The position numbers were made by a program, and so were the translations under genes. 64,000 nucleotides of DNA from Prochlorococcus sp. AG-402-M15. GTDB taxonomy: Bacteria; Cyanobacteriota; Cyanobacteriia; PCC-6307; Cyanobiaceae. The stretch covers positions 62,001 to 126,000 of the forward strand of contig QCIP01000002.1 in the NCBI GenBank assembly GCA_003216615.1, given 5' to 3'. Every line of letters begins with the position of its first letter. Positions within the stretch are counted from its first letter, which is position 1. Positions 1 through 64,000 of this stretch are shown here, in pieces. Under the pieces are notes generated by a model that saw only the letters and a list, made by a program, of their open reading frames with translations, had not been told where the DNA came from and did no database searches.

Positions 1-372
1 TTGGTAAAAAACCAAAAGAGATGGAGGTTACTGAGAGATTTTAAAAAAGGCAAATTTTGCTTTTTGATCGGTGTTGATAATTGGTCAATTGAGTTACAAA
101 AAAGTGAATTTTATTCGCTTTATCTTTTACTTTTAAGAATTAAAAAACAAATATCAGATATCAAGAATGAATTAATGGATGAGGAATCTATCACTTTAGA
201 ATTAGAAATACAGCCTTGGTATGTTGAATTAAAAGGGAAAAAGGATGAATGGAGTTTAAGGTTCGTTTTTGAAAGCCAAGACCAAACTAGGTCGTTCGAA
301 ATGTATTGGCCGATACCAATTGCACAAATTTTATTAAATGAAATAAAAAACATGTGGGAATCAATGGATTAA
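1..372 (+). CDS. DUF1818 family protein (possibly 5'-truncated by window edge)
   Basis: A 123-residue cyanobacterial protein of unknown function. It matches the DUF1818 pattern: an early WRLLRD motif, then GVDNWSIEL near residue 24, and a central acidic/hydrophobic segment LELEIQPWYVEL. The frame opens at base 1 with TTG, so the true start may lie just upstream of the window. The length fits the usual ~120 residues, so little if anything is missing. No role is known for the family. Confidence 0.75.
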   Translation: MVKNQKRWRLLRDFKKGKFCFLIGVDNWSIELQKSEFYSLYLLLLRIKKQISDIKNELMDEESITLELEIQPWYVELKGKKDEWSLRFVFESQDQTRSFEMYWPIPIAQILLNEIKNMWESMD

Positions 373-374
373 AA

Positions 375-683
375 GATAAATAAAATTGGAAATTTTGGAA
401 AATATTTCCCCCTGCAAAAAAAAAAATTTCACATTTTTTCCACAACTTTTTTTAGAAAAGTATCTGATGACCTAAAGCATGTGGAAAACTTCTAATTTAT
501 TATAATTCTTTATATTTCAGTAAGATTTCATTTTCTAAAATCTATTTCCATGAACCCACCTTTTATAACTGAATTCTCATTAGTCTATTATCTGAGACTG
601 TTTCTCAATGATACATGTTGACGATTAAGTAATTTTGAAGAAAACTGGATCTTGTAGATTTAAATTTCACCAATTTCTTTGAT
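375..683. other. Intergenic, no gene seen
   Basis: About 310 bp of AT-rich sequence between the DUF1818 and DUF2811 genes. I see no convincing reading frame, no structured RNA and no strong terminator. The DUF2811 promoter presumably lies in its right half. Confidence 0.5.
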
Positions 684-935
684 ATGCAAGAGTTAAATTA
701 CGAAGTAGATTCAACAGTTTTAAATCATAAAGATGAAGTAATTAGTTTCAAATGTGAACTTCAGGAAAATCTTCAAAATGCCATGAAAGAATTTGTTGAG
801 GAACATCCAAATTGGGATCAATACAGGTTACTACAAGCTGCTATTGCAGGATTTTTGATGCAAAAAGGATTTCAAAATAGGGATTTAACAAGACTCTATA
901 TTGGAAATATGTTTTCAATGAATTTTAAGAACTAA
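684..935 (+). CDS. DUF2811 family protein
   Basis: An 83-residue small soluble protein typical of cyanobacteria. The DUF2811 signature is visible in the middle: an amphipathic region ending in EEHPNWDQYRLLQAA (residues ~39-53), followed by a helix and the LMQKGFQNRDL segment. The function is unknown. It converges on the EVE-domain gene with only 7 bp between the stops. Confidence 0.8.
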   Translation: MQELNYEVDSTVLNHKDEVISFKCELQENLQNAMKEFVEEHPNWDQYRLLQAAIAGFLMQKGFQNRDLTRLYIGNMFSMNFKN

Positions 936-942
936 ATATTTT

Positions 943-1401
943 TTATATTTTTTCTAGTAGTATTTTTGCAATATCATTTCTGACAGGTAATATAGACAAC
1001 CTATTTCCTTTTTTTACAACTAATAACTCATCCTCATTAAATAAAATCTTTAATTCAGGTAAACTTAAAATCTTATTTGACTTACAATTATATTTTACTT
1101 TTACACAATCCCATCTCGGATTATCAGGTTTCGATCTTGGATCAAAATATTTTGAATCTTTATCAAATTGAGTAGGGTCAACAATATTTAGATCTATTAC
1201 GTCCATAAGTCCCACAATTCCTGGGGGTTTACAGTTCGAATGATAGAAAAAAACCTTATCTCCTTTGTTCATTTTTCTCATAAAATTTCGAGCCTGATAA
1301 TTTCTTATTCCGTCCCACAAAGTTACACCTTCATTTTTTAATGTATCTATGCTGTAAGCATCAGGCTCACTTTTCATTAGCCAGTAATTAATGTTAGTCA
1401 T
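943..1401 (-). CDS. EVE domain-containing protein
   Basis: A 152-residue single-domain EVE protein (PUA-like fold, thymocyte nuclear protein 1 family). The N-terminus reads YWLMKSEPDAYSIDTL, followed by LWDGIRNYQARNFMR and GDKVFFYHSN, which are the diagnostic family motifs. EVE/PUA-like domains bind modified bases in nucleic acids, and the bacterial role is unclear. The first ~35 bp of this gene and ~140 bp upstream are duplicated at 2588-2762. Shorter copies of the YWLMK segment recur near 5.7 and 8.9 kb, so the gene's 5' end looks like a recombination target. Confidence 0.9.
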   Translation of the reverse strand: MTNINYWLMKSEPDAYSIDTLKNEGVTLWDGIRNYQARNFMRKMNKGDKVFFYHSNCKPPGIVGLMDVIDLNIVDPTQFDKDSKYFDPRSKPDNPRWDCVKVKYNCKSNKILSLPELKILFNEDELLVVKKGNRLSILPVRNDIAKILLEKI

Positions 1402-1541
1402 ATCAAGGATTTAGAAGAAAACTATAATGTGTGAACGGTGTGTGAACAGAATACTGAAAACGCTCAATTCTAGGTTAATTATCCATCAAATTATCTATTT
1501 AGGAAAGTGATAATGGGTAAGGGGGGTTAAAACAGTTTTGA
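1367..1541. repeat. Direct repeat, copy A (EVE 5' end plus upstream region)
   Basis: This ~175 bp covers the start of the EVE gene and its upstream DNA and is repeated at 2588-2762. The first third has diverged, but the portion from the tandem octamers onward is nearly identical. Copy A contains two octamers GTGTGAAC (1429-1436 and 1440-1447) separated by GGT, an 11-bp period. In copy A the EVE gene is intact, so this is probably the parental copy. Confidence 0.85.
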
Positions 1542-1546
1542 TCAAT

Positions 1547-1696
1547 TTAAGGATATAACTTCCTAATAGCATCTTTTTGTTCTTGCTTTTTTATGTCTTC
1601 AGCATCTAAAACAGGGCACGAGTTTTGATTTAGTGATAAGAGGAAAGTGCTTTTTTTGAATAGTTTGAAAAGTGGTGTAAGTAATAAGTTTTTCAT
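1547..1696 (-). CDS. Small hypothetical protein, 49 aa
   Basis: A short reading frame whose ATG directly follows the stop of the 71-aa gene (TAA immediately followed by ATG), suggesting translational coupling. The protein begins MKNLLLTPLFKLFKK, a basic amphipathic N-terminus, and ends with a charged segment. No family is recognised. It lies inside the segment bounded by the two EVE direct repeats. Confidence 0.5.
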   Translation of the reverse strand: MKNLLLTPLFKLFKKSTFLLSLNQNSCPVLDAEDIKKQEQKDAIRKLYP

Positions 1697-1912
1697 TTAT
1701 TCCCAAGTTTTCATATCAGAGAAGTCGCTTGCTATTGCATGAAGCATTCCTCCTACAAATGATCTAGGGCAACCAAGTTTGTTAACTAAAACTTCTGATT
1801 GTTTTTTGATATCTTCCCATGTAGGTCTGATATCCTCATTTATTTGTTTAAGGCTAGGTTTAAATTCTTCTGAATCATTCATATTAAAAGGTATTAACTT
1901 ATTAAAATTCAA
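1697..1912 (-). CDS. Hypothetical protein, up to 71 aa
   Basis: A small soluble protein with the central motif RPTWEDIKKQSE and a C-terminal CPRSFVGGMLHAIASD segment. The first ATG gives 71 residues; an internal ATG at 1882 (MNDSEEF) gives 61, and no Shine-Dalgarno sequence decides between them. It is followed without spacing by the 49-aa gene. No function can be assigned. Confidence 0.6.
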   Translation of the reverse strand: MNFNKLIPFNMNDSEEFKPSLKQINEDIRPTWEDIKKQSEVLVNKLGCPRSFVGGMLHAIASDFSDMKTWE

Positions 1913-1960
1913 ATGATAGTAAAGAAAATCTCATTTATTTAAATAAATATTCAATAAAAA

Positions 1961-2116
1961 TTACAAAATAAATTCTTTAGAAATTATTCTAAGCTGATTT
2001 AAATTCAGATTATTTAAATAATTATTTGCAATCAATTTTTCCTCATTAATTTCGAGATCTTTAATCTCAGAAATAATGCTATTAGATATTAAATCAATTA
2101 AATGTTCTTTATCCAT
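1961..2116 (-). CDS. Small conserved protein, 51 aa (MDK-HLIDLIS family)
   Basis: Begins MDKEHLIDLIS and ends QLRIISKEFIL. A paralog of equal length at 28161-28316 shares both ends (MDKDHLIDLIS ... QLRTMSKEFIL), which is strong evidence that both are translated genes. It is predicted soluble and helical with an acidic middle. The function is unknown. Confidence 0.7.
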   Translation of the reverse strand: MDKEHLIDLISNSIISEIKDLEINEEKLIANNYLNNLNLNQLRIISKEFIL

Positions 2117-2261
2117 GACTTATATATAAACCCAAAACAAACATTATTTATTTAAAGTCTTCAACTCAACATATAAGTAAAAATACTCAGATAAATAGCA
2201 AACTTATAGGTTTGCTAAATCAAGTTACCTAAACTTGTCATGAATATATTTTATCGGTATA

Positions 2262-2345
2262 AGTGGTCTAAGGACTTGTCCTTTTTGTAAGGACTTGAGC
2301 CTAGCGGTTTCAAGGTTAACCCCGCACTCCTGCACACGAGTAGAG
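2262..2345. ncRNA. GC-rich structured element, candidate small RNA
   Basis: This stretch is conspicuously GC-richer than its surroundings and contains several short hairpins: a perfect palindrome AAGGACTTGTCCTT, a GGTT/AACC stem and an ACTC/GAGT stem. A terminator-like hairpin lies ~140 bp downstream on the plus strand. The minus strand is also open for ~40 codons (TARLKSLQKGQVLRPLIPIK) but only with TTG or GTG starts, so a small coding gene is the alternative. I recognise no RNA family. Confidence 0.3.
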
Positions 2346-2365
2346 TACAAAAACCTTTTTAATTA

Positions 2366-2437
2366 ATGAAGATTACTTCCAAGACACTTAGCTTGCTACT
2401 TAATGTAGTTTTTGTGCTTTGTGTCTTTGTTATTTAA
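2366..2437 (+). CDS. Possible 23-aa membrane peptide
   Basis: A tiny frame encoding MKITSKTLSLLL followed by a run of hydrophobic residues (VVFVLCVFVI), which could form a single membrane helix. It lies between the GC-rich element and a terminator-like hairpin, so it could be the product of that transcript. There is no homology or ribosome-binding evidence. Confidence 0.25.
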   Translation: MKITSKTLSLLLNVVFVLCVFVI

Positions 2438-2485
2438 AAGCTATTCATCAAAAGAGATTAATAGTTTCAGGGTTTTCTTACTTCG

Positions 2486-2513
2486 AACCGAACGTAATAT
2501 CGGTTAGTTTTTT
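2486..2513 (+). terminator. Rho-independent terminator-like hairpin
   Basis: A six-base stem AACCGA/TCGGTT with an 8-base loop, followed after two bases by a run of T. It would end a plus-strand transcript running through 2.26-2.44 kb. Confidence 0.5.
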
Positions 2514-2550
2514 AGTCTTTAAAAGTGTGAATAAAGTGTGAATAGAAAAT

Positions 2551-2622
2551 TTAGAATTCTTGAAATCCCAGTAATAGCCAGACGGGTTCACTTTTCATTA
2601 GCCAGTAGTTAATTTCAGTCAT
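2551..2622 (-). pseudogene. Truncated 5' fragment of the EVE-domain gene
   Basis: The frame begins MTEINYWLMKSEP, matching the intact EVE protein's first residues (MTNINYWLMKSEP). It then diverges completely into VWLLLGFQ and stops after 23 codons. The break falls right after the SEP codons. The fragment adjoins copy B of the direct repeat and is flanked on its other side by tandem GTGTGAAT octamers at 2525-2543. It is probably a relic of recombination within the EVE gene. Confidence 0.7.
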
Positions 2623-2762
2623 ATCAATTAGTTATAAGAAAATTACAATGTGTGAACGGTGTGTGAACAGAATACTGAAAACGCTCAATTCTAGGTTCAT
2701 TATCCATCAAATTTCCTTTTTAGGAAAGTGATAATGGGTAAGGGGGTTAAAACAGTTTTAAA
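2588..2762. repeat. Direct repeat, copy B (EVE 5' end plus upstream region)
   Basis: Second copy of the 175-bp block at 1367-1541, in the same orientation. The GTGTGAAC octamers recur at 2650-2657 and 2661-2668, and the ~100 bp that follow differ from copy A by only a few bases. Such high identity in AT-rich spacer DNA implies recent duplication or ongoing homogenisation. Confidence 0.85.
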
Positions 2763-2774
2763 CAACTTTTAATT

Positions 2775-3092
2775 ATGAAAAAACTTCTTTTGATAGTATT
2801 TTCTTTATCTTTTCTCTCCTCATGCAGTAATGATAAAGATTTTTCTCTTACCAAAGACAATGCTTTAATTAGTTGCGGTGGGAAATCTCGTATTATTGAA
2901 AATGAAAATGAAGAGATAATCAATACAGAAGTGAAGGACTTAATAGATGGAATAGGCAAGTATGTGGAATTTACAGTTATAGAAACGGATAAGAAAGGTG
3001 GAAAATATAGAATAATTAATTGTTTCCCAAGTGAAGAACCACAAGATTCAATAATAAAAACTATAAAAACAAATTATAAATTGAATAATTAA
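2775..3092 (+). CDS. Putative lipoprotein, 105 aa
   Basis: The N-terminus is a type II signal peptide: MKKLLLIVF, a hydrophobic stretch, then the lipobox LSSC with the lipidated cysteine at residue 17. The mature part is hydrophilic and contains two further cysteines (ALISCGGKSR and RIINCFPSEE) that could form a disulfide. No family is recognised. The gene starts immediately after direct repeat B, whose right end may carry its promoter. Confidence 0.7.
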   Translation: MKKLLLIVFSLSFLSSCSNDKDFSLTKDNALISCGGKSRIIENENEEIINTEVKDLIDGIGKYVEFTVIETDKKGGKYRIINCFPSEEPQDSIIKTIKTNYKLNN

Positions 3093-3149
3093 AAGATTTT
3101 TTGGAGTGAGGGACTTGCATTTAAAGAAAATAAAGGGAATATAAAGAAA

Positions 3150-3344
3150 ATGATAATTCCAATGGAATCAATTAAAACCCCAAAAAGAATTATTAAGAAA
3201 CAGCTTAAAAATGTTAATAAAGCAATTATTGAAATTGCAGAAATGAAATTTGTAAATATTGAAGAAAAAGAAGAAAAATTAGACGCTCTTGTTTTTTTGA
3301 AGAATCAAATATTGAGGAAGGCGGAGAAGTTAGAAATAAAATAA
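3150..3344 (+). CDS. Hypothetical helical protein, 64 aa
   Basis: A lysine- and glutamate-rich protein with heptad-like hydrophobic spacing through IIEIAEMKFVNIEEKEEK, suggesting a short coiled coil. It is predicted soluble and cytoplasmic. There is no recognised family. An internal ATG (MESIKTPKRI) five codons in is an alternative start. Confidence 0.55.
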   Translation: MIIPMESIKTPKRIIKKQLKNVNKAIIEIAEMKFVNIEEKEEKLDALVFLKNQILRKAEKLEIK

Positions 3345-3372
3345 CTACATAATTGTAGATATTAAATCGTTA

Positions 3373-3615
3373 CTATTTTGTATCAGCTACATTCTTAAAG
3401 AAATCACAATAAGTCATCAATTCTGATTCAGTTTCAATTTTGAGATTTAAATCATTAATTGCTTTCTTGGTATCAATTCTGTAGCCATACCAATCTAAAC
3501 AAACTTCTCTCTGTCTTTGGGTGTCAGAAATCTCAGGGGTATCTAATTTATTCGATGTATTGGCACAACCCCATATCAAAGCCATCAATGGGATAAATAA
3601 AATTAAGCGTTTCAT
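3373..3615 (-). CDS. Putative lipoprotein, 80 aa
   Basis: MKRLILFIPLMALIWGC is a lipoprotein signal peptide with lipobox IWGC and lipidated cysteine 17. The short mature domain has two more cysteines (REVCLDW and LMTYCDFF). Its start overlaps the stop of the upstream membrane-protein gene by 4 bp (ATGA), so the two are probably co-translated. The function is unknown. Confidence 0.7.
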   Translation of the reverse strand: MKRLILFIPLMALIWGCANTSNKLDTPEISDTQRQREVCLDWYGYRIDTKKAINDLNLKIETESELMTYCDFFKNVADTK

Positions 3616-4007
3616 TTTTTCCTTTTAACTAATCCATAAGTACAAAATATAGGGTTCAATATTAAAACAACCCAAAAAGGAGGTGGAGGACCTCCATCAA
3701 CAATTGTTCCAGCATTAAAAGTATTGAATAAGGCTACTGCTAATAAACAAGCCATTAAAGCTAGTTCACCTGATAAAACTTTTTTTAAAGATTTTTTATC
3801 TTTGATAGAGCTGCAAATAATCAATAAGAAACCTATCCCTAAATTACTAGCTGCTACAACATCTGCAGTCCCTCTTACAAGAAGCAATGTTTCACTTGAA
3901 GTGTTGCCTGCGATAGTTTCCACAGAAAAAATTAGTAGGAAAATAATTAATAATCCCAATAGGATATGAAGACTCCCAGTAGTTATTAAAATATTTTTTA
4001 ACTTCAT
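3612..4007 (-). CDS. Four-helix membrane protein, 131 aa
   Basis: Hydrophobic segments at about residues 8-30, 50-68, 80-98 and 108-126 indicate four membrane helices. A GGPPPPFW loop precedes the last one. Upstream of the ATG the minus strand reads AAGGAG-like sequence within the spacer, a reasonable ribosome-binding site. It is the first gene of a two-gene operon with the 80-aa lipoprotein. No family is assigned. Confidence 0.7.
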   Translation of the reverse strand: MKLKNILITTGSLHILLGLLIIFLLIFSVETIAGNTSSETLLLVRGTADVVAASNLGIGFLLIICSSIKDKKSLKKVLSGELALMACLLAVALFNTFNAGTIVDGGPPPPFWVVLILNPIFCTYGLVKRKK

Positions 4008-4177
4008 AGTAAAAAGGAGCTAATTTCTCCTTATTTTAGTTCGACTGTCAATTGAAGTATGTAAAACTACTTGACCTAAACCTTTAAAAATATTTTTGTG
4101 CAGATACGTAATAAAATACATTTATGTAACAATAATGTATAGATTTAATATAAATATAAGCATAAATGCCCAATTTC

Positions 4178-4206
4178 TTTACATAAATTAATATTAGTGT
4201 TACATT
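4178..4206 (+). promoter_or_regulatory. Shared hli promoter, copy 1
   Basis: TTTACA (4178-4183) and TACATT (4201-4206) are separated by exactly 17 bp, a sigma-70-type arrangement. Nearly the same bases, including the spacer, precede hli genes at 22567-22595 and on the minus strand at 23757-23785. The sequence after the -10 box (ATTAGTTTACG) is also partly conserved. It would drive the eight-gene hli micro-operon. Confidence 0.7.
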
Positions 4207-4233
4207 AGTTTACGTAAATTACTCTTTATAAAA

Positions 4234-4341
4234 ATGACCCCTGAAGCAGAAAGATTTAACGGTTGGGCAGCAATGCTCGGTTTCGTTGCAGCAGTTGGCG
4301 CATACGTAACAACTGGTCAAATTATTCCTGGTTGGTTCTAA
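4234..4341 (+). CDS. hli: High-light-inducible protein, 35 aa
   Basis: A minimal one-helix Hli protein of the chlorophyll a/b-binding superfamily. ERFNGWAAMLGF carries the ExxNGxxAMxGF chlorophyll-binding signature, and the protein ends TTGQIIPGWF. Hli proteins bind chlorophyll and carotenoid in the thylakoid and protect photosystems under excess light. It differs by one residue (Trp/Leu) from the product at 23627-23734. Its stop TAA overlaps the ATG of the next hli by one base. First gene of the micro-operon. Confidence 0.95.
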   Translation: MTPEAERFNGWAAMLGFVAAVGAYVTTGQIIPGWF

Positions 4342-4475
4342 TGACAAACACAAAAACAGTTGAGAAGGAAAAGGTTATAGCTGAGAAGCTTAACGGAAGA
4401 TTTGCAATGATGGGCTTTATTGCTCTTGTTGGTGCTTATCTGACAACAGGTCAAATTATTCCTGGCTTTGTGTAA
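4341..4475 (+). CDS. hli: High-light-inducible protein, 44 aa
   Basis: One-helix Hli protein with EKLNGRFAMMGFIALVGAY as the chlorophyll-binding helix and a TTGQIIPGFV end. The N-terminus is lysine/glutamate rich. I chose the ATG that overlaps the previous stop by one base; longer upstream extensions in this frame merely read through the first hli gene. Paralog of 23487-23627, which also follows a 35-aa hli with a 1-bp overlap. Confidence 0.95.
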   Translation: MTNTKTVEKEKVIAEKLNGRFAMMGFIALVGAYLTTGQIIPGFV

Positions 4476-4657
4476 TGCTTGAGGCAGGAATTAACACTTG
4501 GATTAACACTATACTTTTTCCTTTTATGCCAGTCATAACAGTATTTATTGTTAGTGCGTTAATGTTGAATGATTTGCCATGGAATGATGACGACGACGAT
4601 GATGATGGCGGTGGATTAATCTCACCGGTGTATAACTACGTTCCCCAAGGGGCTTAG
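4475..4657 (+). CDS. Poly-aspartate small membrane protein, 60 aa
   Basis: A hydrophobic helix (about residues 12-32) is followed by PWNDDDDDDDGGGLISP, a run of seven aspartates then three glycines. The ATG overlaps the preceding hli stop by one base. Two other proteins in the window share the layout of a helix, an Asp run, GG and then a leucine/isoleucine pair: 30537-30716 and 31846-31980. The acidic patch could bind divalent metal, but this is inference. No named family is known to me. Confidence 0.8.
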   Translation: MLEAGINTWINTILFPFMPVITVFIVSALMLNDLPWNDDDDDDDGGGLISPVYNYVPQGA

Positions 4658-4672
4658 AGGATATATATCAAA

Positions 4673-4786
4673 ATGATTTTTATCTCATCTTTATTTAACT
4701 CAGTCCCTTCAAGTGCTAAAGACCTTTTAGAATTTGGTTTCTTTCTTACTGTGGGTATTACAGCAGGAAAAGTAGGACTTTTATGA
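4673..4786 (+). CDS. Small membrane protein, 37 aa
   Basis: Encodes MIFISSLFNSVPSS followed by a hydrophobic segment FGFFLTVGITAGKVGLL. The stop overlaps the next start by 4 bp (ATGA). It is supported mainly by its place in a tightly packed collinear series of micro-genes between one promoter and one terminator. Confidence 0.6.
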   Translation: MIFISSLFNSVPSSAKDLLEFGFFLTVGITAGKVGLL

Positions 4787-4869
4787 AAACATTTCTAATT
4801 GCCATATCGCTATTTGGAATTGCAATAATAACTACTGCGATATCACCAAGTATTGCTTACGCAAAATAA
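4783..4869 (+). CDS. 28-aa protein resembling a bare signal peptide
   Basis: The whole product looks like a signal peptide: MKTFLIAISLFGIAIITT, then SIAYAK, with an Ala-x-Ala cleavage-type motif one residue from the end. It overlaps the preceding gene by 4 bp. It could instead be a single-span thylakoid peptide. A frameshifted longer gene is possible, but no secreted domain follows in any frame. Confidence 0.5.
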   Translation: MKTFLIAISLFGIAIITTAISPSIAYAK

Positions 4870-4905
4870 AAATTTTAATCACTCTTATTAACAAACAATT
4901 AAAAA

Positions 4906-5034
4906 ATGGAAAACTCAAAATCAACTTATTGGCAAAATGCCGAGAGAACCAATGGAAGAATGGCAATGATGGGTTTATTTGCATTGGTTGTAAACTACGG
5001 TCTTTTTGGCTGGATCATCCCAGGTATTTTTTAA
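4906..5034 (+). CDS. hli: High-light-inducible protein, 42 aa
   Basis: A divergent Hli: ERTNGRMAMMGLFALVVNY contains the chlorophyll-binding ExxNGxxAM signature, but the helix ends in NYGLFGWIIPGIF rather than the usual TTGQIIPG. Unlike its neighbours it has a 36-bp leader. Third hli of the same transcript; the next gene starts one base after its stop. Confidence 0.92.
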   Translation: MENSKSTYWQNAERTNGRMAMMGLFALVVNYGLFGWIIPGIF

Positions 5035-5035
5035 A

Positions 5036-5125
5036 ATGAATATAGACATTTTCTTAATCTCCTTCTTTACATATCTATTAGTGCCAGTGGTAATGATAGC
5101 TAAAGGAAAAAAAGCAACTAATTAA
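5036..5125 (+). CDS. Small membrane protein, 29 aa
   Basis: MNIDIFLISFFTYLLVPVV forms one membrane helix followed by a basic tail (AKGKKATN). It starts one base after the third hli gene and is followed four bases later by the 59-aa gene. It has the typical positive-inside layout of a single-span photosystem-associated peptide, but its function is unknown. Confidence 0.6.
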   Translation: MNIDIFLISFFTYLLVPVVMIAKGKKATN

Positions 5126-5129
5126 AAAA

Positions 5130-5309
5130 ATGAATTTAGGTATTCTTTTTCTCTTAGTTAACGCAACTGGATCAATAACTTTATCCGAATTGGATTGGAT
5201 TGCAGATCATCAATCAGAATTTTCAAGGTTAGATATGGCATTAGTTTTAAAAATTGGTCGCCTTATGGATGAAGGAATAATAGAACTGGATTGTAGATTG
5301 CCAGCATAA
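5130..5309 (+). CDS. Small conserved protein, 59 aa
   Basis: A short hydrophobic N-terminus is followed by a soluble helical region, LSELDWIADHQSEFSRLDMA, then LKIGRLMDEGIIELDC. The pattern resembles small proteins often found beside hli genes in Prochlorococcus (from memory, not checked). Last gene before the terminator. Confidence 0.7.
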   Translation: MNLGILFLLVNATGSITLSELDWIADHQSEFSRLDMALVLKIGRLMDEGIIELDCRLPA

Positions 5310-5334
5310 ATGTTTAAAATTATATCGTCATGAG

Positions 5335-5369
5335 AGCTTGCTTTTAGGGATATAAGCGAGCTTTTTTTG
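5335..5369 (+). terminator. Terminator of the hli micro-operon
   Basis: An AGCTTGCT/AGCGAGCT stem (one G-T wobble) followed by seven T, located 25 bp after the last stop. It defines the 3' end of the eight-gene transcript. Confidence 0.8.
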
Positions 5370-5447
5370 TTTTCTATCTGTGAAGAGTGTGTTCATTAAA
5401 AAAAGTTATAAAGTTAATTATTAGCTATTAATAAATAAAGGATATTA

Positions 5448-5609
5448 ATGAACCTAAAAATCAATATAAATTTTTTAGAAAAATATTTAGCTTACTTAAT
5501 AAATGAACTTGAATATAAGCGGATTACAAAAAATTTAAAAGAATATGATTTAATGGCGGACGTTGATGATCAAAGATTTCATCATTTTAGATCTACTATC
5601 AATCAATAA
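5448..5609 (+). CDS. Hypothetical protein, 53 aa
   Basis: A soluble, charged, helical protein (FLEKYLAYLINELEYKRITK) ending in a histidine-containing segment QRFHHFRST. An upstream AAGGATATT could serve as ribosome-binding site. No family is recognised. The stop lies directly before the octamer repeat C. Confidence 0.5.
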   Translation: MNLKININFLEKYLAYLINELEYKRITKNLKEYDLMADVDDQRFHHFRSTINQ

Positions 5610-5612
5610 AAA

Positions 5613-5767
5613 GTTCGAATGAGGTTCGAATAGAATTTTTGAAAAAAAATAAAAAACCTGATATGACTAGCAAAATGCATCTCGCTCGTTTTCCATTAGC
5701 CAGTAGTTAGGTTCCTTTTGGGGTATGGGATCTCGGCGAAATTATGTAGTTCGAATGAAGTTAGAAT
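5613..5767. repeat. EVE-core repeat, copy C, with tandem octamers on both sides
   Basis: GTTCGAAT occurs at 5613-5620 and 5624-5631 (11-bp period). The core TTTTCCATTAGCCAGTAGTTA (5689-5709) is the reverse complement of the EVE gene's NYWLM codons. A second pair follows, GTTCGAAT at 5749-5756 and GTTAGAAT at 5760-5767. The layout matches copy B, but the octamer sequence differs (GTTCGAAT instead of GTGTGAAT/C). Confidence 0.7.
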
Positions 5768-5787
5768 ATCTCTCAAGTCATAAATTT

Positions 5788-5892
5788 ATGAATCAAATCA
5801 GTTTATTGATGAACTCTGCCCCAAGATATTTGATTGCGTTCACATTCTTTGTGGCTGTTGGTTTTACTGCAGCATTTTTTGGATTAATTTAG
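5788..5892 (+). CDS. Small membrane protein, 34 aa
   Basis: A single hydrophobic helix (YLIAFTFFVAVGFTAAFFG) preceded by a short polar N-terminus with one arginine. Nothing else is identifiable. It begins just after repeat C. Confidence 0.5.
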   Translation: MNQISLLMNSAPRYLIAFTFFVAVGFTAAFFGLI

Positions 5893-5928
5893 TTATAGAA
5901 AATTTACCCATTCTTTTTTTTCTCCTAA

Positions 5929-6000
5929 CCTTTTCAAGTCTTTCTTTCTTTCTTTTATGTGATGGCTTGCTTATGGAGAGATTTAATTAATCAAAAGTAA
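5929..6000 (+). pseudogene. Decayed copy of a 31-aa membrane-peptide gene
   Basis: In frame this reads FLSFFYVMACLWRDLINQK then stop, clearly related to FLFIYIMALFWRDLPNQKK at the end of the product of 30012-30107. No start codon is available at the matching position, since a stop precedes the homologous region. It is probably a degenerate paralog. Confidence 0.45.
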
Positions 6001-6016
6001 AAAAAGTTTTTTTAAA

Positions 6017-6160
6017 TTACCTTTTATAGATAAATTTTTGAATGTCTTCGAATATGTTAGATTTTGATCTAAAAAATCCATTACTTTTTAAATAAGATTT
6101 TCCTTTCTCTATATTTTCAATTCTTTTTTCATAAGAATTTTCATCTAAATCTTTTTGCAT
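6017..6160 (-). CDS. Hypothetical protein, 47 aa
   Basis: A highly charged soluble protein: MQKDLDENSYEKRIENIEKG, then a basic C-terminus ending FIYKR. It is open throughout, with a clean codon pattern. The function is unknown. Confidence 0.5.
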   Translation of the reverse strand: MQKDLDENSYEKRIENIEKGKSYLKSNGFFRSKSNIFEDIQKFIYKR

Positions 6161-6426
6161 AAAAAAAAATAGTTGGAACCTCATTCTGAATAGTGCTCAC
6201 AAAAAAGCGGTTACCTTTAATACAAAATTTCAAATCTTTATTGAATTGCTTCTCATTCAAACTAAAGATCTAATAAAAAAGTTTCTTTCTTAAATTTCTA
6301 ATATTATTAATTAAAAATAAATTAAAAATAAAATTTTTAAAAAAAATGTGATTTAGGTAGGAAATACTACATCAATTACCTATTAGGATTAATTAATTTG
6401 TAAATATAAATCTATTTCGCATAATT

Positions 6427-6555
6427 ATGGAATTCGCTAAAAAATTCATGACTGAGAAAGCTGAAAAGCTTAACGGTAAAGCTGCAATGCTTGGAATGTT
6501 TGCTCTAATAGGGGCTTACTATTTTACAGGTCAAATTGTTCCAGGTATTTTCTAA
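6427..6555 (+). CDS. hli: High-light-inducible protein, 42 aa
   Basis: One-helix Hli: EKLNGKAAMLGMFALIGAY is the chlorophyll-binding helix, followed by FTGQIVPGIF. It is monocistronic, with its own terminator 30 bp downstream. Its upstream region does not show the TTTACA-17-TACATT promoter of the other loci, so its regulation may differ. Confidence 0.95.
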   Translation: MEFAKKFMTEKAEKLNGKAAMLGMFALIGAYYFTGQIVPGIF

Positions 6556-6583
6556 ACAACAAAATATTATTTAAGTCTTTTGG

Positions 6584-6612
6584 TGGGGTTGGAGTTTTCA
6601 ACCCCTTTTTTT
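6584..6612 (+). terminator. Rho-independent terminator
   Basis: GGGGTTG/CAACCCC stem with a short loop followed by seven T. It ends the hli transcript and sits just before the converging 46-aa gene. Confidence 0.85.
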
Positions 6613-6618
6613 ATTTGA

Positions 6619-6759
6619 TTACAAAGAATCTTTTGATATCTTGTTCTTCATGTCCTCAATATTATTAATTAATTCGTCTAACCATTCTGTATTGTCTTCT
6701 GGTTTTAGATATGAAATTTTTGGTTGATTAACTTCAAGAGTCTCAAAATCTCCACTCAT
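6619..6759 (-). CDS. Small protein, 46 aa (MSGD / TEWLDELIN family)
   Basis: I chose the ATG at 6759 because the minus strand reads GAAGGAGAATTT just before it, a strong ribosome-binding site; a 65-aa extension is less likely. The C-terminus NTEWLDELINNIEDMKNK is nearly identical to that of the product of 10045-10158. The start MSGD is shared with 24785-24946. Soluble, acidic; function unknown. Confidence 0.75.
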   Translation of the reverse strand: MSGDFETLEVNQPKISYLKPEDNTEWLDELINNIEDMKNKISKDSL

Positions 6760-6987
6760 AAATTCTCCTTCGAAAATTATTCTAAACTTCTCATATGTTC
6801 TAACTGATTTTAACAAAACACTGCGTATCTAATGTGTGCGGTTTGAGGAACATTTAGGTACGGGAAGAGGTATTTTTTTTTAGCCATTTAAATCTATGGC
6901 TGACCTAGATTAAAAACATGGTTGTCATGAGTCGGTTGCTTTGCTACAACTGAAATCAACCATAAACTTTAAATTGCATTTAATAAA

Positions 6988-7170
6988 ATGAATTACTACA
7001 GTTGCTTTGATCAAAAAGGAAACATAATTGCTCGCTGTCAGACTAAAGAAGATATAAATGTTTTAAAGAAAATGGGCAGACCAATAGTGGAAATAAAAGA
7101 AATGAAAAAAGAGGAATCAGTTGTTTGTTCTTTAACTGGTAGTCCATCCGATTACAACGAAGATTATTAA
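6988..7170 (+). CDS. Hypothetical protein, 60 aa
   Basis: A soluble protein beginning MNYYSCFDQKGNIIARC, with a ferredoxin-like alternation of strand and helix (KEDINVLKKMGRPIVEIKE). It contains three cysteines. It is followed four bases later by a 43-aa membrane gene, probably the same operon. No function is known. Confidence 0.65.
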   Translation: MNYYSCFDQKGNIIARCQTKEDINVLKKMGRPIVEIKEMKKEESVVCSLTGSPSDYNEDY

Positions 7171-7174
7171 GAGT

Positions 7175-7306
7175 ATGACTCAAAGATTACTTAAATTGAA
7201 TCAACCTGGAAGATCAGTAGTTCTTCTGTTGGTTGCATTGAATAGCATTTATACTTTCTTTTCTACTTTTGAAAAAGCATTAACTGATCGCGATAGAAAG
7301 AGATAA
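7175..7306 (+). CDS. Small membrane protein, 43 aa
   Basis: A polar N-terminus (RLLKLNQPGRS), one membrane helix (VVLLLVALNSIYTFFSTF) and a charged tail (TDRDRKR). It lies 4 bp downstream of the 60-aa gene and upstream of a strong terminator. No family is recognised. Confidence 0.6.
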   Translation: MTQRLLKLNQPGRSVVLLLVALNSIYTFFSTFEKALTDRDRKR

Positions 7307-7358
7307 AAATATTTATGTATTTGTGGATTAACTGTCAATCAATAAAATTTAAGACATA

Positions 7359-7386
7359 AAAAAAGACCCTTTTAGAGGTCTTTTTT
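7359..7386 (+). terminator. Bidirectional terminator
   Basis: AAAAGACC/GGTCTTTT stem with an 8-base loop and T/A runs on both sides. It closes the 60-aa/43-aa operon. Confidence 0.85.
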
Positions 7387-7388
7387 AT

Positions 7389-7866
7389 TGGTGACGACAG
7401 AGAGGAGATCTATTTGATAATCAGATTAAGAATTTCCTTAGAAATTAGTTTTGGAAGTAAAAGTGATTACTCACTTCTTCATGCTTTACAAACGACTTTA
7501 TTTTTAAGATAGTTCAGAATTAATCCCGAAAGTTTAATTTCTGATTACTTAGCTTTCTTTCCGTAAAGGTTAGATAAGTTAATTTACCTTGGTGTTGCAG
7601 ACCATGGATTAGTGAAGATCTAGTTGGCCAACCTTGGTCGAGTCGATCACCAGAACTGTCGTAATGAAACAATAATAGTTTTCAAATATTTTGCATGAAT
7701 CCTTAAGATTGATTTAATCATGATTAATTAAATCTTTAATCCTGGGACTACATCATCCAACAAGCTCAATCGAATAGACGTTATCCTTACAATTATTTTT
7801 TTTATCCTATTCCTTTGCAAAAGCTGCCAAAGGTAAAAAAAAGGATTGATGAAAGAAGTAAAATTT
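7389..7866. other. Gene-poor spacer with a GC-richer islet
   Basis: No credible gene in ~480 bp. The piece at about 7582-7662 is distinctly GC-richer. One plus-strand frame there reads PWISEDLVGQPWSSRSPELS before a stop, but has no start codon and a stop just upstream. It could be a small RNA or the tail of a decayed gene. Confidence 0.35.
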
Positions 7867-8175
7867 TCATTGATTCTTCTTTGATGATATGTAGCTAATT
7901 TTATATTGATTAATTAATTTTTTGAAATCTTCAACTCTTTTTTGTCCATTCTTTAATGGTCTTGAGGAGTCAAGTACAGCTGCACAACATAATTGCCAAC
8001 AAGATTTTTCACCTAGGTCTAATTTCTTGCATATATTTTTTGGAGCTTTAATAACTGTATTTATTTCTGCAATATGTTGAGTAGTTTCCCATAACTCTCC
8101 TTCAAGAAAGTCAAGTTCAGTACTTGATAATAATTCTGTAGCTATATAATCCTTTATTAGCTCAGTTAATTCCAC
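7867..8175 (-). CDS. Hypothetical protein, 102 aa
   Basis: A soluble helical protein starting MELTELIKDYIATELLSSTE, with a CCAAVLDSSRPLKNG motif in the middle and a lysine-rich end. Three cysteines cluster in the CWQLCCA segment. No family is recognised. It is the only gene between two gene-poor spacers. Confidence 0.6.
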   Translation of the reverse strand: MELTELIKDYIATELLSSTELDFLEGELWETTQHIAEINTVIKAPKNICKKLDLGEKSCWQLCCAAVLDSSRPLKNGQKRVEDFKKLINQYKISYISSKKNQ

Positions 8176-8302
8176 AAAATTTATTTAAAAAAGAAGTTAA
8201 ATCATCTCTTAGTATTTATATAGCAAGATAAAAAAAAAAGAGCTAATTGCTTCTCGTCTTTGATCTAATGTCAATCAAAAATAATTGATTTAAAGTTAAA
8301 AA

Positions 8303-8731
8303 TCATCCTTCGGCGGGAATTAGAATTGGAACATCTTTTGCTCCTATTGCTGCGAACCAAACTATTGCGTTATCAGTTTTTGCATTACCCATTGTATGTT
8401 TTGGTGTCTTTGGACCAACTATAAAAGTATCACCTGCTGTATAGGTGAGATCTTCCATACCTTTTCTTTTGACAACTATAGTACCTTGCTCAACATTGCC
8501 TAATAATGGAATTGGATGAGAGTGGAGTGGGACTATCCCTCCCTCAGCTAACTCGACTCTTTGTAATCTTATTTCTGCTTGTCCTTTTGGGTATTTAAGA
8601 GCATCTCCATCCATAGTTTCGGAACCTACAAAGACTTCTTGTACATTTACAGGAGATTCTGCAGCTATAGAAATGCTTGGGTTGAGGAGCATCAAAGCAA
8701 AGGCTATTGCTATGAGTAAATTCTTAATCAT
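8303..8731 (-). CDS. Secreted cupin-domain protein
   Basis: A 142-residue protein with an N-terminal signal peptide (KNLLIAIAFALMLL, cleavage near SIAAES at about residue 25) and one cupin barrel. Cupin motif 1 is IVPLHSHPIPLLGNVEQG, and motif 2 is GDTFIVGPKTPKHTMGN. The histidines there would bind a metal in the lumen or periplasm. The substrate is unknown. The intact cupin contrasts with the broken cytoplasmic one at 31.5 kb. Confidence 0.85.
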   Translation of the reverse strand: MIKNLLIAIAFALMLLNPSISIAAESPVNVQEVFVGSETMDGDALKYPKGQAEIRLQRVELAEGGIVPLHSHPIPLLGNVEQGTIVVKRKGMEDLTYTAGDTFIVGPKTPKHTMGNAKTDNAIVWFAAIGAKDVPILIPAEG

Positions 8732-8829
8732 GAATTTGAATTCCTAGAAAATTATTTAGGCTTATATTATTTATTTTTTATATATTTGTCAGTACCAGAG
8801 TTAACTTTTTTTTAATTTAACTTAAAAAA

Positions 8830-8924
8830 GTTCGAATAAGGTTTGAAAAGAATTTTTAGTAAAAAATTTAACCCATGCTATGTCAGTGAAAATGAATCCT
8901 GTTAACTTTTCATTAGCCAGAAAT
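8830..8924. repeat. EVE-core repeat, copy D (degenerate)
   Basis: GTTCGAAT (8830-8837) and GTTTGAAA (8841-8848) are spaced with the same 11-bp period as at 5.6 kb. They are followed ~60 bp later by ACTTTTCATTAGCCAGAAAT (8905-8924), the reverse complement of the EVE FWLMKS codons. Only the left octamer pair is recognisable. Confidence 0.6.
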
Positions 8925-9172
8925 TTTCTTTAGTCTTATTCTTTTTTTTATAAATTAAATCTTAAATTAAGTAGAGAAACTTATATGGGAATTGTTTTTA
9001 TATAAGTTATATAAATCAATTTAAGTAGTTGTTATTACCGATTAATAATACCTGTTTTTAAATCAATATTTTTGTCCTTGAAAACCTCCTAAAACATACT
9101 TTTTCTTGAAATAAAGATTGACAAGACATCCATAAAAAAAACTTCTATAAAGCATTAACTTCTTTTATAAAT

Positions 9173-9481
9173 ATGTTTTTAACAAACAAGACTCGTTTAA
9201 AAATTAAGGATATCGTTAAGAGGATTTCACTAGATAAACCTGTTTCATTGGAAGAAAGAATTTATGTAAAAAAGTTTTCAAAACATAATTCAACAATATT
9301 GAGCTGGCTTAAGAAAGCTAACAGCTTGAGGAGATATGGGAAACAAAATTCAGACGGAATAAATGGACTAATCCAGAATCTTGGTCTTGATGGTTTAGAA
9401 ACTGAAAATCATTTTGATCCCCAAAATGATGATCTTGCTGATTGGTTTAGTGGCTCTCCTGATTGGGTGAGGAGGAGCTAA
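9173..9481 (+). CDS. Conserved hypothetical protein, 102 aa
   Basis: A soluble protein with SLEERIYVKKFSKHN, a WLKKANSLRRYG basic helix and the C-terminus DLADWFSGSPDWVRRS. The same arrangement is familiar from Synechococcus/Prochlorococcus proteins of unknown function. The basic N-terminal half and acidic C-terminal half suggest a nucleic-acid or protein-binding adaptor, which is inference only. Confidence 0.75.
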   Translation: MFLTNKTRLKIKDIVKRISLDKPVSLEERIYVKKFSKHNSTILSWLKKANSLRRYGKQNSDGINGLIQNLGLDGLETENHFDPQNDDLADWFSGSPDWVRRS

Positions 9482-9712
9482 TTGCCCATTAGTTTAAGAA
9501 GATTTACATCTTTTTTTAACTATTAATTTATCAGATATCTCAATAAAATAAATTTAAACTAATTATTTAAAAAAAGGAAATGCTTTAACTTGTCTTCGAG
9601 AATAAATACAAATACCTATAAGTGACCCATATAACATTGTTTGATTAACTAGATCTAAAACTAGAAACATTTAATCTAGAGTTTTAATATTAAAAGTTAA
9701 TTTCTACCAAAT

Positions 9713-9820
9713 CTAAAAATAAGGTGTGTATGGGACTTCTGTTTTCATCGAATCGCCATAATAACTTTCAGCTGACTTTACTAAGATCCAATAAATGAAA
9801 TTTAGAAATGATTTTTTCAT
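9713..9820 (-). CDS. Micro-protein, 35 aa (YW-SAES family)
   Basis: Begins MKKSFLNFIYWILVKSAES and continues YYGDSM. A paralog at 17125-17244 shares FxYWLLIRSAESHYGES. The hydrophobic FIYWILV segment is too short for a classical membrane span, so a membrane-surface helix is likely. Two diverged copies conserving the same residues argue for real coding. No known family. Confidence 0.65.
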   Translation of the reverse strand: MKKSFLNFIYWILVKSAESYYGDSMKTEVPYTPYF

Positions 9821-10044
9821 ATGAAGATCCATAACTTTTCCTAATTCAAATCGGAATCTCAAATAAAAACATCGTAGAAAATACTTAAAAGAAAAGATTT
9901 AGATTTTCTTAATTAGTTTCTAATAACTAACTTTGTATTAAATAATACTAATTCTTGCCGAATCAATCGATTTAGTATTATTGCTTATTGATTCCTGTAA
10001 TTACTAAAGATATATTAAATGAACTTTATAAATAGTAGTAATTT

Positions 10045-10158
10045 ATGAGTAATCAAAAAAGTCAGAACCATAAAAAAAAAGAGCAAAATAATACAGAATG
10101 GTTAGATGAATTAATCAATAAGATCGAAAGTATGAAAAACAAAATATCCAATACTTAA
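10045..10158 (+). CDS. Small protein, 37 aa (TEWLDELIN family)
   Basis: A basic N-terminus (SQNHKKKEQ) is followed by TEWLDELINKIESMKNK, matching the C-terminus of 6619-6759 at nearly every residue. The shared block is evidently the functional part, a short amphipathic helix, while the N-terminal halves are unrelated. The function is unknown. Confidence 0.7.
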   Translation: MSNQKSQNHKKKEQNNTEWLDELINKIESMKNKISNT

Positions 10159-10235
10159 TTAATCAATCTTCTTTCTTCTATTATTAAATTCGGAACAGTT
10201 GGCTGCCTTATAAATTATTTTGATAGGAAGCCTAA

Positions 10236-10505
10236 ATGGAATTTAAAAGAGATAACTTTATATTTCTTTCCGGACTTTTAATAAATTTAGTTATATTTAT
10301 TTGCCATTGCCTTATATTATCAATATTAAATAAAACATTTTTTCTGGATTTACCTGTAACTTATATCCAATGCTTGCCAGCTTCTAATAGTTTTATGCTC
10401 TTTAATTCCCAAAGTGATGATGAGATTCCTAGTAACTTTGATGCCTCTGAACTTTTTAAATATCTATCCATAAAAAAAGAGGATTGTTACTTTCCTCTTA
10501 ACTAA
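10236..10505 (+). CDS. Hypothetical membrane-anchored protein, 89 aa
   Basis: One strong hydrophobic segment (residues ~8-33, FLSGLLINLVIFICHCLILS) precedes a polar C-terminal domain containing SQSDDEIPSNFDASE. The upstream sequence GATAGGAAG gives a plausible ribosome-binding site. There is no homology to report. Confidence 0.45.
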   Translation: MEFKRDNFIFLSGLLINLVIFICHCLILSILNKTFFLDLPVTYIQCLPASNSFMLFNSQSDDEIPSNFDASELFKYLSIKKEDCYFPLN

Positions 10506-10601
10506 ATAGATTATCAATCAATCAGTTTGTATATGTCGAGTTTAGAAGGTGTAGTAAAGAAATATCTATAGAGTTTCTGATGTTACGAACTTACCCAAAA
10601 A

Positions 10602-10757
10602 ATGAAAAAACATGAAATAATTTTATTTTTACGAAAAGTAATGTCACTAATCCCTTTTAAATCAACAGAAAAACAAGGTAAAGCTAATAGTAAAAGTATT
10701 TTTAGCCTTGCTCTATTAATGTTTTCATTGGTAGCTTGGATGTGCTTATTTAGGTAA
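10602..10757 (+). CDS. Small membrane protein, 51 aa
   Basis: A basic N-terminal half (FLRKVMSLIPFKSTEKQGKA) is followed by one membrane helix (IFSLALLMFSLVAWMCLF). It ends 7 bp before the next small membrane gene, so they are probably co-transcribed. Confidence 0.6.
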   Translation: MKKHEIILFLRKVMSLIPFKSTEKQGKANSKSIFSLALLMFSLVAWMCLFR

Positions 10758-10764
10758 AAAAATT

Positions 10765-10899
10765 ATGACTAAAAAAGAAGGAAAAGAATTAGCCACGGTT
10801 AAGGTTTATCTTAATACTGGGATCATCGCGGGATTAATTGGTATAGGTTTTGTTGCTTCAACTTTAGTTTTTGGAGTACTACTTCTGGTTTTAAAATAA
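10765..10899 (+). CDS. Small membrane protein, 44 aa
   Basis: Charged N-terminus TKKEGKELATVKVYLN followed by a glycine-rich helix (GIIAGLIGIGFVASTLVFGV). Second gene of a pair with 10602-10757. The function is unknown, but the layout is typical of photosynthetic low-molecular-mass subunits. Confidence 0.6.
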   Translation: MTKKEGKELATVKVYLNTGIIAGLIGIGFVASTLVFGVLLLVLK

Positions 10900-11110
10900 T
10901 TTTTTAAAAAAGACTTAAATTATTTTTCATTAGATTTTGAAATTTAATATGAAAAAGATTGATTCAACATCAGATTTGAAAATTTCTAAAAAAATTTATT
11001 CTCATCCTTTATAAAATTATCAGGAATAGATGGGAAAAAATATTCATATTTCAAGGTTGATTCTCTATCGAGACCTTTAAAAAGATTTTTTTATATAGAA
11101 TCACAAAATT

Positions 11111-11143
11111 TTTTAGCCAATTGATTATTGGCTATTTTTTTTC
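11111..11143 (+). terminator. Rho-independent terminator-like hairpin
   Basis: TAGCCAAT/ATTGGCTA stem followed by eight T. It probably ends the 10.6-10.9 kb transcript; the ~200 bp between hold no clear gene. Confidence 0.6.
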
Positions 11144-11233
11144 GGGATATATTTCTCCAAATGAAGGCGGACTATTTATGAGGTTAATTTTTACTGTTAA
11201 GAAAATTAAGTAAAAATGAAACAAGATTAAATT

Positions 11234-11389
11234 TCACTGATCATCTTTTTGATTGATAAAAGGTCTTATTTTATTTTTCAGTTCACCAAGTGGCTTTTCA
11301 ATAAAATCAGGTTTTTTTAAAACTGCAAGTACCACCCAGCCTAAACTAATAGCAAGAACCATTCCTAGATAGGCAAAACCATAAATCAT
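11234..11389 (-). CDS. Small membrane protein, 51 aa
   Basis: A membrane helix at the N-terminus (FAYLGMVLAISLGWVVLAVL) and a polar tail with KKPDFIEKPLGELKNK. The tandem with 11416-11577, another helix-plus-charged-tail protein, is probably an operon with a 26-bp gap. Unknown function. Confidence 0.65.
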   Translation of the reverse strand: MIYGFAYLGMVLAISLGWVVLAVLKKPDFIEKPLGELKNKIRPFINQKDDQ

Positions 11390-11415
11390 AAATACTCTAA
11401 TTAATTTGCTATTAA

Positions 11416-11577
11416 TTATCCTTGTTTTTTGACTCCTACTGAGAGTTCGATGTTTTCCTTTTCTTTTTCCTTTTCCTTAATGATTAATTTGTTTTCGGTT
11501 CTTCCGAAATCATTTTTACCTGCAATAAAGAAAATAAGTGCGCTTATAAAAAAAAGTGCAAAAAGCAAAACTTCCAT
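11416..11577 (-). CDS. Small membrane protein, 53 aa
   Basis: N-terminal helix (VLLFALFFISALIFFIAG) followed by a strongly charged cytoplasmic-type tail containing KEKEKEKEN. First gene of the pair with 11234-11389. No family is recognised. Confidence 0.65.
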   Translation of the reverse strand: MEVLLFALFFISALIFFIAGKNDFGRTENKLIIKEKEKEKENIELSVGVKKQG

Positions 11578-11930
11578 TTGCTAATACCATTTAATTAAAT
11601 ACAAATTAGTTTAGAGACCTAATTTTAATCAACATCAAATAATACAATTCACAGTAAATTTCGTTCAATCAAATTTATAATATAAAATTCTTTGATATCA
11701 ATACATCTAAATATTTAATAACCTTAAAGTGTTATTTATTTTACTATGAATAAGATTTTTAAAGTATTAATCTGTGATTATTAATTTTGATATTAAATGT
11801 ATTTATTACAATTTGATCATTTAATCTTTATATTTAATGATGCTTTTTTCCTCGTTTAACTATAAATTTTGAACTTGAATAATTTCTTAAAAATCTTTAC
11901 TGTTAATTCAGTAATTAAATTTATAGAATT
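11578..11930. other. Intergenic, no gene seen
   Basis: About 350 bp of very AT-rich sequence between the divergently oriented 53-aa gene and the PsbN-like gene. No reading frame, hairpin or repeat stands out; promoters for both sides must lie here. Confidence 0.45.
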
Positions 11931-12137
11931 ATGTTAGGAACTATTAAAGATCCAACTTTGTTTTTACTTTTGGGCAGTGTTGGGATTTTACTTTTTGGTT
12001 CAATAGGTTATGGAATTTATACAACAGTTGGACCCTCTTCATATAAGTTAAGAGACACAATTAAAGAGCATGCGAGAATGCATGAATTAGGAATAGCTCA
12101 TGGTCACAATCATAATGAAGCAGATCATATTCATTGA
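11931..12137 (+). CDS. PsbN-like protein with histidine-rich tail, 68 aa
   Basis: The membrane helix runs into GYGIYTTVGPSSYKLRD followed by EH, matching the PsbN pattern GxGIYTxFGPPSxxLRDxFxEH. PsbN assists photosystem II assembly and repair in thylakoids. This protein departs from ordinary PsbN (~44 aa) by a C-terminal extension with seven histidines (HELGIAHGHNHNEADHIH). It is likely an island paralog of the core psbN, which is not in this window. Metal binding by the tail is inference. Confidence 0.7.
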   Translation: MLGTIKDPTLFLLLGSVGILLFGSIGYGIYTTVGPSSYKLRDTIKEHARMHELGIAHGHNHNEADHIH

Positions 12138-12146
12138 GATTTATAA

Positions 12147-12284
12147 ATGTATTTATATTTGTTTGATTCGGAATTAACTACCAAATTCTTTTTTACTTCA
12201 ATTCTTTCTGGAGCTTTATTATCATTTTTTATTTTTTTATTATTTTTGCTTACTAATCAAAATGCAATGTTTAAAAAACAATAA
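12147..12284 (+). CDS. Small membrane protein, 45 aa
   Basis: Begins MYLYLFDSELTTK and continues into a long hydrophobic helix (LSGALLSFFIFLLFLLT) with a short basic tail. It starts 9 bp after the PsbN-like stop and is probably co-transcribed with it. Confidence 0.6.
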   Translation: MYLYLFDSELTTKFFFTSILSGALLSFFIFLLFLLTNQNAMFKKQ

Positions 12285-12382
12285 TGCTATTTTTCAAAAT
12301 TTCAAAAGTGCTAACTCCCTTTTAGAAAATTTATAAATAGGATTAAAAAATTATTTACTTTTTTAAAACTATTTTTTGATTT

Positions 12383-12529
12383 TTAATTCCAACAAACCAA
12401 GCAATCTTCTTGATTTGGATAATCTATACATTCTTTATTTAAAGTTTCTTCTAAAAATTCCACTTTCTTAAAATAATCAAGATCTTTTAATTCTTTGTTT
12501 GGAACCGTGAATTTTGTTTGTAGTTTCAT
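12383..12529 (-). CDS. Small cysteine-containing protein, 48 aa
   Basis: A soluble protein whose C-terminus holds three cysteines (ECIDYPNQEDCLVCWN), a possible metal or redox site. The upstream minus-strand sequence TTAGGAGAATAG is a good ribosome-binding site. It sits in a run of minus-strand micro-genes from 14.2 to 12.4 kb. Confidence 0.65.
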   Translation of the reverse strand: MKLQTKFTVPNKELKDLDYFKKVEFLEETLNKECIDYPNQEDCLVCWN

Positions 12530-12544
12530 TTTCTATTCTCCTAA

Positions 12545-12646
12545 TTAATACTGTTTTTTGAATCCATTCCAAGTTTGAGAAAACCTTAAACTCAGATAAG
12601 AAATTAAAATTGTCCAAAATAAAATCTCTATACCTAAATTAGTCAT
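12545..12646 (-). CDS. Small membrane protein, 33 aa (NxGxEIxFW family)
   Basis: MTNLGIEILFWTILISYL forms one helix, then a QTWNGFKKQY end. The paralog at 23170-23271 has the same length and matching positions (MANIGLEIVFWLILLTYI ... GYKKQF). Upstream, AAAGGAGGCCACG is an unusually strong Shine-Dalgarno for this genome. Unknown function, possibly a thylakoid low-molecular-mass subunit. Confidence 0.75.
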   Translation of the reverse strand: MTNLGIEILFWTILISYLSLRFSQTWNGFKKQY

Positions 12647-12716
12647 TTGCGTGGCCTCCTTTCTATCTGATTATTCTCTAGTACGGGTATTATGTAAAAA
12701 TCAAGCGTAAGAATAC

Positions 12717-12884
12717 CTAAAAGTTAAGGCATTGATCACAAAAAATTTTGCAATGGTTTTTACTTGGATGCTCTGCACATTCATTATTCCAATAAGTTTC
12801 AGGTTGTTTTTGCTTAAAATTATATGAGAGGTTTTTTTTACCCAAATTAATCTCTTGGATAGTAAATGTGTCGTTTAGTGCCAT
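12717..12884 (-). CDS. Small cysteine-rich protein, 55 aa
   Basis: I chose the ATG at 12884 (MALNDTFTIQEI) since CAGGAGC precedes it; the 35 upstream codons are atypical. The C-terminal region NECAEHPSKNHCKIFCDQC has four cysteines and two histidines, suggesting a zinc-binding or disulfide knot. It resembles the 48-aa neighbour in general layout. Confidence 0.65.
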   Translation of the reverse strand: MALNDTFTIQEINLGKKNLSYNFKQKQPETYWNNECAEHPSKNHCKIFCDQCLNF

Positions 12885-13117
12885 AAGATTTAGCTCCTGA
12901 CTACTCTTATGTTCTAATTCATTTGAATAGTTAAATTCAAGCTTTATATGTGCGGTTAGAGGAACAAAATTGTACGGATTAAGGATCAAAAAAAATTACA
13001 AATTAATCATAATTAGAAGGAAAATATTTTCAAAAAATTTGTTCTAAGTTAAAAAAAATTTAGATAAATTTTGCTTAGAAATTATATTCCCTTAATACTT
13101 TCTCAGATCCTCCAAAA

Positions 13118-13246
13118 TTAATCATTATCTAATCTATCTGCATATTCTCTTAAAATTTCAGCCATCTTTTGAGGTGGAATTTCTTTTTGATATTCTCTAC
13201 ATAAATCAAAAAATTTATCCAAGAAATATTTCATTGAAGAGGACAT
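13118..13246 (-). CDS. Small soluble protein, 42 aa
   Basis: Encodes a helical protein, FLDKFFDLCREYQKEIPPQK followed by an acidic end. It is separated by 5 bp from the three-gene membrane micro-operon upstream (13252-13597) and probably shares its transcript. Confidence 0.6.
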   Translation of the reverse strand: MSSSMKYFLDKFFDLCREYQKEIPPQKMAEILREYADRLDND

Positions 13247-13251
13247 GAAAA

Positions 13252-13347
13252 TTAGCTTTTCATTTTAAAAGTAATGTATGCAAACCCACCAAGCAATAAA
13301 AGATTGAGAACCCCATAAGTAATCGCTATGCCATACATATGCATCAT
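13252..13347 (-). CDS. Small membrane protein, 31 aa
   Basis: MMHMYGIAITYGVLNLLLLG forms one helix, ending in TFKMKS. Its start overlaps the stop of the preceding 46-aa gene by 4 bp (ATGA on the minus strand). Third gene of a translationally coupled series. Confidence 0.65.
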   Translation of the reverse strand: MMHMYGIAITYGVLNLLLLGGFAYITFKMKS

Positions 13348-13484
13348 TTATTTATAAAAACATAAGCAGAATATAAATAAACTAAGAAAACTCCAATAGC
13401 AATCGAACTTCCATAAATAAGAAAGTTCCAAATTTTATTTAATTTAGGTTTTTTAAATTCTTTTTCTTCTTCTTTGGTAATCAT
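13344..13484 (-). CDS. Small membrane protein, 46 aa
   Basis: Charged N-terminus ITKEEEKEFKKPKLNK followed by one helix (NFLIYGSSIAIGVFLVYLY). It overlaps neighbours on both sides by 4 bp, the middle of a three-gene coupled set. Confidence 0.65.
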   Translation of the reverse strand: MITKEEEKEFKKPKLNKIWNFLIYGSSIAIGVFLVYLYSAYVFINK

Positions 13485-13597
13485 TTATTTCCTTTCTCTT
13501 TTCTAGCAGCATTGCCTTTTGCTCTTAAAACCAAAGTTATTATAAGGGCAGTGCTTAATATCAAAGCATCAATTAATAGGTGTGGGGAGATATTCAT
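13481..13597 (-). CDS. Small membrane protein, 38 aa
   Basis: N-terminal helix (LLIDALILSTALIITLVL) followed by a basic tail RAKGNAARKEKGNK, positive-inside. First gene of the coupled set; its TGA overlaps the next ATG. Confidence 0.65.
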   Translation of the reverse strand: MNISPHLLIDALILSTALIITLVLRAKGNAARKEKGNK

Positions 13598-13752
13598 CAG
13601 CTAATAATATAAATAAAAATACTCATTATCTTTTCAGTAATAAATCTATTAAAAATTAAAAAAAAAAGGGTTTAACCTTCTAATTTTAAATCGACTTTCA
13701 ATCACAGTCTATTTTAGCTTTTTAGCTTCTCTTAAAAAAAAGAGTATTTTAT

Positions 13753-13908
13753 TTAACCAGAACAAGAGAAGGCACCTGAAAGAATATTTTTAAAAATTGG
13801 TGCTTGACCCAATGAATACAAGAAGAAAGTTAATGATGTGAGAGTAATAGCTATTTTAGAAAGTCTGTTAAGTTTTAAATTTGATACTTTTGAAAATGCA
13901 GAGTTCAT
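13753..13908 (-). CDS. Small membrane protein, 51 aa
   Basis: A basic N-terminus (SKVSNLKLNRLSK), one hydrophobic segment (IAITLTSLTFFLYSLG) and a C-terminus ending SGAFSCSG. No family is recognised. Confidence 0.5.
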   Translation of the reverse strand: MNSAFSKVSNLKLNRLSKIAITLTSLTFFLYSLGQAPIFKNILSGAFSCSG

Positions 13909-14054
13909 TTGTTCATTTAATGTAATGATTTCATATTAGCTGCATAAACTAAATATTCAGCATCAAAATTTACCAAAGAATAATTTTATTACTACTTTTT
14001 TTTAGTTTGCATTTTTATAAGTTCAAATTCTTTTTTAGAAACTACTCTGATTTT

Positions 14055-14189
14055 CTATTCTGGATATCTTGTCTTCCACCATTTATTGATGGAAATAGCT
14101 ACGCGTTCTAAATCTTGGGCACATATTCTCACACATAAAATCTTAGTTTCAACTTCTTTATAGAATTCCCAACTTGTAGATGAAGCCAT
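14055..14189 (-). CDS. Hypothetical protein, 44 aa
   Basis: A soluble protein starting MASSTSWEFYKEVETKILC, with a second cysteine pair position (CVRIC) and a tryptophan-rich C-terminus (NKWWKTRYPE). Translation is continuous with reasonable codon use. Unknown function. Confidence 0.55.
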   Translation of the reverse strand: MASSTSWEFYKEVETKILCVRICAQDLERVAISINKWWKTRYPE

Positions 14190-14309
14190 TAAATTCCTAA
14201 ATCAAATTTGAATGATATTTTATTTTCAAATAATTTGCTATTGATTAAGTTAAATTCTTGGTTCATTACCTAATCAAGATTTGATTAATTTTACAAGAAA
14301 CTAAAATTT

Positions 14310-15917
14310 TTAATTAATTTTTATGAGGTTAATATCTTTAAATTCTCTCAAATTTATAAATTCAGTTCTTATTGAATCATTAAATTGTTTCATATCTTTG
14401 TCATTTATAATTCCATAAATTGTCTCTATTTTAGGGATTTGCTCTTTTTTAATTAATCTGGCCTGTGGGAGATAAAATTTTAATAAATTTAAATTTTTAT
14501 CATCTAATTCTCCTATAATGAATATCTTGTTATCAATAATTATTTTTTTTATATCGGGCTCGTAAATAAAATCTTTTATTTCATTATTTGGGTTTCCAAT
14601 TATACCATTAATAAAAAGCATACTTAGTATAAATATTTGGATAAAAAATATTGATAATATATTATTTATATTTAAAGATTTTGAATTAGTTTTATATATT
14701 AGATTTAAAGACAGAATCAGTGATATTAATGATAAAAGGGATATTATAAATCCTTCAATTAAGTTAAATTGATTAAGGATTTTTAAATGAAAATTTAATA
14801 TTGATACTAAAAATATTAAGGAACTTATTATCAACATTAATCCTCCAAATATTCTTAATGTCAATTTTGATCCATTTGATTTTTTTTTGAATGATTCATA
14901 AATTCCAAAAGAGGCATTTGATGCCAATAAGGGAATAGTAAATAATCCATAATGAGAATATTTTGAAGCTGTTAACATCAGGAGAACAATATTTAAAAAA
15001 GGAGTAAAAACTAATAAAATTTGAATTTCTCTAGATTTATTCTTAAGGATATATCTAGTCCCATTAATTAAAAAAATAAAGAAAGGTGTAGATAGTAAAA
15101 TTAGATTCCTTGGATAAAATAAAAATCCTTCAAAAATGTTATTTTCAGTTAATGTTTTTCCCTGCAATAACATATATGGCCTTATTAATGAATCAACTCC
15201 ATATGTTCGATATGATATGTAGTAAAAAATAATTAGCGGTATTAAACCAACAAAAAATCCAATAATCAAATATCTAGTATTTTTATATCTTAGTTTTTTT
15301 ATTTTGAGATAAATTAATGGAAATATACTGACTAAAGGTAGTAGTTGTAAATAACTTCTTACAAAAAACGGTAGCGACAGAAATAAACCACTTAAAAATA
15401 GAAATTTATTTTTATTTTTTTCTTTTAAAGAATTACTTGTTTTTAGTAAAAATAAAATACCTAATAAGTTTAAAAAAATATAAAGTGTATCAGGACTACA
15501 ATATTTACCGTAACTAAACCAAAGAAATGATGAAGATAATGTAAAAAAGGATATTAATCCAATCCCTATACTACTTATATCTTTAATTATTTTGAACAAT
15601 ACAAATGAAGAAAGTATTGAGAAAATATAACTTGGTAATCTTGCTGAGAATTCACTGATTCCAAACATCTTAAAACTCAATGCAATTAACCAATATGAAC
15701 CAATAGTTTTATGATGAGCCTTTTCAAAAGGTGTGAACCAATTATTAGAATCTATTATTAATTTTGCTCGATTAGCATAAAGAGACTCATCGTGCGCTAC
15801 TAAACTATGATTTTCGATAAAAAATATTGAACAAAAAGAAACTAAAAGAAGAATAGATATAAAAAAAAACACAAGCCTTTTATTGATAACTAAATTTTCT
15901 TTTTTTAGGTTCATCAT
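14310..15917 (-). CDS. ArnT-like glycosyltransferase family 39 membrane protein
   Basis: A 535-residue polytopic protein of the ArnT/PMT (GT39) superfamily, which transfers sugars from polyprenyl-phosphate donors at the periplasmic face. The first periplasmic loop holds AHDESLYANRAK (catalytic Asp43-Glu44 type), then HHKTIGSYWLIALSFKMFG, matching the family's KPPLxYW...FG pattern, and ARLPS. About ten or more hydrophobic segments follow. The C-terminal ~100 residues form a soluble-looking tail. It is the only large gene between 9 and 20 kb. The acceptor is unknown; envelope glycan decoration is typical of island genes. Confidence 0.85.
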   Translation of the reverse strand: MMNLKKENLVINKRLVFFFISILLLVSFCSIFFIENHSLVAHDESLYANRAKLIIDSNNWFTPFEKAHHKTIGSYWLIALSFKMFGISEFSARLPSYIFSILSSFVLFKIIKDISSIGIGLISFFTLSSSFLWFSYGKYCSPDTLYIFLNLLGILFLLKTSNSLKEKNKNKFLFLSGLFLSLPFFVRSYLQLLPLVSIFPLIYLKIKKLRYKNTRYLIIGFFVGLIPLIIFYYISYRTYGVDSLIRPYMLLQGKTLTENNIFEGFLFYPRNLILLSTPFFIFLINGTRYILKNKSREIQILLVFTPFLNIVLLMLTASKYSHYGLFTIPLLASNASFGIYESFKKKSNGSKLTLRIFGGLMLIISSLIFLVSILNFHLKILNQFNLIEGFIISLLSLISLILSLNLIYKTNSKSLNINNILSIFFIQIFILSMLFINGIIGNPNNEIKDFIYEPDIKKIIIDNKIFIIGELDDKNLNLLKFYLPQARLIKKEQIPKIETIYGIINDKDMKQFNDSIRTEFINLREFKDINLIKIN

Positions 15918-16025
15918 TATTTATAAAAACAAATTTATTATCCAATAATTTTTTTATTAAAGGAAGTTAAAGGTAAATAAATTTTTTTAAAGATAACTTC
16001 CATAAAAGGAAATATCTAATGTAAG

Positions 16026-16050
16026 AAGGGGTCCTAAACGGACCCCTCTT
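16026..16050. terminator. Strong GC hairpin
   Basis: AAGGGGTCC/GGACCCCT stem around a TAAAC loop. It lies between two minus-strand genes and lacks a clear T-run on either strand, so it may be a terminator of 16137-16475 or a processing site. Confidence 0.45.
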
Positions 16051-16136
16051 GGTGAAACTCTTCCAAAGAAACACCTTAAAAATTTTACTCTTAAAAGTGC
16101 TAATTTAAATAAATTAACAAAATAAAAATTAAAAAA

Positions 16137-16475
16137 TTAACCTGAGAAGCCCATTTTCTGCTCTGAAGCCATTAATGAGCCAACTAATTTATGCTCAGCA
16201 ATTTTTTCTTCGTCAGTCATTACTGGCTTGATATCAAAATCTATATCAAATTTAATTTTCCAAGGAGCAAAATGTTCTGTCATTTTTATACCTGCTGAGG
16301 CTTGTACAATAATATAAACATTATTTGAGTAAGAAGCATGATATCTTCCTATAACTTTGAATCCTTCAAACTCATCATTTAAATTTCCTTCTTCAATAAC
16401 CTTTAAAAAAAGATCATATGCTGCACCTAATACAGCAACATTCTTAAAAGTTGCTGTGACTAAATAAGTATTCAT
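16137..16475 (-). CDS. DUF3303-like protein, 112 aa
   Basis: A small alpha/beta protein: MNTYLVTATF strand, helix, then GFKVIGRYHASYSNNVYIIV and WKIKFDIDFDIKPVMTDEE, resembling the dimeric ferredoxin-like fold of DUF3303. The C-terminal ~20 residues (HKLVGSLMASEQKMGFSG) extend beyond the domain. No enzyme activity is established for the family. Confidence 0.65.
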   Translation of the reverse strand: MNTYLVTATFKNVAVLGAAYDLFLKVIEEGNLNDEFEGFKVIGRYHASYSNNVYIIVQASAGIKMTEHFAPWKIKFDIDFDIKPVMTDEEKIAEHKLVGSLMASEQKMGFSG

Positions 16476-16755
16476 TGGATTTTTAAAATTTACGTTTATT
16501 TCTAGGAGATGGTATTTAAAATTGAGTTAAAAGTCTTGAAATTAATATTTATTTTAGATCGAATTTCAATCAATTAAAAGCGTTAATAAGGCTTTAATAT
16601 TAATTAGGAAATTCTTAAACCATAAGATTAAATTTATTAATCTAAGGGTTTAATTTACATTAGAGAAAGAAAAAATTTTTATTGATTTAATGTATCTAGG
16701 CTTAGATAGGGGGATAATTGTATTTTATAAATTATCTCCAACTTGCTGTATAAAT

Positions 16756-16965
16756 TTAAACGGCTTTTTTAAAAGTATTTATATTCTTTAAAAAGTTATT
16801 ACTTTTATGGGCACTCATTTTTCTATATCTTTGATTTATCTCTAGGATATATTTTCTAGCTTTTTTATCACTTTCAGTTTTCTGTTTTCGAAGACGTAAA
16901 GCTTTTAAATCTTCTATTGACATAAGGCCATCATCCTGTTTTAAATTGAAATGATCAAATTGCAT
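16756..16965 (-). CDS. Hypothetical basic protein, 69 aa
   Basis: A lysine- and arginine-rich soluble protein with LKALRLRKQKTESDKKARKY and an NQRYRKMSAHKSN segment. The start is uncertain; an internal ATG at residue 15 (MSIEDLKAL) gives 55 residues. The high positive charge suggests nucleic-acid contact, but nothing confirms it. Confidence 0.5.
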   Translation of the reverse strand: MQFDHFNLKQDDGLMSIEDLKALRLRKQKTESDKKARKYILEINQRYRKMSAHKSNNFLKNINTFKKAV

Positions 16966-17124
16966 CTGTTTAAAAAATTAAGTATCTTCTTTAAGTGCCA
17001 GAGTAACAACCTCATCTTTATTTGCAATAGAGATAATTAACCAACTTAACTTAAATAAGTTTTTCGATGTTCAGTAAGCTATGAAATTAAATATTAGAAC
17101 TTTCAAAAAAATAACTTTTTGAAA

Positions 17125-17244
17125 TCAATAAAAACTTTTGATTGAATTAGATGGAACTTCTATCGATACTAATGATTCTCCATAATGTGATTCGGCTGAT
17201 CTTATTAGTAACCAGTAAAAAAAGTTAATTAAAGTTTTCTCCAC
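17125..17244 (-). CDS. Micro-protein, 39 aa (YW-SAES family), GTG start
   Basis: Starts at GTG (MEKTLINFFYWLLIRSAES) and continues HYGESLVSIEV. It is paralogous to 9713-9820, which shares NFxYWxLxxSAESxYGxS. The conserved block spans residues ~7-25, while the tails differ. Membrane-surface localisation is inferred from the aromatic/hydrophobic helix. Confidence 0.6.
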   Translation of the reverse strand: MEKTLINFFYWLLIRSAESHYGESLVSIEVPSNSIKSFY

Positions 17245-17348
17245 TAGAATTTAGTAACTAATCTAAATAAGCTCATAATTTTTGTAATATCAATATACAA
17301 AATAAATTTATCAAGCAATCAAGATATCTTTCAAAAAAGAGCATACAT

Positions 17349-17414
17349 TCATATTAATTTAGAAAGATTTGCAACCTCAGGCTTTAGGCCGCGGACTAAA
17401 TAGTAAAGTAGCAT
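17349..17414 (-). CDS. Possible 21-aa micro-protein in a GC-richer islet
   Basis: Encodes MLLYYLVRGLKPEVANLSK and two more residues. The codons are GC-richer than the surroundings, as in the conserved small gene at 17945. The same DNA on the plus strand (17368-17442) ends in a T-rich tail and could instead be a small RNA. Evidence is limited to composition and an open frame. Confidence 0.3.
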   Translation of the reverse strand: MLLYYLVRGLKPEVANLSKLI

Positions 17415-17764
17415 TGGACTTTAGCCCTCTTTATTTTTTGTAAACAAAAATTGGCACCAAAATGGAACTAAATCACCAATTAATATTCTTGATTATGAAT
17501 TAGCATTTATTGGTTAATAAAAACAAGATTACCTAAGCATGTATTAGTGTTATTTGTTGTATAAATATGTTATGAGACTTTAGTCATATCAATATATTCA
17601 GTATTTTTGCTCATTGATATATTCATAATTGGAATATCATCATTACTGATGATTAAAGAAGGTTTAATTTTGAAAAAAATAATTAGGTTTTTGAAATTAT
17701 TTAGGAGAAAAATTGATATTTTAAGTGCATATACTCAATTAAAATTTATTTTGGAAAATTAATA

Positions 17765-17899
17765 ATGGGATTTTTACATTGCCTTATTTGCTTTGTTCTG
17801 GCATTTATAGGTTTTACTCGTAGTTATTTGTTCTTTATTCGTTTTAGAGAGTTTGTGAAAGAAGAATCTAAGTTTAAATTGAAGTTAAATTTAACTTAA
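17765..17899 (+). CDS. Small membrane protein, 44 aa
   Basis: Hydrophobic N-terminal helix (FLHCLICFVLAFIGFTRSYL) followed by a charged tail (REFVKEESKFKLKLN). Single span, positive tail. No family is recognised. Confidence 0.55.
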   Translation: MGFLHCLICFVLAFIGFTRSYLFFIRFREFVKEESKFKLKLNLT

Positions 17900-17944
17900 G
17901 GGTTGACAGCTAAGTATAAATACTTTATAAATAGAGTGTAGTGA

Positions 17945-18079
17945 ATGCTACAAAATCGTCCGATCTACCATTTGATAGACCGCAGTACGACTCAAGCCAT
18001 AGGACGGGGACTTGAGCATGTTCAGGATCTGCATCATGGTAAACATGTATTTCAATGGAAAGTCATTCGTATATTGTAG
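17945..18079 (+). CDS. Small conserved-looking protein, 44 aa
   Basis: Encodes a soluble histidine- and arginine-containing protein (IYHLIDRSTTQAIGRGLEHV, then DLHHGKHVFQWKV). The codons are clearly GC-richer than the island average, using CGC, CGG, ACG and CTG. This implies either strong constraint or transfer from a higher-GC relative. It ends ~50 bp before a terminator hairpin. No named family. Confidence 0.6.
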   Translation: MLQNRPIYHLIDRSTTQAIGRGLEHVQDLHHGKHVFQWKVIRIL

Positions 18080-18131
18080 AAAACAAGAAGAAAAGGCAAT
18101 AAAGCTTACCTATAGAGGATCTAGCTACTTG

Positions 18132-18154
18132 AAATAAGATTTCTTATTTTTTTA
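18132..18154 (+). terminator. Terminator-like hairpin
   Basis: AAATAAG/CTTATTT stem followed by a T run, 53 bp after the 44-aa gene. The stem is weak in GC but well placed. Confidence 0.5.
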
Positions 18155-18378
18155 AAAATTTTGGTATTTATTGAAGTTTTTTTTAATTCAGTACTTATTG
18201 ATACCTTATAAGAAAAACTTATTATGTAGATATATTTTGCCTATTAAAAAAATTATTTATCCGTATATTTCGTAACGAGAAACTATTCTAGAAATAATTA
18301 GTTTGTGAAAAGATTTTCAAAGCTTATGCAACCTATTTCTGAAGAACTTTATAAAAAAATAGTTGAGAGTTCTAAAAA

Positions 18379-18453
18379 ATGAGAAAATTACTAATTGCTT
18401 TATTAGCTTTAGATATAGGTGTAAGTCTTTCTAAAGTTTATATTTTTACCTGA
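18379..18453 (+). CDS. Possible 24-aa membrane peptide
   Basis: Encodes MRKLLIALLALDIGVSLSKV. Its ATG overlaps by 4 bp (ATGA) the stop of an 18-25 codon frame (MQPISEELYKKIVESSKK), suggesting a coupled pair of micro-genes. Both are too short for firm support. Confidence 0.3.
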   Translation: MRKLLIALLALDIGVSLSKVYIFT

Positions 18454-18532
18454 AAATAAAAATTACTTAGAAAAAAAATAACTAATTATTTTTTTGAAGA
18501 AAAGAAATAAATACTAGGTATTTGTTATTTTT

Positions 18533-18622
18533 TTATTTTATAAAATAAATAATCAAACCAACAAAAGAGCTACCTACAAGTAGAAGGACCATTAGCAGGG
18601 CTATTAACTTTGCTAATCCCAT
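18533..18622 (-). CDS. Small membrane protein, 29 aa
   Basis: Encodes MGLAKLIALLMVLLLVGSSF, a single helix. Its ATG lies within the last codons of the NTF2-like gene (10-bp overlap), so it is probably translationally coupled to it. Confidence 0.5.
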   Translation of the reverse strand: MGLAKLIALLMVLLLVGSSFVGLIIYFIK

Positions 18623-18999
18623 AAAGATAAATCTGAATTTCCTGTAGATCTTTGCATCCAATAAATTTTCCAAATATTATCCACTTTTTTAAAAATAGAA
18701 GTAACTGTTGGAAAGTCATCATTAGGTGTCCCTTTATAAGTAAACTTTGAACCTAGTGTAAAAATGCACATTACTATGTTTTCGCTTAAAAATTCGAATC
18801 GGTGAATTTTGGTTATTTCTGCCTTTTCTTGAACTACATCAACTGAAATCATTTGTTCAAATCCTTCGGCATCTATAGGATTACCACTTGGTCTTATGAA
18901 TAAAAAGTCTGGAGTTGCATTGTTAACAAAAAATGAAGGCATTTTTTTTGGATTAGCAAATTCATTCAATAATGAAATTATTGTTTCTTTATCATTCAT
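18613..18999 (-). CDS. SnoaL/NTF2-like protein (DUF4440 type), 128 aa
   Basis: A single-domain cone-shaped alpha+beta (NTF2-like) protein. The N-terminal helix (KETIISLLNEFANPKK) is followed by DFLFIRPSGNPIDAEGFEQM, then strands MCIFTLGSKFTYKG and the terminal WKIYWMQRSTGNSD, the usual order in this superfamily. Members act as small-molecule isomerases or binding proteins; the ligand is unknown. Confidence 0.75.
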   Translation of the reverse strand: MNDKETIISLLNEFANPKKMPSFFVNNATPDFLFIRPSGNPIDAEGFEQMISVDVVQEKAEITKIHRFEFLSENIVMCIFTLGSKFTYKGTPNDDFPTVTSIFKKVDNIWKIYWMQRSTGNSDLSLWD

Positions 19000-19100
19000 A
19001 AAAAATGGGGGAGGTCCCTCAAGTTTAGATGGAATATTTTAAATTTACATAAATTAACTGCGAAAATTTAAAAAAATTCGTTAGGATACACTAATTAATA

Positions 19101-19241
19101 ATGAATGTAATGCAACCCATATTAAAACCATTAAATAATTTATTACCTGTTAGCAAAAAGGTTAAAAAATATTTACCTTTTTTTATTGGATTTAAATTAC
19201 TTACATTTACTGGCTTCCTTACCTATATAATGAATCACTAA
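19101..19241 (+). CDS. Small membrane protein, 46 aa
   Basis: Begins MNVMQPILKPLNNLLPVSKK and contains a hydrophobic segment FFIGFKLLTFTGFLTYIM. Upstream is TTTACATAAATTAA, reminiscent of the hli promoter but without a matching -10 at 17 bp. Function unknown. Confidence 0.5.
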   Translation: MNVMQPILKPLNNLLPVSKKVKKYLPFFIGFKLLTFTGFLTYIMNH

Positions 19242-19284
19242 AAATTATTACCTTCAAAAAAAATTTTAATTAAATATAGATCTA

Positions 19285-19479
19285 GTGAATAAAGAAGAAC
19301 GAATAAAAAGATTCAAGTCTATCTCTAGCAGTGAAAGAAAAATATTAATCTTAAAAAAGATGAAAGCTTGTGGAATAGCGGTGGGGAGTGGAGTTCTTAA
19401 TAAAAAATATGATAGTAAAGAGGTTTATGAATTAATTCATATTGCAAATTGCTTCCCAGAAATAAGAGAGAGAAATTAA
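19285..19479 (+). CDS. Hypothetical protein, 64 aa (GTG start)
   Basis: A basic soluble protein starting NKEERIKRFKSISSSERK, with KKMKACGIAVGSG and a second cysteine near the end (HIANCFPEIRE). The frame opens at GTG, consistent with its position. No family is recognised. Confidence 0.5.
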   Translation: MNKEERIKRFKSISSSERKILILKKMKACGIAVGSGVLNKKYDSKEVYELIHIANCFPEIRERN

Positions 19480-19594
19480 GAATTTATATACATATATCAA
19501 TTACATTTTTTGGCTGGATTATTTATTATTTAACTTTCTTGCGTCACCATAGGAATAATCAATATTTTTGGATCTTTTGGGAATTGTTCCACTT

Positions 19595-19690
19595 ATGATT
19601 ATTAAGGGTAGAACTGAAGAGTTACCTAAAATTAAAAAATCGCCAGAATTTAAATCAAAGAAAAAAAGGTTGGTTCAATTAGAGATTTAA
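19595..19690 (+). CDS. Possible small basic protein, 31 aa
   Basis: Encodes MIIKGRTEELPKIKKSPEFK and a lysine-rich tail. Predicted unstructured. Kept at low confidence because it is short and unsupported by a clear ribosome-binding site. Confidence 0.35.
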   Translation: MIIKGRTEELPKIKKSPEFKSKKKRLVQLEI

Positions 19691-19810
19691 TTGATTAGAG
19701 ATTACTCCATTGAAAACTATATCCTAAGTTTTTCAAATATCATTAAAATTATTCTTTTTTTAATTAGTATAAAATTATAAATTAAGAAATTGCAAAGATT
19801 TGCTAATTTA

Positions 19811-20395
19811 ATGCAAAACTCAGAAAAAATTAATCTTTTTTTAGTTGTTCTTGGAGGTAGAGCAAAGAAAGCCAATATAGAATTACATGATGTTAGATGG
19901 GTTATAGGTTCAAGAATTGAGGATACATTTGATGAACTAAGAAAGGATTGGTTCGGAACCCCTCAAGGATTACATATTGACAGTTATAAAAAAATAAAAT
20001 ACGTGGATGGGTATAAGATAGATCTCAAAAATATTGAAAATAAGAAATTAATTAATAATAAAATTTGTAATCAAAACTATTTCAAAACGAATTTATGGTT
20101 TGTCAATATTGGAGGCTATGATCCAAGTTCTATGCAAGAAAAACATGAATTTGGATTAGTTATAGCCTCAAGTAAATTAGAGGCAAAAAATATAGCTAAA
20201 TCAAAATGGCTTATTGGCTATAAAAAAAAGCATAAAGATGATCTTGCTTCTCTAAAAATGTTTTTTAGTTGTGATGATTGTCAACTTTTAAAAAAGATAG
20301 GTAATTGGGAAATAGAATTGACCCCAGATAATAATTTTATTGCACAAAATAATTATCCTGATTGGTATGGTTATAAAAGAATAGATAGAATTTAA
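19811..20395 (+). CDS. DUF1543 family protein, 194 aa
   Basis: Contains two copies of the DUF1543 module: LFLVVLGGRAKKANIELHD with WVIGSRIEDTF near the start, and LWFVNIGGYDP with FGLVIASSKLEAKNIAKSKW near residues 98-140. I prefer the ATG at 19811 over a TTG seven codons upstream because the first motif usually begins within ten residues. Function unknown; found in cyanobacteria and proteobacteria. Confidence 0.85.
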   Translation: MQNSEKINLFLVVLGGRAKKANIELHDVRWVIGSRIEDTFDELRKDWFGTPQGLHIDSYKKIKYVDGYKIDLKNIENKKLINNKICNQNYFKTNLWFVNIGGYDPSSMQEKHEFGLVIASSKLEAKNIAKSKWLIGYKKKHKDDLASLKMFFSCDDCQLLKKIGNWEIELTPDNNFIAQNNYPDWYGYKRIDRI

Positions 20396-20471
20396 AAAAT
20401 TAAGGAGCCTATTTTTACTTATTTAATTTCGATAATTTTTTATAGGTAAATTATATTTCTCTTTAAGAAGA

Positions 20472-21677
20472 TTAAAAAGAACTTGATTTTCTTAAGAAAT
20501 AAATTCCACCTCCTAAAGAAATAAAGACAGGCATCCAAGCAGCAAAAATTGGATTTAATAAACCTTTTACTCCAAATGAACTGAATACAAATGACATAAC
20601 ATAATAAATTAATATAAGAATTACGCTTAATCCAAATCCTTGACTTTTAGAAGATCTTAAACTAGATTTTGCTCCCAAACTGCAACCTATTAAACCAAAT
20701 ACTAAGCATGCAAAAGGTAGAGTAAATTTTTCTTGAATGCGGACTTGAATTCTTCTTATCTCTTTTAGGTTGCCAGTTTTTTTATATAATTTTTCTGCTT
20801 TTAAAGCTTCCTTCAAAGTCATGTCAGTGGCATCTTTAGGCACTTTAGCTAACTCCAATGGCGCCTCTACGAATGGATATGTATACTCTTTAAATTGAAT
20901 ATTTGTCGTTTGTCCGCTCGGAGCAATTGATACAATACTTCCTTCAGAAAATATCCAGGAAGAGTTTTTCTTATCAAATCTTGCGAAGTTTGCTTTTAAT
21001 ATTTTTTGAAAATCTTCTCTAGAAAAATCTAATACAGTAACGTTTTTCATTATGTTATTTTCATACCATTGAGCATAAAAAATATGGGTAAGTTTTGAGT
21101 TATTTTGGGTTGGTTTTTTTGTTGCTGAATCTATCCTAGAACCATATCTTGAAAACATAATGTTTTCTTTTGCTTTTTCTTCTCCGAAAGAACTTCCTAT
21201 ACCTGCTCTTAATGTTTTTTCAGCAAACTTGTTACTTGAAGGAACTAAATTATCATTAAAGTAAAAAGTTAAACCAGTCATAAATATTGAAAGAGCAATA
21301 GCTGGTGAAATAATTCGCGTAGTTTTTATGCCTAAAGATTTCAAGGCTAATAATTCAGAATTGTTTGATAATTTTCCATAAGCTAATAAAGTAGATAACA
21401 AAACTGCCATTGGAAATGATAAAACTAAAAAGCTTGGCAAACTAAAAAATAGAACCTTTAAAGCTAAAAATAAAGGTAAACCATATTCAACTATTTTCCT
21501 TATAAGATCGAACATTACCCCAACAGATAATGAAATAACAGTAAAAGCAGAAATCGCAAACATCATAGGAGGTATTATTTGTCCTAATAACCATCTATCT
21601 ATTAAAGGTATGAAATACCATAGAGTAAATATTTTAATGAGGGGTTTTTTTATTGGTGAATGACTTGAAAGTTTCAA
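20472..21677 (-). CDS. LptF/LptG family permease
   Basis: A 401-residue YjgP/YjgQ-family protein: three N-terminal helices, a large periplasmic beta-rich domain (about 145-310) and three C-terminal helices. Typical signatures are LSFPMAVLLSTLLAYGKLSN and, near the end, FGLIGCSLGAKSS with GFGLSV. LptF/G form the inner-membrane part of the lipopolysaccharide export ABC transporter. Cyanobacteria usually carry one such gene. It is flanked by hypothetical small genes, not by other lpt genes. Confidence 0.9.
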   Translation of the reverse strand: MKLSSHSPIKKPLIKIFTLWYFIPLIDRWLLGQIIPPMMFAISAFTVISLSVGVMFDLIRKIVEYGLPLFLALKVLFFSLPSFLVLSFPMAVLLSTLLAYGKLSNNSELLALKSLGIKTTRIISPAIALSIFMTGLTFYFNDNLVPSSNKFAEKTLRAGIGSSFGEEKAKENIMFSRYGSRIDSATKKPTQNNSKLTHIFYAQWYENNIMKNVTVLDFSREDFQKILKANFARFDKKNSSWIFSEGSIVSIAPSGQTTNIQFKEYTYPFVEAPLELAKVPKDATDMTLKEALKAEKLYKKTGNLKEIRRIQVRIQEKFTLPFACLVFGLIGCSLGAKSSLRSSKSQGFGLSVILILIYYVMSFVFSSFGVKGLLNPIFAAWMPVFISLGGGIYFLRKSSSF

Positions 21678-21863
21678 AAGGGATTTATTTAATTTGTACG
21701 ATCTTTTCTTGCATTATAAAATATCAATGATTTAGATACCAATATTAAATTTTTTGGTAATGAAGAATATTTTTATTGTAAATTCTAACAACAAATCAAC
21801 ATTAATTTATTTGCACTTGCAGTAAATCAAAAAATTTGGTTTCTTAAAAACAAAAGGAAATTA

Positions 21864-21983
21864 ATGAAAAATAATTTTTTACTAAAAGAATGTAAGTGCA
21901 TTCACTGTCAACAAAAATTACAGCAGATTAATAGTTCTAGATTATATTGGAACAAAATAATCTTAAGTAAAAAGTTACCTTAG
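21864..21983 (+). CDS. Small CxCxxC protein, 39 aa
   Basis: A good AAAGGAAAT ribosome-binding site precedes the ATG. The protein has three clustered cysteines (ECKCIHCQQK), which could form half a zinc-binding site, and a basic C-terminus. No family is recognised. Confidence 0.5.
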   Translation: MKNNFLLKECKCIHCQQKLQQINSSRLYWNKIILSKKLP

Positions 21984-22093
21984 TAGTTGTTGTAAAATTT
22001 TTAAAATTCAAAACTTTTCTGTTTAAAAATCTATTTTGAATAGTTAATAACTTTTTCGAGATTATTTATAAATCTGCTAGTAAAAATTTGAAA

Positions 22094-22195
22094 TTACTTA
22101 GCTTTTTGATTTCTTTTGTAGATTCTATTTTCTCTATTTAAAAGAAAAAGAATTATAAAAATACAAAAAGGGATAAGGATAAAATCTAAAGACAT
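22094..22195 (-). CDS. Small membrane protein, 33 aa
   Basis: Begins MSLDFILIPFCIFIILFLL, then a basic tail NRENRIYKRNQKAK. The MSL start, helix and basic tail parallel the product of 26481-26612 in layout, although the helices are not clearly homologous. Confidence 0.55.
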   Translation of the reverse strand: MSLDFILIPFCIFIILFLLNRENRIYKRNQKAK

Positions 22196-22566
22196 ACCTT
22201 TTTTTAGTCTATTTTCTATTTAGCAACAAAATTTATTTTTAGCAGTTGTTAATTTAAAATTCGAAAAACATAAATTGTTTATATTGTATTTTGTTGCTTC
22301 AAAATTAAAAGAGCTTGCAAGTAATTATCCCACCTGCAAGCTCATGACGACCTAGTTAAATTCAGATTTCTGATGTTAACCAGCTAAGCACTTCCTAAAT
22401 GCTAAGTATATCTTACTAAGTAAAATTACTTAATGTGAGTATAAATGCTTATTCAAGCTAATTTATCCATAAATTAGGTAAAAGGTTTATTTAATTAAAT
22501 TTTCTATTGAACAATTGCTCAAAAAAAGTTTTAAGTTCTTGCGGCTCAATAATTCACACCCTTTGA
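22196..22566. other. Spacer with a long hairpin
   Basis: No gene in ~370 bp. A perfect 9-bp stem GAGCTTGCA/TGCAAGCTC (22311-22319 and 22335-22343) with a 15-base loop lies in a GC-richer patch but lacks a T-run. It may be part of a small RNA or an attenuator ahead of the hli gene. Confidence 0.4.
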
Positions 22567-22595
22567 TTTACATAAATTAATATTTGTGTTACATT
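22567..22595 (+). promoter_or_regulatory. Shared hli promoter, copy 2
   Basis: TTTACA (22567-22572), 17 bp, TACATT (22590-22595). It is almost base-for-base the same as 4178-4206, including the spacer, 11 bp upstream of the hli reading frame's first ATG. Confidence 0.7.
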
Positions 22596-22606
22596 AATTA
22601 ACAATT

Positions 22607-22825
22607 ATGATTTCTTATATGTCTAATTCAGAAGTTACAACAGAGTCAGGTGGAAGACAAAATATGTTTCCATCCGAAACTAGACCTTATATTGATGAAT
22701 CTGTATCTTACGAGGGCTACCCTCAAAATGCAGAAAAAGTAAATGGCAGATGGGCTATGGTTGGATTCGTTGCACTTTTGGGGTCTTATGCCACAACTGG
22801 ACAGATCATACCTGGAATATTTTAA
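22607..22825 (+). CDS. hli: High-light-inducible protein, long form (68-72 aa)
   Basis: The C-terminus is a standard Hli helix (EKVNGRWAMVGFVALLGSY, then TTGQIIPGIF). The N-terminal ~40 residues form a polar extension (SEVTTESGGRQNMFPSE). ATGs at 22607 and 22619 are both possible; the second (MSNSEV) gives 68 residues. The predicted -10 box is only 11 bp from the first ATG, so transcription probably favours the second. Confidence 0.95.
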   Translation: MISYMSNSEVTTESGGRQNMFPSETRPYIDESVSYEGYPQNAEKVNGRWAMVGFVALLGSYATTGQIIPGIF

Positions 22826-22881
22826 AAAATAATTTTATAAAACCATAAGTAAATTGTTCTTCTCAAATTTATTAAAATAAA

Positions 22882-23010
22882 CTAAGTTATTTTTGAGAAA
22901 AAGAAAAACCATGTAAACGTAATTGCATTAAGAACAAATATTATTCCGAAGAATAAATATGAAAATTTTTTGCCAATAAATGCTGTTTCAGGTTCAACTT
23001 TAACCCTCAT
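22882..23010 (-). CDS. Small membrane protein, 42 aa
   Basis: Begins MRVKVEPETAFIGKKFSYLF and has one helix (FFGIIFVLNAITFTWFFFF). It converges on the hli gene. Function unknown. Confidence 0.6.
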   Translation of the reverse strand: MRVKVEPETAFIGKKFSYLFFGIIFVLNAITFTWFFFFSKIT

Positions 23011-23169
23011 TAAATCTTCTTAATATCTGGTTTAATTTAGCATTATTTATAAAAATAAATTACTTTCCAGAAAAAATGAAACCAAAAAATTTTTTCTTTA
23101 GTCTAATTTAAAGTTAAATTAACTTTTTGCTAATTACATTATTATGTTTGTTGGGTAAATTTTAATATT

Positions 23170-23271
23170 TCAGAATTGTTTTTTATAACCTCTAATAGTT
23201 TGAGTACGTATTACAACAATGTATGTAAGTAAAATTAGCCAAAAAACTATTTCCAATCCTATGTTCGCCAT
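23170..23271 (-). CDS. Small membrane protein, 33 aa (NxGxEIxFW family)
   Basis: MANIGLEIVFWLILLTYI then RTQTIRGYKKQF. Same length and register as 12545-12646. GGAGGTTTATCGT precedes the start, a strong ribosome-binding site as in the paralog. Likely a thylakoid or plasma-membrane micro-subunit. Confidence 0.75.
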   Translation of the reverse strand: MANIGLEIVFWLILLTYIVVIRTQTIRGYKKQF

Positions 23272-23418
23272 ACGATAAACCTCCAATTAATAAATTTACT
23301 TTAATTCTAGAATTTGTATTGAGATAGAGTCTTTGTACTTATTTTTTGCGCATCATTAATATTTAGTAAAAAATATTCAAACAAAAATTAATATTAAAAA
23401 TTTATGACTTAAAAAGTC

Positions 23419-23458
23419 AAAAAAAAAGAACCAAATCATTTTTGAAATTTGATTCTTT
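23419..23458 (-). terminator. Terminator of the minus-strand hli pair
   Basis: On the minus strand an AAGAATCAAAT/ATTTGGTTCTT stem (one wobble) precedes eight T. It lies 29 bp after the second hli stop. Confidence 0.75.
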
Positions 23459-23486
23459 TAATAAAATTTAACGTTTGATCAATTGA

Positions 23487-23627
23487 TTAGATAAAACCTG
23501 GAATGATTTGACCGGTTGTTAAATATGCACCAACTAGGGCTACAAATCCCAGCATTGCAAATCTTCCATTTAACTTTTCAGCTACGATTTTTTCTTTTTC
23601 AACTATTTTTGATTCAGAATTTTTCAT
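23487..23627 (-). CDS. hli: High-light-inducible protein, 46 aa
   Basis: One-helix Hli (EKLNGRFAMLGFVALVGAY, TTGQIIPGFI). The N-terminus VEKEKIVAEK matches the paralog at 4341-4475. Its ATG overlaps the preceding hli stop by one base, exactly as in the plus-strand pair. Confidence 0.95.
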   Translation of the reverse strand: MKNSESKIVEKEKIVAEKLNGRFAMLGFVALVGAYLTTGQIIPGFI

Positions 23628-23734
23628 TAGAACCAACCTGGGATAATCTGGCCAGTTGTTACATAAGCACCAACTGCAGCTACAAAGCCTAACATTGCAG
23701 CCAATCCATTAAAACGTTCTGCTTCTGGGGTCAT
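23627..23734 (-). CDS. hli: High-light-inducible protein, 35 aa
   Basis: Differs from the product of 4234-4341 only at one residue (ERFNGLAAMLGF instead of ERFNGWAAMLGF). First gene of the minus-strand hli pair, under the shared promoter at 23757-23785. Together the two loci show a duplicated two-gene cassette. Confidence 0.95.
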   Translation of the reverse strand: MTPEAERFNGLAAMLGFVAAVGAYVTTGQIIPGWF

Positions 23735-23756
23735 TTTTTTAAATAATTTGTTAACT

Positions 23757-23785
23757 AATATAACATATTTATTAACTTATGTAAA
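23757..23785 (-). promoter_or_regulatory. Shared hli promoter, copy 3
   Basis: On the minus strand TTTACA (23785-23780), 17 bp, TATATT (23762-23757), with much of the spacer shared with the other two copies. It points toward the hli pair. Confidence 0.7.
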
Positions 23786-23919
23786 TAAAATTGTGCAAAA
23801 AATGTTACTTTAGCCTAACAGATATCAGATATGCGACAGAAATGTATCTTAATATACTCTCTTGGCCATATGATCTTTGGTACTGAAATTTATTAATTTG
23901 GTAATGAATAATATAGGTC

Positions 23920-23991
23920 ATGAGTTTTTTCTTTTTAAGGAGTAAATCCTCATTTGGAGGTAATTTAAATTACTATTTAGAAAAGGGTTAG
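23920..23991 (+). CDS. Possible 23-aa micro-protein
   Basis: Encodes MSFFFLRSKSSFGGNLNYYL and ends EKG; the stop lies within the terminator stem that follows. Codon pattern is plausible, but the length prevents firm support. Confidence 0.3.
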   Translation: MSFFFLRSKSSFGGNLNYYLEKG

Positions 23992-24024
23992 CTAGTAGGG
24001 ATACAGGCTGACCCTTTTTAAGTT
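23981..24024 (+). terminator. Strong rho-independent terminator
   Basis: AAAAGGGTTAGC/GCTGACCCTTTT stem (one G-T wobble) plus T-run. It shows that a plus-strand transcript exists here, supporting something expressed at 23.9 kb. Confidence 0.75.
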
Positions 24025-24100
24025 GGAAATTTTAGTTTGTGAAAAATTTGTTTTTAGGTACTAAATAATTGCTATTAATAAATTAGATATATATAAATTA

Positions 24101-24265
24101 ATGTCATTAACGACCTATTACATGCATTTAATTGTTGCAAGAATTTCTTCTTTAGTGAGTCCTGATTTAATACTTTATATCCTCCCTGCACTATCAGTAA
24201 CAATATTATTCTTAAGCCTTAAAACAATGTTTTTTAAGACTCCGAAATTGAGAAAAGTAAAATAA
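24101..24265 (+). CDS. Small membrane protein, 54 aa
   Basis: An amphipathic N-terminus (TTYYMHLIVARISSLVS), one membrane helix (LILYILPALSVTILFLSL) and a basic tail (FKTPKLRKVK). No family is recognised. Confidence 0.6.
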   Translation: MSLTTYYMHLIVARISSLVSPDLILYILPALSVTILFLSLKTMFFKTPKLRKVK

Positions 24266-24323
24266 AAGATTTATGCATAATTATTTTTACGATAGTTCTC
24301 TTTTCATATAATTTTGGATAACA

Positions 24324-24732
24324 GACATTTTTTTTCCCGCAACTCAAAGAAATAAAAACATTATTGAAGATGTATTATTCAAAGTAATAAAAAAAAGGTT
24401 CAATATTAGAAATTGGAAGTGGCAGCGGTGAGCATGGAGTAGTTTTTCAAAAACGCTTTCCTGAAATGATATGGCAAACAAGTGATCCAGATTTAATGCA
24501 TAGAAAAAGTATAAGTACGTGGATTAATTATGAAGATTTAAAAAATAAAATGCCTCAACCTCTTGATCTCGATGTAGAAAAAGTTCCTTGGAAAATTCCA
24601 ATCAATTTGGCACAATCTTTCAAGGTATAGTTTCTATAAACATGATTCATATAACAAAATGGTTTTTTTCTAGAAGATATTATTTCTATGCCAGCAAATA
24701 ATTTTTCAATAATTTATAGAAAAGTTTCTTAA
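24324..24732 (+). pseudogene. Decayed DUF938-family methyltransferase
   Basis: Translating across frames gives a DUF938 SAM-methyltransferase N-terminal half. DIFFPATQRNKNIIEDVL is in one frame. After a frameshift in an A-run near 24390 comes GSILEIGSGSGEHGVVFQKR, followed by DPDLMHRKSISTWI. A second shift near 24630 leads to GIVSINMIHITKW. The C-terminal half is missing. The glycine-rich SAM motif is intact, but the gene cannot be translated as one protein. Confidence 0.8.
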
Positions 24733-24784
24733 TTAAATGCTATGAAAATATAAATTATTTAAGAAGTATTATTTTATTAACTGA

Positions 24785-24946
24785 TCAACCTGAGAGTTTT
24801 CTGCTCCATTCTTTATGCTTCTCATCTAAATCAGATACTTTTTCTCCCAAACTCAACTGTCTTTCTAATAATTCCACTTTTGTTAGAGTTATTTCCTCAG
24901 AATAAAATTTAATAGGCTGCTTACCATGTAAATTGTCTCCACTCAT
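24785..24946 (-). CDS. Small protein, 53 aa (MSGD family)
   Basis: Starts MSGDNLHGKQPIKFYSEE and continues as an acidic helical segment (KVELLERQLSLGEKVSDLDE). The MSGD start matches 6619-6759. Soluble; coiled-coil potential in the second half. Confidence 0.6.
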   Translation of the reverse strand: MSGDNLHGKQPIKFYSEEITLTKVELLERQLSLGEKVSDLDEKHKEWSRKLSG

Positions 24947-25049
24947 AATAAATTTTTCTCAATTATTAAAGTTTTTAGAATGAAAAATAAGATATTACTA
25001 ATTCTTTTATATTCTTTTCAGATTTGCGTAAATTAATGTGATATTAGAT

Positions 25050-26225
25050 TTATTTTGTAATTCTTCTTTTGTTGTAATAAGATTGCCAAATATATTTTCT
25101 TCCCTTATCATCTGACTTAACAGCAACGCAATTGCAAGCAATATTCCATAGAGCTCTGGGTATTGGATCAGGATTAAAAAGATATACTTTTTTAAAGGCT
25201 TTTTTAATTTTTACGGTAGCCTTTATCGCGTGATAATGAGGAATTTTTGGGCAAATATGATGTACGACATGACTTGAACCTATATTATGATGAAGAAAAT
25301 TAAGGATTTTACCGTAAGGCCTATCAATAGATAGAAATGCTCCTCTCATAAAGGAAAATTCTGTATTTGAAAGGTGAGGTACATCTGAATCTGTATGATG
25401 AAGCCATGTATAAATTACTAACCAACAATTAACTATTAATAAAGGACCGACATAAATTGCAATTACTAAAAATAATCCATATTTAAAAATAAAGAAAGAA
25501 ATACCCAACAATGTTAAAGCAACTCCAATGTCCGATATCCAAACTTTCTTAGTCCATATTGATGGCCATAATGCTTTAGAAAATGGTTTAATTGGCCAAA
25601 AATGATTTGAAGTTCCATATTTAATACCTCCGGTACTACCTGTAAGTAGATAAGAAGGCCAGCCAAATATTAAATGTAAAAGAAGTTGAAGAATTCCATA
25701 ATTTTTCTTACCAATAGAATTTGAAAAATATAATTCTTTTTCTCCTCCAATCTTTTCTGTAATGCCATTACCCCTAATTACTAAAGGAACATGAGTTTCA
25801 CCATTGGTTACATTATTTGTGAATCGATGATGGACTGAATGTGAACGCTGCCATGAAAAATAAGGAACTAGTAGTAATGAATGTAGCAAATATCCAATTA
25901 TTGTTTCCAAAGTCTTATTTTTAGAGAATGCTCCATGTCCGCATTCATGTGCAATGACCCAGAATCCCATCGCAGTGGTGCCTGATAGTAATGAGTAAAT
26001 GATCCAAATTGGGATCATTCGCGGAGTAAATGGTATAGATAATCCAATTACAACTACTAATGATTGAATTAAAGTTGATTGAAGAAGATACCTCAAAGAA
26101 GTTTTGGTATTGCTCTCTAAATAATGTTCTGGAATAACATCCTTGAATTCTTTCATGCTTGGAATATCTTTATTCTCTATTACAAGCGCTTGGCCCTTAA
26201 GACCTGAAAATTTTATCTTACTCAA
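25050..26225 (-). CDS. Membrane fatty-acid desaturase (DesA-like)
   Basis: A 391-residue acyl-lipid desaturase with the three histidine boxes that bind the di-iron centre: HECGH (93-97), HSVHH (129-133) and HVVHH (319-323). Four or more hydrophobic segments surround them. Spacing resembles cyanobacterial delta-12/omega-3 enzymes, which introduce double bonds into membrane lipids using ferredoxin. Desaturases respond to cold and high light, which fits the hli neighbourhood. Position specificity cannot be read from sequence alone. Confidence 0.92.
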   Translation of the reverse strand: MSKIKFSGLKGQALVIENKDIPSMKEFKDVIPEHYLESNTKTSLRYLLQSTLIQSLVVVIGLSIPFTPRMIPIWIIYSLLSGTTAMGFWVIAHECGHGAFSKNKTLETIIGYLLHSLLLVPYFSWQRSHSVHHRFTNNVTNGETHVPLVIRGNGITEKIGGEKELYFSNSIGKKNYGILQLLLHLIFGWPSYLLTGSTGGIKYGTSNHFWPIKPFSKALWPSIWTKKVWISDIGVALTLLGISFFIFKYGLFLVIAIYVGPLLIVNCWLVIYTWLHHTDSDVPHLSNTEFSFMRGAFLSIDRPYGKILNFLHHNIGSSHVVHHICPKIPHYHAIKATVKIKKAFKKVYLFNPDPIPRALWNIACNCVAVKSDDKGRKYIWQSYYNKRRITK

Positions 26226-26480
26226 ATTTTTGTTGTGTATAATTTAGTTAAATAAAAATTAATTTATACATTCTATTATCCATCACAGGATCTTTTTATG
26301 AAAATTATGTATCGTTTTTCTTTTTAGATATAATTCTCAGAAGTTAAATTTTTATCTTCAAAAATACTAATTTAAGCTGATCATTTTTTATTTTATTCTT
26401 TCATATAAATCACTTAATTTATTTATTTCATTAGCTTTTTGAACCACTTGTTTATGTTCTTTTTTCCAAGCTCATTTAAT

Positions 26481-26612
26481 TTAAAGACCGCGTATATACC
26501 TCTTTTGGAGGCCTGAGTGTTTACGTGGTTTTACTAAAATAGGTAAAACAATCACTCCTACGGTAAAAAGACAGATTGGAGCGACTACCATTAATATAGA
26601 TTCTAAAGACAT
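26481..26612 (-). CDS. Small membrane protein, 43 aa
   Basis: Begins MSLESILMVVAPICLFTVGV, one helix, then a basic tail (VKPRKHSGLQKRYIRGL). The start codon follows a minus-strand TTATTC spacer without a clear Shine-Dalgarno. Layout is typical of single-span thylakoid peptides. Confidence 0.6.
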   Translation of the reverse strand: MSLESILMVVAPICLFTVGVIVLPILVKPRKHSGLQKRYIRGL

Positions 26613-26661
26613 GGAATAATTCAGAATTTATTTATAGGTAGCAGGATTTTTTTTAAAAGTC

Positions 26662-26847
26662 ATGCGTATTTATATCTATTTAGTGAGAATTGCTTCAAAA
26701 ATTTCAAAAATAGTATTAAGCAAAAAAGAAAAAAAGATTAAAAAACATCAATTTTTTCATAATCCATCCTATTTAAATTATTCAAAAGTTCAACTTATCA
26801 AAGAAGAGGTTTGTTCTCAATGGATAAAGAAAAAAAATGGATGCTAA
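26662..26847 (+). CDS. Hypothetical basic protein, 61 aa
   Basis: Lysine-rich: MRIYIYLVRIASKISKIVLS, KKEKKIKKHQFF, ending SQWIKKKNGC. Its last 28 bp overlap the following 46-aa gene in another frame. It could be genuine or a fortuitous open frame. Confidence 0.45.
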   Translation: MRIYIYLVRIASKISKIVLSKKEKKIKKHQFFHNPSYLNYSKVQLIKEEVCSQWIKKKNGC

Positions 26848-26960
26848 TGACTTATTATTGTCCAACTCATGGCGATTCAGGAATGGTAGAGCCTATTGAA
26901 ATAGCTAAAAAAGAAATTAATGAAGCATTCTTGAAAAACAGAAAAATTTCTAAAAGTTAA
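26820..26960 (+). CDS. Small hypothetical protein, 46 aa
   Basis: Starts MDKEKKWMLMTYYCPTHGDS and continues GMVEPIEIAKKEINEAFLKN. The CPTHGDSG segment looks like a conserved turn. Soluble. Codon use is more convincing than that of the overlapping 61-aa frame. Confidence 0.6.
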   Translation: MDKEKKWMLMTYYCPTHGDSGMVEPIEIAKKEINEAFLKNRKISKS

Positions 26961-27184
26961 TTAATCAGAATACATACTTAAACTTTGAGGTGAGAGTCTA
27001 GATTTTGATTCAAAATCTTATAAAGAAAAAAAATTAATACCCTCCACAATTCCATTAGTTACTTTTGGATCTAAAACATGACTATAGTCATACAAAGGGA
27101 TTTTTATTTAGGTAAAAGGGTTTACTTTATTAGCTGAATTAATAATTTATTTTTTATCTAATAAAATTCTATTATTTATCATGT

Positions 27185-27337
27185 TTAAACTTGATCAGAA
27201 TTGCAGGTCAATTCACATTGATTAAGATCGCTAGATGATAACTTCTCTAAAATCCTTAACATATCAATCTCCGAAAGTTCTCCATTATTGTTCCATTTTA
27301 AAGTTGTTTTCCTTTGTGGGGAATTTCTTTTATTCAT
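27185..27337 (-). CDS. Small protein, 50 aa
   Basis: A basic N-terminus (MNKRNSPQRKTTLKWNN), an acidic helix (LSEIDMLRILEKLSSSD) and a C-terminal pair of cysteines (NQCELTCNSD, Cx3C). Its start overlaps the previous gene by 8 bp, so the two Cys proteins are coupled. Confidence 0.65.
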   Translation of the reverse strand: MNKRNSPQRKTTLKWNNNGELSEIDMLRILEKLSSSDLNQCELTCNSDQV

Positions 27338-27488
27338 TTTGATTATCTCCCTTTAAATGAATTTCTAAACAACGAGTAATACATTCTTGATGACCATCCA
27401 CAATACTGCATTCTGTAATACATTCAAAATATGAATTAATAGAATCTATTTCTGTATTCTGGTTTGTAGAAACAATTGAATCATTCAT
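27330..27488 (-). CDS. Twin Cx3C small protein, 52 aa
   Basis: Two Cx3C pairs (ECITEC and ECITRC) separated by ten residues between the inner cysteines (IVDGHQECITRC). This resembles the spacing of helical-hairpin twin-Cx3C proteins such as small Tim-type chaperones, though homology is not implied. First gene of a coupled pair with 27185-27337. A redox or metal role is possible. Confidence 0.65.
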   Translation of the reverse strand: MNDSIVSTNQNTEIDSINSYFECITECSIVDGHQECITRCLEIHLKGDNQNE

Positions 27489-27820
27489 GAACTTGGTAGA
27501 TTTATTTGGAATAGAGATATAGCACGAAATTATGGCAAAAAATTTTATTTATTAAGTGAATTAGAAAAAATAAGTATTATTTACTACATTAGTTTTCCAA
27601 CTAATTTTTTTTAAGAAAAGTTCTAATACTTTTCTTCTAAAAGATAATAGAAAATAACAATTGTGATTATTTGTAGTAAGTTTTCTGATCAAAATTACTT
27701 CCAACTTTGTTTACTTAATATAAATTTTGATAAATCAAGTTTATGAAAATCAGCATAAAGACTGATTTACTTTTAAATAATTTAGTTAGATGATAATAAA
27801 GTAAACCTTTAGATTTTCAA
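27489..27820. other. Intergenic, no gene seen
   Basis: About 330 bp of AT-rich sequence between divergent genes. I find no frame of note, hairpin or repeat. Confidence 0.45.
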
Positions 27821-27973
27821 ATGAATTCTTTAATTAATTGGCTTTCAAAAATGTTAGAGAGTATGGCGAATGCTTTTATTCACCCTCATAAGAATGACTT
27901 GCCCCCATCTATTGGAGCACATTCATATAGCAGTATTCCTCTTAAAAGAAAATTGAGAAGAAGATTTAATTAG
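27821..27973 (+). CDS. Small conserved protein, 50 aa
   Basis: An amphipathic N-terminus (LINWLSKMLESMANAF) followed by HPHKNDLPPSIGAHSY and a basic end (LKRKLRRRFN). The PPSIG motif and basic tail recur in small Prochlorococcus proteins, from memory. Function unknown. Confidence 0.65.
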   Translation: MNSLINWLSKMLESMANAFIHPHKNDLPPSIGAHSYSSIPLKRKLRRRFN

Positions 27974-28160
27974 GTATTAAATTTTTTGGAAATAAAAATA
28001 AAAAAGATTCGATAAAAATCTATAAAATTATTTCTTTTTCAAAATACCACGATTTATAATAGCTTCTTTTTATTAGTATTATACTTTTGTATTATTTGAA
28101 TGAAAAACTGAAAATAGTATTAACTATTAATTTTAAAATATCATTATTTGATATTTCTTA

Positions 28161-28316
28161 TTAAAGAATAAATTCTTTAGACATCGTTCTTAATTGGTCA
28201 AGATTTAATCCCTTTAAGTAATTCTTGAAATCACTAAAATTACTTGTTGATTCAGAATCCTTACCTTCTTGAGGAAGACTAGAAGAAATTAAGTCAATAA
28301 GATGATCTTTATCCAT
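28161..28316 (-). CDS. Small conserved protein, 51 aa (MDK-HLIDLIS family)
   Basis: MDKDHLIDLISSSLPQEG at the start and NYLKGLNLDQLRTMSKEFIL at the end; the same length and terminal motifs as 1961-2116. The middle is divergent and acidic. Two copies 26 kb apart within the same island. Confidence 0.7.
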   Translation of the reverse strand: MDKDHLIDLISSSLPQEGKDSESTSNFSDFKNYLKGLNLDQLRTMSKEFIL

Positions 28317-28822
28317 AACTTCTTATAGTCCATAATTATGGATAAAAAAATAAAGGGTCTTGAATTCGAGATTATTAAGTCACTTTTGATAAAGTTATTT
28401 TTTTAAGAAACTATCATACATAATTCGAAATTTCATTTCATAAATTTTTCAAATCTTGTTTTATTTTCTAATCTTTCATTAAATTCTTATATTTACTAAT
28501 TAAGGCCTTTTTTCTTTCTTCTAAGCTATTTGTTCAATGGATAACAAAAATATTTTTGATATGAGATAAAAAAAAATGCTTTTGCTACAGCAATACTTAG
28601 AGAAACAATAATTAAAATTGGATATGAAGGAAATTTATAAAATGGAATAGACAATGTTCTTTTTTTTAAATCTTTCAAACTAAATAATAAGTAATAAATA
28701 CCTATTCTCTAAGGAATTTTAAAGGTAATGATTTTATCCTTTATCAAAATCCAAAAATTGTGGTTTTTCTTTAATTAAAAAAATAGGTAATTTTACAGCT
28801 GCCAAAGTATGAATCAATAATA
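28317..28822. other. Intergenic, no gene seen
   Basis: About 500 bp. Some short frames occur (for example NAFATAILRETIIKIGYEG near 28.58 kb) but lack a start and are interrupted. Possibly decayed coding DNA. Confidence 0.4.
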
Positions 28823-29167
28823 ATGATTAAATTAGTAAAAAAATCTTTTATGATTAAAACCATAAATAAAAACTTTAATAAACAAGAACCATGGTTTAAA
28901 TGGTTAACTAGAGAACTTAATTCTTATGAAGCTTTTCAAGATTTCGCTTCGGGTAAAAATCCAAAAGATGTTGCAGAGGAATTTATCTCCAATAATAGTA
29001 TTGTTATTTCACAAGTTTTCGAAAATTTTGATGAAGACGATAAAGATACGCTCGATCAGTTTCTTAAATTAACAGAATGCGAATGGCATGTATTCAGAAT
29101 TCTTGAGAAGCAAATAGCTTTAAGAAACAAGATAAGATTTGTAGATTTTAAAAAAAAGAAAAAATAA
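28823..29167 (+). CDS. Hypothetical protein, 114 aa
   Basis: A soluble helical protein with EPWFKWLTRELNSYEAFQDF, PKDVAEEFISNNS and LKLTECEWHVFRILEK. It shares layout and scattered residues with 39808-40074 (SWFYEKWEKN, PSQIAERFVNEN, MKLSESELHILKYF), so they are probably distant paralogs. An internal ATG (MIKTINKNF) is an alternative start. Function unknown. Confidence 0.65.
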   Translation: MIKLVKKSFMIKTINKNFNKQEPWFKWLTRELNSYEAFQDFASGKNPKDVAEEFISNNSIVISQVFENFDEDDKDTLDQFLKLTECEWHVFRILEKQIALRNKIRFVDFKKKKK

Positions 29168-29361
29168 AGAGTTAATTTATCTAAACTTAAATTGTATATA
29201 TTTTTTGGGGTCAGGTTAATCCACTTAATTTAAAAATTTCTTGATTGGATTATTTGAAATAATATAAAAAAATGAACAACGTAGTTCATGGTTAATCTTT
29301 TTCATATTAAAAAGGTCAATATAAAAAAATCAAGTAAAAAAAGTGTTTTCTATAAGATGAA

Positions 29362-29697
29362 TTAAGTTCTAAATCTTTTCCCGTTTCCGGTCTTACCAAA
29401 TCCTAACCAGATGAACCACAAGACCCATCCGAAAATGGGTATTAAATTTATAAAAACCCATTTCCAATCCTTCCCAAAATCCTTGATTCTCCTTATATCC
29501 ATAGATATTTGAGGAATTATGCAAACAATTCCATACACATTTAAACCATACATTCTTAAAAATATTGGGATAGTTAGGAAAGAAATTATTAGATTCGCTA
29601 ATTGTACAAACCACCAATCAGATCGCGATGTGAAGCCTTTGAAGTCCGTAGCTTTAACCCAAAACTCTTTATATGCATTTAAAAAGTTTTTAAGCAT
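29362..29697 (-). CDS. DUF805 membrane protein, 111 aa
   Basis: Matches DUF805: FKGFTSRSDWWFVQL near the N-terminus, two or three helices, then the signature DIRRIKDFGKDWKWV and a last helix with WFIWLGFGKTGNG. DUF805 proteins (YhaH-like) are inner-membrane proteins of unknown role. Confidence 0.85.
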   Translation of the reverse strand: MLKNFLNAYKEFWVKATDFKGFTSRSDWWFVQLANLIISFLTIPIFLRMYGLNVYGIVCIIPQISMDIRRIKDFGKDWKWVFINLIPIFGWVLWFIWLGFGKTGNGKRFRT

Positions 29698-29764
29698 AAA
29701 TTAATATTCAAAGAATTCAACCATATCAATGTAATCTTCAATTTATGAAAATGTTATTTGTTTA

Positions 29765-29929
29765 CTAAATAGGATCAAATAAATTTAAATCATTTTTATT
29801 GTTTTTTGAGGTCTTTTTTTGATTCGGTAATGAACAGAATCCGTCTTTGCATATCATATTTTCTTTTGAAATATTTGTTGTTTCTGGGTATGTATTTTTA
29901 TTGCGGGTATTTGAAGATTCTTTAAGCAT
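29765..29929 (-). CDS. Small hypothetical protein, 54 aa
   Basis: Asparagine- and lysine-rich, mostly disordered, with one cysteine pair (MICKDGFCSLP). Begins MLKESSNTRNKNTYPETTN. No family is recognised. Confidence 0.45.
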   Translation of the reverse strand: MLKESSNTRNKNTYPETTNISKENMICKDGFCSLPNQKKTSKNNKNDLNLFDPI

Positions 29930-30011
29930 TTATATTTAAATAATAGAGTTAATATTAAATTAATAACTTAATTTATTCTTACAGGCAACAAAATTAATAT
30001 TAATTATTTAT

Positions 30012-30107
30012 TTACTTTTTTTGATTTGGTAAATCTCTCCAAAAGAGTGCCATTATGTATATGAATAAAAATATAGAACAAATATAAAGTAAAGAATTTA
30101 GGTGCAT
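30012..30107 (-). CDS. Small membrane protein, 31 aa
   Basis: One helix (LLYICSIFLFIYIMALF) followed by WRDLPNQKK. A decayed relative lies at 5929-6000, which supports that this product is real and maintained here. Function unknown. Confidence 0.6.
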   Translation of the reverse strand: MHLNSLLYICSIFLFIYIMALFWRDLPNQKK

Positions 30108-30349
30108 GTTTATTAAAGAAAGTTAATATAGAAAGAAGAAAGTTACAACAAAAATAACAAGTATAAATGAAGATTATTTAATTTTTAAATTCTAATATTT
30201 ATTTAAGCTTTTTATGATTTTGCCAACTTTCCATAAGGAAAAATTGTTATTAATTAGGAATACATATTTAAGCTAGTAAAACTTATAAAGCTAGAAATTT
30301 AGTAATCTTAATCAACAATTTCCTTATTTTTACATGGTTCTTGTGATAT

Positions 30350-30490
30350 TTATGATGAATCTTTATTTATTTCTTTAAGAGCTTTTCTACCTTCTTTAAG
30401 AGTCTTCAAGACAAGCCAGGAGAAGAAAGAGATAATAAAAATATTAAGTATAATTAGGGATATAGAGGTTGTTTGGACATTGTTGAACAT
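30350..30490 (-). CDS. Small membrane protein, 46 aa
   Basis: N-terminal helix (SLIILNIFIISFFSWLVLK) and charged tail (KEGRKALKEINKDSS). Single span. No family is recognised. Confidence 0.6.
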   Translation of the reverse strand: MFNNVQTTSISLIILNIFIISFFSWLVLKTLKEGRKALKEINKDSS

Positions 30491-30536
30491 TTAATTGACA
30501 ATATTACAATATAAATTTTTGATTTAGGAGAAAATA

Positions 30537-30716
30537 TTAAACGTTTGAGCTTGAATATGCTGGTATAAGCATGCCTCCGTCTTGATCGTCATTATCGTCA
30601 TCGAATCCACCGCCAAGGAGCAATTCAATTATCACAAGTATTGCTACAGGGTAAAGACACCATAAAATTGCTGTTAAAGGATTTATTAAAGAAGAAGATG
30701 CATACAATTCTGTCAT
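30537..30716 (-). CDS. Poly-aspartate small membrane protein, 59 aa
   Basis: A helix (ILWCLYPVAILVIIELLL) is followed by GGGFDDDNDDQDGGMLIPAY. The acidic run and GG-x-LI motif match 4475-4657 and 31846-31980. The acidic segment lies C-terminal to the membrane helix in all three. Confidence 0.7.
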   Translation of the reverse strand: MTELYASSSLINPLTAILWCLYPVAILVIIELLLGGGFDDDNDDQDGGMLIPAYSSSNV

Positions 30717-30998
30717 ATAAAGAATATAATCAAAAGAAATAACAATTGTGGATTCTTTGGGTAGTGGTATTCAAGATTTTTATATATATTCTTTAAAACT
30801 ATTTTTCTGTTATAACAATAAACTTAGTTATATATTGATATTCTTATATTTAAAATGAATTTGAATAATAATTTAGTTTGTGCCTACTTAGAAAGTAATA
30901 ATGACATAATGAATCGTGAAATTGTTATTTTTTATACTTAACAATAATTGTACAATTTGGATTCAAAAACTATTATTTATCTTGATTTTATAAATTCT

Positions 30999-31130
30999 AT
31001 GTTTTCTTTCACTTTTGATCCTTTGGCTGCGATATTTGGTATTTCAGGAGTTGTAGGCTTCTTTTTCTTCGTTTCTGCTTCCAAGGGAACTTCAAATATA
31101 AATACTAAGCCAAAAAAAGAATTAGATTAG
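30999..31130 (+). CDS. Small membrane protein, 43 aa
   Basis: I take the ATG at 30999 (MFSFTFDPLAAIFGIS) as start; a TTG 17 codons upstream is less likely. One glycine-rich helix (IFGISGVVGFFFFVSA) and a basic tail (NINTKPKKELD). No family is recognised. Confidence 0.5.
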   Translation: MFSFTFDPLAAIFGISGVVGFFFFVSASKGTSNINTKPKKELD

Positions 31131-31194
31131 AGCTAGTTCAGTCAGAAAACTAAATTGAGGTTTTAAATATAGTATTTCTAAGGCTTTTTAATTA

Positions 31195-31365
31195 TTACTT
31201 ATTCCATTGTTTAGAAATAAACTCAAGAAAATCTTTTAGGTCCTCTTCAGGACAATTTGTTTTTTTTTGTAAATCAATGCAAATTTGTTTAATATTTACA
31301 TAGGCATTTTTTACTATTTCGTTTTTTTCGATAACCTCAAAATATTCTTTATCAGTAAAAGGCAT
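31195..31365 (-). CDS. Small soluble protein, 56 aa
   Basis: Acidic helical protein: MPFTDKEYFEVIEKNEIVKN, then KQICIDLQKKTNCPEEDLKD. Two cysteines nine residues apart. No family is recognised. Confidence 0.6.
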   Translation of the reverse strand: MPFTDKEYFEVIEKNEIVKNAYVNIKQICIDLQKKTNCPEEDLKDFLEFISKQWNK

Positions 31366-31451
31366 AATATTAGTTTTCCTTTTGAAAATTATTTATTAAC
31401 TATATTTTATATGCATTTACTTAACAATAAAAAAATTTTTTTTTCTTACAT

Positions 31452-31690
31452 TTAGCTACCCAACCGATAATGTTTTTTAATACTTTTGGTTACTTCCCAT
31501 TCGCAGTAAAGTCAAGCGGGAAAACCAACTAGATCGCCAGCTTTAATTATATAAATCTCACCTTTTTGGGTACTAATAGTCGCTTGACCTTCTGTAATTA
31601 GGCAAATTTCCTTATCATTGTAATTCCATTGAAATTTGCTTGGCTCACATTCCCAAATAGGCCAACTTTTATTCCATACTAAATTATTAC
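31452..31690 (-). pseudogene. Broken cupin (DUF861/cupin_3 type)
   Basis: One minus-strand frame reads WPIWECEPSKFQWNYNDKE, then CLITEGQATISTQKGE, then IIKAGDLVGFPA, a cupin_3 domain. It meets a TGA where a glycine codon (GGA) would be expected, and continues in frame with LYCEWEVTKSIKKHYRLG. The 5' part is also interrupted. A single premature stop plus loss of the start suggests fairly recent decay. Confidence 0.75.
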
Positions 31691-31845
31691 ACTTGCACTA
31701 CAGGGGAAAGTGATTTTAACTTTCAAGAAATAATTCAGATATATCTTTCTTTTATTTACAAATAAAATAAATTCTTATTTTCGAGAATGTGTATTTCTTT
31801 ACTTTCTTTTGTTTTTTTTCGTTTAGCATTAAAAAAATTTTAATT

Positions 31846-31980
31846 ATGGATGAGCTTTCTGTATTATCAATTTCATTATCTATAGCATCTCTTGGGATAT
31901 TTTTTTTATTTTTTGCATCAAATGATGATGATGACCAAGATGGAGGTAAGTTGATTAAATCAGCCCAAAGAATTAATTAA
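31846..31980 (+). CDS. Poly-aspartate small membrane protein, 44 aa
   Basis: MDELSVLSISLSIASLGIFF forms the helix, followed by FASNDDDDQDGGKLIKS. Smallest member of the three-copy poly-Asp-GG-LI family. I chose the ATG at 31846; an upstream GTG frame reads through unlikely sequence. Confidence 0.65.
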   Translation: MDELSVLSISLSIASLGIFFLFFASNDDDDQDGGKLIKSAQRIN

Positions 31981-31982
31981 TT

Positions 31983-32099
31983 TTAAGTAAAAAGAGCGTT
32001 CAATAAAGATTTGTAACCTATAAAGCCTGCATAAATGCAGCTTAGTAAAATAACATAAACTTCAAGAGTTCCGAGTTTTTTTTTCTTTAAAATTTTCAT
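31983..32099 (-). CDS. Small membrane protein, 38 aa
   Basis: A basic N-terminus (MKILKKKKLGTLE) and one helix (VYVILLSCIYAGFIGY). It converges with the poly-Asp gene, 2 bp between the stops. Confidence 0.55.
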   Translation of the reverse strand: MKILKKKKLGTLEVYVILLSCIYAGFIGYKSLLNALFT

Positions 32100-32176
32100 T
32101 ATTTTGAGTATTTATAGGATAATTTTATTTAATCTGATTTCTATCAACATGAGTATTTATTACACAAAATTCAAGA

Positions 32177-33049
32177 TTAAAAAATTATTAATGTCAAGCC
32201 AAAAAATAAAAAACAAGTAAAAAATATTATTTTTTTGGTAATTTCTCTTTCCTCACTATTAGCAAAAAATAAAGAAATTACTGGAGATGTACTTAATAAA
32301 GACCATCCTATTCCTATGGGAAGAGTTTTAAATACAATTTGTTGTAGCAATATTCCTAGATTGGTCCCAAGAAATATTGAAAGCAAAAATCTTTTTTGTT
32401 GATTTTTTTCTATATTTTTTAAGAAAAAATTAATCTTAAATCTTTTTAAAGTTATCAAAAAAATTATTGCACCTAATAATCTAATTTCGGTTGTGAGGAA
32501 AGGAGATAAATTACTTTGAAGGAAAACTACCCTTGAAAAAAGACCTCCTAAAACAGCACATAAAACTGATAAAAAAGGAAATGCATAAATCTTAAAGTTA
32601 TTTTTTTCTGAAAAAGAGGAGTTTTCCTCTTTAAAATCATTCCCTTTTTTGAGAATTATGAAAAGTGAAATAGATACTATGATTATTCCAATCCATGATT
32701 TGGAAGTTAAATTTTCATTAATAAAAATTTCCCCCGATAAAGCAGCTATTAAAGGAGAAAGAGTTTCTATTGACAGAGTTTTTCTTGTGCCAATTATTTG
32801 TAATGACTTTAGGTAAAAGGTATCACCTAAACCAATACCTATTATTCCACTAAAAATTAGGATAAATAAGACTTTCAATTCAATTGCGGAATTGAGATTG
32901 ATAAAAGCAGGTATAAAAACTAAAAAAGCTATTATATTTTTTGTTAAATTTATATCTATTGATTTATATTTTTGAGTCTGCCTACGCCAAATAAAACAAG
33001 CATAAGTCCAAGATGTAGCGGCTCCAAAAGCAGAAAGGATTCCAATCAA
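32177..33049 (-). CDS. EamA/DMT-family transporter
   Basis: A 290-residue protein with ten predicted helices in two EamA repeats (about 1-130 and 150-290). The first repeat contains GIIGIGLGDTFYLKSLQ and STRKTLSIETLSPLIAAL-like conserved residues. The drug/metabolite superfamily exports amino acids, nucleosides or other small metabolites; the substrate is unknown. It marks the transition from the small-gene island to core genes. Confidence 0.85.
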   Translation of the reverse strand: MIGILSAFGAATSWTYACFIWRRQTQKYKSIDINLTKNIIAFLVFIPAFINLNSAIELKVLFILIFSGIIGIGLGDTFYLKSLQIIGTRKTLSIETLSPLIAALSGEIFINENLTSKSWIGIIIVSISLFIILKKGNDFKEENSSFSEKNNFKIYAFPFLSVLCAVLGGLFSRVVFLQSNLSPFLTTEIRLLGAIIFLITLKRFKINFFLKNIEKNQQKRFLLSIFLGTNLGILLQQIVFKTLPIGIGWSLLSTSPVISLFFANSEEREITKKIIFFTCFLFFGLTLIIF

Positions 33050-33071
33050 AACAAATAATCTTTAGAAAATT

Positions 33072-33170
33072 TTATTTTATAAATTGAGTTAATGCTAAAA
33101 AGAATACATAAATAAGAATCAATATCCCTGGTAAGTACTGAATAAGAGATTTAAAATTATTTGTTTTCAT
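33072..33170 (-). CDS. Small membrane protein, 32 aa
   Basis: Encodes MKTNNFKSLIQYLPGILILI followed by YVFFLALTQFIK. One helix. It lies just upstream of the EamA gene on the same strand, 22 bp before its start, and may share its transcript. Confidence 0.5.
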   Translation of the reverse strand: MKTNNFKSLIQYLPGILILIYVFFLALTQFIK

Positions 33171-33196
33171 ATTAACTAAAGGATAATTTTATAATT

Positions 33197-33433
33197 TTAA
33201 ACTGTTTTTTTACTACTAGGGTATAAACTTTCTAACTTCTTTCTTCTTTGAACTTTTGCATTAATTCTTTCATCTTTTTCTTTTTTCTTGAGCTCATCAT
33301 TTATCTTGTTTTGCCTATATCCCAACCATAGTAGAACCCAAATAACAGAAGTTATCAAAAGAAGAGCTGTATATTGGCCAGTCATAGGAAAGCTGGCTTC
33401 AGAATATTTAACGTAGGAAAATATTAGACTCAT
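33197..33433 (-). CDS. Small membrane protein, 62-78 aa
   Basis: One helix (ALLLITSVIWVLLWLGY) followed by a strongly basic and helical tail (KINDELKKKEKDERINAK). The first ATG gives 78 residues; an internal ATG (MTGQYTALLL) gives 62 and fits the membrane topology better. No family is recognised. Confidence 0.65.
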   Translation of the reverse strand: MSLIFSYVKYSEASFPMTGQYTALLLITSVIWVLLWLGYRQNKINDELKKKEKDERINAKVQRRKKLESLYPSSKKTV

Positions 33434-33619
33434 TAAATTAAGTTACAGCATAAAAATAACGACTGCGTTGATTTTTCTTAAAATTAAAAATATTAGTAAA
33501 CTTAATCTATTAATTATGTATTTTCTGAAGTTTTTTCTATATTATTTTAAAGTTTTTAGAATAATTTTTCTTTGTATTGCATTGCTATGATCAGATGGAG
33601 GCATATTGAATGATAAGTT

Positions 33620-34852
33620 TTGGAACCTTTTGATTTAGCAGTTGTAGGAGGTGGTGCTGCTGGTTTTATGACAGCGATAACTGCTGCTGAAAATGGAGTA
33701 AAAAGAATAATAATTCTTGAAGGCACTTCAAAACTTATGGAGAAAATAAGGATTAGTGGAGGGGGTAGATGTAACGTTACTAATGCGACATGGATACCAA
33801 TTGAACTTGCTGAGAATTATCCTAGAGGTGGTATTCAGATCTTGGAATCATTTAATCGTTTTGCTGCTGGAGATGTATTTGATTGGTTTGAGAAAAAAGG
33901 GTTAAAATTAAAAATTGAAGAAGATTTAAGAGTATTCCCAGTATCTAATTCCTCTTTAGATGTTATTGATTGTCTGAGAAAAAGTGCCTTATCGAAAAAC
34001 GTAGAGATATTGACTAAATTTTTTGTGAGGGAAATTTTTAAAACTCCTGACAATATATTTAATATATTTAGTCGCAAAGATGAAAAGGTAATTGCAAAAA
34101 ATATAATTCTTTCTACTGGTGGCAACCCAAGTGGGTATAAATTGGCTCGAAATCTTGGCCACAGCATTGTTAAACCTGTACCATCACTTTTTACTTTTTC
34201 TACAAAAGAACCAAATTTGGATGAATGTAGTGGAGTATCCATAAAGGATATAGATATAGAAATTAAATTAAACAATAAGACCTTTCAAAATAGAGGAGAT
34301 TTACTTATTACGCATTGGGGTTTTAGCGGACCAGCGGTATTAAAACTTTCAGCAATTGCAGCAAGGGAAATGTTTAGCCAAAAATATAAATTTAATCTAA
34401 TAATCAAATGGTCAGTTTTAAGTTATGAAGAGTTAAAAGAAAAAATTAACTTTTTAAGATTAAATAAAGGTAAGGTGAATTTAATAAACAGTAGACCTGT
34501 TCCATTATTAACGAAAAGATTATGGATTTTTTTATTAAATAAGATAGGAATTGATAAAGAGAAGAAGTGGTCTGATTTACTGGCGAATGAAAGAGACAAA
34601 ATCATTAATACTCTTATGAGGGATAAATATATAATTTCGGGTAAAGGTCCATTTGGAGAGGAATTTGTTACTTCCGGAGGCGTAAAAATTAATGAAGTTA
34701 ATTTTAAAAGTATGGAGAGCTTAATTTGTCCAGGATTATTTTTTTCTGGAGAAGTTTTAGATGTTGATGGGATTACAGGTGGATTTAATTTTCAACATTG
34801 TTGGACAAGTGGATGGATCGCTGGGATGGCAGTCTCAAAGTTAAATTATTAA
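33620..34852 (+). CDS. HI0933-like flavoprotein (NAD(P)/FAD oxidoreductase)
   Basis: A 410-residue HI0933/BaiN-type flavoprotein. The FAD Rossmann motif VGGGAAG is at residues 9-15. The hallmark RISGGGRCNVTN lies near 45-56 and TGGNPSGYKLARNLGH near 175. Near the C-terminus are GVKINEV and EVLDVDGITGGFNFQHCW, the second dinucleotide region. The start is TTG, very close to the Rossmann strand, as usual. Members act as amino-ketone or bile-acid-type oxidoreductases; the substrate here is unknown. Confidence 0.92.
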   Translation: MEPFDLAVVGGGAAGFMTAITAAENGVKRIIILEGTSKLMEKIRISGGGRCNVTNATWIPIELAENYPRGGIQILESFNRFAAGDVFDWFEKKGLKLKIEEDLRVFPVSNSSLDVIDCLRKSALSKNVEILTKFFVREIFKTPDNIFNIFSRKDEKVIAKNIILSTGGNPSGYKLARNLGHSIVKPVPSLFTFSTKEPNLDECSGVSIKDIDIEIKLNNKTFQNRGDLLITHWGFSGPAVLKLSAIAAREMFSQKYKFNLIIKWSVLSYEELKEKINFLRLNKGKVNLINSRPVPLLTKRLWIFLLNKIGIDKEKKWSDLLANERDKIINTLMRDKYIISGKGPFGEEFVTSGGVKINEVNFKSMESLICPGLFFSGEVLDVDGITGGFNFQHCWTSGWIAGMAVSKLNY

Positions 34853-34968
34853 GTAATAAATCAATAAGTAACAAATCAATAAGTTTATCTTTTTTTTATT
34901 AAGGATTAGACGGAAAAAGTTTTTTGGAGAAACTTTAATTTTAAAGTTTTAATTATTGGTTAAGATTA

Positions 34969-35718
34969 ATGCAGAATCTTGTATCAAAAAAGGAAGAAGA
35001 GGAAAGAAGATTAAAAGCTTTAGCAGAATATAGGATTTTGGGAACCAAGCCAGAATCATGTTACGACGATATTACAAAAATTGCTGCTAAAACCTGTAAT
35101 GTGCCTATTTCTTTGATGACTTTGGTAGACAAAGATAAACAATGGTTTAAATCCAAAGTAGGACTTCAAATATCAGAAACTAAAAGAGATTGGTCTTTTT
35201 GTACACATGCAATAAAAGAAAATAGTCCATTAATTATTCATGATGCTTTCCAAGATGAAAGATTTATAAATAATCCATTGGTGACTGGAGATCCAAAGAT
35301 TCGTTTTTATGCAGGTTTTCCCCTTAGAAATAGTGATGGTAATAAGCTTGGAACTCTTTGTGTAATAGACAGAAAGCCAGGAAATCTAACTACACAACAA
35401 TTTAATATTATGGAATTATTATCAAAGCAAATAGTTTCCTTTTTAGATCTTAGAAAAAAGTCATTAAATTTGCTAGATGCATTGTCTAATTTGCATAAAC
35501 AGGACGGGATTTTATCTGTATGTTCATATTGCAGAGAAGTGAAAAATAAGGAGGGCGATTGGATGCATTTAGAAAAATATCTTTCGAAAATTAGTGATAT
35601 TAGATTCAGTCATGGGGTTTGTGATAATTGTATGGAAAAACATTTCCCAGATGTAATCGAAGTATGGAATAAAAAGGATTTCTTTGAAGATGGTCAAAAA
35701 AGGTTTTTAGATTCCTAG
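34969..35718 (+). CDS. GAF-domain protein with C-terminal zinc-ribbon-like motif
   Basis: A GAF domain spans about residues 25-165 (LVDKDKQWFKSKVGL, DWSFCTHAI, FYAGFPLRNSDGNKLGTLCV). The C-terminal part has CSYC (185-188) and CDNC (218-221) with GDWMHLEKYLSKISDIRFSH between. This module is common at the end of bacterial GAF and response-regulator proteins. No kinase, cyclase or output domain is present. A soluble redox or light/ligand sensor is plausible; the chromophore-binding Cys context typical of phytochromes is not evident. Confidence 0.85.
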   Translation: MQNLVSKKEEEERRLKALAEYRILGTKPESCYDDITKIAAKTCNVPISLMTLVDKDKQWFKSKVGLQISETKRDWSFCTHAIKENSPLIIHDAFQDERFINNPLVTGDPKIRFYAGFPLRNSDGNKLGTLCVIDRKPGNLTTQQFNIMELLSKQIVSFLDLRKKSLNLLDALSNLHKQDGILSVCSYCREVKNKEGDWMHLEKYLSKISDIRFSHGVCDNCMEKHFPDVIEVWNKKDFFEDGQKRFLDS

Positions 35719-35806
35719 ATTCAATACCTTGCTTTTTATTGTTTAATCTATTTTCTAAACAAATTCTTTATTTGGTGGTTAGTATTGTATAAATTTTGAC
35801 TAGAAA

Positions 35807-36292
35807 ATGTTATTAGGAACTTTATTAACAGGTGAAATTGCTAAAAGTGCATTAGTAGCATATGTTCATTATTTAGGAATTATATTGTGTTTCGGTTCTC
35901 TTTTGTTTGAAAGATTGACTCTCAAAGTAGGTCTTAATAGAAATGAGACGATCTCAATGATAATTGCAGATGTGGTTTATGGTTTGGCAGGAGTTGCAAT
36001 ATTAGTTACTGGGATTTTGCGTGTTAAGTATTTTGGTCAAGGAGGTGATTTCTATACAGGCAATCCTGTGTTTTGGCTAAAGGTTTCTCTTTACATTCTG
36101 GTGGGATTACTTTCTTTATACCCAACAACAACTTATATCTTATGGGCCATTCCTTTAAGTAAGAATAAATTACCTGAAATATCTGAGAATCTAGTTAAGA
36201 GGTTCAGACTCATCATTACTACCGAATTAGTCGGTTTTGCAACAATACCTTTGTTTGCCACTCTTATGGCTAGAGGTGTAGGTTTAGGTTGA
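35807..36292 (+). CDS. DUF2214 membrane protein
   Basis: A 161-residue four-helix membrane protein. Matches DUF2214 through ALVAYVHYLGIILCFGSLLF at the N-terminus and GILRVKYFGQGGDFYTGNPVFWLK in the middle. Histidine 22 in VHYLG and the tyrosine/glycine-rich loop are conserved features. Its stop overlaps the TTG start of the next gene by 4 bp. Function unknown. Confidence 0.85.
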   Translation: MLLGTLLTGEIAKSALVAYVHYLGIILCFGSLLFERLTLKVGLNRNETISMIIADVVYGLAGVAILVTGILRVKYFGQGGDFYTGNPVFWLKVSLYILVGLLSLYPTTTYILWAIPLSKNKLPEISENLVKRFRLIITTELVGFATIPLFATLMARGVGLG

Positions 36293-36825
36293 AAAATTTA
36301 TTTCTAGAAAGAAATTGTTTAATAAGTGCTAACAAACTATATAGATGGAGTTTAAGTTATAAGATTTCTAAATCTACAAAGGAAATTATTTTTATTGGTT
36401 TAAATCCCTCATTATCGGATGAATTTTTCTTAGATAATACAACGAAAAAGATAATCAAAATTTCGAAAAACAATAATTACGGCAAAGTAAAATTAATCAA
36501 TCTATTTGCTCTTATTTCAAGCAAACCAGAAAAACTTTTTAATCACAAAAACCCTGTGGGTTATTTAAACAATAATCATATTTATAAAAACTTAAAACAC
36601 TGGTCTGAAAATAAAAATTGTGATTTATGGTTAGGTTGGGGTAACAAAGGGAAATTTCTAAATAGAAATAAAAAAATAGCAAAAAAAATAATGCAATATA
36701 ATTTAATTAGGAAAAATAATTTTGATAAACCTCTTGGACCGCTTTTTATTAAAAAAACAATTAAAGATAATCCAATACATCCTCTATACTGTTCTGATAA
36801 TTCCATCTTCCAATCTTATTTTTAG
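36289..36825 (+). CDS. DUF1643 family protein
   Basis: A 178-residue soluble protein. The DUF1643 signature appears as RWSLSYKISKSTKEIIFIGL followed by NPSLSDEFFLDNTTKKII, then VKLINLFALISSKPE and LWLGWGNKG. The family is found in phages and plasmids as well as chromosomes and has no known activity. It starts at TTG overlapping the DUF2214 stop, so the two form an operon. Confidence 0.85.
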   Translation: MKNLFLERNCLISANKLYRWSLSYKISKSTKEIIFIGLNPSLSDEFFLDNTTKKIIKISKNNNYGKVKLINLFALISSKPEKLFNHKNPVGYLNNNHIYKNLKHWSENKNCDLWLGWGNKGKFLNRNKKIAKKIMQYNLIRKNNFDKPLGPLFIKKTIKDNPIHPLYCSDNSIFQSYF

Positions 36826-36907
36826 GTAGTAAGGCTCAAATGCAAACCAGTATTTTTAGCTATTCCATCAAATTTGTGTTAATTTCTAATTGGTAATTTA
36901 AACTTAC

Positions 36908-37036
36908 ATGAAAATTTCAAAGCAATTAAATAAACTAAAAAACTTAAATGTTGAAGCGGAAAAATGTTCTACAAGAGAAGAAGCAAAAAAAATAATTAAT
37001 AAAGCAAATAAAGCACAAAGTAAAATTAACAAATAA
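36908..37036 (+). CDS. Small helical protein, 42 aa
   Basis: Begins MKISKQLNKLKNLNVEAEKC and continues STREEAKKIINKANKAQSK. Lysine-rich, soluble, helical. No family is recognised. Confidence 0.5.
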   Translation: MKISKQLNKLKNLNVEAEKCSTREEAKKIINKANKAQSKINK

Positions 37037-37123
37037 ATAAAAAGTAATTTATCTTATTCATAATTTAAAATTTTCAAACGTATTTAATTTACACAAATTC
37101 ACTATATTTATTTCTAAGAATTT

Positions 37124-37855
37124 ATGTCTTTGAAAATAATTAAAATAAGGAAATCGCACGAAAGATTTAGATCAAATAGAGAATGGCTAAATTCGATGCA
37201 TTCATTTTCTTTTGCAGAGCATAGAGATCCAAAATGGGATAATTTTGGGAAAATAAGAGTTATAAACGAAGATATTATTTCTCCTAATGCAGGCTTTAAT
37301 ACACATTCTCATGCAAATATGGAAATAATTACTGTCGTAACAAAAGGAGCAATAACTCATAGAGACTCGTTAAACAACCTTGGAAAAATTTACAAAGATG
37401 AAGTGCAAGTTATGTCTGCAGGTACTGGAATTTCTCATAGCGAGAAGAATGAAGAAAATGAGAGCTGTAAGTTGTTCCAGATTTGGATATACCCTCAAAA
37501 AGAAAATATCAAACCTCGATATGATCAAATTTCATTAAATGAAAAGTTGTGGGACAATCTTATTTTTAATTACAAAAACCCTCAAAATAATAAGCTTTTT
37601 CTAAATCAAAATATCTCTTTATGGCGTTGTAAGTATAAACCTGTTAAAGAAAAAAAATTGCCATTAAAAATCGATAAATATAATTGGATACAAATAATAA
37701 AAGGTAATCTTTTATTAAAAAGTAAAGACTCTCTTTCAAATATATGTCTCGAATCTGGAGATGGCTTGGGATTTGAAGTTAATTATTATGATGATGTCTC
37801 TATAGATACTGAAAAAGAGCTAGATTTTCTCTTATTTTCGATGCCTTCCTTATAA
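37124..37855 (+). CDS. Pirin-family cupin
   Basis: A 243-residue bicupin. The metal ligands of pirin are present: His61, His63, His105 and Glu107 (NTHSHANMEI and GISHSEKNE). The N-terminal MHSFSFAEHRDPKWDNFG is the family opening. Bacterial pirins such as YhhW may act as quercetinases or redox sensors; the substrate is unassigned. The C-terminal cupin half is more divergent. Confidence 0.92.
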   Translation: MSLKIIKIRKSHERFRSNREWLNSMHSFSFAEHRDPKWDNFGKIRVINEDIISPNAGFNTHSHANMEIITVVTKGAITHRDSLNNLGKIYKDEVQVMSAGTGISHSEKNEENESCKLFQIWIYPQKENIKPRYDQISLNEKLWDNLIFNYKNPQNNKLFLNQNISLWRCKYKPVKEKKLPLKIDKYNWIQIIKGNLLLKSKDSLSNICLESGDGLGFEVNYYDDVSIDTEKELDFLLFSMPSL

Positions 37856-37869
37856 TTTATCTGTTAATA

Positions 37870-38184
37870 TTACCCATCAACTCCTTTATTAAATGCATTT
37901 AAGGCTTGCAAAGCCATGTTAAGGTGAACTTCCATAGCACCAAGAGCAATTAAAGAATTTGGTGATTTATCTTTTAGTAAATTCTCTTTTCTTTTTGATA
38001 ACTCATTAACTACTTTCTTAGTTGAAGCTTCCCAATTGTTTATTAACTCTTCAAATTCTCTTTTTTCGGGGCTTTCTATTTCTGCTAATTCATCAGAGAA
38101 ATTAGAATCCTTTTGTGCCTTAAGCATCAAGTAACTTAATTTTTTATGACTTATTGCTTGAGGTAAATTGTTAGATTCACTCAT
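37870..38184 (-). CDS. Conserved hypothetical protein, 104 aa
   Basis: A soluble helical protein (LSYLMLKAQKDSNFSDELAE, EELINNWEASTKKVVNEL, then ALGAMEVHLNMALQALNAF). The C-terminal alanine/leucine helix may dimerise. It converges with the pirin gene. No named family is recalled. Confidence 0.7.
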   Translation of the reverse strand: MSESNNLPQAISHKKLSYLMLKAQKDSNFSDELAEIESPEKREFEELINNWEASTKKVVNELSKRKENLLKDKSPNSLIALGAMEVHLNMALQALNAFNKGVDG

Positions 38185-38270
38185 TGCTAGTAGTTAATTT
38201 ATAGTCAAAATTTAACTAATTAAGTGAATATTTGCTAGAGGGGAGACGGTTGTGATGACCGACCTGAAAA

Positions 38271-39707
38271 TTACGAAATGATATTTGAACAAAAAATGGA
38301 TTTATTAATCTTTAATTTTTCACTTATTAGTTTCTTGAAATAATCTCCACGCTCTTCATAATTTTTAAATTGATCAAAACTAGAGCATGAAGGTGAGAAT
38401 AATAATGTTCCAACCCTATTATTTTGTAAATAATGAAAAACAAAATTTAAAAGCTCTTTGAGTTCTGAAAATTCAAAAATATTTTTTTTAAATCCTTCAT
38501 TAATAAGCGCCATTTTTAGGACTTTTGAGCTTTCTCCAAAAAGGAAAACACATTTAACTTTTTTCTTTAAAACTTTTATCCACTCACTATACTCATTGCC
38601 TTTTAATCTACCCCCAGCAATAATTATTATTTGACCTTCAATTGAACTTATTCCTGCAATAGATGAATCAAAATTTGTAGCTTTACTATCATTAATTATT
38701 TCCAGATCATTATTTTTATAAATTGTTTCCATCCTATGGGGTAATTGTTTGTAATTAGATAAAGAATCTTTAATCTTCTTTCCAGATAATCCAACTTTTC
38801 TTGCTGCTGCTATTACCAATAACAGATTTTGAAGATTATGCATTCCTTTTAAAGAAAAATGTTCAAGTTTGAATAGTCTCTTTCCTCTCTCAACAACGTA
38901 TGCTTGATCATCTATCCAATAATCGCATTGAATAAAATTTGATTTATCGAAACTAGTTGTTATCCAAACCCCTCTTAATAGTGAACTGTAGTGATTTCTT
39001 AGGTGTTTATCGTCATAATTATAAATTCTAAAATCTGATTTTTCTAGCAAGCTCTTTTTTATGTTGAAATAGTTTTCAAGTGTTTTATGTCTTTCAAGAT
39101 GATCTTCTGTGAAGGTTGTCCAGATTCCAATATTAGGTTTTACTTCTGGAGATATTTCTATTTGATAACTGCTTAATTCAGCTACAACCCAATCAATTTT
39201 TTCGTGTTTTTTGGAGTAAGCATATTTACATAAAGGTGTACCAATATTTCCAGCAAAAGGAGCATATAATCCACTATCGCAGAGTATATGGCTTAGTAAA
39301 TGAGTAACAGTAGTCTTGCCATTAGTGCCAGTAATACCTATCCAATTTGTGTCTTTTAAAATTTCCCATGCAACATTAATTTCTCCAATTACTTTAATTC
39401 CCTTTTTTTTTAATTCAATAATAGTTTTATGGTCATAAGGTATTGATGGACTTACAACAACAGATTCAATCTCTTTCACAAAAGGTTGAATTTCTTCAAA
39501 TACAAATTCTTTATTCAGAGAAACTAGTATATTAAGTTCCTCCAATTCTGTTTTTCTTTCTAAGAATTCTATCCCATCTTTACTTTCCCAAACAATTACT
39601 CTCTTATTGATGCTTCTCAAATACATGGCAGCCCAAAATCCAGATTTACCTAATCCAATTACAAGATTAATTTTTTTTCTTTTACTTGAATGATTATTAT
39701 CTATCAT
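38271..39707 (-). CDS. murD: UDP-N-acetylmuramoylalanine--D-glutamate ligase
   Basis: A 478-residue Mur ligase. The N-terminal Rossmann-like domain begins [15 protein letters not shown]. The ATP-binding P-loop is GTNGKTT (127-133), preceded by SPSIP. The central domain has [16 protein letters not shown] and [10 protein letters not shown], and the C-terminal domain has [10 protein letters not shown]. It adds D-glutamate to UDP-MurNAc-L-Ala in peptidoglycan synthesis in the cytoplasm. Confidence 0.95.
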
Positions 39708-39807
39708 TAAATTTATAATTGCATTTATATTAATTGTGTTTAAGGGTTAATTCAATCATGAGATCTTTCTTCAGTATTTATAGAATTCGCCAAAGAAAAG
39801 TTAATTA

Positions 39808-40074
39808 ATGGAAGATAATACTGCAAAATATTGGTTCTCTTGGTTTTATGAAAAGTGGGAGAAAAATGCTCCAGGTGAATTAATTGAACAGGGCTTAACT
39901 CCGTCTCAGATTGCTGAGCGCTTTGTTAATGAAAACCATGATAGTTTTATTCAATTGTCAAAAAAAATTGATGAAAAAAATTATGATGCTTTAATAGAAT
40001 TTATGAAACTCTCAGAGAGTGAATTACATATCTTGAAGTATTTTCTAAAGTTAGTAAAGATGAAAAATTTATAA
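39808..40074 (+). CDS. Hypothetical protein, 88 aa
   Basis: Soluble helical protein: SWFYEKWEKNAPGELIEQG, then PSQIAERFVNENHDS and a final LSESELHILKYFLKL. Distant paralog of 28823-29167, with the same order of motifs. It overlaps the 3' end of the SDR gene tail-to-tail by 6 bp. Confidence 0.7.
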   Translation: MEDNTAKYWFSWFYEKWEKNAPGELIEQGLTPSQIAERFVNENHDSFIQLSKKIDEKNYDALIEFMKLSESELHILKYFLKLVKMKNL

Positions 40075-40998
40075 GAAGTTACTAAGTATTTCAAGGCTTT
40101 TTTCCCATAAATTTTTTCTTTCTTTTTTATTAATGGCGAAAGGAGAAGTAGGGGATAGTTTTGGATGACCTCTGAAATTAAATTTAGGACCATAATGATC
40201 ACCCCCTCTTGCATCTGGTGAAGTAGCTGCAAAAAGTTGAGGTAAAGCACCCATCTCAGCAGATTGAAAAATAGGGCTAAATAATTCCAAGGAGAATGTT
40301 TCTATTGGACTAGGTTTAGGTTTTTGAGCAGTAAAGAGATTTGTTTTTGCAATTCCTGGGTGAGCAGCTAAAGAAAGTATATTTTTGTGTTTTAAGTTAT
40401 CATTTAGTTCCAAAGCAAACATTACATTTGCCAATTTGCTATTGGAGTAAGATTCCCATTTGTTGTAATAGTTCTCGGCTTTTAGATTTTTCCAACCAAC
40501 TTTGCCAAAAAATTGTGCTCCAGAAGTAACCGTCACTATTCTAGATTCTTCTTTTTTTTCAATAATTGGAAGTAGCTTTAGGGTCAAAAGCATATGGGCT
40601 AGATGATTAACTGCAAATTGTATTTCATATCCCTGGGCACTAAGTGTTTTAGGCGGATGCATAATGCCTGCATTATTGATTAGTAAATCCAAATTTTCAA
40701 AATCATGAAGAATTTTGGACTGAACTTCAACAACATTTTTTAAATCTGACAAATCTAATTCTAAAGGTGTAAATATTCCTTCAGGATTAAGACCTTGAAG
40801 TTTTTTGATAGTTTGATTAGCTTTTTCAAGCGATCTACAAGTTATGACAACATGAGCATTTTTTTCGGCTAAGGCCTTTGCAGTGTAGTATCCAAGACCA
40901 CTATTTGCACCAGTAATTAGTGCTGTCTTGCCTGTAAGGTTTGGAATATTAGATGTTTCCCAGTTAGAGATTTTAGGTCTTGAAATAGTGGCAGTCAT
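40069..40998 (-). CDS. Short-chain dehydrogenase/reductase (retinol-dehydrogenase-like)
   Basis: A 309-residue classical SDR. Cofactor motif TGANSGLG at 29-36, NNAG at 108-111, and catalytic Ser159 with YSNSK (Tyr184, Lys188). The length and the extended C-terminus resemble retinol dehydrogenase/protochlorophyllide-reductase-like proteins. True Por motifs are not evident. The substrate is unknown. Confidence 0.9.
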   Translation of the reverse strand: MTATISRPKISNWETSNIPNLTGKTALITGANSGLGYYTAKALAEKNAHVVITCRSLEKANQTIKKLQGLNPEGIFTPLELDLSDLKNVVEVQSKILHDFENLDLLINNAGIMHPPKTLSAQGYEIQFAVNHLAHMLLTLKLLPIIEKKEESRIVTVTSGAQFFGKVGWKNLKAENYYNKWESYSNSKLANVMFALELNDNLKHKNILSLAAHPGIAKTNLFTAQKPKPSPIETFSLELFSPIFQSAEMGALPQLFAATSPDARGGDHYGPKFNFRGHPKLSPTSPFAINKKERKNLWEKSLEILSNFL

Positions 40999-41106
40999 TT
41001 ATTAATCCTGCAAATTGCTTTGGAATTTAACCAAAATTTATTTACTTTCCTACTGTAAATACTGGAAGTCAGTATCGTGAGCTCTTTTGGAAGGTACTAT
41101 TCAATG

Positions 41107-41856
41107 TTATTTTTCAATTGCATATTGCCATTCGTTATTTTGAGATAAACTTTTCTCTCTAAGTAACTGTAGTTTCCTACTATTTATTTTAATAACTATC
41201 CCATTAGTTGGATATTTCGTAAATATTTTTCTCTTTAACCAATTTTTTTTATATATTTGGATTTCGCTTGTATGATTTGTGAAGTAACTGTCAGGGGTGC
41301 TGAAGCCACATTTTTTAAGATAGTTAAGGGTTTCATATTGATTAAGTCTTCCATTAAGTATTTGGAAACAGCAAAAGCTGAGACTTTCTCCAATCCCTTT
41401 CTTATCATTGAGGTATTTTGTTGTAATTCTTTGGGAAATTCCGGCAACTTGGTTTGTAGCGTATAGTTCACCTCTAATTTGAAAATCTCGTTTGATAGGA
41501 ATACAATCGGGGACATTTTTAATTTGTTTAATTTTGCTTGAGACATCAAATCCTTTTTTTGTAATAGCTTTATTAAAATTGCCATTTATATATCTAATTG
41601 CAATAGCACAGCCATCAATTTTTGGTTGAATGCTTAATCTTGTTTTTGTAAATAAACTTCCCAAAAATTCTTTATAATTTTCTTTAGCTAATTTTGGCAA
41701 AAGTTTATTATTTTTTTGATTAAAGTAGTCAGACTCTGGATCAATAGGAATAAAGAGCTTCTCAAGTTGCTTAAATGCATCATCGGAAATTATGCCTTCA
41801 CCAATTCTGTATTGTTCATCTAGATACTTAACATCTCTCACTAATAAATTATTCAT
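41107..41856 (-). CDS. Stand-alone NAD-dependent DNA ligase-like adenylation domain
   Basis: This 249-residue protein matches only the N-terminal part of LigA. ISDDAFKQLE is the Ia-domain segment. KIDG at 79-82 is nucleotidyltransferase motif I with the adenylated lysine, RGELYA at 128-133 and GIVIKIN at 219-225 are motifs III and IV, and WQYAIEK at 243-249 ends exactly on the motif V lysine. The OB fold, zinc finger, helix-hairpin-helix and BRCT domains of LigA (~670 aa) are absent. It could be adenylated by NAD but would probably need a partner to seal DNA. Confidence 0.85.
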   Translation of the reverse strand: MNNLLVRDVKYLDEQYRIGEGIISDDAFKQLEKLFIPIDPESDYFNQKNNKLLPKLAKENYKEFLGSLFTKTRLSIQPKIDGCAIAIRYINGNFNKAITKKGFDVSSKIKQIKNVPDCIPIKRDFQIRGELYATNQVAGISQRITTKYLNDKKGIGESLSFCCFQILNGRLNQYETLNYLKKCGFSTPDSYFTNHTSEIQIYKKNWLKRKIFTKYPTNGIVIKINSRKLQLLREKSLSQNNEWQYAIEK

Positions 41857-42132
41857 AATAATTTTGATAAATATTTAAAAATCTTTTAGAAAAAATCATT
41901 TAAATAAAGATTTGAAAATTAAAACTAGATTTAAAAAGTAATTGACAACTAAATATCCTCCTACGCAGAGAGCGATTTAAGAGTATAAAATGTACAGATC
42001 AGGAGTTTAAATTAAATACTTCGATCAAACATATTTACTTAAAAGTGAAACAGAAAATTTTAAGGATTAATTTGCAGACTAATTTTTGAAATTTCTATCA
42101 ATACAAAAAAAATTTTTTAAAATTATCAGAAA

Positions 42133-43287
42133 ATGGAATTCCTATTAAAAGCTCAAAGTATCCGGGACAATTTTGCGAAATATAAAATTAATGATTATGC
42201 AAAATTAAGAAATTTTGATTTTGGGCCAAATAAAGAAAGTTCAGTTTCAAAATTATCACCTTTCATTACTCATAGAATATTATCGGAATATGATTTGATT
42301 CATTATATTAAAAGTAAGTACAAAATCAAAAATTCAACTAAATTTGTTGAAGAAATATTTTGGAGAGTTTATTGGAAAGGGTGGATGGAAAATAGACCTA
42401 AAGTTTGGCGAAATTTTATTTCAGAAAATAATCTTGATTTTGATTATGAGCTATATGAAAGTGCAATTAATGGCAATACAGAAATAGATTTTTTTAATTC
42501 TTGGGTCCATGAATTAAAGCAGTACAACTATTTGCATAACCATACAAGAATGTGGTTTGCGAGTACATGGATATTTAATTTAGGCCTCCCATGGCAATTG
42601 GGAGCAAAGTTTTTCTTTAAATATCTTTTTGATGGTGATGCTGCATCTAATCTCCTTAGCTGGAGATGGGTCGGAGGATTGCAAACGAAGGGAAAACAAT
42701 ATCTTTTTTCATCATCAAACCTCAGAAAATTTTCAAATAATAGATTTAATTCAGAAAAAATAAGTAATAAACAAATTTTTCTTGAAGAATCTAATCAAAT
42801 ACCATTAGAAGATGAGATTTATAAAAATAATATGAATCCTAAATCAGATAATCTGATTATGTTTGAAAATGATCTTCATCTTGCAACCCTTAAAAATTTA
42901 CTTCCGAGTTATAAAAAAGTATTTATTATCCTTTTAAAGAATGAACAAAGACAAATTAAATTGTCTGAATCTGTTTTGAAATTTAAACAAGATTTAGTCT
43001 CTGAATTTGTAGAGAAATTTGATAATGTTGAACAGATTGATCCATATTCACTGGAAATTACTTTTAAAAATATTAACGAAATAGACATCATTTATCCTGG
43101 AGTTGGAGAAAATTATGATTTCATAACTGAGTTTAAAAATTTACACCATAAAAAAATTTTTAATCTTGTGAGGGATGAAGATTTATTTGCTTGGAAATTT
43201 GCCAAAAAAGGGTTTTTCAAATTTAAAGAAAATATTCCGAAAATCAATCAGAGAATATTAGAAAATTATTCAAAAAATAATTTTTAA
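42133..43287 (+). CDS. Photolyase-like protein with N-terminal FAD domain
   Basis: A 384-residue protein whose first ~205 residues are the FAD-binding helical domain of DNA photolyase/cryptochrome: LSPF (41-44), FWRVYWKGWM, HNHTRMWFAS (135-144), DGDAASN (167-173) and WRWVGG (177-182). The N-terminal alpha/beta antenna domain is missing. Residues ~220-384 have alternating strand-helix character (DNLIMFENDLHLATL, KVFIILLKN, EIDIIYPGVGE) and may be a relocated Rossmann-like domain. Repair activity is uncertain. Confidence 0.85.
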   Translation: MEFLLKAQSIRDNFAKYKINDYAKLRNFDFGPNKESSVSKLSPFITHRILSEYDLIHYIKSKYKIKNSTKFVEEIFWRVYWKGWMENRPKVWRNFISENNLDFDYELYESAINGNTEIDFFNSWVHELKQYNYLHNHTRMWFASTWIFNLGLPWQLGAKFFFKYLFDGDAASNLLSWRWVGGLQTKGKQYLFSSSNLRKFSNNRFNSEKISNKQIFLEESNQIPLEDEIYKNNMNPKSDNLIMFENDLHLATLKNLLPSYKKVFIILLKNEQRQIKLSESVLKFKQDLVSEFVEKFDNVEQIDPYSLEITFKNINEIDIIYPGVGENYDFITEFKNLHHKKIFNLVRDEDLFAWKFAKKGFFKFKENIPKINQRILENYSKNNF

Positions 43288-43426
43288 CTTAGTTGAATTC
43301 CTAATCAGAAAAAAAAGAATCCTTCAGATAATTAGGTATAAATACTTAATTAGGGACGACTTTTGCTCTTTAATCCACGATGGATATTGAGACTAGTTAT
43401 TTTTACTTAAGGATAATTTTTTTATA

Positions 43427-43978
43427 GTGCTTTCAACAATTCTTACCAAGTCGTTTAGCAAAGATACTGCTTTATTAATTCTTAGAGTTATAACTGGAAC
43501 TGTTCTTATTCATCACGGTTATGAGAAATTAGCAAATATAGAAAATTTTGCTGATGCTTTTGTCAGACCATTACATCTTCCATTCCCAATATTTTTATCA
43601 TACATAGCGGCATTCTCAGAGATAGGTGGTAGTTGGTTATTAATCATCGGTTTAGCTACAAGATTTGGAGCTTTGGCAATTGTTGGAACAATTTCTGTCG
43701 CTATATATCACGCACTTGTTACTTCAGGTTTTAATATTTTTTTACTTGAGCTTTTACTTTTGTATTTCGCTTCAGCAACTTCAATTGCCTTAACAGGGCC
43801 AGGTAATTTCTCCTTAGATGAAGTTATTATTAGAATCTTGAGATCAGAAGATGAAGATGAAATTACATCTTCAACAAAATCAAAATCTTCTAAGGAAGTT
43901 GAAATTAAAGAAAAAACAAGTAAAGGTGGTTTATTTCAATTTCTTCAAGCGAACATACTTTCAGATACTTCAAGCTAA
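43427..43978 (+). CDS. DoxX-family membrane protein
   Basis: A 183-residue protein with four helices matching DoxX: LRVITGTVLIHHGYEKLANI, then AFSEIGGSWLLIIGLATRFG, VAIYHAL and LLYFASATSIALTGPGNFSLD. A charged, disordered tail follows (SEDEDEITSSTKSKSSKE). DoxX proteins take part in membrane redox reactions, and the partner here is unknown. The start is GTG. The 3' end overlaps a converging micro-gene by 9 bp. Confidence 0.88.
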   Translation: MLSTILTKSFSKDTALLILRVITGTVLIHHGYEKLANIENFADAFVRPLHLPFPIFLSYIAAFSEIGGSWLLIIGLATRFGALAIVGTISVAIYHALVTSGFNIFLLELLLLYFASATSIALTGPGNFSLDEVIIRILRSEDEDEITSSTKSKSSKEVEIKEKTSKGGLFQFLQANILSDTSS

Positions 43979-44143
43979 CTTTTTAGGATAAAGGCTATTT
44001 ATTAATTCTAACCTTTTACGATAACTGTTTCTCTTCTCTATTTTTATCTTAATTGTTGCTTCAGAAAGACTTATAAACAGTCCTATAGCAGTCACCCAAG
44101 ATAAAAAAATAAAAGGGTTTTCTGGAATTTCTGTGAGATTCAT
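43970..44143 (-). CDS. Small membrane protein, 57 aa
   Basis: Begins MNLTEIPENPFIFLSWVTAI, one helix, then a basic tail (IKIEKRNSYRKRLELINS). The LINSLYPKK end resembles the LESLYPSSKK end of the product of 33197-33433, which also has helix and basic tail. Distant relationship is possible. Confidence 0.6.
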   Translation of the reverse strand: MNLTEIPENPFIFLSWVTAIGLFISLSEATIKIKIEKRNSYRKRLELINSLYPKKLA

Positions 44144-44217
44144 ATGAATAATACTTCTTTTCTAAAACTGACTGATCACTATATGTTTTTCAACCTAAAT
44201 ATACAATTTAGAAATAT

Positions 44218-44769
44218 TTAAGGATTAATTTCAACTTTTTCCCATTTCTTAATCTTTTCCCAAAGATATCTTTTATGAATAGACAGTTCTAATTTAAGAA
44301 GATCTACTGAATCGATTTCAAAATTTAGAACTACAAAATTGTCTGACTTGGGTAGATTGGATAATATTTCATAAGAAGATTTCACTTCTGGTTTTTTTTT
44401 CTCTCCAGGAGATCCCCAAAACCAAGAAGATTTTGATTTTTCTGATAATGAATCCCAATAATTTTTGTTATCACTTAATTCACGTATTTTCCCTTTGAAT
44501 CTATATTGTGATTTGGTTTTCAAAAAAAACCATAATATTTCTGCATTAGGGTTAGATTTTAAATGCCCAATTTTTTCACTTCTTCTATCAGTAAAAATAA
44601 TCATTGAACTACTTTTATGCCATCCTCTGAAAACAACTGTTCTTAATCTTGGCTCATTTTCTTCGCTAACTGTTGCAAGCTGTATCCATTTATTAGAGGG
44701 TGATTTCCCCTCTTTTTTTCTTGAAGATTTTAAATCTTGTCTCCAACTTGGTAAGTTGTTATCAAGCAT
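44218..44769 (-). CDS. Pyridoxamine 5'-phosphate oxidase-family FMN-binding protein
   Basis: A 183-residue split-barrel flavoprotein of the Alr4036/PPOX type: KWIQLATVSEENEPRLRTVV with VFRGW, FTDRRSEKIGHLKSNP and AEILWFF are the FMN-binding strands. The C-terminal helical region ends RYLWEKIKKWEKVEINP. The family includes PNP oxidases and F420/FMN reductases; activity is unassigned. The start overlaps the preceding methyltransferase gene by 8 bp. Confidence 0.88.
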   Translation of the reverse strand: MLDNNLPSWRQDLKSSRKKEGKSPSNKWIQLATVSEENEPRLRTVVFRGWHKSSSMIIFTDRRSEKIGHLKSNPNAEILWFFLKTKSQYRFKGKIRELSDNKNYWDSLSEKSKSSWFWGSPGEKKKPEVKSSYEILSNLPKSDNFVVLNFEIDSVDLLKLELSIHKRYLWEKIKKWEKVEINP

Positions 44770-45379
44770 TTAATTTAGGCAAAATAAGACCACTTTTCTT
44801 TTTATATTCTTCGAATGAATCATATTTTGAGAGCGATTTATCTTTTTTTATCATTCTTGGCAGAAAAACAATAGAGAAAAATATTGCAAGAATTACTAAT
44901 GGAATGAAACTCATTGAAAGGATTGCGAATGATAGATAAATTAGTATTTCTCCTAGATAATTTGTATTCCTTATGTTTTTGAAAAATCCTTCTCTGATTA
45001 GATCTTTTTTTAATTTAAGAGAAAAATATTTTTGGGCATCACTAGCAAAGTGTAAAAACACACCAATAATATTTATAGATACAGATGCAGCTATTACGAT
45101 ATTAGGAACAGATTTCTCAGATGAGATAAGAATGTAGGGAGCTACCCAGTAACTTCCAAGGAAAAAAAAACCAGTAACTGAAGTTAAAAAATTGATTTTT
45201 TCTTTAAAATAAGGATCCGGGAATATCTTTTCTTTTAGAAGCCAAAGTAATCCATAAGTACCATGCAGAGCCAAATAAACGTAGGGAGCGATTGTAAAAT
45301 TATCAAAAAAAATCATAAGACCTATCACTACAAATGCTGTGAGCCCCTTATGAAGATTAATTATTTGATTAAGTTTCAT
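44762..45379 (-). CDS. Membrane methyltransferase (ICMT/DUF1295-like)
   Basis: A 205-residue polytopic protein. Five helices end in the SAM-associated motif LIREGFFKNIRNTNYLGEIL followed by IYLSFAIL, typical of isoprenylcysteine carboxyl methyltransferase and DUF1295/steroid-reductase-like proteins. The terminal segment KYDSFEEYKKKSG is also characteristic. The acceptor is unknown. Overlaps the PPOX gene by 8 bp, an operon. Confidence 0.8.
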   Translation of the reverse strand: MKLNQIINLHKGLTAFVVIGLMIFFDNFTIAPYVYLALHGTYGLLWLLKEKIFPDPYFKEKINFLTSVTGFFFLGSYWVAPYILISSEKSVPNIVIAASVSINIIGVFLHFASDAQKYFSLKLKKDLIREGFFKNIRNTNYLGEILIYLSFAILSMSFIPLVILAIFFSIVFLPRMIKKDKSLSKYDSFEEYKKKSGLILPKLNA

Positions 45380-45446
45380 CTTTCTTAATAATCTAAAAAA
45401 TGAAATTATTTTCTGTGGATATAAGCAAGGTCGTCAAAAGTTTTAA

Positions 45447-45518
45447 TGGGCGATACTGGATTCGAACCAGTGGCCACTACCGTGTCGAGGTAGTGCTCTA
45501 CCACTGAGCTAATCGCCC
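45447..45518 (-). tRNA. tRNA-Val(GAC)
   Basis: The minus strand folds into a complete cloverleaf: acceptor GGGCGAT/ATCGCCC with discriminator A, D-arm AGCTCAGTGGTAGAGC, anticodon stem CTACC/GGTAG around TCGACAC (anticodon GAC), and T-arm CTGGTTCGAATCCAG. CCA is not encoded. 72 nt. There is no sign of an integrated element at its 3' end. Confidence 0.95.
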
Positions 45519-45567
45519 AAATTGAAGAATTTTAAATTCCCCTTATAAGAAAATAGCAGGTTAAGTT

Positions 45568-46359
45568 TCATTTTCTAAGTAATTTAACTTTCCACCTTTC
45601 TCTTTTGGTGATTTCTAAATTTAGAATTTCGATAAATCCTTTATTTTCTAGTTCTAGTTTGTCGCCAATTTTTAAATTAATAGTTGGCTTATTAACTTTG
45701 CTTCCATTTAATTTGAGCATTCCATTTTCTATCCTTTCAATAATTTTGGTTCGTGATATCCTAAAACCTGATGAAGCTATAGCGTCTAATCTTGTTGAAG
45801 CTTCTACTGTATTAACAAGTTTTTTTGTTCTTCCAGAAGGTATTTGTAATTCATCTATACAAACTAAATTAGTTTTTACTTTTACGTCTCTCAAATAAAA
45901 AATCTTTTCATCTAGATGCTCAATATCTAAATTATCAATTATCCCTTGTGCCCCCCTATCGCCAATAGTCCATATATCTCCTACTTTTTTTTTATTTACA
46001 CCATTTTCAATTAAAAGGGATCTAAAGTCGTCTTGTGTAGCATTATCAAATAAAAAATTGCCATTAATTTTTATCCCTTGAGCCGGAAAATTACTTTTTA
46101 GCGCATCTTCTTCATTAATGTTTTCTCCTCTAAAGCAAGCTATCCTAGATCTTTGAGAAGAAGAGAATCCTCCATAAACAAAAAAATTGAAATCATTTAA
46201 ATTCTCAAAATCTTTTAAAATTTCTTCGCAAATATAAGTTGAATTAAATCCAGTCCAATAAGTTTCCCAGTGTTTGTAAGCTAAGTTAGCAATATTTATT
46301 AATTCCTCAGTTTCTTTTTTGTAGTTTGAATTGATTAAGATTTCTTTTAAGTCAATCAT
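45568..46359 (-). CDS. Photosystem II S4-domain (YlmH-like) RNA-binding protein
   Basis: A 263-residue protein. The C-terminal S4 RNA-binding domain is ASTRLDAIASSGFRISRTK followed by IIERIENGMLKLNGSKV. The N-terminal part contains GDIWTIGDRGAQGI and RIACFRGE, matching the YlmH/photosystem II S4-domain family. In cyanobacteria the family is annotated through photosystem II biogenesis; in Gram-positives YlmH acts in ribosome rescue. Confidence 0.88.
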   Translation of the reverse strand: MIDLKEILINSNYKKETEELINIANLAYKHWETYWTGFNSTYICEEILKDFENLNDFNFFVYGGFSSSQRSRIACFRGENINEEDALKSNFPAQGIKINGNFLFDNATQDDFRSLLIENGVNKKKVGDIWTIGDRGAQGIIDNLDIEHLDEKIFYLRDVKVKTNLVCIDELQIPSGRTKKLVNTVEASTRLDAIASSGFRISRTKIIERIENGMLKLNGSKVNKPTINLKIGDKLELENKGFIEILNLEITKRERWKVKLLRK

Positions 46360-46926
46360 TTAGCCTTCCAAAAAAATTATATCCTTTGCTTCTGATTGTT
46401 TTATCAAAGCCCAAGGTAATTCAGTTCCAATTTGATTTTCAAGCAGAACAAGCCATTTACCCTCTTTATTAAAATTAATAATTGATCTTAACTCTTTATT
46501 TCTATTGATGTTAATGCTTGCAGAAGAAACTACGCTTCCTAAATATCCTGAACCCATTCCTAAAAGACCTCCAACTAAGGATTCTCCAATGTTATTTAAA
46601 CCGAGAAAGCTGAAAGTAGATAAATTTGTCATATTAGAAAAAGCTATTCCAGCTATAAAACCAAATGGCATTAGCCATCTACTCATATCTTTTTGTCTAA
46701 TTTTTCTATCAAGTTTAGGATTTAAGATTCTTATATCTTCAAAATTTTGAGATTTGAATAAGATATTTGTTTTTGCATTTAGCAATTCTGTTTCATCTGA
46801 TGATATTTTCTTACTTATTGGTGGGATCAAAATAGCTTCAGAGAACATTACTGATTTTTCTTTGAAAACATCAAATAGCTCGATACATTTATAAATGTCT
46901 TCAAATATCACAATACTTTTAGTCAA
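46360..46926 (-). CDS. Conserved membrane-associated hypothetical protein, 188 aa
   Basis: An N-terminal alpha/beta segment (IVIFEDIYKCIELFDVF), a linker (PKLDRKIRQKDMSRWLMPFG), one or two short hydrophobic segments, and a glycine-zipper region (GGLLGMGSGYLGSVVSSA). Conserved architecture in cyanobacteria as I recall it, function unknown. It directly abuts the S4 gene, so they are co-transcribed. Confidence 0.75.
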   Translation of the reverse strand: MTKSIVIFEDIYKCIELFDVFKEKSVMFSEAILIPPISKKISSDETELLNAKTNILFKSQNFEDIRILNPKLDRKIRQKDMSRWLMPFGFIAGIAFSNMTNLSTFSFLGLNNIGESLVGGLLGMGSGYLGSVVSSASININRNKELRSIINFNKEGKWLVLLENQIGTELPWALIKQSEAKDIIFLEG

Positions 46927-47025
46927 ATTTCAATCCTCAAATGTTTGTTTGTTATTCAAATTAATAAAATAAGATACATACACTATAGATTAAGTTAAAG
47001 TAAAAGATTAAAGAACAAATCTTAA

Positions 47026-48612
47026 ATGACAAAAGTTCTAATTACAGATCCAATTGATCAAACAGGAATCGATATTCTTTCACAAGTTGCTCAGGTTGAT
47101 CAGAAGATAGGAATCTCAGACTCTGAGTTAGCTTCCATTATTAAAGATTATGATGCTTTAATGATTCGCTCTGGTACTCAAGTGACTGAAGAAATTATTA
47201 ACTCTTCAAGTAAATTGAGAATTATTGGAAGAGCAGGAGTTGGAGTCGATAATGTAGATGTTAAGGCTGCTACTCAAAAAGGTGTTCTTGTTGTTAATTC
47301 TCCAGGGGGTAACACAATAGCTGCTGCTGAACATACCATAGCTATGATGTTGGCCTTATCTAGACATATTCCAATTGCTAATAGTAGTACTTTGTTAGGT
47401 AAATGGGAGAGAAAGAAATTTGTTGGGAACGAGCTTTATAAGAAAAAATTAGGTGTAGTAGGTTTAGGGAAAATTGGTGCTCATGTAGCGAAAGTTGCTA
47501 ATGCACTAGGAATGGAAGTTTACGGATATGATCCCTTTGTTTCAACTGAGAGAGCTCAACAAATACAAGTTACACTTTCTGATCTTGAGGATTTATTCCA
47601 ACAATCCGATTATGTAACTTTGCATTTGCCGCGCACACCAGAGACAGAGAATTTAGTAAATATGGAGGTGCTTAAAAGTATGAAAAGTAGCGCAAAATTA
47701 ATTAATTGTGCTAGAGGAGGCTTAATTGACGAAGAAGCATTAGCAGAAGCTTTAAATAAGTCATTGATTGGAGGAGCCGCAATAGATGTCTTTTCTAAAG
47801 AACCTTTGGAATCTAATTCACCACTTTTGAAAGTTGAAAAGAATCTTATTCTTACCCCTCACTTAGGAGCATCTACTAGGGAAGCACAAGAAAATGTAGC
47901 TGTTGATGTTGCAGAACAAATCAGAGATGTTTTGCTTGGTTTATCTGCTAGAACTGCAGTAAATATACCAGGTTTGAGCCCTGATATTATGGATAGTCTA
48001 AAACCGCATTTGCAGTTGGCTGAAACAATGGGTCTGCTTATAAGCCAGCTTTCAGGTGGACAGATACAGAAACTAGAAGTAAAGCTTCAAGGTGAATTTG
48101 TTCAACACCCTTCCACACCATTAATAATAGCTAGTCTAAAAGGCCTTCTAAGTAAAGCTTTGGGAGATAGGATCAATTATGTGAATGCTTCTTTAGAAGC
48201 AGATTCAAGAGGTATTTCAGTATTCGAAAGTAAAGATGAGGCAAGACCTGAATTTGCTAGTGGATCGCTTCAATTAACCACTTATGGAGATAATGGCGAC
48301 CATAGCGTAGCAGGAAGCATTTTTGCTGATGGGGAATTAAGAATTATTAGTATTGATCAATATCCTGTTAATGTATCTCCAAGTAGATATATGTTGGTTA
48401 CTAGGCACAGAGATATGCCTGGTATTATTGGCAAGCTTGGTTCTTTATTGGGGAGCAACAATGTAAATATTGCCTCAATGCAAGTTGGGCGCAAAATTGT
48501 TAGAGGAGAAGCTGTTATGGTACTAAGTATTGATGATCCAATTCCTAATAAGTTGCTTGACACCATTATTGAAGTTGAGGGCATTACTAACGCTAATCCA
48601 GTTACCTTATGA
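47026..48612 (+). CDS. serA: D-3-phosphoglycerate dehydrogenase
   Basis: A 528-residue long-form SerA. The substrate/NAD domains include GRAGVGVDNVDV, the Rossmann motif GVVGLGKIGAHVAKVA, the catalytic region with LINCARGGLIDEEAL and PHLGASTREAQ. An intervening ASB domain follows, and the C-terminal ACT domain begins LVTRHRDMPGIIGKLGSLLG. It oxidises 3-phosphoglycerate in the first step of serine synthesis and is typically regulated through the ACT domain. prmA follows 18 bp downstream. Confidence 0.97.
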   Translation: MTKVLITDPIDQTGIDILSQVAQVDQKIGISDSELASIIKDYDALMIRSGTQVTEEIINSSSKLRIIGRAGVGVDNVDVKAATQKGVLVVNSPGGNTIAAAEHTIAMMLALSRHIPIANSSTLLGKWERKKFVGNELYKKKLGVVGLGKIGAHVAKVANALGMEVYGYDPFVSTERAQQIQVTLSDLEDLFQQSDYVTLHLPRTPETENLVNMEVLKSMKSSAKLINCARGGLIDEEALAEALNKSLIGGAAIDVFSKEPLESNSPLLKVEKNLILTPHLGASTREAQENVAVDVAEQIRDVLLGLSARTAVNIPGLSPDIMDSLKPHLQLAETMGLLISQLSGGQIQKLEVKLQGEFVQHPSTPLIIASLKGLLSKALGDRINYVNASLEADSRGISVFESKDEARPEFASGSLQLTTYGDNGDHSVAGSIFADGELRIISIDQYPVNVSPSRYMLVTRHRDMPGIIGKLGSLLGSNNVNIASMQVGRKIVRGEAVMVLSIDDPIPNKLLDTIIEVEGITNANPVTL

Positions 48613-48630
48613 AGTGGCTTGTCCAAGTTA

Positions 48631-49536
48631 ATGGAAACTAAAGATTGGTATAAACTAGCTTTTCTGATAGAAAGTGATTATGAAGAAATTATTATTTGGA
48701 AATTAAATGAGCTGGGAATATTTAGTTTTTCATTTGAATATTTAATTAAAAATGAAAATAAAAAAGAGGTGAATATATGGCTTCCAAGTAATGATTGGGG
48801 CGAAAGTTCTAGAAGTGGTTTTGAAAAAATAATTAGCAAACTTATAAACATTAATGCTCCTAATAATCAATTTTTTGACTGGAGTATTATTAAAGAGGAG
48901 GATTGGTTGACAAGCTGGAAAAAGTATTGGGCGCCTGAATTAGTAGGAAAACATTTTTTAATATTGCCTTGTTGGATAAATCTAAATGAAAAATTTAAAG
49001 ATAAACAAATTATAAAAATTGATCCTGGAGCAGCCTTTGGTACAGGAAGTCATCCTTCGACTTATCTTTGCTTGGAAAAAATGGAGAATATTTTATTTTC
49101 TGACAAAAAGGTGTTAGATATTGGGAGTGGTAGCGGGATTTTGAGTGTCGCCGCAAGATTGCTTGGCGCTAAAGAGGTTTGTGCAGTAGATAATGATTAT
49201 TTAGCTATAAATTCAACTAACTCTAATTTTCAAATAAATTTCGGTAATTTAAAAAACTTCAATACATATTTGGGATCTTTTAATGAGGTAATTTTAAAAA
49301 ATCAACTCAAACAATTTGATGTTGTTTTATGCAATATTCTTGCTGAAGTAATAAAAGAAATGATTCCAAATATTTATAAGTGCTTGAGAAACAATGGGGA
49401 AGTTATTTTAAGTGGAATTCTGAATTCACAAAAAGATGAAATTATAAAAATATTAATTCAGAATGACTTGAAATTATTGGATGTATCAACTAGAAAAGAT
49501 TGGGCATGTATTTCTGCGCAAAAAGCCAGCGATTAA
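48631..49536 (+). CDS. prmA: Ribosomal protein L11 methyltransferase
   Basis: About 301 residues. The SAM-binding motif is [20 protein letters not shown], preceded by the PrmA-specific [14 protein letters not shown]. Later come [13 protein letters not shown] and a C-terminal [10 protein letters not shown] use the ATG at 48631; an upstream TTG would add four residues. It trimethylates L11 on the ribosome. Lies in an operon with serA. Confidence 0.93.
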
Positions 49537-49676
49537 ACCTAAGTATAAGTTTTTCTTATAAATACTCATTAATACATTTTATTGTGTCATTTTTTACTTC
49601 AAAATCTCACATATCGACCCAATCGATGTTAAAAATGTAGTTGATAGGTATTAACTACCAACAATTTTTTATTTAA

Positions 49677-49976
49677 ATGGCTTCTTACAAAGTTACACTC
49701 ATCAACGAAGGTGAAGGTCTTAATTCAACTATCGAAGTACCTGATGACCAGTACATCCTTGATGCTGCTGAAGAGCAAGGTATCGACCTTCCTTATTCCT
49801 GTAGAGCTGGAGCATGTTCAACATGTGCTGGAAAAGTTACTTCAGGTAGTGTTGATCAATCAGATCAAAGTTTCTTGGATGATGACCAACTAGAAGCTGG
49901 TTTTGTACTTACATGTGTTGCTTACCCAACATCGGACTTAACAATTACAACTCATTCTGAGGAAGAATTGTATTAA
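49677..49976 (+). CDS. petF: [2Fe-2S] ferredoxin
   Basis: A 99-residue plant-type ferredoxin with the four cluster cysteines Cys42, Cys47, Cys50 and Cys80 ([14 protein letters not shown] and VLTCVAYP). It accepts electrons from photosystem I and feeds FNR, nitrite reductase and desaturases. Codons are GC-richer and more biased than neighbours, as expected for high expression. Its own promoter region and a strong terminator enclose it. Confidence 0.97.
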
Positions 49977-50021
49977 TTATAAAAAATTAACTTTTCTAAG
50001 TTGATTATTTATTATTTCTCT

Positions 50022-50048
50022 GCCACCCTCTATAAAGGTGGCTTTTTT
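50022..50048 (+). terminator. Terminator after petF
   Basis: GCCACC/GGTGGC stem with a short loop, then six T, 46 bp after the petF stop. Confidence 0.9.
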
Positions 50049-50053
50049 AATGG

Positions 50054-50422
50054 ATGAATAAATTTGAATTTTTCAAGACTGGTAGTGTTCAATCAAGTTA
50101 TGGAGGTCAGTACAGTTATAGGGTGATTGGAGCATGTTGCAGACTATATGATAGGGAAGAGTTACCCTGGCCCTGTTCTAGATTGGCTTGGAAAAGTAAG
50201 GAGCCTAGTTGGAGAAGAATAGGCTCTAGGTTCGTTGCTGATATGGCTTCAAGAAAATGCCCATCTTACTCAGTTCAGATTTTGGAGCCTGGATCAAAAC
50301 CTGTTGAAACAGTTATAACTTTTTTTTCGAAGAAATTTTCTTCTGATATACAAGAATGGTGGTATAGCAAAAAACCAGACTCAAAAGAGCCTGGTAATAT
50401 CTTCCCATCTGAAGTTAGTTAG
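50054..50422 (+). CDS. Conserved hypothetical protein, 122 aa
   Basis: A soluble protein with GQYSYRVIGACCRLYDREEL, PWPCSRLAWKSKEPSWRRIG and a tail containing KFSSDIQEWWYSKKP. Three cysteines (GACC, PWPC) and many aromatic/basic residues suggest a compact, perhaps metal-binding domain. It starts 6 bp after the terminator T-run, so it needs its own promoter or read-through. Unknown function. Confidence 0.7.
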   Translation: MNKFEFFKTGSVQSSYGGQYSYRVIGACCRLYDREELPWPCSRLAWKSKEPSWRRIGSRFVADMASRKCPSYSVQILEPGSKPVETVITFFSKKFSSDIQEWWYSKKPDSKEPGNIFPSEVS

Positions 50423-50431
50423 CTTTAAATC

Positions 50432-50995
50432 TTATGCTTTTGGCTTTGGTGGCATGTAACCTTTTAAGCCAGTGCATTCAAGGCTATCAATTGTATTAAC
50501 TCCAGTTTGTGGGTTAGTTCCACTAGCTCTTTCACATAATGATTTTCTCTGAGAAAGATCAAGATTTGCATCTGTAAAGTCTGCTCCATCTATAATTGCT
50601 CCATCAAAAACACTTTTCATTAGCTCACCATTTGTAAGATTCGCATCAGATAAATCAGCATTATCAAAACGTACAGCATATGCAATAAGATCTTTCATAT
50701 TGGCGCTTTTGAAACTAGAATTCTTTGCAGTTGTTACGCTCATATAGGCGCCTTGTAGATTAGCCTCTCCTAAATCTTGATAAGATAAATCATATTTTAC
50801 AAATTCATTATTTTGAAGATCTGCTCCATGAAGATCTTCTTTCAATCCATCTACTGATGAAGGATCACTAGGATAAAGTGCATTAGCAGAAATTGGATTA
50901 ATAAGTAAACCAACAATTAAAGGAAGAAAAATAAATAGTCTTTTGAAAGACTTATTTAGTGATGAAAAAATAGAGACCATTTCGATCGACATCAA
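50432..50995 (-). CDS. Lumenal pentapeptide-repeat protein
   Basis: 187 residues. A signal peptide (FIFLPLIVGLLINPISANA, cleavage near residue 39) is followed by pentapeptide repeats (ADLQNNEF, ANLQGAYM, NADLSDANLTNGEL, ADFTDANL) forming a right-handed beta-helix. The C-terminus has two cysteines (SLCERASG, LECTGLKG) that could form a disulfide. Similar to thylakoid-lumen pentapeptide proteins (TL15/Rfr type); function unknown. Start may be the second Met. Confidence 0.88.
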   Translation of the reverse strand: MMSIEMVSIFSSLNKSFKRLFIFLPLIVGLLINPISANALYPSDPSSVDGLKEDLHGADLQNNEFVKYDLSYQDLGEANLQGAYMSVTTAKNSSFKSANMKDLIAYAVRFDNADLSDANLTNGELMKSVFDGAIIDGADFTDANLDLSQRKSLCERASGTNPQTGVNTIDSLECTGLKGYMPPKPKA

Positions 50996-51066
50996 ATAGA
51001 AAAACCTAAGACTATTATTTCATGGGTTGGTCATTTACAACGCTCCTGCTAACGAACTGTTGCAGT

Positions 51067-52005
51067 TTATTTAATTTCTGCAGTTAGAAAATCTTTTGCA
51101 AGCTGAGTATTTGGAAAAACTTTTTGCGCCTCTTTAAGCAAATCGCTTGGTGTGATTGAATTTTTATTAGTGTATCTTGGACTTAAATGAGTAATAATTA
51201 ATTTTTTTGTATTAGATAATAATGCTGTTTTGGCAGCCATGATTGTTGTGGAATGTAATTTTTCGTAGGCCATGCTTTCATCCTCTTCTGAAAAAGTCGA
51301 TTCATGTACGAGTAAATCGGCATTTTTTGATAGTGAAACAGCTGATTCACTAAAGACTGTATCTGTGCAATAAACAAAACTTTCACCCTCTCTAGGAGGT
51401 CCACAGAATTCTCTCCCATCAAATGTCCTACCATCCGCTAATACTACTTTTTTACCTTGTTGCAGTTCTGAATAAATTGGTCCAGGTGCTATTTTTAGAG
51501 ACTCTGCTTTTTGGATATCAAATATACCTGGTTTATCTTTTTCACTAACTCGATAACCATAAGCAGGTATTTTATGTTTAAGACAAGCGCAGTTTACTTT
51601 TATTTTGTTGTTTTCAAATAGGATTTTATTTTCTGATGCAAAATTTTCAACTTCTACAAAATGCAATGGGAACGACAATTTACAATAACTACTTTTAAGT
51701 GCAGAATTTATAAAACTTCGCAACTCTGAAGGACCGTAAATTTCAATACCCTTACTATTCCCTGATAAACCTAAGGTAGCCAAAAGTCCAGGCAAACCAT
51801 AAATATGATCTCCATGCATATGGGTAATAAATATTTTCCTAATTTGTGAAGATTTAATATTGCTTTTCATTATTTGATGTTGCGTTCCTTCACCACAATC
51901 AAAAAGCCAAACTTCTGATGACTGTGATAATTTAAGTGCTAAGGAAGAAACATTTCTTGTTAAGGATGGGACTCCAGAGCTCGTTCCTAAGAAGGTAATA
52001 TTCAC
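51067..52005 (-). CDS. rnz: Ribonuclease Z
   Basis: 312 residues of metallo-beta-lactamase fold. The zinc site HMHGDH lies at 62-67 (THMHGDHIYGLPG), preceded by FDCGEGTQHQIM. CDTVFSE and the final ITHLSPRY are further metal/active-site motifs. It removes tRNA 3' trailers, consistent with tRNA genes lacking encoded CCA. Confidence 0.95.
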   Translation of the reverse strand: MNITFLGTSSGVPSLTRNVSSLALKLSQSSEVWLFDCGEGTQHQIMKSNIKSSQIRKIFITHMHGDHIYGLPGLLATLGLSGNSKGIEIYGPSELRSFINSALKSSYCKLSFPLHFVEVENFASENKILFENNKIKVNCACLKHKIPAYGYRVSEKDKPGIFDIQKAESLKIAPGPIYSELQQGKKVVLADGRTFDGREFCGPPREGESFVYCTDTVFSESAVSLSKNADLLVHESTFSEEDESMAYEKLHSTTIMAAKTALLSNTKKLIITHLSPRYTNKNSITPSDLLKEAQKVFPNTQLAKDFLTAEIK

Positions 52006-52094
52006 TTATTTATGATATTTTTATTTTTATATCTGGATTAAATCTAGACTTTTAGTCAAACTAAGGCAAATTAAGAATTTGTTTTTTAAACAAA

Positions 52095-53270
52095 GTGATA
52101 CTTAAATTTAAGAATAATTATAGTAAATGTTGCCTGATTAGTACTTTATTTATTTTTGTTTTTCAGAGTGAAAATGTTTTTGCATCTAGAGAGCCAATAA
52201 TTAGAGTTTTGATATCAAAAAATAACAATGTAAGGATTAGATCAGATAAATCAATTCCTTTAACTATAGAGGGAAAATTTTTTTCAAGTAAAAAAATAAA
52301 AGGGTTAACTTTAAAAAATGAGAAAAATAGAAAAGTTTTATATTTTGATAAGAATAAACAAAAAAAATATAATTTAAAAAGTAATCAACAATTTCAAATT
52401 AGATCTTCTGATGGAAGAGGTATATGGGTAGGTCAAAAAAGATTTTCTGGTAAACTAAATCTCTTTGTACTTGATTCTGAAATATTGGTCGTGAATGTTT
52501 TAGGAATTGAAAAATACCTAAGTAGTGTGGTTGGTTCAGAGATGCCAACAAAATGGCCTATGGAAGCATTAAAAGCACAAGCAATTGCATCCAGAACTTA
52601 TGCTTTAAAGCAAAAGGGAAATAATTTATTTGATATAGATTCTACCCAGAGAAATCAAGTCTATAATGGCTTGGAGTCTAGAACTTATAAAACTATCAGA
52701 GCCGTTAAAAGTACAAGATCTTTGGTGTTGACTTATAAAAATAAATTAATTAATGCTTTGTTTCATAGCAGCTCAGGTGGAATGACAGAAAATAGTCAGG
52801 ATGTATGGAAGAATAAATATCCATATTTATCAAGTGTGAAAGATTTTGATAAAAATAATCCAAAATTTAGATGGCAAACAAAATTTTCGAATAATGAATT
52901 AACAAAGTTGTTTCCCAAGATTGGAGGTGTAAAAAATATAGAGATTCTAGATATTACATCTACAGGGAGGGTAAAAAATGTAAAACTTATTGGGGCTTAT
53001 GGTTCTGATCAAATGTCTGGGGTTGATTTAAGAAAAAAATTAGACCTCAAGAGTAATTTTATGAGATTTAAATTTTTTGAAGAAGAATCAAATAAAAAAT
53101 TTCCTATGAAAAAAGGTTTAATAGTTTTTGGACAGGGATCTGGACATGGAGTAGGAATGAGTCAGTGGGGTGCTAAATATATGGCTTCTAAAGGCCAAAA
53201 AGCTGAAATAATTTTAAAGCATTTCTATAGAGGTGTGCAGATTAAACCTTTTAGAACAGATTTTCTATAG
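52095..53270 (+). CDS. SpoIID/LytB-domain protein
   Basis: 391 residues, GTG start. An N-terminal hydrophobic segment (residues ~10-25) is a likely signal anchor. The SpoIID domain shows VVGSEMPTKWPMEALKAQAI, RTYAL, HSSSGGMTE and the C-terminal GQGSGHGVGMSQWGAKYMA. Family members are peptidoglycan lytic transglycosylases or amidase activators. The cellular role in cyanobacteria is not established. Confidence 0.9.
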   Translation: MILKFKNNYSKCCLISTLFIFVFQSENVFASREPIIRVLISKNNNVRIRSDKSIPLTIEGKFFSSKKIKGLTLKNEKNRKVLYFDKNKQKKYNLKSNQQFQIRSSDGRGIWVGQKRFSGKLNLFVLDSEILVVNVLGIEKYLSSVVGSEMPTKWPMEALKAQAIASRTYALKQKGNNLFDIDSTQRNQVYNGLESRTYKTIRAVKSTRSLVLTYKNKLINALFHSSSGGMTENSQDVWKNKYPYLSSVKDFDKNNPKFRWQTKFSNNELTKLFPKIGGVKNIEILDITSTGRVKNVKLIGAYGSDQMSGVDLRKKLDLKSNFMRFKFFEEESNKKFPMKKGLIVFGQGSGHGVGMSQWGAKYMASKGQKAEIILKHFYRGVQIKPFRTDFL

Positions 53271-53273
53271 AAT

Positions 53274-54194
53274 TCATTTTGCATTAAGGACTAATTTTGG
53301 ATTTATAAAAGTTTGTTCTTTATTTAAGAAGCCTATCCCAAGTAGTATTTTTTTATTATTTATTACCTTTATGGGTTTTTCATAATCAATACTTATGCTT
53401 TCATTTAAGTAATTAATATCAACCTTAATTGCTCTTCCAGTTTGCCAAAAATTTATTTCTTCTTTTTTTAAGACAAATGTTGATATGTGATTAAGAGCAG
53501 AAATTGTTGGAATAATAAAATTTGTCGCGTTTTTTTTTCCTTTTTCTTTTTCTATCTCAGATATTCTTATAGAGTTTTTTTCATGAAATCCACAAGCTGA
53601 AATTCTTTTTAGTTGTAGAAGGCATCCCTCGGAATTAAGTAATTTTCCCAAATCTCTCGCAATTGACCTTATGTATGTACCAGCAGAACAAATTATTTTT
53701 ATCTCTATGATTCCGTTTATTTGGTCCCATTTCATTAAAGTAAGTTCGTCTATTTTTACTTCTCTTGGGACTAGTTCAAAATTTTCATTATTAAAAGATT
53801 TTTTATAAGCTCTTTCACCATTGACGTGCACACTAGATACTTTTGGTGGAATTTGTTTAATTATTCCTCTAAAATTATTTAAATATTGATCTAATTTCTC
53901 ATCACTGATTTTAGGCCAACCTTTTTTATTAATTATTTCTCCGTGAATATCATCAGTGTTAGTTTTTATTCCTAATTTTATTTGTCCTATGTAAGTTTTT
54001 CCCTGAGGAAGATATTGTATAAATCTTGTTGCACTGCCTATAGCAATTGGTAATGTACCCGTAACTTCTGGATCAAGAGTACCTGTGTGTCCAACTTTTC
54101 TTGTATTTACTAACCTTCTTATTTGTTTAACACAATCATGAGAGGTAAAGCCTTTATCTTTATTAATTACTAAAAATCCATCTTTAGTTTCCAT
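53274..54194 (-). CDS. truB: tRNA pseudouridine(55) synthase
   Basis: 306 residues. The catalytic motif GHTGTLDP is at 35-42 with nucleophile Asp41. [12 protein letters not shown] and [15 protein letters not shown] are the other TruB motifs. It converts U55 in the tRNA T-loop. Ends 3 bp from the SpoIID gene stop (convergent). The C-terminal part beyond ~240 is divergent. Confidence 0.95.
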
Positions 54195-54237
54195 TTTTAA
54201 TATTAAGAATACTTTGAGAAAGATTTAATAGCATCCT

Positions 54238-55011
54238 ATGATTTTTGTATTGGAGACTAAAAGTAAGAAATTGAAAAACAATAGTTTTATATTAAAAGAG
54301 TTTTTAGATAATGCGTTCAATTTGAAATCACACTTAATGGAATTCTTATCTATTAGCGAATGCGATTTAGATGGATTTCTTGCAAATGCAAAGACGAATT
54401 TAGCGAATTCACATCCTGGAGATAATCTAAGTGATGTTGCAGATTTTTATACAGAAATTGTTGGAGATCGGCACTTAGCAGATTTAGCTGCTTGGCATAT
54501 TACCAGCAAGGATTATATCGCTGATACTTTAAAACTTCAGCAGAGATTTTCCAGAGATTTGGTTTTAGATTTTGGAGGTGGGATTGGAACCCATGCTTTA
54601 GCTAATGCAATGTCTTCAAGAGTTGAGCATGTTTTTTTTGTAGATATTAATGAAACAAATAGAAAATTCGTTGAATACAGGGCTAAGGAATTAGGAGTTG
54701 AAAAAAAACTTACTTTTTGCAAGACAATTAAAGATACAAAAATATCGAAATTTGATACTATAGTTTGTCTTGATGTTTTGGAACATCTTGCCAACCCAGA
54801 TTCTCAAATTGAGATTTTCAATGAAATTATGGATTGTAACTCTATCGCTTTATTCAATTGGTATTTCTATAAAGGAGACAACAATGAATATCCATTTCAT
54901 ATTGACGATAGTCAAATTGTTGAAAGGTTTTTTAAGACACTCCAATCAAAATTTTTAGAAGTTTTTCATCCTATTCTCATAACTACTAGAGTTTATAAGA
55001 AATTTAAATAA
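54238..55011 (+). CDS. Class I SAM-dependent methyltransferase
   Basis: 257 residues. The SAM motif is [18 protein letters not shown] (about residues 103-120), then VFFVDINE and [13 protein letters not shown]. The N-terminal ~90 residues are helical and include [18 protein letters not shown]. Small-molecule or lipid substrate likely; not identifiable. The 3' end overlaps rpmA by 8 bp on the opposite strand. Confidence 0.85.
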
Positions 55012-55264
55012 CTATATTAACTCTTTTTCTATTTCTTAAATTTCTTTTAATGCTTTCGAAACTTACGGTTCCTTCTTTTAGTGCAAAAAGAGTGTCATCT
55101 TTGCCTTTACCAACATTGATTCCTGGTAAAAAGGATGTGCCTCTTTGGCGAATTAAAATTGATCCGGCATTTACTTTTTCTCCACCATAGGCTTTTACTC
55201 CAAGTCTTTTGGAATTTGAATCTCTACCGTTTCTTGTAGAACCTGTTCCTTTTTTATGTGCCAT
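55004..55264 (-). CDS. rpmA: 50S ribosomal protein L27
   Basis: 86 residues. [20 protein letters not shown] is the hallmark L27 start, followed by [20 protein letters not shown] and GTSF. It binds near the peptidyl-transferase centre. Second gene of the rplU-rpmA operon. Confidence 0.98.
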
Positions 55265-55273
55265 TAGTGGTTG

Positions 55274-55714
55274 TTAATTTGTAGATTTTTCAGATTTTGG
55301 TTTAGTTTCCTTTTTAATAGCTTCCTTTTTTGAAGAAGACTTAGGAGCACTTTTACCTACAGTTATCGATTTTACCATAACTCTTGTGAGTTCTTGTCTG
55401 TGACCCATTTTTCTTCTTGTCTTTTTTTTCGGACGCATCTTGTATACAATAATTTTTTTATCTCTTCTGTGAGAAACTACTTCCAATTCAATTTTTGCAT
55501 CTTTAACATAAGGTTTACCAATAGTTATAGAGTTTTTATCCTTTAAAAGTAAAACTTTTTCTAGAGTAATTTTATCTTTCTCTTTTACATTTAATCTATC
55601 AATATCATAATATCTATTAACTTCGAACCAAAATTGTTGACCTGAAGTTTCGGCTATTGCATACAATTCATTAATTTTAGATGAATTGCTTGAGGAATTT
55701 TTAGAATTGGTCAT
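55274..55714 (-). CDS. rplU: 50S ribosomal protein L21
   Basis: 146 residues. YAIAETSGQQFWFEVNRYYD, VLLLKD and the basic KKIIVYKMRPKKKTRRKMGH motif are diagnostic. It carries an unusual N-terminal serine/asparagine stretch and a lysine-rich C-terminal tail beyond the usual ~103 residues. Divergent from kaiB. Confidence 0.97.
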   Translation of the reverse strand: MTNSKNSSSNSSKINELYAIAETSGQQFWFEVNRYYDIDRLNVKEKDKITLEKVLLLKDKNSITIGKPYVKDAKIELEVVSHRRDKKIIVYKMRPKKKTRRKMGHRQELTRVMVKSITVGKSAPKSSSKKEAIKKETKPKSEKSTN

Positions 55715-55857
55715 ATATTTAAAGACGTTATTAGGCTCAAATTTAAATTTGATTATGCCAAATGAACTATCATAATAGTTTGTCTATTATCTTGTTTTGT
55801 AGTGTAATAAGTCAAGGGTTGTTTTAAATCTTTCTTTTAACTTGAGGAACCATACTA

Positions 55858-56175
55858 ATGGCAGCTAGAAAAACTTATATTTTAAAACTTTATGTTGCTG
55901 GAAATACTCCAAATTCAATGAGAGCTTTAAATACTTTAAGAGAAATTTTAGAAAATGAATTTAAAGGAGTCTATGCCTTGAAAGTTATCGATGTACTTAA
56001 GCAACCTCAACTTGCAGAGGAAGATAAGATATTGGCTACACCAACCTTAGCTAAAATTTTACCTCCACCAGTTAGAAGAATAATTGGTGACCTTTCAGAT
56101 AGAGAAAAAGTTTTAATCGGTTTAGATCTACTTTTTGATGAATTAACTGAAACTGAATATATTGGAGATAAATAA
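55858..56175 (+). CDS. kaiB: Circadian clock protein KaiB
   Basis: 105 residues, thioredoxin-like. [18 protein letters not shown] at the N-terminus and [20 protein letters not shown], with the proline-rich [18 protein letters not shown]. KaiB binds the KaiC CI ring in a fold-switched state to close the feedback. There is no kaiA between rplU and kaiB, a spacer of only 143 bp. Confidence 0.98.
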
Positions 56176-56247
56176 TATATGGAAAACTTTTATAATTAAA
56201 GATAACTTTAAAGTTTATTTTTATTTAATTTTCTTTTGAACAACATT

Positions 56248-57777
56248 ATGAAAGATAAGACATTCGGTAAATCAAATAAAATGCAAGTTCAGAAACTACC
56301 AACTGGCATAGAGGGTTTTGATGATGTTTGTAGAGGTGGTTTACCAGTATCTAGAAGTACTCTCATTAGTGGAACGTCAGGAACTGGTAAAACTGTTTTT
56401 TCGCTCCAGTACTTGCATCATGGAATTTGCAATTTTGATGAGCCAGGGATTTTCGTTACATTTGAAGAATCACCTTTAGATATAATTAGAAACGCTGCTA
56501 GCTTTGGGTGGGACTTACAAGAATTAATAGATCAAAATAAGTTATTTATATTGGATGCTTCTCCTGATCCTGACGGTCAAGATGTAGCTGGTAACTTTGA
56601 CCTGTCCGGGCTTATCGAGAGAATTAGTTACGCAATAAGAAAATATAAGGCCAAAAGAGTTGCAATAGATTCAATAACTGCTGTTTTTCAACAATATGAC
56701 GCCATTTACGTTGTTAGAAGAGAAATCTTCAGACTAATAGCAAGATTGAAAGAGATTGGAGTAACAACAGTTATGACTACAGAAAGGGTAGATGATTACG
56801 GACCTATTGCAAGATATGGAGTAGAAGAATTTGTCTCTGATAATGTTGTCTTATTAAGAAATGTTCTAGAGTCAGAGAAGAGAAGAAGAACATTAGAAGT
56901 TTTGAAGTTAAGAGGTACTGTGCATATGAAAGGGGAATACCCATTCACTATGGGTATAGATGGTATTAGTGTGTTTGCTCTTGGAGCAATGAGACTTACT
57001 CAAAGATCTTCAAATATCAGGATTAGTTCTGGAGTTAAAGATCTTGACGATATGTGTGGAGGAGGTTATTTTCAAGATTCTATTATTCTCGCAACAGGAG
57101 CTACTGGTACGGGTAAGACAATGCTTGTATCAAAATTTGTAGAAGATGCTTATAACAATAAGGAAAGAGCGATACTTTTTGCATATGAAGAATCGAGAGC
57201 TCAATTGCTTAGGAATGCTACTAGTTGGGGAATAGACTTTGAAAAAATGGAAAGTGATGGGTTATTAAAAATTATTTGCGCTTATCCTGAATCAACTGGT
57301 TTGGAAGATCACCTACAAATCATAAAAACGCAAATTAATCAATTTAAACCAAAGAGAATGGCAATAGATTCTCTCTCAGCATTGGCTAGAGGTGTAAGTT
57401 TGAACGCATTTAGACAGTTTGTAATTGCAGTCACTGGTTATACAAAACAAGAAGAGATAGCTGGCTTTTTTACTAATACTGCCGAAGAATTTATGGGAAG
57501 TCATTCTATTACTGATTCTCACATCTCTACCATTACAGATACTATTTTGTTACTTCAATATGTAGAAATCAAAGGAGAGATGGCTAGAGCTTTAAATGTT
57601 TTTAAAATGCGAGGATCATGGCATGATAAACGAATAAGAGAATTTATTATTACAAATCAAGGTCCTGAAATTAGAGATTCTTTTTCCAACTTTGAACAGA
57701 TATTTAGTGGTGCTCCTCATAGAGTTATTCCTGATCAAAATATTCAGAATGTTTTTAAAGGCTTAGAAAATAATTAG
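56248..57777 (+). CDS. kaiC: Circadian clock ATPase/kinase KaiC
   Basis: About 509 residues, two RecA-like domains. CI has Walker A GTSGTGKT near residue 42, and CII has GATGTGKT near 280. The CII phosphorylation region reads SHISTITDT, equivalent to Ser431/Thr432 in Synechococcus. I use the ATG at 56248, since a TTG 12 bp upstream adds only four residues. Without KaiA the phosphorylation cycle is expected to behave as an hourglass. Converges on nblS with a 4-bp overlap. Confidence 0.98.
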   Translation: MKDKTFGKSNKMQVQKLPTGIEGFDDVCRGGLPVSRSTLISGTSGTGKTVFSLQYLHHGICNFDEPGIFVTFEESPLDIIRNAASFGWDLQELIDQNKLFILDASPDPDGQDVAGNFDLSGLIERISYAIRKYKAKRVAIDSITAVFQQYDAIYVVRREIFRLIARLKEIGVTTVMTTERVDDYGPIARYGVEEFVSDNVVLLRNVLESEKRRRTLEVLKLRGTVHMKGEYPFTMGIDGISVFALGAMRLTQRSSNIRISSGVKDLDDMCGGGYFQDSIILATGATGTGKTMLVSKFVEDAYNNKERAILFAYEESRAQLLRNATSWGIDFEKMESDGLLKIICAYPESTGLEDHLQIIKTQINQFKPKRMAIDSLSALARGVSLNAFRQFVIAVTGYTKQEEIAGFFTNTAEEFMGSHSITDSHISTITDTILLLQYVEIKGEMARALNVFKMRGSWHDKRIREFIITNQGPEIRDSFSNFEQIFSGAPHRVIPDQNIQNVFKGLENN

Positions 57778-59837
57778 ATAATTTCGCTTATTTTTGAGCT
57801 TGAAAAATTATCTGTATTATTAATAGTCTGAGTCAATAATTCATCTTTATCAGACTGTGCTAAGGCTAAATCAAACCAAAAGGTTGTTCCAACTCCTAAT
57901 TCACTAGCCATACGAATTTCCCCACCATGTTTTTCAATTATCCCTCTCACTATAGATAAACCTAAACCTGTTCCTTGCTCAGTATGAACTGAATTTTCTA
58001 CTCTATAAAATCGGTCAAATATCTTTTCTTGATCTGCTTGAGATATACCTGAACCTGTATCAGTAATCTCAATTCTTACTTTTGGTAATGGTGAAACTAA
58101 CTCACATTGAGGAGCCCCATCCTCTTTAATACTTGGTGGGAAGGCAGGGCATGAATCTGGCCAAGTATAAGCTCTAATCATTAGGCTGCTGTTTTTTGGA
58201 CTAAATTTTAGTCCATTACCCAGCAAATTATCAAAAACTTGTAAAAGTAAATCAAAATTTCCAAGTATTGAAGGGATAGTTTCTTCTATATCGTGAGCCA
58301 ATGAAACATTTTTTTCTGTAGCATTAAGTCTATAATTTCTGAGAGTTTGCTCTATTGCCGGTTTTATGTCCATTTCTTCTAGTTGAATTATTTTTCCTGA
58401 TTCCAATCTTGATAAATCTAAAACATCATTAACAAGTCTTGTTAGCCTATCAGTCTCTGAATTTGCAATACCCAAAAATTCGAGTTGTTCTTCATTAGTG
58501 AGCTGATCTTTTAAATCATGTAAGGTTTCTACGTAACTTTTAATGTTAAAAAGTGGTGTCCTTAATTCATGCGAAACATTACTAATAAATCTATTTTGTG
58601 CAGCATTTAGCTCAACTTCTCTTGTTAGATCCTGAATTGTAACGGCAATTCCTTTTAATTCAACTTTGTTTGTATCTAATACTGATTGTAAGACAATTCT
58701 TAAAGTTCTAGCTGGCTCTCCTAAGCTAAATCTCAAATCATCTTTCTCCTTTTCTCTGTTTAGGATAGATTCTATATTTGTATGTAAGTCGTTAGATAAA
58801 ATTTCCGGGATCTCATTTAAAAAATATTTTCCTTCTAAGAATCTTCCTTCCCAACGAAACAATCTTTTTGCTGTTGGATTAGTAAGTACAATCTTACCTT
58901 TGGAATCTAATAATATTGCACCATCAGCCATAGTAGCTATTAGTGATTGCTGTTTAATTTGAGCTGCTTTAAGTTCTTCAATGTTTGCCTCATCATAATT
59001 TTCTAACTGAGTGGCCATTCGGTTAAATCCATTTAAAAGTTCTCCTAAATCTCCTTTCATAGGTAAAGAAATTCTAGATTTAAAGTTTCCTTTTGAAATT
59101 TCTCTAACTCCTCTTACTAATTCTCTCACAGGTCTAGTAATTGTTAGAGCATTGAATACAGCGCCAAGTATTACTAAAACCCAAATAGAGATGAAAACTG
59201 CAATTGTCACTTCTCTTGTTAGCGCAGCACTGGCTAAAGCTTTTTTATTAGGCGTAACTCCTAAAGCTAAGGTTCCAAGATATTTTCCTTTCCACAACAT
59301 TGGGACAAATACATCTGTTACTTGCCCCTGAGGTGTAACATGTTGCCTGACTAATGGGAATTGTGGTCTTTTCTTTAATTCTGATGGTAGTTTTAATCTT
59401 CTAGTTAGCTGGAACTGACTATCTGAACTTGTTGGAGTAGCACTAATAGGTATTCCTAATTGAACTATGTCTTCAGCATCAGTAAAAAATATGTAGCGTA
59501 GATTGCGACTTGATCTCCAAAATTTTTCAGCTACATTTGAAATTTCTTTTTTTTGGTTGTTAGCAACTAATTCTGTGACATTCCCCGATAACAATAATCC
59601 AAGATCTCGAGCATATCTAGTATCATTCATTCCTGCATCTCTTTGAATACTATTTAAAGCAAAAAAAGTTATTCCTGTCATTAGTAGACTTACTACGAGA
59701 GTAGCTATGGCTAATAATTTTGTTCTTAAACTAAACCCACTCCACCAAGAAAGGAGCCTATTAATCCAATAATTATTTATATCTCCATTATCGGTGATAT
59801 TATTTTCTCTATTTTCTAGATTATTGGTATCTACCAT
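57774..59837 (-). CDS. nblS: Sensor histidine kinase NblS (Hik33/DspA)
   Basis: 687 residues. Two membrane helices (about 40-60 and 210-232) flank a periplasmic sensor, followed by HAMP (~235-285), PAS (~295-400), HisKA with phospho-His423 (NVSHELRTPLF) and HATPase with FDNLLGNGLKFSP and GTGLGLSIVRGI. It senses high light, redox and cold stress and controls hli and psbA genes in cyanobacteria. This is a candidate regulator of the hli genes elsewhere in the window. Starts 4 bp after purD. Confidence 0.95.
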   Translation of the reverse strand: MVDTNNLENRENNITDNGDINNYWINRLLSWWSGFSLRTKLLAIATLVVSLLMTGITFFALNSIQRDAGMNDTRYARDLGLLLSGNVTELVANNQKKEISNVAEKFWRSSRNLRYIFFTDAEDIVQLGIPISATPTSSDSQFQLTRRLKLPSELKKRPQFPLVRQHVTPQGQVTDVFVPMLWKGKYLGTLALGVTPNKKALASAALTREVTIAVFISIWVLVILGAVFNALTITRPVRELVRGVREISKGNFKSRISLPMKGDLGELLNGFNRMATQLENYDEANIEELKAAQIKQQSLIATMADGAILLDSKGKIVLTNPTAKRLFRWEGRFLEGKYFLNEIPEILSNDLHTNIESILNREKEKDDLRFSLGEPARTLRIVLQSVLDTNKVELKGIAVTIQDLTREVELNAAQNRFISNVSHELRTPLFNIKSYVETLHDLKDQLTNEEQLEFLGIANSETDRLTRLVNDVLDLSRLESGKIIQLEEMDIKPAIEQTLRNYRLNATEKNVSLAHDIEETIPSILGNFDLLLQVFDNLLGNGLKFSPKNSSLMIRAYTWPDSCPAFPPSIKEDGAPQCELVSPLPKVRIEITDTGSGISQADQEKIFDRFYRVENSVHTEQGTGLGLSIVRGIIEKHGGEIRMASELGVGTTFWFDLALAQSDKDELLTQTINNTDNFSSSKISEII

Positions 59838-59841
59838 AAAA

Positions 59842-61173
59842 TTAATTCCCCTTAGAAAAATTTTTTCTTACTTGATGACCTATATCATTTCTAAAATAGA
59901 TACCATTAAAATTTATCTCTTTTAAATTTTTGTATGCTTTTTCAAAAACCATATCGAAATCTTTATCTTGACATACAATACTTAGAACCCTTCCACCATC
60001 AGTAATTAATTCCCCATTTTTATTTAAAGAGGTACCTGAGTCGAAAATTTGACAATCAACAGTGTCAATCTTCCCTATTTTTATTGGAAATCCTGTTTTA
60101 TACTCGTGTGGGTAACCTTTTGCGGTAGCTACTACACAACCACTTACTTTATCTGGAGTATAAATTTTTTCATCACCTATTAAATTTCCCATTGAGCATT
60201 TTTCTAAAAGCAACACAAAATTCTGATCCATTAAAGGCATTATTGTTTGGCATTCTGGATCACCAAATCTGCAATTATATTCTATAACTTTTGGCCCAGA
60301 TTTTGTGATCATTAATCCAAAATAAATTACCCCTTTATAATCAATATTTTTTTTATTTAATTCATCTATAGTCGGATCAATTATCTCTTTGATGATTCTA
60401 TCAAGGTGATCTTGTTTCAATAGTGGAGCAGGAGAATAAGCTCCCATTCCTCCAGTATTTGGACCTTTATCTTTCTCATTCAGACGTTTGTGATCTTGTG
60501 CCGTTGGAAGTAATTTGTATCTTTTACCATCGCACAAAGCAAAAACAGAAACTTCTGGCCCTTGAATTTTCTCTTCTAAAACTACAACATGCCCAGATTT
60601 GCCAAACTTGCCATTAAATATTGATTCTGCTGCCCTAATACATTCATCTTTTGAATCGGGAATAAAAACACCTTTACCTGAGGCTAGACCATCCGCTTTT
60701 ACTACAAGAGGGAGAGAAGATAAATGGATAATTTTTTTGGCTTCATCCAAAGAATTGACTTTCCAAAAGTTTGCGGTTGGAATATTTGCGCCTTGCATAA
60801 ATTCCTTTGCCCAAGATTTGCTATATTCCAATTTTGCTCCATCTTTACCAGGGCCAAATACTTTAAATTCTTTTTTGCGAAGAAAATCTGCTAAACCATT
60901 GGCTAAAGGTATTTCTGGTCCTATTACAATTAAATCAATTTTTAAAAAATCTAGTTTTTTGACTAATACATTTTTATTGTTAATATCAACTTTTATTCTT
61001 TCACATTTATTTATTCTGTCTGATCCAGCATTACCAGGAATCAAATAAACTTTCTTGACTAATTCATTTTTTTGAATAGCCCAAGCCAGGGAATTTTCTC
61101 TTCCACCACTTCCAATTATTAAGATATTTTCTAATCTATTAGAGGGTTTAGAATTTGATAAATTAATACTCAT
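59842..61173 (-). CDS. purD: Phosphoribosylamine--glycine ligase
   Basis: 443 residues. The N-terminal GSGGRENSLAWAIQK is the PurD signature. The ATP-grasp region contains KADGLASGKGVFIP and VFALCDGKRYKLLPTAQDHK, and EYNCRFGDPECQ marks the active site. Second step of purine synthesis. Divergent from purC and upstream of nblS in a probable operon. Confidence 0.97.
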   Translation of the reverse strand: MSINLSNSKPSNRLENILIIGSGGRENSLAWAIQKNELVKKVYLIPGNAGSDRINKCERIKVDINNKNVLVKKLDFLKIDLIVIGPEIPLANGLADFLRKKEFKVFGPGKDGAKLEYSKSWAKEFMQGANIPTANFWKVNSLDEAKKIIHLSSLPLVVKADGLASGKGVFIPDSKDECIRAAESIFNGKFGKSGHVVVLEEKIQGPEVSVFALCDGKRYKLLPTAQDHKRLNEKDKGPNTGGMGAYSPAPLLKQDHLDRIIKEIIDPTIDELNKKNIDYKGVIYFGLMITKSGPKVIEYNCRFGDPECQTIMPLMDQNFVLLLEKCSMGNLIGDEKIYTPDKVSGCVVATAKGYPHEYKTGFPIKIGKIDTVDCQIFDSGTSLNKNGELITDGGRVLSIVCQDKDFDMVFEKAYKNLKEINFNGIYFRNDIGHQVRKNFSKGN

Positions 61174-61309
61174 AAATTTGTTTTTTGAAGGCTATGAGGT
61201 TTCGATGAATAATCAGTTAAAATGAAATAAACTATTTTGAAAAGTTGATCTCTAGTAAATATGTTAATTACAAATGGTATTTTTAGTAATCAAATGAGGT
61301 CCTGAATTA

Positions 61310-62038
61310 ATGAATAATTATTATGAATTGATTTATGAAGGTAAAGCTAAAAAAGTGTTTTCTCATGATGATGCAGATAAAGTAATTATTGAGTTTAAAG
61401 ATGATGCTACAGCTTTTAATGCGTTGAAAAAAGCGAAATTTGAAGGAAAGGGCAAACTTAATTGCCTAATAAGTGCAAGAATTTTTGAAATTCTTGTAAA
61501 AAAAAATATTCCAACTCATTTTCTTAAACTTAAAAATGAAAATACAATGATTGCAAAAAAGATAAAAGTTATTCCATTAGAAATAGTTTTGCGAAATACT
61601 GCTTATGGTTCTTTATGTAAACAAACTACAATTAAAGCCGGAACTCTGTTAGCAAAACCATTAATTGATATTTATCTTAAAAATGATGATCTTAACGATC
61701 CGCTAATTACAAAAGAAAGAATTGAATTAATGAATATAATAAGCCCCAAAGAACTGGATCTTATAATAGACTCTACTTTGAAAATTAATGTAATCCTAAA
61801 AAGTTTTTTTAAAAATATTCAGCTTCAACTTGTAGATTTCAAGTTGGAGTTTGGATTTGATTCAAAAAATAATATTCTACTTGGGGATGAAATAAGTCCT
61901 GATAATTGCAGATTGTGGGATCTCAATCAGAAAAATGATACAATTGTAAGTCTAGACAAAGATAGATTTAGAAATGATTTAGGTGGTTTAATTGAGGCTT
62001 ATAGTGAAATTAACCGGAGAATAAACGATTTCATTTAA
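61310..62038 (+). CDS. purC: SAICAR synthase
   Basis: 242 residues. LIYEGKAKKVFSHDDADKVI at the start, then IPLEIVLRNTAYGSLCK and LLGDEISPDNCRLWD. It condenses aspartate with CAIR in purine synthesis. Divergent from purD with a 136-bp shared promoter region. Confidence 0.97.
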   Translation: MNNYYELIYEGKAKKVFSHDDADKVIIEFKDDATAFNALKKAKFEGKGKLNCLISARIFEILVKKNIPTHFLKLKNENTMIAKKIKVIPLEIVLRNTAYGSLCKQTTIKAGTLLAKPLIDIYLKNDDLNDPLITKERIELMNIISPKELDLIIDSTLKINVILKSFFKNIQLQLVDFKLEFGFDSKNNILLGDEISPDNCRLWDLNQKNDTIVSLDKDRFRNDLGGLIEAYSEINRRINDFI

Positions 62039-62083
62039 CTCGATTCAATATGTAATGCTCTATTTACCTTAAAAAAAAATACT

Positions 62084-64000
62084 ATGAAAGAACATTTTTT
62101 AAAATTTGGAAAGGTTTTTACAAATATTGCTTTTTCACCTTTGATTTTGATATCAAATAATTCAGAATTGGCTGCTAAGTATTTGCCAAATGATGTTGAG
62201 CAAGTAATCACAAACTCAGAAATAAACAAAATTAACAAATTTTTATTTAAAGGTTTTGATAATGAACCAGAGAAAAATTTGTTAATTGCAGAAAACAATG
62301 AAAATGGTAATGAAGAAAGTGTACTTATCTCGGAAATAATTATCGAAGGTTGGGAAAATCATCCTGAGGGTAGAAAACTTGAATTAGCTGCATATGATTC
62401 TATGAGTATTAAGCCAGGAGATATTGTTGATCAGCGCAAATTAAGTCAAGACCTAAATGCAATATATGCTAGTGGTTGGTTTTCAGGAGTTAAAATAAAG
62501 TCTCAAGATGGGCCATTAGGAGTAAGGCTAATCGTAACTGTAGTGCCAAATCCAATTTTGAAGAAAGTTGAACTTAAACCGATAAACTCTGTAATTTCTA
62601 ATTCATACGTAGATAATATTTTTAATAATTTTTATGGGACAACTCTAAACATAAAAGAATTACAAAATAAGATAGATATCATAAAAAATCGTTATGAAAG
62701 TGAAGGTTATTCTTTAGCTAGAATCAGTGGCCCTAATAGAATCTCTGAGATAATAACTTTAAATGTTTCTGAAGGTATAATCTCTGATGTAAAGTTTAGA
62801 TTCCCAGGATCTGATGGCGAATCTATTATCGATGGAAAGCCTAGAAGAGGGAAAACAAAGGATTGGGTCATAAAAAGAGAATTAAAAACACAGCCAGGTA
62901 CCATATTCAACAGAAAAATTTTAGAGGCTGATATCGGTAGGCTATATGCCACATCATTATTTGACGATGTGAAGGTGTCTCTTGGTCCCGATAATTTAAA
63001 TCCTGGCCAAGTCATAATTTTTTTAGATTTGAGCGAGCAAAGGACAGGATCATTAACTGGTGGCCTCGGATATAGTACTGGTTCAGGTATCTTCGCCACA
63101 ATTGGGCTGCAGGAAACGAATACACTAGGTAGAGCATGGTCTACTAATCTAAACCTAAATTTTGGAGAATATTCAACAACCTATAATTTCTCTTTATCTG
63201 ATCCATGGATTAAAGGAGATAAACATAGAACTTCTTTTAGAACAAATATTTTTCTGAGTAAAGACTATCCACAAGAATTTAAAAGTGAAAATAATGGGAG
63301 GATATACGCTGTAGATGATACAAATACTTCGACCTCTGATACTTTTTCATCAATAGTTTTAGAAAAAACTGGAGGAGGATTTTCTTTCTCAAGGCCTCTT
63401 AATGGAGGAGATCCATTTAAAGTTGCTAAATGGAGAGTTCTTGCAGGAATGAATTTTAAGAAAGTAAAGATGATTGATGGTGATGGGAATAAAAAGCCTT
63501 ATGGTGATAAGACTCCGACTTCAGGGAATATAAGCGATATTATCTGCATTGGATTAACCCCTAGTGATGGCTCATGCCCTGGGGAAAATACATTAGTAAG
63601 TGTTGTGGCAAGTACATCTAGAAATAATTTAAATAATTCCGTAAACCCAACTTCTGGAAATAAATTAATCCTTGGTACTGAACAGTTTGTTCCAATAGGG
63701 GAAAACTCTCCAACTTTCAATAGAATGAGAGCCTCGTATTCATATTTTGTGCCAACAAAATTAATAAACTTAACAAAAGCATGTAGGTCTAGTAATGCTA
63801 CTAGTGAAGATTGTCCTCAAGCTATTGGTTTTCAAATTAAAGGTGGAACTATTATTGGGGAATTGCCTCCTTATGAAGCATTTTGTATGGGAGGAACATC
63901 ATCTGTAAGAGGTTGGGGATCTTGTGATTTGGCTGTAAGTAAGAGTTTTGTTGAAGGCACAGTAGAATATAGGTTCCCTATTTGGAGAATGATATCAGGA
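62084..64000 (+). CDS. Omp85/BamA-family outer-membrane protein (3' end beyond window)
   Basis: The frame starts at ATG 62084 and stays open for 639 codons to the window edge. A signal-like N-terminus (FTNIAFSPLILISNNSELA) is followed by POTRA-type repeats (VLISEIIIEGWENHPEG, DLNAIYASGWFSGVKIK, DIGRLYATSLFDDVKV). The beta-barrel region begins near GLGYSTGSGIFATIGLQETN, and the late motif GGTSSVRGWGSCDL matches the conserved VRGF/Y loop. It inserts beta-barrel proteins into the outer membrane. Starts 45 bp after purC. Confidence 0.93.
   Translation, partial: MKEHFLKFGKVFTNIAFSPLILISNNSELAAKYLPNDVEQVITNSEINKINKFLFKGFDNEPEKNLLIAENNENGNEESVLISEIIIEGWENHPEGRKLELAAYDSMSIKPGDIVDQRKLSQDLNAIYASGWFSGVKIKSQDGPLGVRLIVTVVPNPILKKVELKPINSVISNSYVDNIFNNFYGTTLNIKELQNKIDIIKNRYESEGYSLARISGPNRISEIITLNVSEGIISDVKFRFPGSDGESIIDGKPRRGKTKDWVIKRELKTQPGTIFNRKILEADIGRLYATSLFDDVKVSLGPDNLNPGQVIIFLDLSEQRTGSLTGGLGYSTGSGIFATIGLQETNTLGRAWSTNLNLNFGEYSTTYNFSLSDPWIKGDKHRTSFRTNIFLSKDYPQEFKSENNGRIYAVDDTNTSTSDTFSSIVLEKTGGGFSFSRPLNGGDPFKVAKWRVLAGMNFKKVKMIDGDGNKKPYGDKTPTSGNISDIICIGLTPSDGSCPGENTLVSVVASTSRNNLNNSVNPTSGNKLILGTEQFVPIGENSPTFNRMRASYSYFVPTKLINLTKACRSSNATSEDCPQAIGFQIKGGTIIGELPPYEAFCMGGTSSVRGWGSCDLAVSKSFVEGTVEYRFPIWRMISG

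Follow-up and report, generated by a model that had tools for sequence, protein, structure and literature searches.

Genes of the hli type are reported to be present in more than 20 copies in high-light Prochlorococcus, and Hli proteins have been tied to photosystem protection (PMC2663038). Exchange of hli between phages and hosts is already known (PMC2663038, citing Lindell 2004). The multicopy island hli, of which there are several copies per genome, are considered phage-derived, and some are reported to be induced in illuminated infection: hli transcripts of MED4 are reported to go up during infection by P-HM2, in the light only (PMC2663038; PMC5082946). The relevant sections of these papers deal with hli alone; non-hli partners and a conserved gene order are features of the block described here. 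A second related system is the hli/psbA region of cyanomyoviruses (PMC3037559; GU071099, GU075905, AY939844, HQ316583, GU071097), which, in the part of the description concerned, shares o1, o2, o3D and o4 of the present block, or a subset of them, mostly near psbA. It differs in having extra hli and other small genes; o7 and o8 were not found in named phages, and o5 is present in only two uncultivated contigs. A third is the control of Synechocystis hli (scp) genes by HLR1, two TTACA-type halves directly repeated within the core promoter, through which RpaB represses, high light bringing about the release (PMC6331805). The same type of repeat is found here, as a sequence match, in a putative core promoter. 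One relative of a small non-hli gene of the block has also been recorded. PSSM2_278 of phage P-SSM2 is a homologue of o3D, and the MED4 homologue PMED4_15491 was reported as a newly found, phage-related open reading frame (PMC2518516). The passages of that paper that name them treat a single open reading frame, connected neither with hli or o4 nor with an operon.

The block lies in the 1.6 Mb genome of Prochlorococcus sp. AG-402-M15, in a stretch of 64,000 nucleotides that was analysed as a whole and is here termed the window. Eight collinear open reading frames, o1 to o8, occupy positions 4234-5309 of the plus strand in the window's list of reading frames (Table 1). The junctions from o1 through o8 measure -1, -1, +15, -4, +36, +1 and +4 bases, negative values being overlaps. 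An earlier note on this DNA had described eight collinear genes with overlaps of 1, 1 and 4 bases and one gap of 1 base, three of the genes being hli; the reading frame coordinates agree with this layout.

Table 1. Features of the block and related elements of the window (positions are those of the window)
Feature	Position	Strand	Evidence and remarks
Promoter-like site TTTACA-17-TACATT	4178..4206	+	promoter scan; similar sequence upstream of o1 in relatives compared
HLR1-like direct repeat GTTACATTAGTTTACGTA, overlaps -10 element	4199..4216	+	15/16 defined positions
o1, short Hli, 35 aa	4234..4341	+	phrog_178 4e-19; dN/dS 0.09
o2, Hli, 44 aa, start on o1 stop (1-base overlap)	4341..4475	+	phrog_20629 2e-19, phrog_178 1e-18; dN/dS 0.13
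o3D, 60 aa, hydrophobic stretch, seven Asp, GGG, short tail	4475..4657	+	phrog_7843 2e-18; phage homologues; dN/dS 0.17
o4, hydrophobic, 37 aa	4673..4786	+	phrog_17067 3e-10; phage homologues; dN/dS 0.34
o5, 28 aa, signal-peptide-like (by eye), 4-base overlap with o4	4783..4869	+	homologue in phage contigs L090/L091; dN/dS 0.87
o6, Hli, 42 aa	4906..5034	+	Pfam Chloroa_b-bind 25 bits; phrog_178 3e-16; dN/dS 0.13
o7, 29 aa, hydrophobic, basic tail	5036..5125	+	dN/dS 0.16; paralogue at C3:153 kb
o8, 59 aa, predicted alpha/beta	5130..5309	+	relatives in 156/201 family genomes; AF2 pLDDT 90.8; dN/dS 0.27
Terminator hairpin, then T run	5332..5365	+	folding of 5322-5375
o4 paralogue, 34 aa, 0.5 kb past operon	5788..5892	+	47% identity; phrog_17067 0.002
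Further hli, 42 aa	6427..6555	+	no HLR1-like box found (11/16)
72-aa-type hli, similar promoter, HLR1-like box 22588-22605	22607..22825	+	
o2-like and o1-like hli pair, related promoter (window 23.5 kb)	23487..23734	-	
o3D paralogue off block, 59 aa, hydrophobic stretch, acidic run, GG	30537..30716	-	phrog_7843 9e-18

Hli/Scp proteins are marked by an NGxxAM helix motif; they bind pigment and associate with photosystem or chlorophyll-synthase complexes. The motif is present in o1, o2 and o6, and all three hit phrog_178, the 'high light inducible protein' family of phages (3e-16 to 4e-19), which bears out the three hli genes of the earlier description. In Pfam, only o6 clears the Chloroa_b-bind threshold of 22.3 bits, with a score of 25.0; o1 and o2 stay under it. 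In PHROG and Pfam profile searches, o3D, o4, o5, o7 and o8 are without a match to phrog_178 or Chloroa_b-bind, and none of the five rises above the cut-off of a Pfam or NCBIfam family. The families matched by o3D and o4, phrog_7843 and phrog_17067, are phage families of unknown function.

Searches of PDB sequences with the small proteins gave nothing significant. The non-hli products had been taken to be single-span peptides throughout, which does not hold for o8: AF2 confidently predicts a small alpha/beta fold (best pLDDT 90.8, the five models ranging from 65 to 91), and the gene is full-length in 13 of 40 relatives. The best structural match of this predicted fold is the N-terminal domain of Synechocystis CdgR (VIA Z 8.3, rmsd 3.3, 59 residues aligned, next match 4.0), on a scale where best Z values of 7-8 are common by chance. 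Foldseek gives E 3.6 for the same N-terminal part, and 8hja is absent among the PDB sequence matches; the possible likeness to CdgR is kept as a lead only. A candidate assignment of o8 to Harpin reached E 0.2 only and was taken as chance. For o3D, four PsbM sequences appear among seven matches (E 0.48 to 1.4), with no Pfam match at E 1, and a putative kinship with PsbM is likewise a lead and nothing firmer.

A nucleotide search of 200 genomes of the genus found related DNA in 198, mostly single hli or promoter pieces; long matches to the block are in a minority of them. Forty distinct relatives were chosen for the presence of o4 near o3D or for a long DNA match. The gene order, whose conservation in other strains the earlier note had proposed as a check, is found in these, with near-invariant junctions wherever both genes are intact: -1 for o1/o2 in 28 of 28 and for o2/o3D in 29 of 29, +15 for o3D/o4 in 37 of 40, -4 for o4/o5 in 33 of 35 and +1 for o6/o7 in 34 of 35. 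Full-length genes number 33 (o1), 29 (o2), 40 each (o3D and o4), 35 each (o5 and o6), 34 (o7) and 13 (o8) among the 40 relatives, the missing ones pooling start-proximal indels, real gene losses and contig ends. All eight genes are full-length in seven relatives and the first seven in 23 (8 and 25 by a looser count). The cultured strain MIT 9302 has a shorter version consisting of an o1-type hli, o3D, o4, o6 and o7; o2, o5 and o8 were not found in it. Strong, cassette-type o3D is present in 24 of 121 genus genomes, a count that leaves out weak matches, many of them with in-frame stops. This patchy presence marks the block as accessory (island-type).

Selection was estimated as pooled pairwise dN/dS of unique same-length alleles, no tree being used, from 65 loci with duplicate genomes included; the junction counts above refer to the 40 relatives left after duplicates were removed. 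Seven of the eight frames are under purifying selection (0.09-0.34), the o7 value of 0.16 coming from 23 of 59 rows of equal length. By this test o1 to o4 and o6 to o8 are therefore real genes. The exception is o5, with a dN/dS of 0.87 and flat codon-position changes; it is regarded as a gene because its frame is maintained and it has a phage homologue. Conservation of the non-hli frames, as earlier proposed, is thus borne out for o3D, o4, o7 and o8 by purifying selection and fails in this respect for o5. The conserved junctions are also of the geometry that a single transcription unit with translational coupling would have. The fixed stoichiometry that had been read from the overlaps does not follow from them.

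The flanks proposed earlier, a promoter and a terminator, can both be pointed to: a promoter-like site lies upstream of the block and a strong hairpin downstream. The promoter scan gave eight such sites in the window as against 9.7 in shuffled sequences, and since it shows no excess, the site carries weight only through its conservation and the HLR1-like box. The hairpin is clear on folding (-15.3 kcal/mol, z -2.95, with none of 200 shuffles as good); the terminator scan missed it because its loop limit was 8. Among 11 folded relatives with o8, the hairpin reaches at least -12.7 kcal/mol in eight and is weak or altered in three (L061, L065 and L070). Inside 4234-5309 the scan gives no terminator-like site on the plus strand. 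One transcript would be consistent with this arrangement.

Two TTACA-type repeats lie over the putative core promoter of o1. They were scored against a consensus pattern that we take to be that of HLR1. Five of six hli promoters of the same genome that were tested score 14-15 of 16 (shuffle p from <0.01 to 0.057), these promoters resembling one another and so not being independent cases; the hli10 promoter scores 11/16. Over the whole window there is no excess of HLR1-like matches (11, with 16 by chance). In phage cassettes, 39 of 62 unique upstream regions score at least 14 as compared with 6 of 440 control upstreams, the controls being those of other open reading frames, many of them probably inside operons. 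Several of the phage matches at score 14 are TTGACA -35 elements, and pattern counts were preferred for that reason. A strict pattern is found in 12 of 62 phage cassettes (shuffle mean 0.04). A broad one, drawn up post hoc, is found in 40 of 62 (shuffle mean 0.60), or in 40 of 51 once contigs with the first hli in a cut-off cassette are left out, also post hoc. In clusters of other genera, the box reaches a shuffle p below 0.05 in only 5 of 10; GTTACAGTTCTTTACA is common to phage P-HM2 and one of these clusters (L205). RpaB may control the block, and if the boxes in phage promoters are true ones, phages would read the host's own light-stress switch.

By tblastn, o3D is found in nine records of named phages at an E limit of 0.01, and o4, at an E limit of 1, in 25; both counts take in GenBank/RefSeq doubles. 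With an o3D query from another genus, 37 phage records match. No match to o5, o7 or o8 was found by tblastn in named phages. P-HM2 has the order o1-o2-o3D-o4, its o3D and o4 being PHM2_202 and PHM2_203, and S-SSM4 has o1-o2-(31-aa peptide)-o3D-(24-aa peptide)-o4. The order is o1-o2-(hli)-(44-aa gene)-o3D in P-RSM4 and o1-o3D in S-SSM5, while P-SSM2 has an expanded hli block that includes o3D and o4. In four of these five phages psbA is 0.8-2.5 kb downstream; among 82 viral loci, many of them short, 21 show a psbA-like match. A hydrophobic peptide of 24 amino acids separates o3D and o4 in both S-SSM4 and P-HM2 (L041:3168-3242, L040:2930-3004).

An o4 relative is encoded by 170 stretches in IMG/VR, of which the best 80 were analysed. 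Of these 80, 62 contigs extend for 900 nt or more upstream of o4; the order hli, o3D, o4 is present in 56 of the 62, o3D lies upstream in 58 and hli in 60. Two uncultivated phage contigs, L090 and L091, display o1-o2-o3D-o4-o5 with junctions of -1, -1, +24 and -4, the overlaps of 1, 1 and 4 bases being the same as in the host block. Genes shared with cyanophages in the same order are accordingly o1 to o4, with o5 added in these two contigs. This shared front half suggests that the small uncharacterised proteins may help to protect the photosynthetic machinery.

In a tree of o3D (51 rows, 64 columns), support is 99/97 for a group made up of the host cassette rows and 100/100 for the wider set in which four phages join it; o3D of other host genera group apart (81/84). 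Many forks of this tree are unresolved and its bootstrap had not settled; phages were thinned to 24 of 63 rows and two host rows were omitted. The grouping fits an exchange between phages and this lineage of hosts, which, in a tree without a fixed root, could have gone in either direction.

Of 201 genomes of the family, 61 (from 27 of 59 genera) have a relative of o4 and 156 (51 of 59 genera) one of o8. Those with o4 are mostly of 1.1-2.0 Mb, and by family and size the genomes of other genera are presumably Prochlorococcus-like. At E 0.001, o3D matches 185 of the 201 genomes, apparently for the most part through acidic-run-like sequence, and the weak matches were not used; strong o3D comprises 61 matches at E 5e-10 or better in 54 genomes. 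Strong o3D and o4 are together in 49 of the 201 and at most 2 kb apart in 28, where uniform placement would give about 0.2. The 28 pairs consist of four cassettes of the same genus, 17 same-strand pairs in other genera (less than 200 bases) and seven opposite-strand pairs (about 1.2-1.5 kb). All 17 same-strand clusters (L205-L221) were inspected by eye; 16 contain hli and 14 an o8 relative, typically in the order hli, (hli), o8, 60-aa protein, o4, 33-aa peptide, o3D. As this order differs from that of the window, the association does not depend on a single ancestral arrangement. All three of o3D, o4 and o8 are also found apart from the block, and when 16 o4 loci away from the cassette were put to a motif search, only one had an hli within 1.5 kb. 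At one locus (L222), an alternative-oxidase gene (726-1229, minus strand; PTOX-like; Pfam AOX 3e-15) begins 118 bases downstream of o3D (1348-1524, minus strand), and at L217 an AhpC/TSA gene comes after o3D. These neighbours, each a single case, suit photo-oxidative stress. The 17 clusters often carry, in addition, the 60-aa protein, which ends in ...HNPAVHIFFQSKGIFLF, the 33-aa peptide and a 25-aa MELNPFKPLKQF peptide; the 60-aa protein has no Pfam family.

The block is probably a light-regulated (derepressed) photoprotection cassette exchanged between Prochlorococcus and T4-like cyanophages, in which o3D and o4 would be membrane microproteins that recur in linkage with Hli. In low light, RpaB bound at the HLR1-like box would cover the promoter and keep the operon off; in excess light, or in an illuminated infected cell, RpaB would be released. 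A single mRNA would then yield three single-helix Hli proteins that guard photosystems in assembly or repair. Beside the Hli, o3D would place a helix in the membrane and, attached to it, an acidic, flexible tail. The other partners would be o4 and o7, further small hydrophobic peptides, o5, a peptide resembling a signal sequence on its own, and o8, a small protein of alpha/beta fold. Cyanophages carry hli, hli, o3D, o4 and rarely o5, in several cases with psbA 0.8 to 2.5 kb downstream, and this phage-borne front half would keep photosynthesis going during infection. A bolder proposal, put forward tentatively, is that o3D and o4 represent two families, so far unrecognised, of microsubunits of the Hli complex or the photosystems, conserved in several genera of the Prochlorococcus family and present, in a light-sensing HLR1 cassette, in T4-like cyanophages, the same multi-part photoprotective complex being formed in phage and host.

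The small genes could instead be passengers of a phage-derived hli cassette in a host island, the non-hli genes being without a role in light protection and their role in phages perhaps unrelated. The block is indeed patchy, with cassette-type o3D in a fifth or so of the genus genomes and the complete set in few carriers; in the tree, o3D of the host cassette falls with four phages and away from o3D of other hosts; o5 is weakly constrained; and multicopy hli are considered phage-derived (PMC2663038). However, hosts keep o3D, o4, o7 and o8 under purifying selection, the clustering of o3D, o4 and o8 with hli recurs in other genera in a different order, and o8 is without a match in named phages, so that a passenger origin appears unlikely. 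Selection also bears on whether some of the small frames, o5 foremost, are translated or whether their overlaps are accidents of composition. The dN/dS and flat codon-position changes of o5, together with its being missing in MIT 9302, would agree with an accident, but its frame and 4-base overlap are kept in nearly all relatives with intact o4 and o5, and the homologue in L090 and L091 has the same overlap. Untranslated frames are quite improbable.

The small proteins might belong to the stress response that shares the promoter and yet act apart from Hli, for example with a terminal oxidase, a peroxiredoxin or photosystem assembly, in which case the operon would couple timing only. Copies of o3D, o4 and o8 away from the block are consistent with this, as are the alternative-oxidase neighbour at L222 and the AhpC/TSA gene at L217; yet in phages, as in the clusters outside the genus, hli are the commonest neighbours. 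Separate action is somewhat less likely than not. Recurrent linked microprotein families in hosts and phages, such as o3D and o4 in the photoprotection cassette favoured here, provide named candidates for the partners of hli products in Prochlorococcus and its phages. In the open-access literature, a search by locus name found an o3D relative only in PMC2518516, and descriptions of the association of o3D, o4 and Hli, of its recurrence in other genera or of HLR1-like boxes at phage hli were not found.

Other copies are present in the source genome. A lone o1 with a promoter is found on C6. Two hli clusters are located on C3, one with an o8 paralogue and the other with an o7 paralogue, the latter near an o6-type hli at C3:153 kb. 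The o4 paralogue just past the block has a counterpart at L184:1302-1605, where the preceding peptide resembles, by eye, the one before o4 in P-HM2. At about 31846-31980 (plus strand) there is a small protein with a hydrophobic stretch, an acidic run and GG, also seen by eye only. The window contains a Glutamine-II riboswitch at 17954-18016 (plus strand). A Yfr20 RNA at 22312-22404 (minus strand) adjoins hli genes; Yfr20 of MED4 is described as high-light induced and near hli11/hli12 (PMC2518516).
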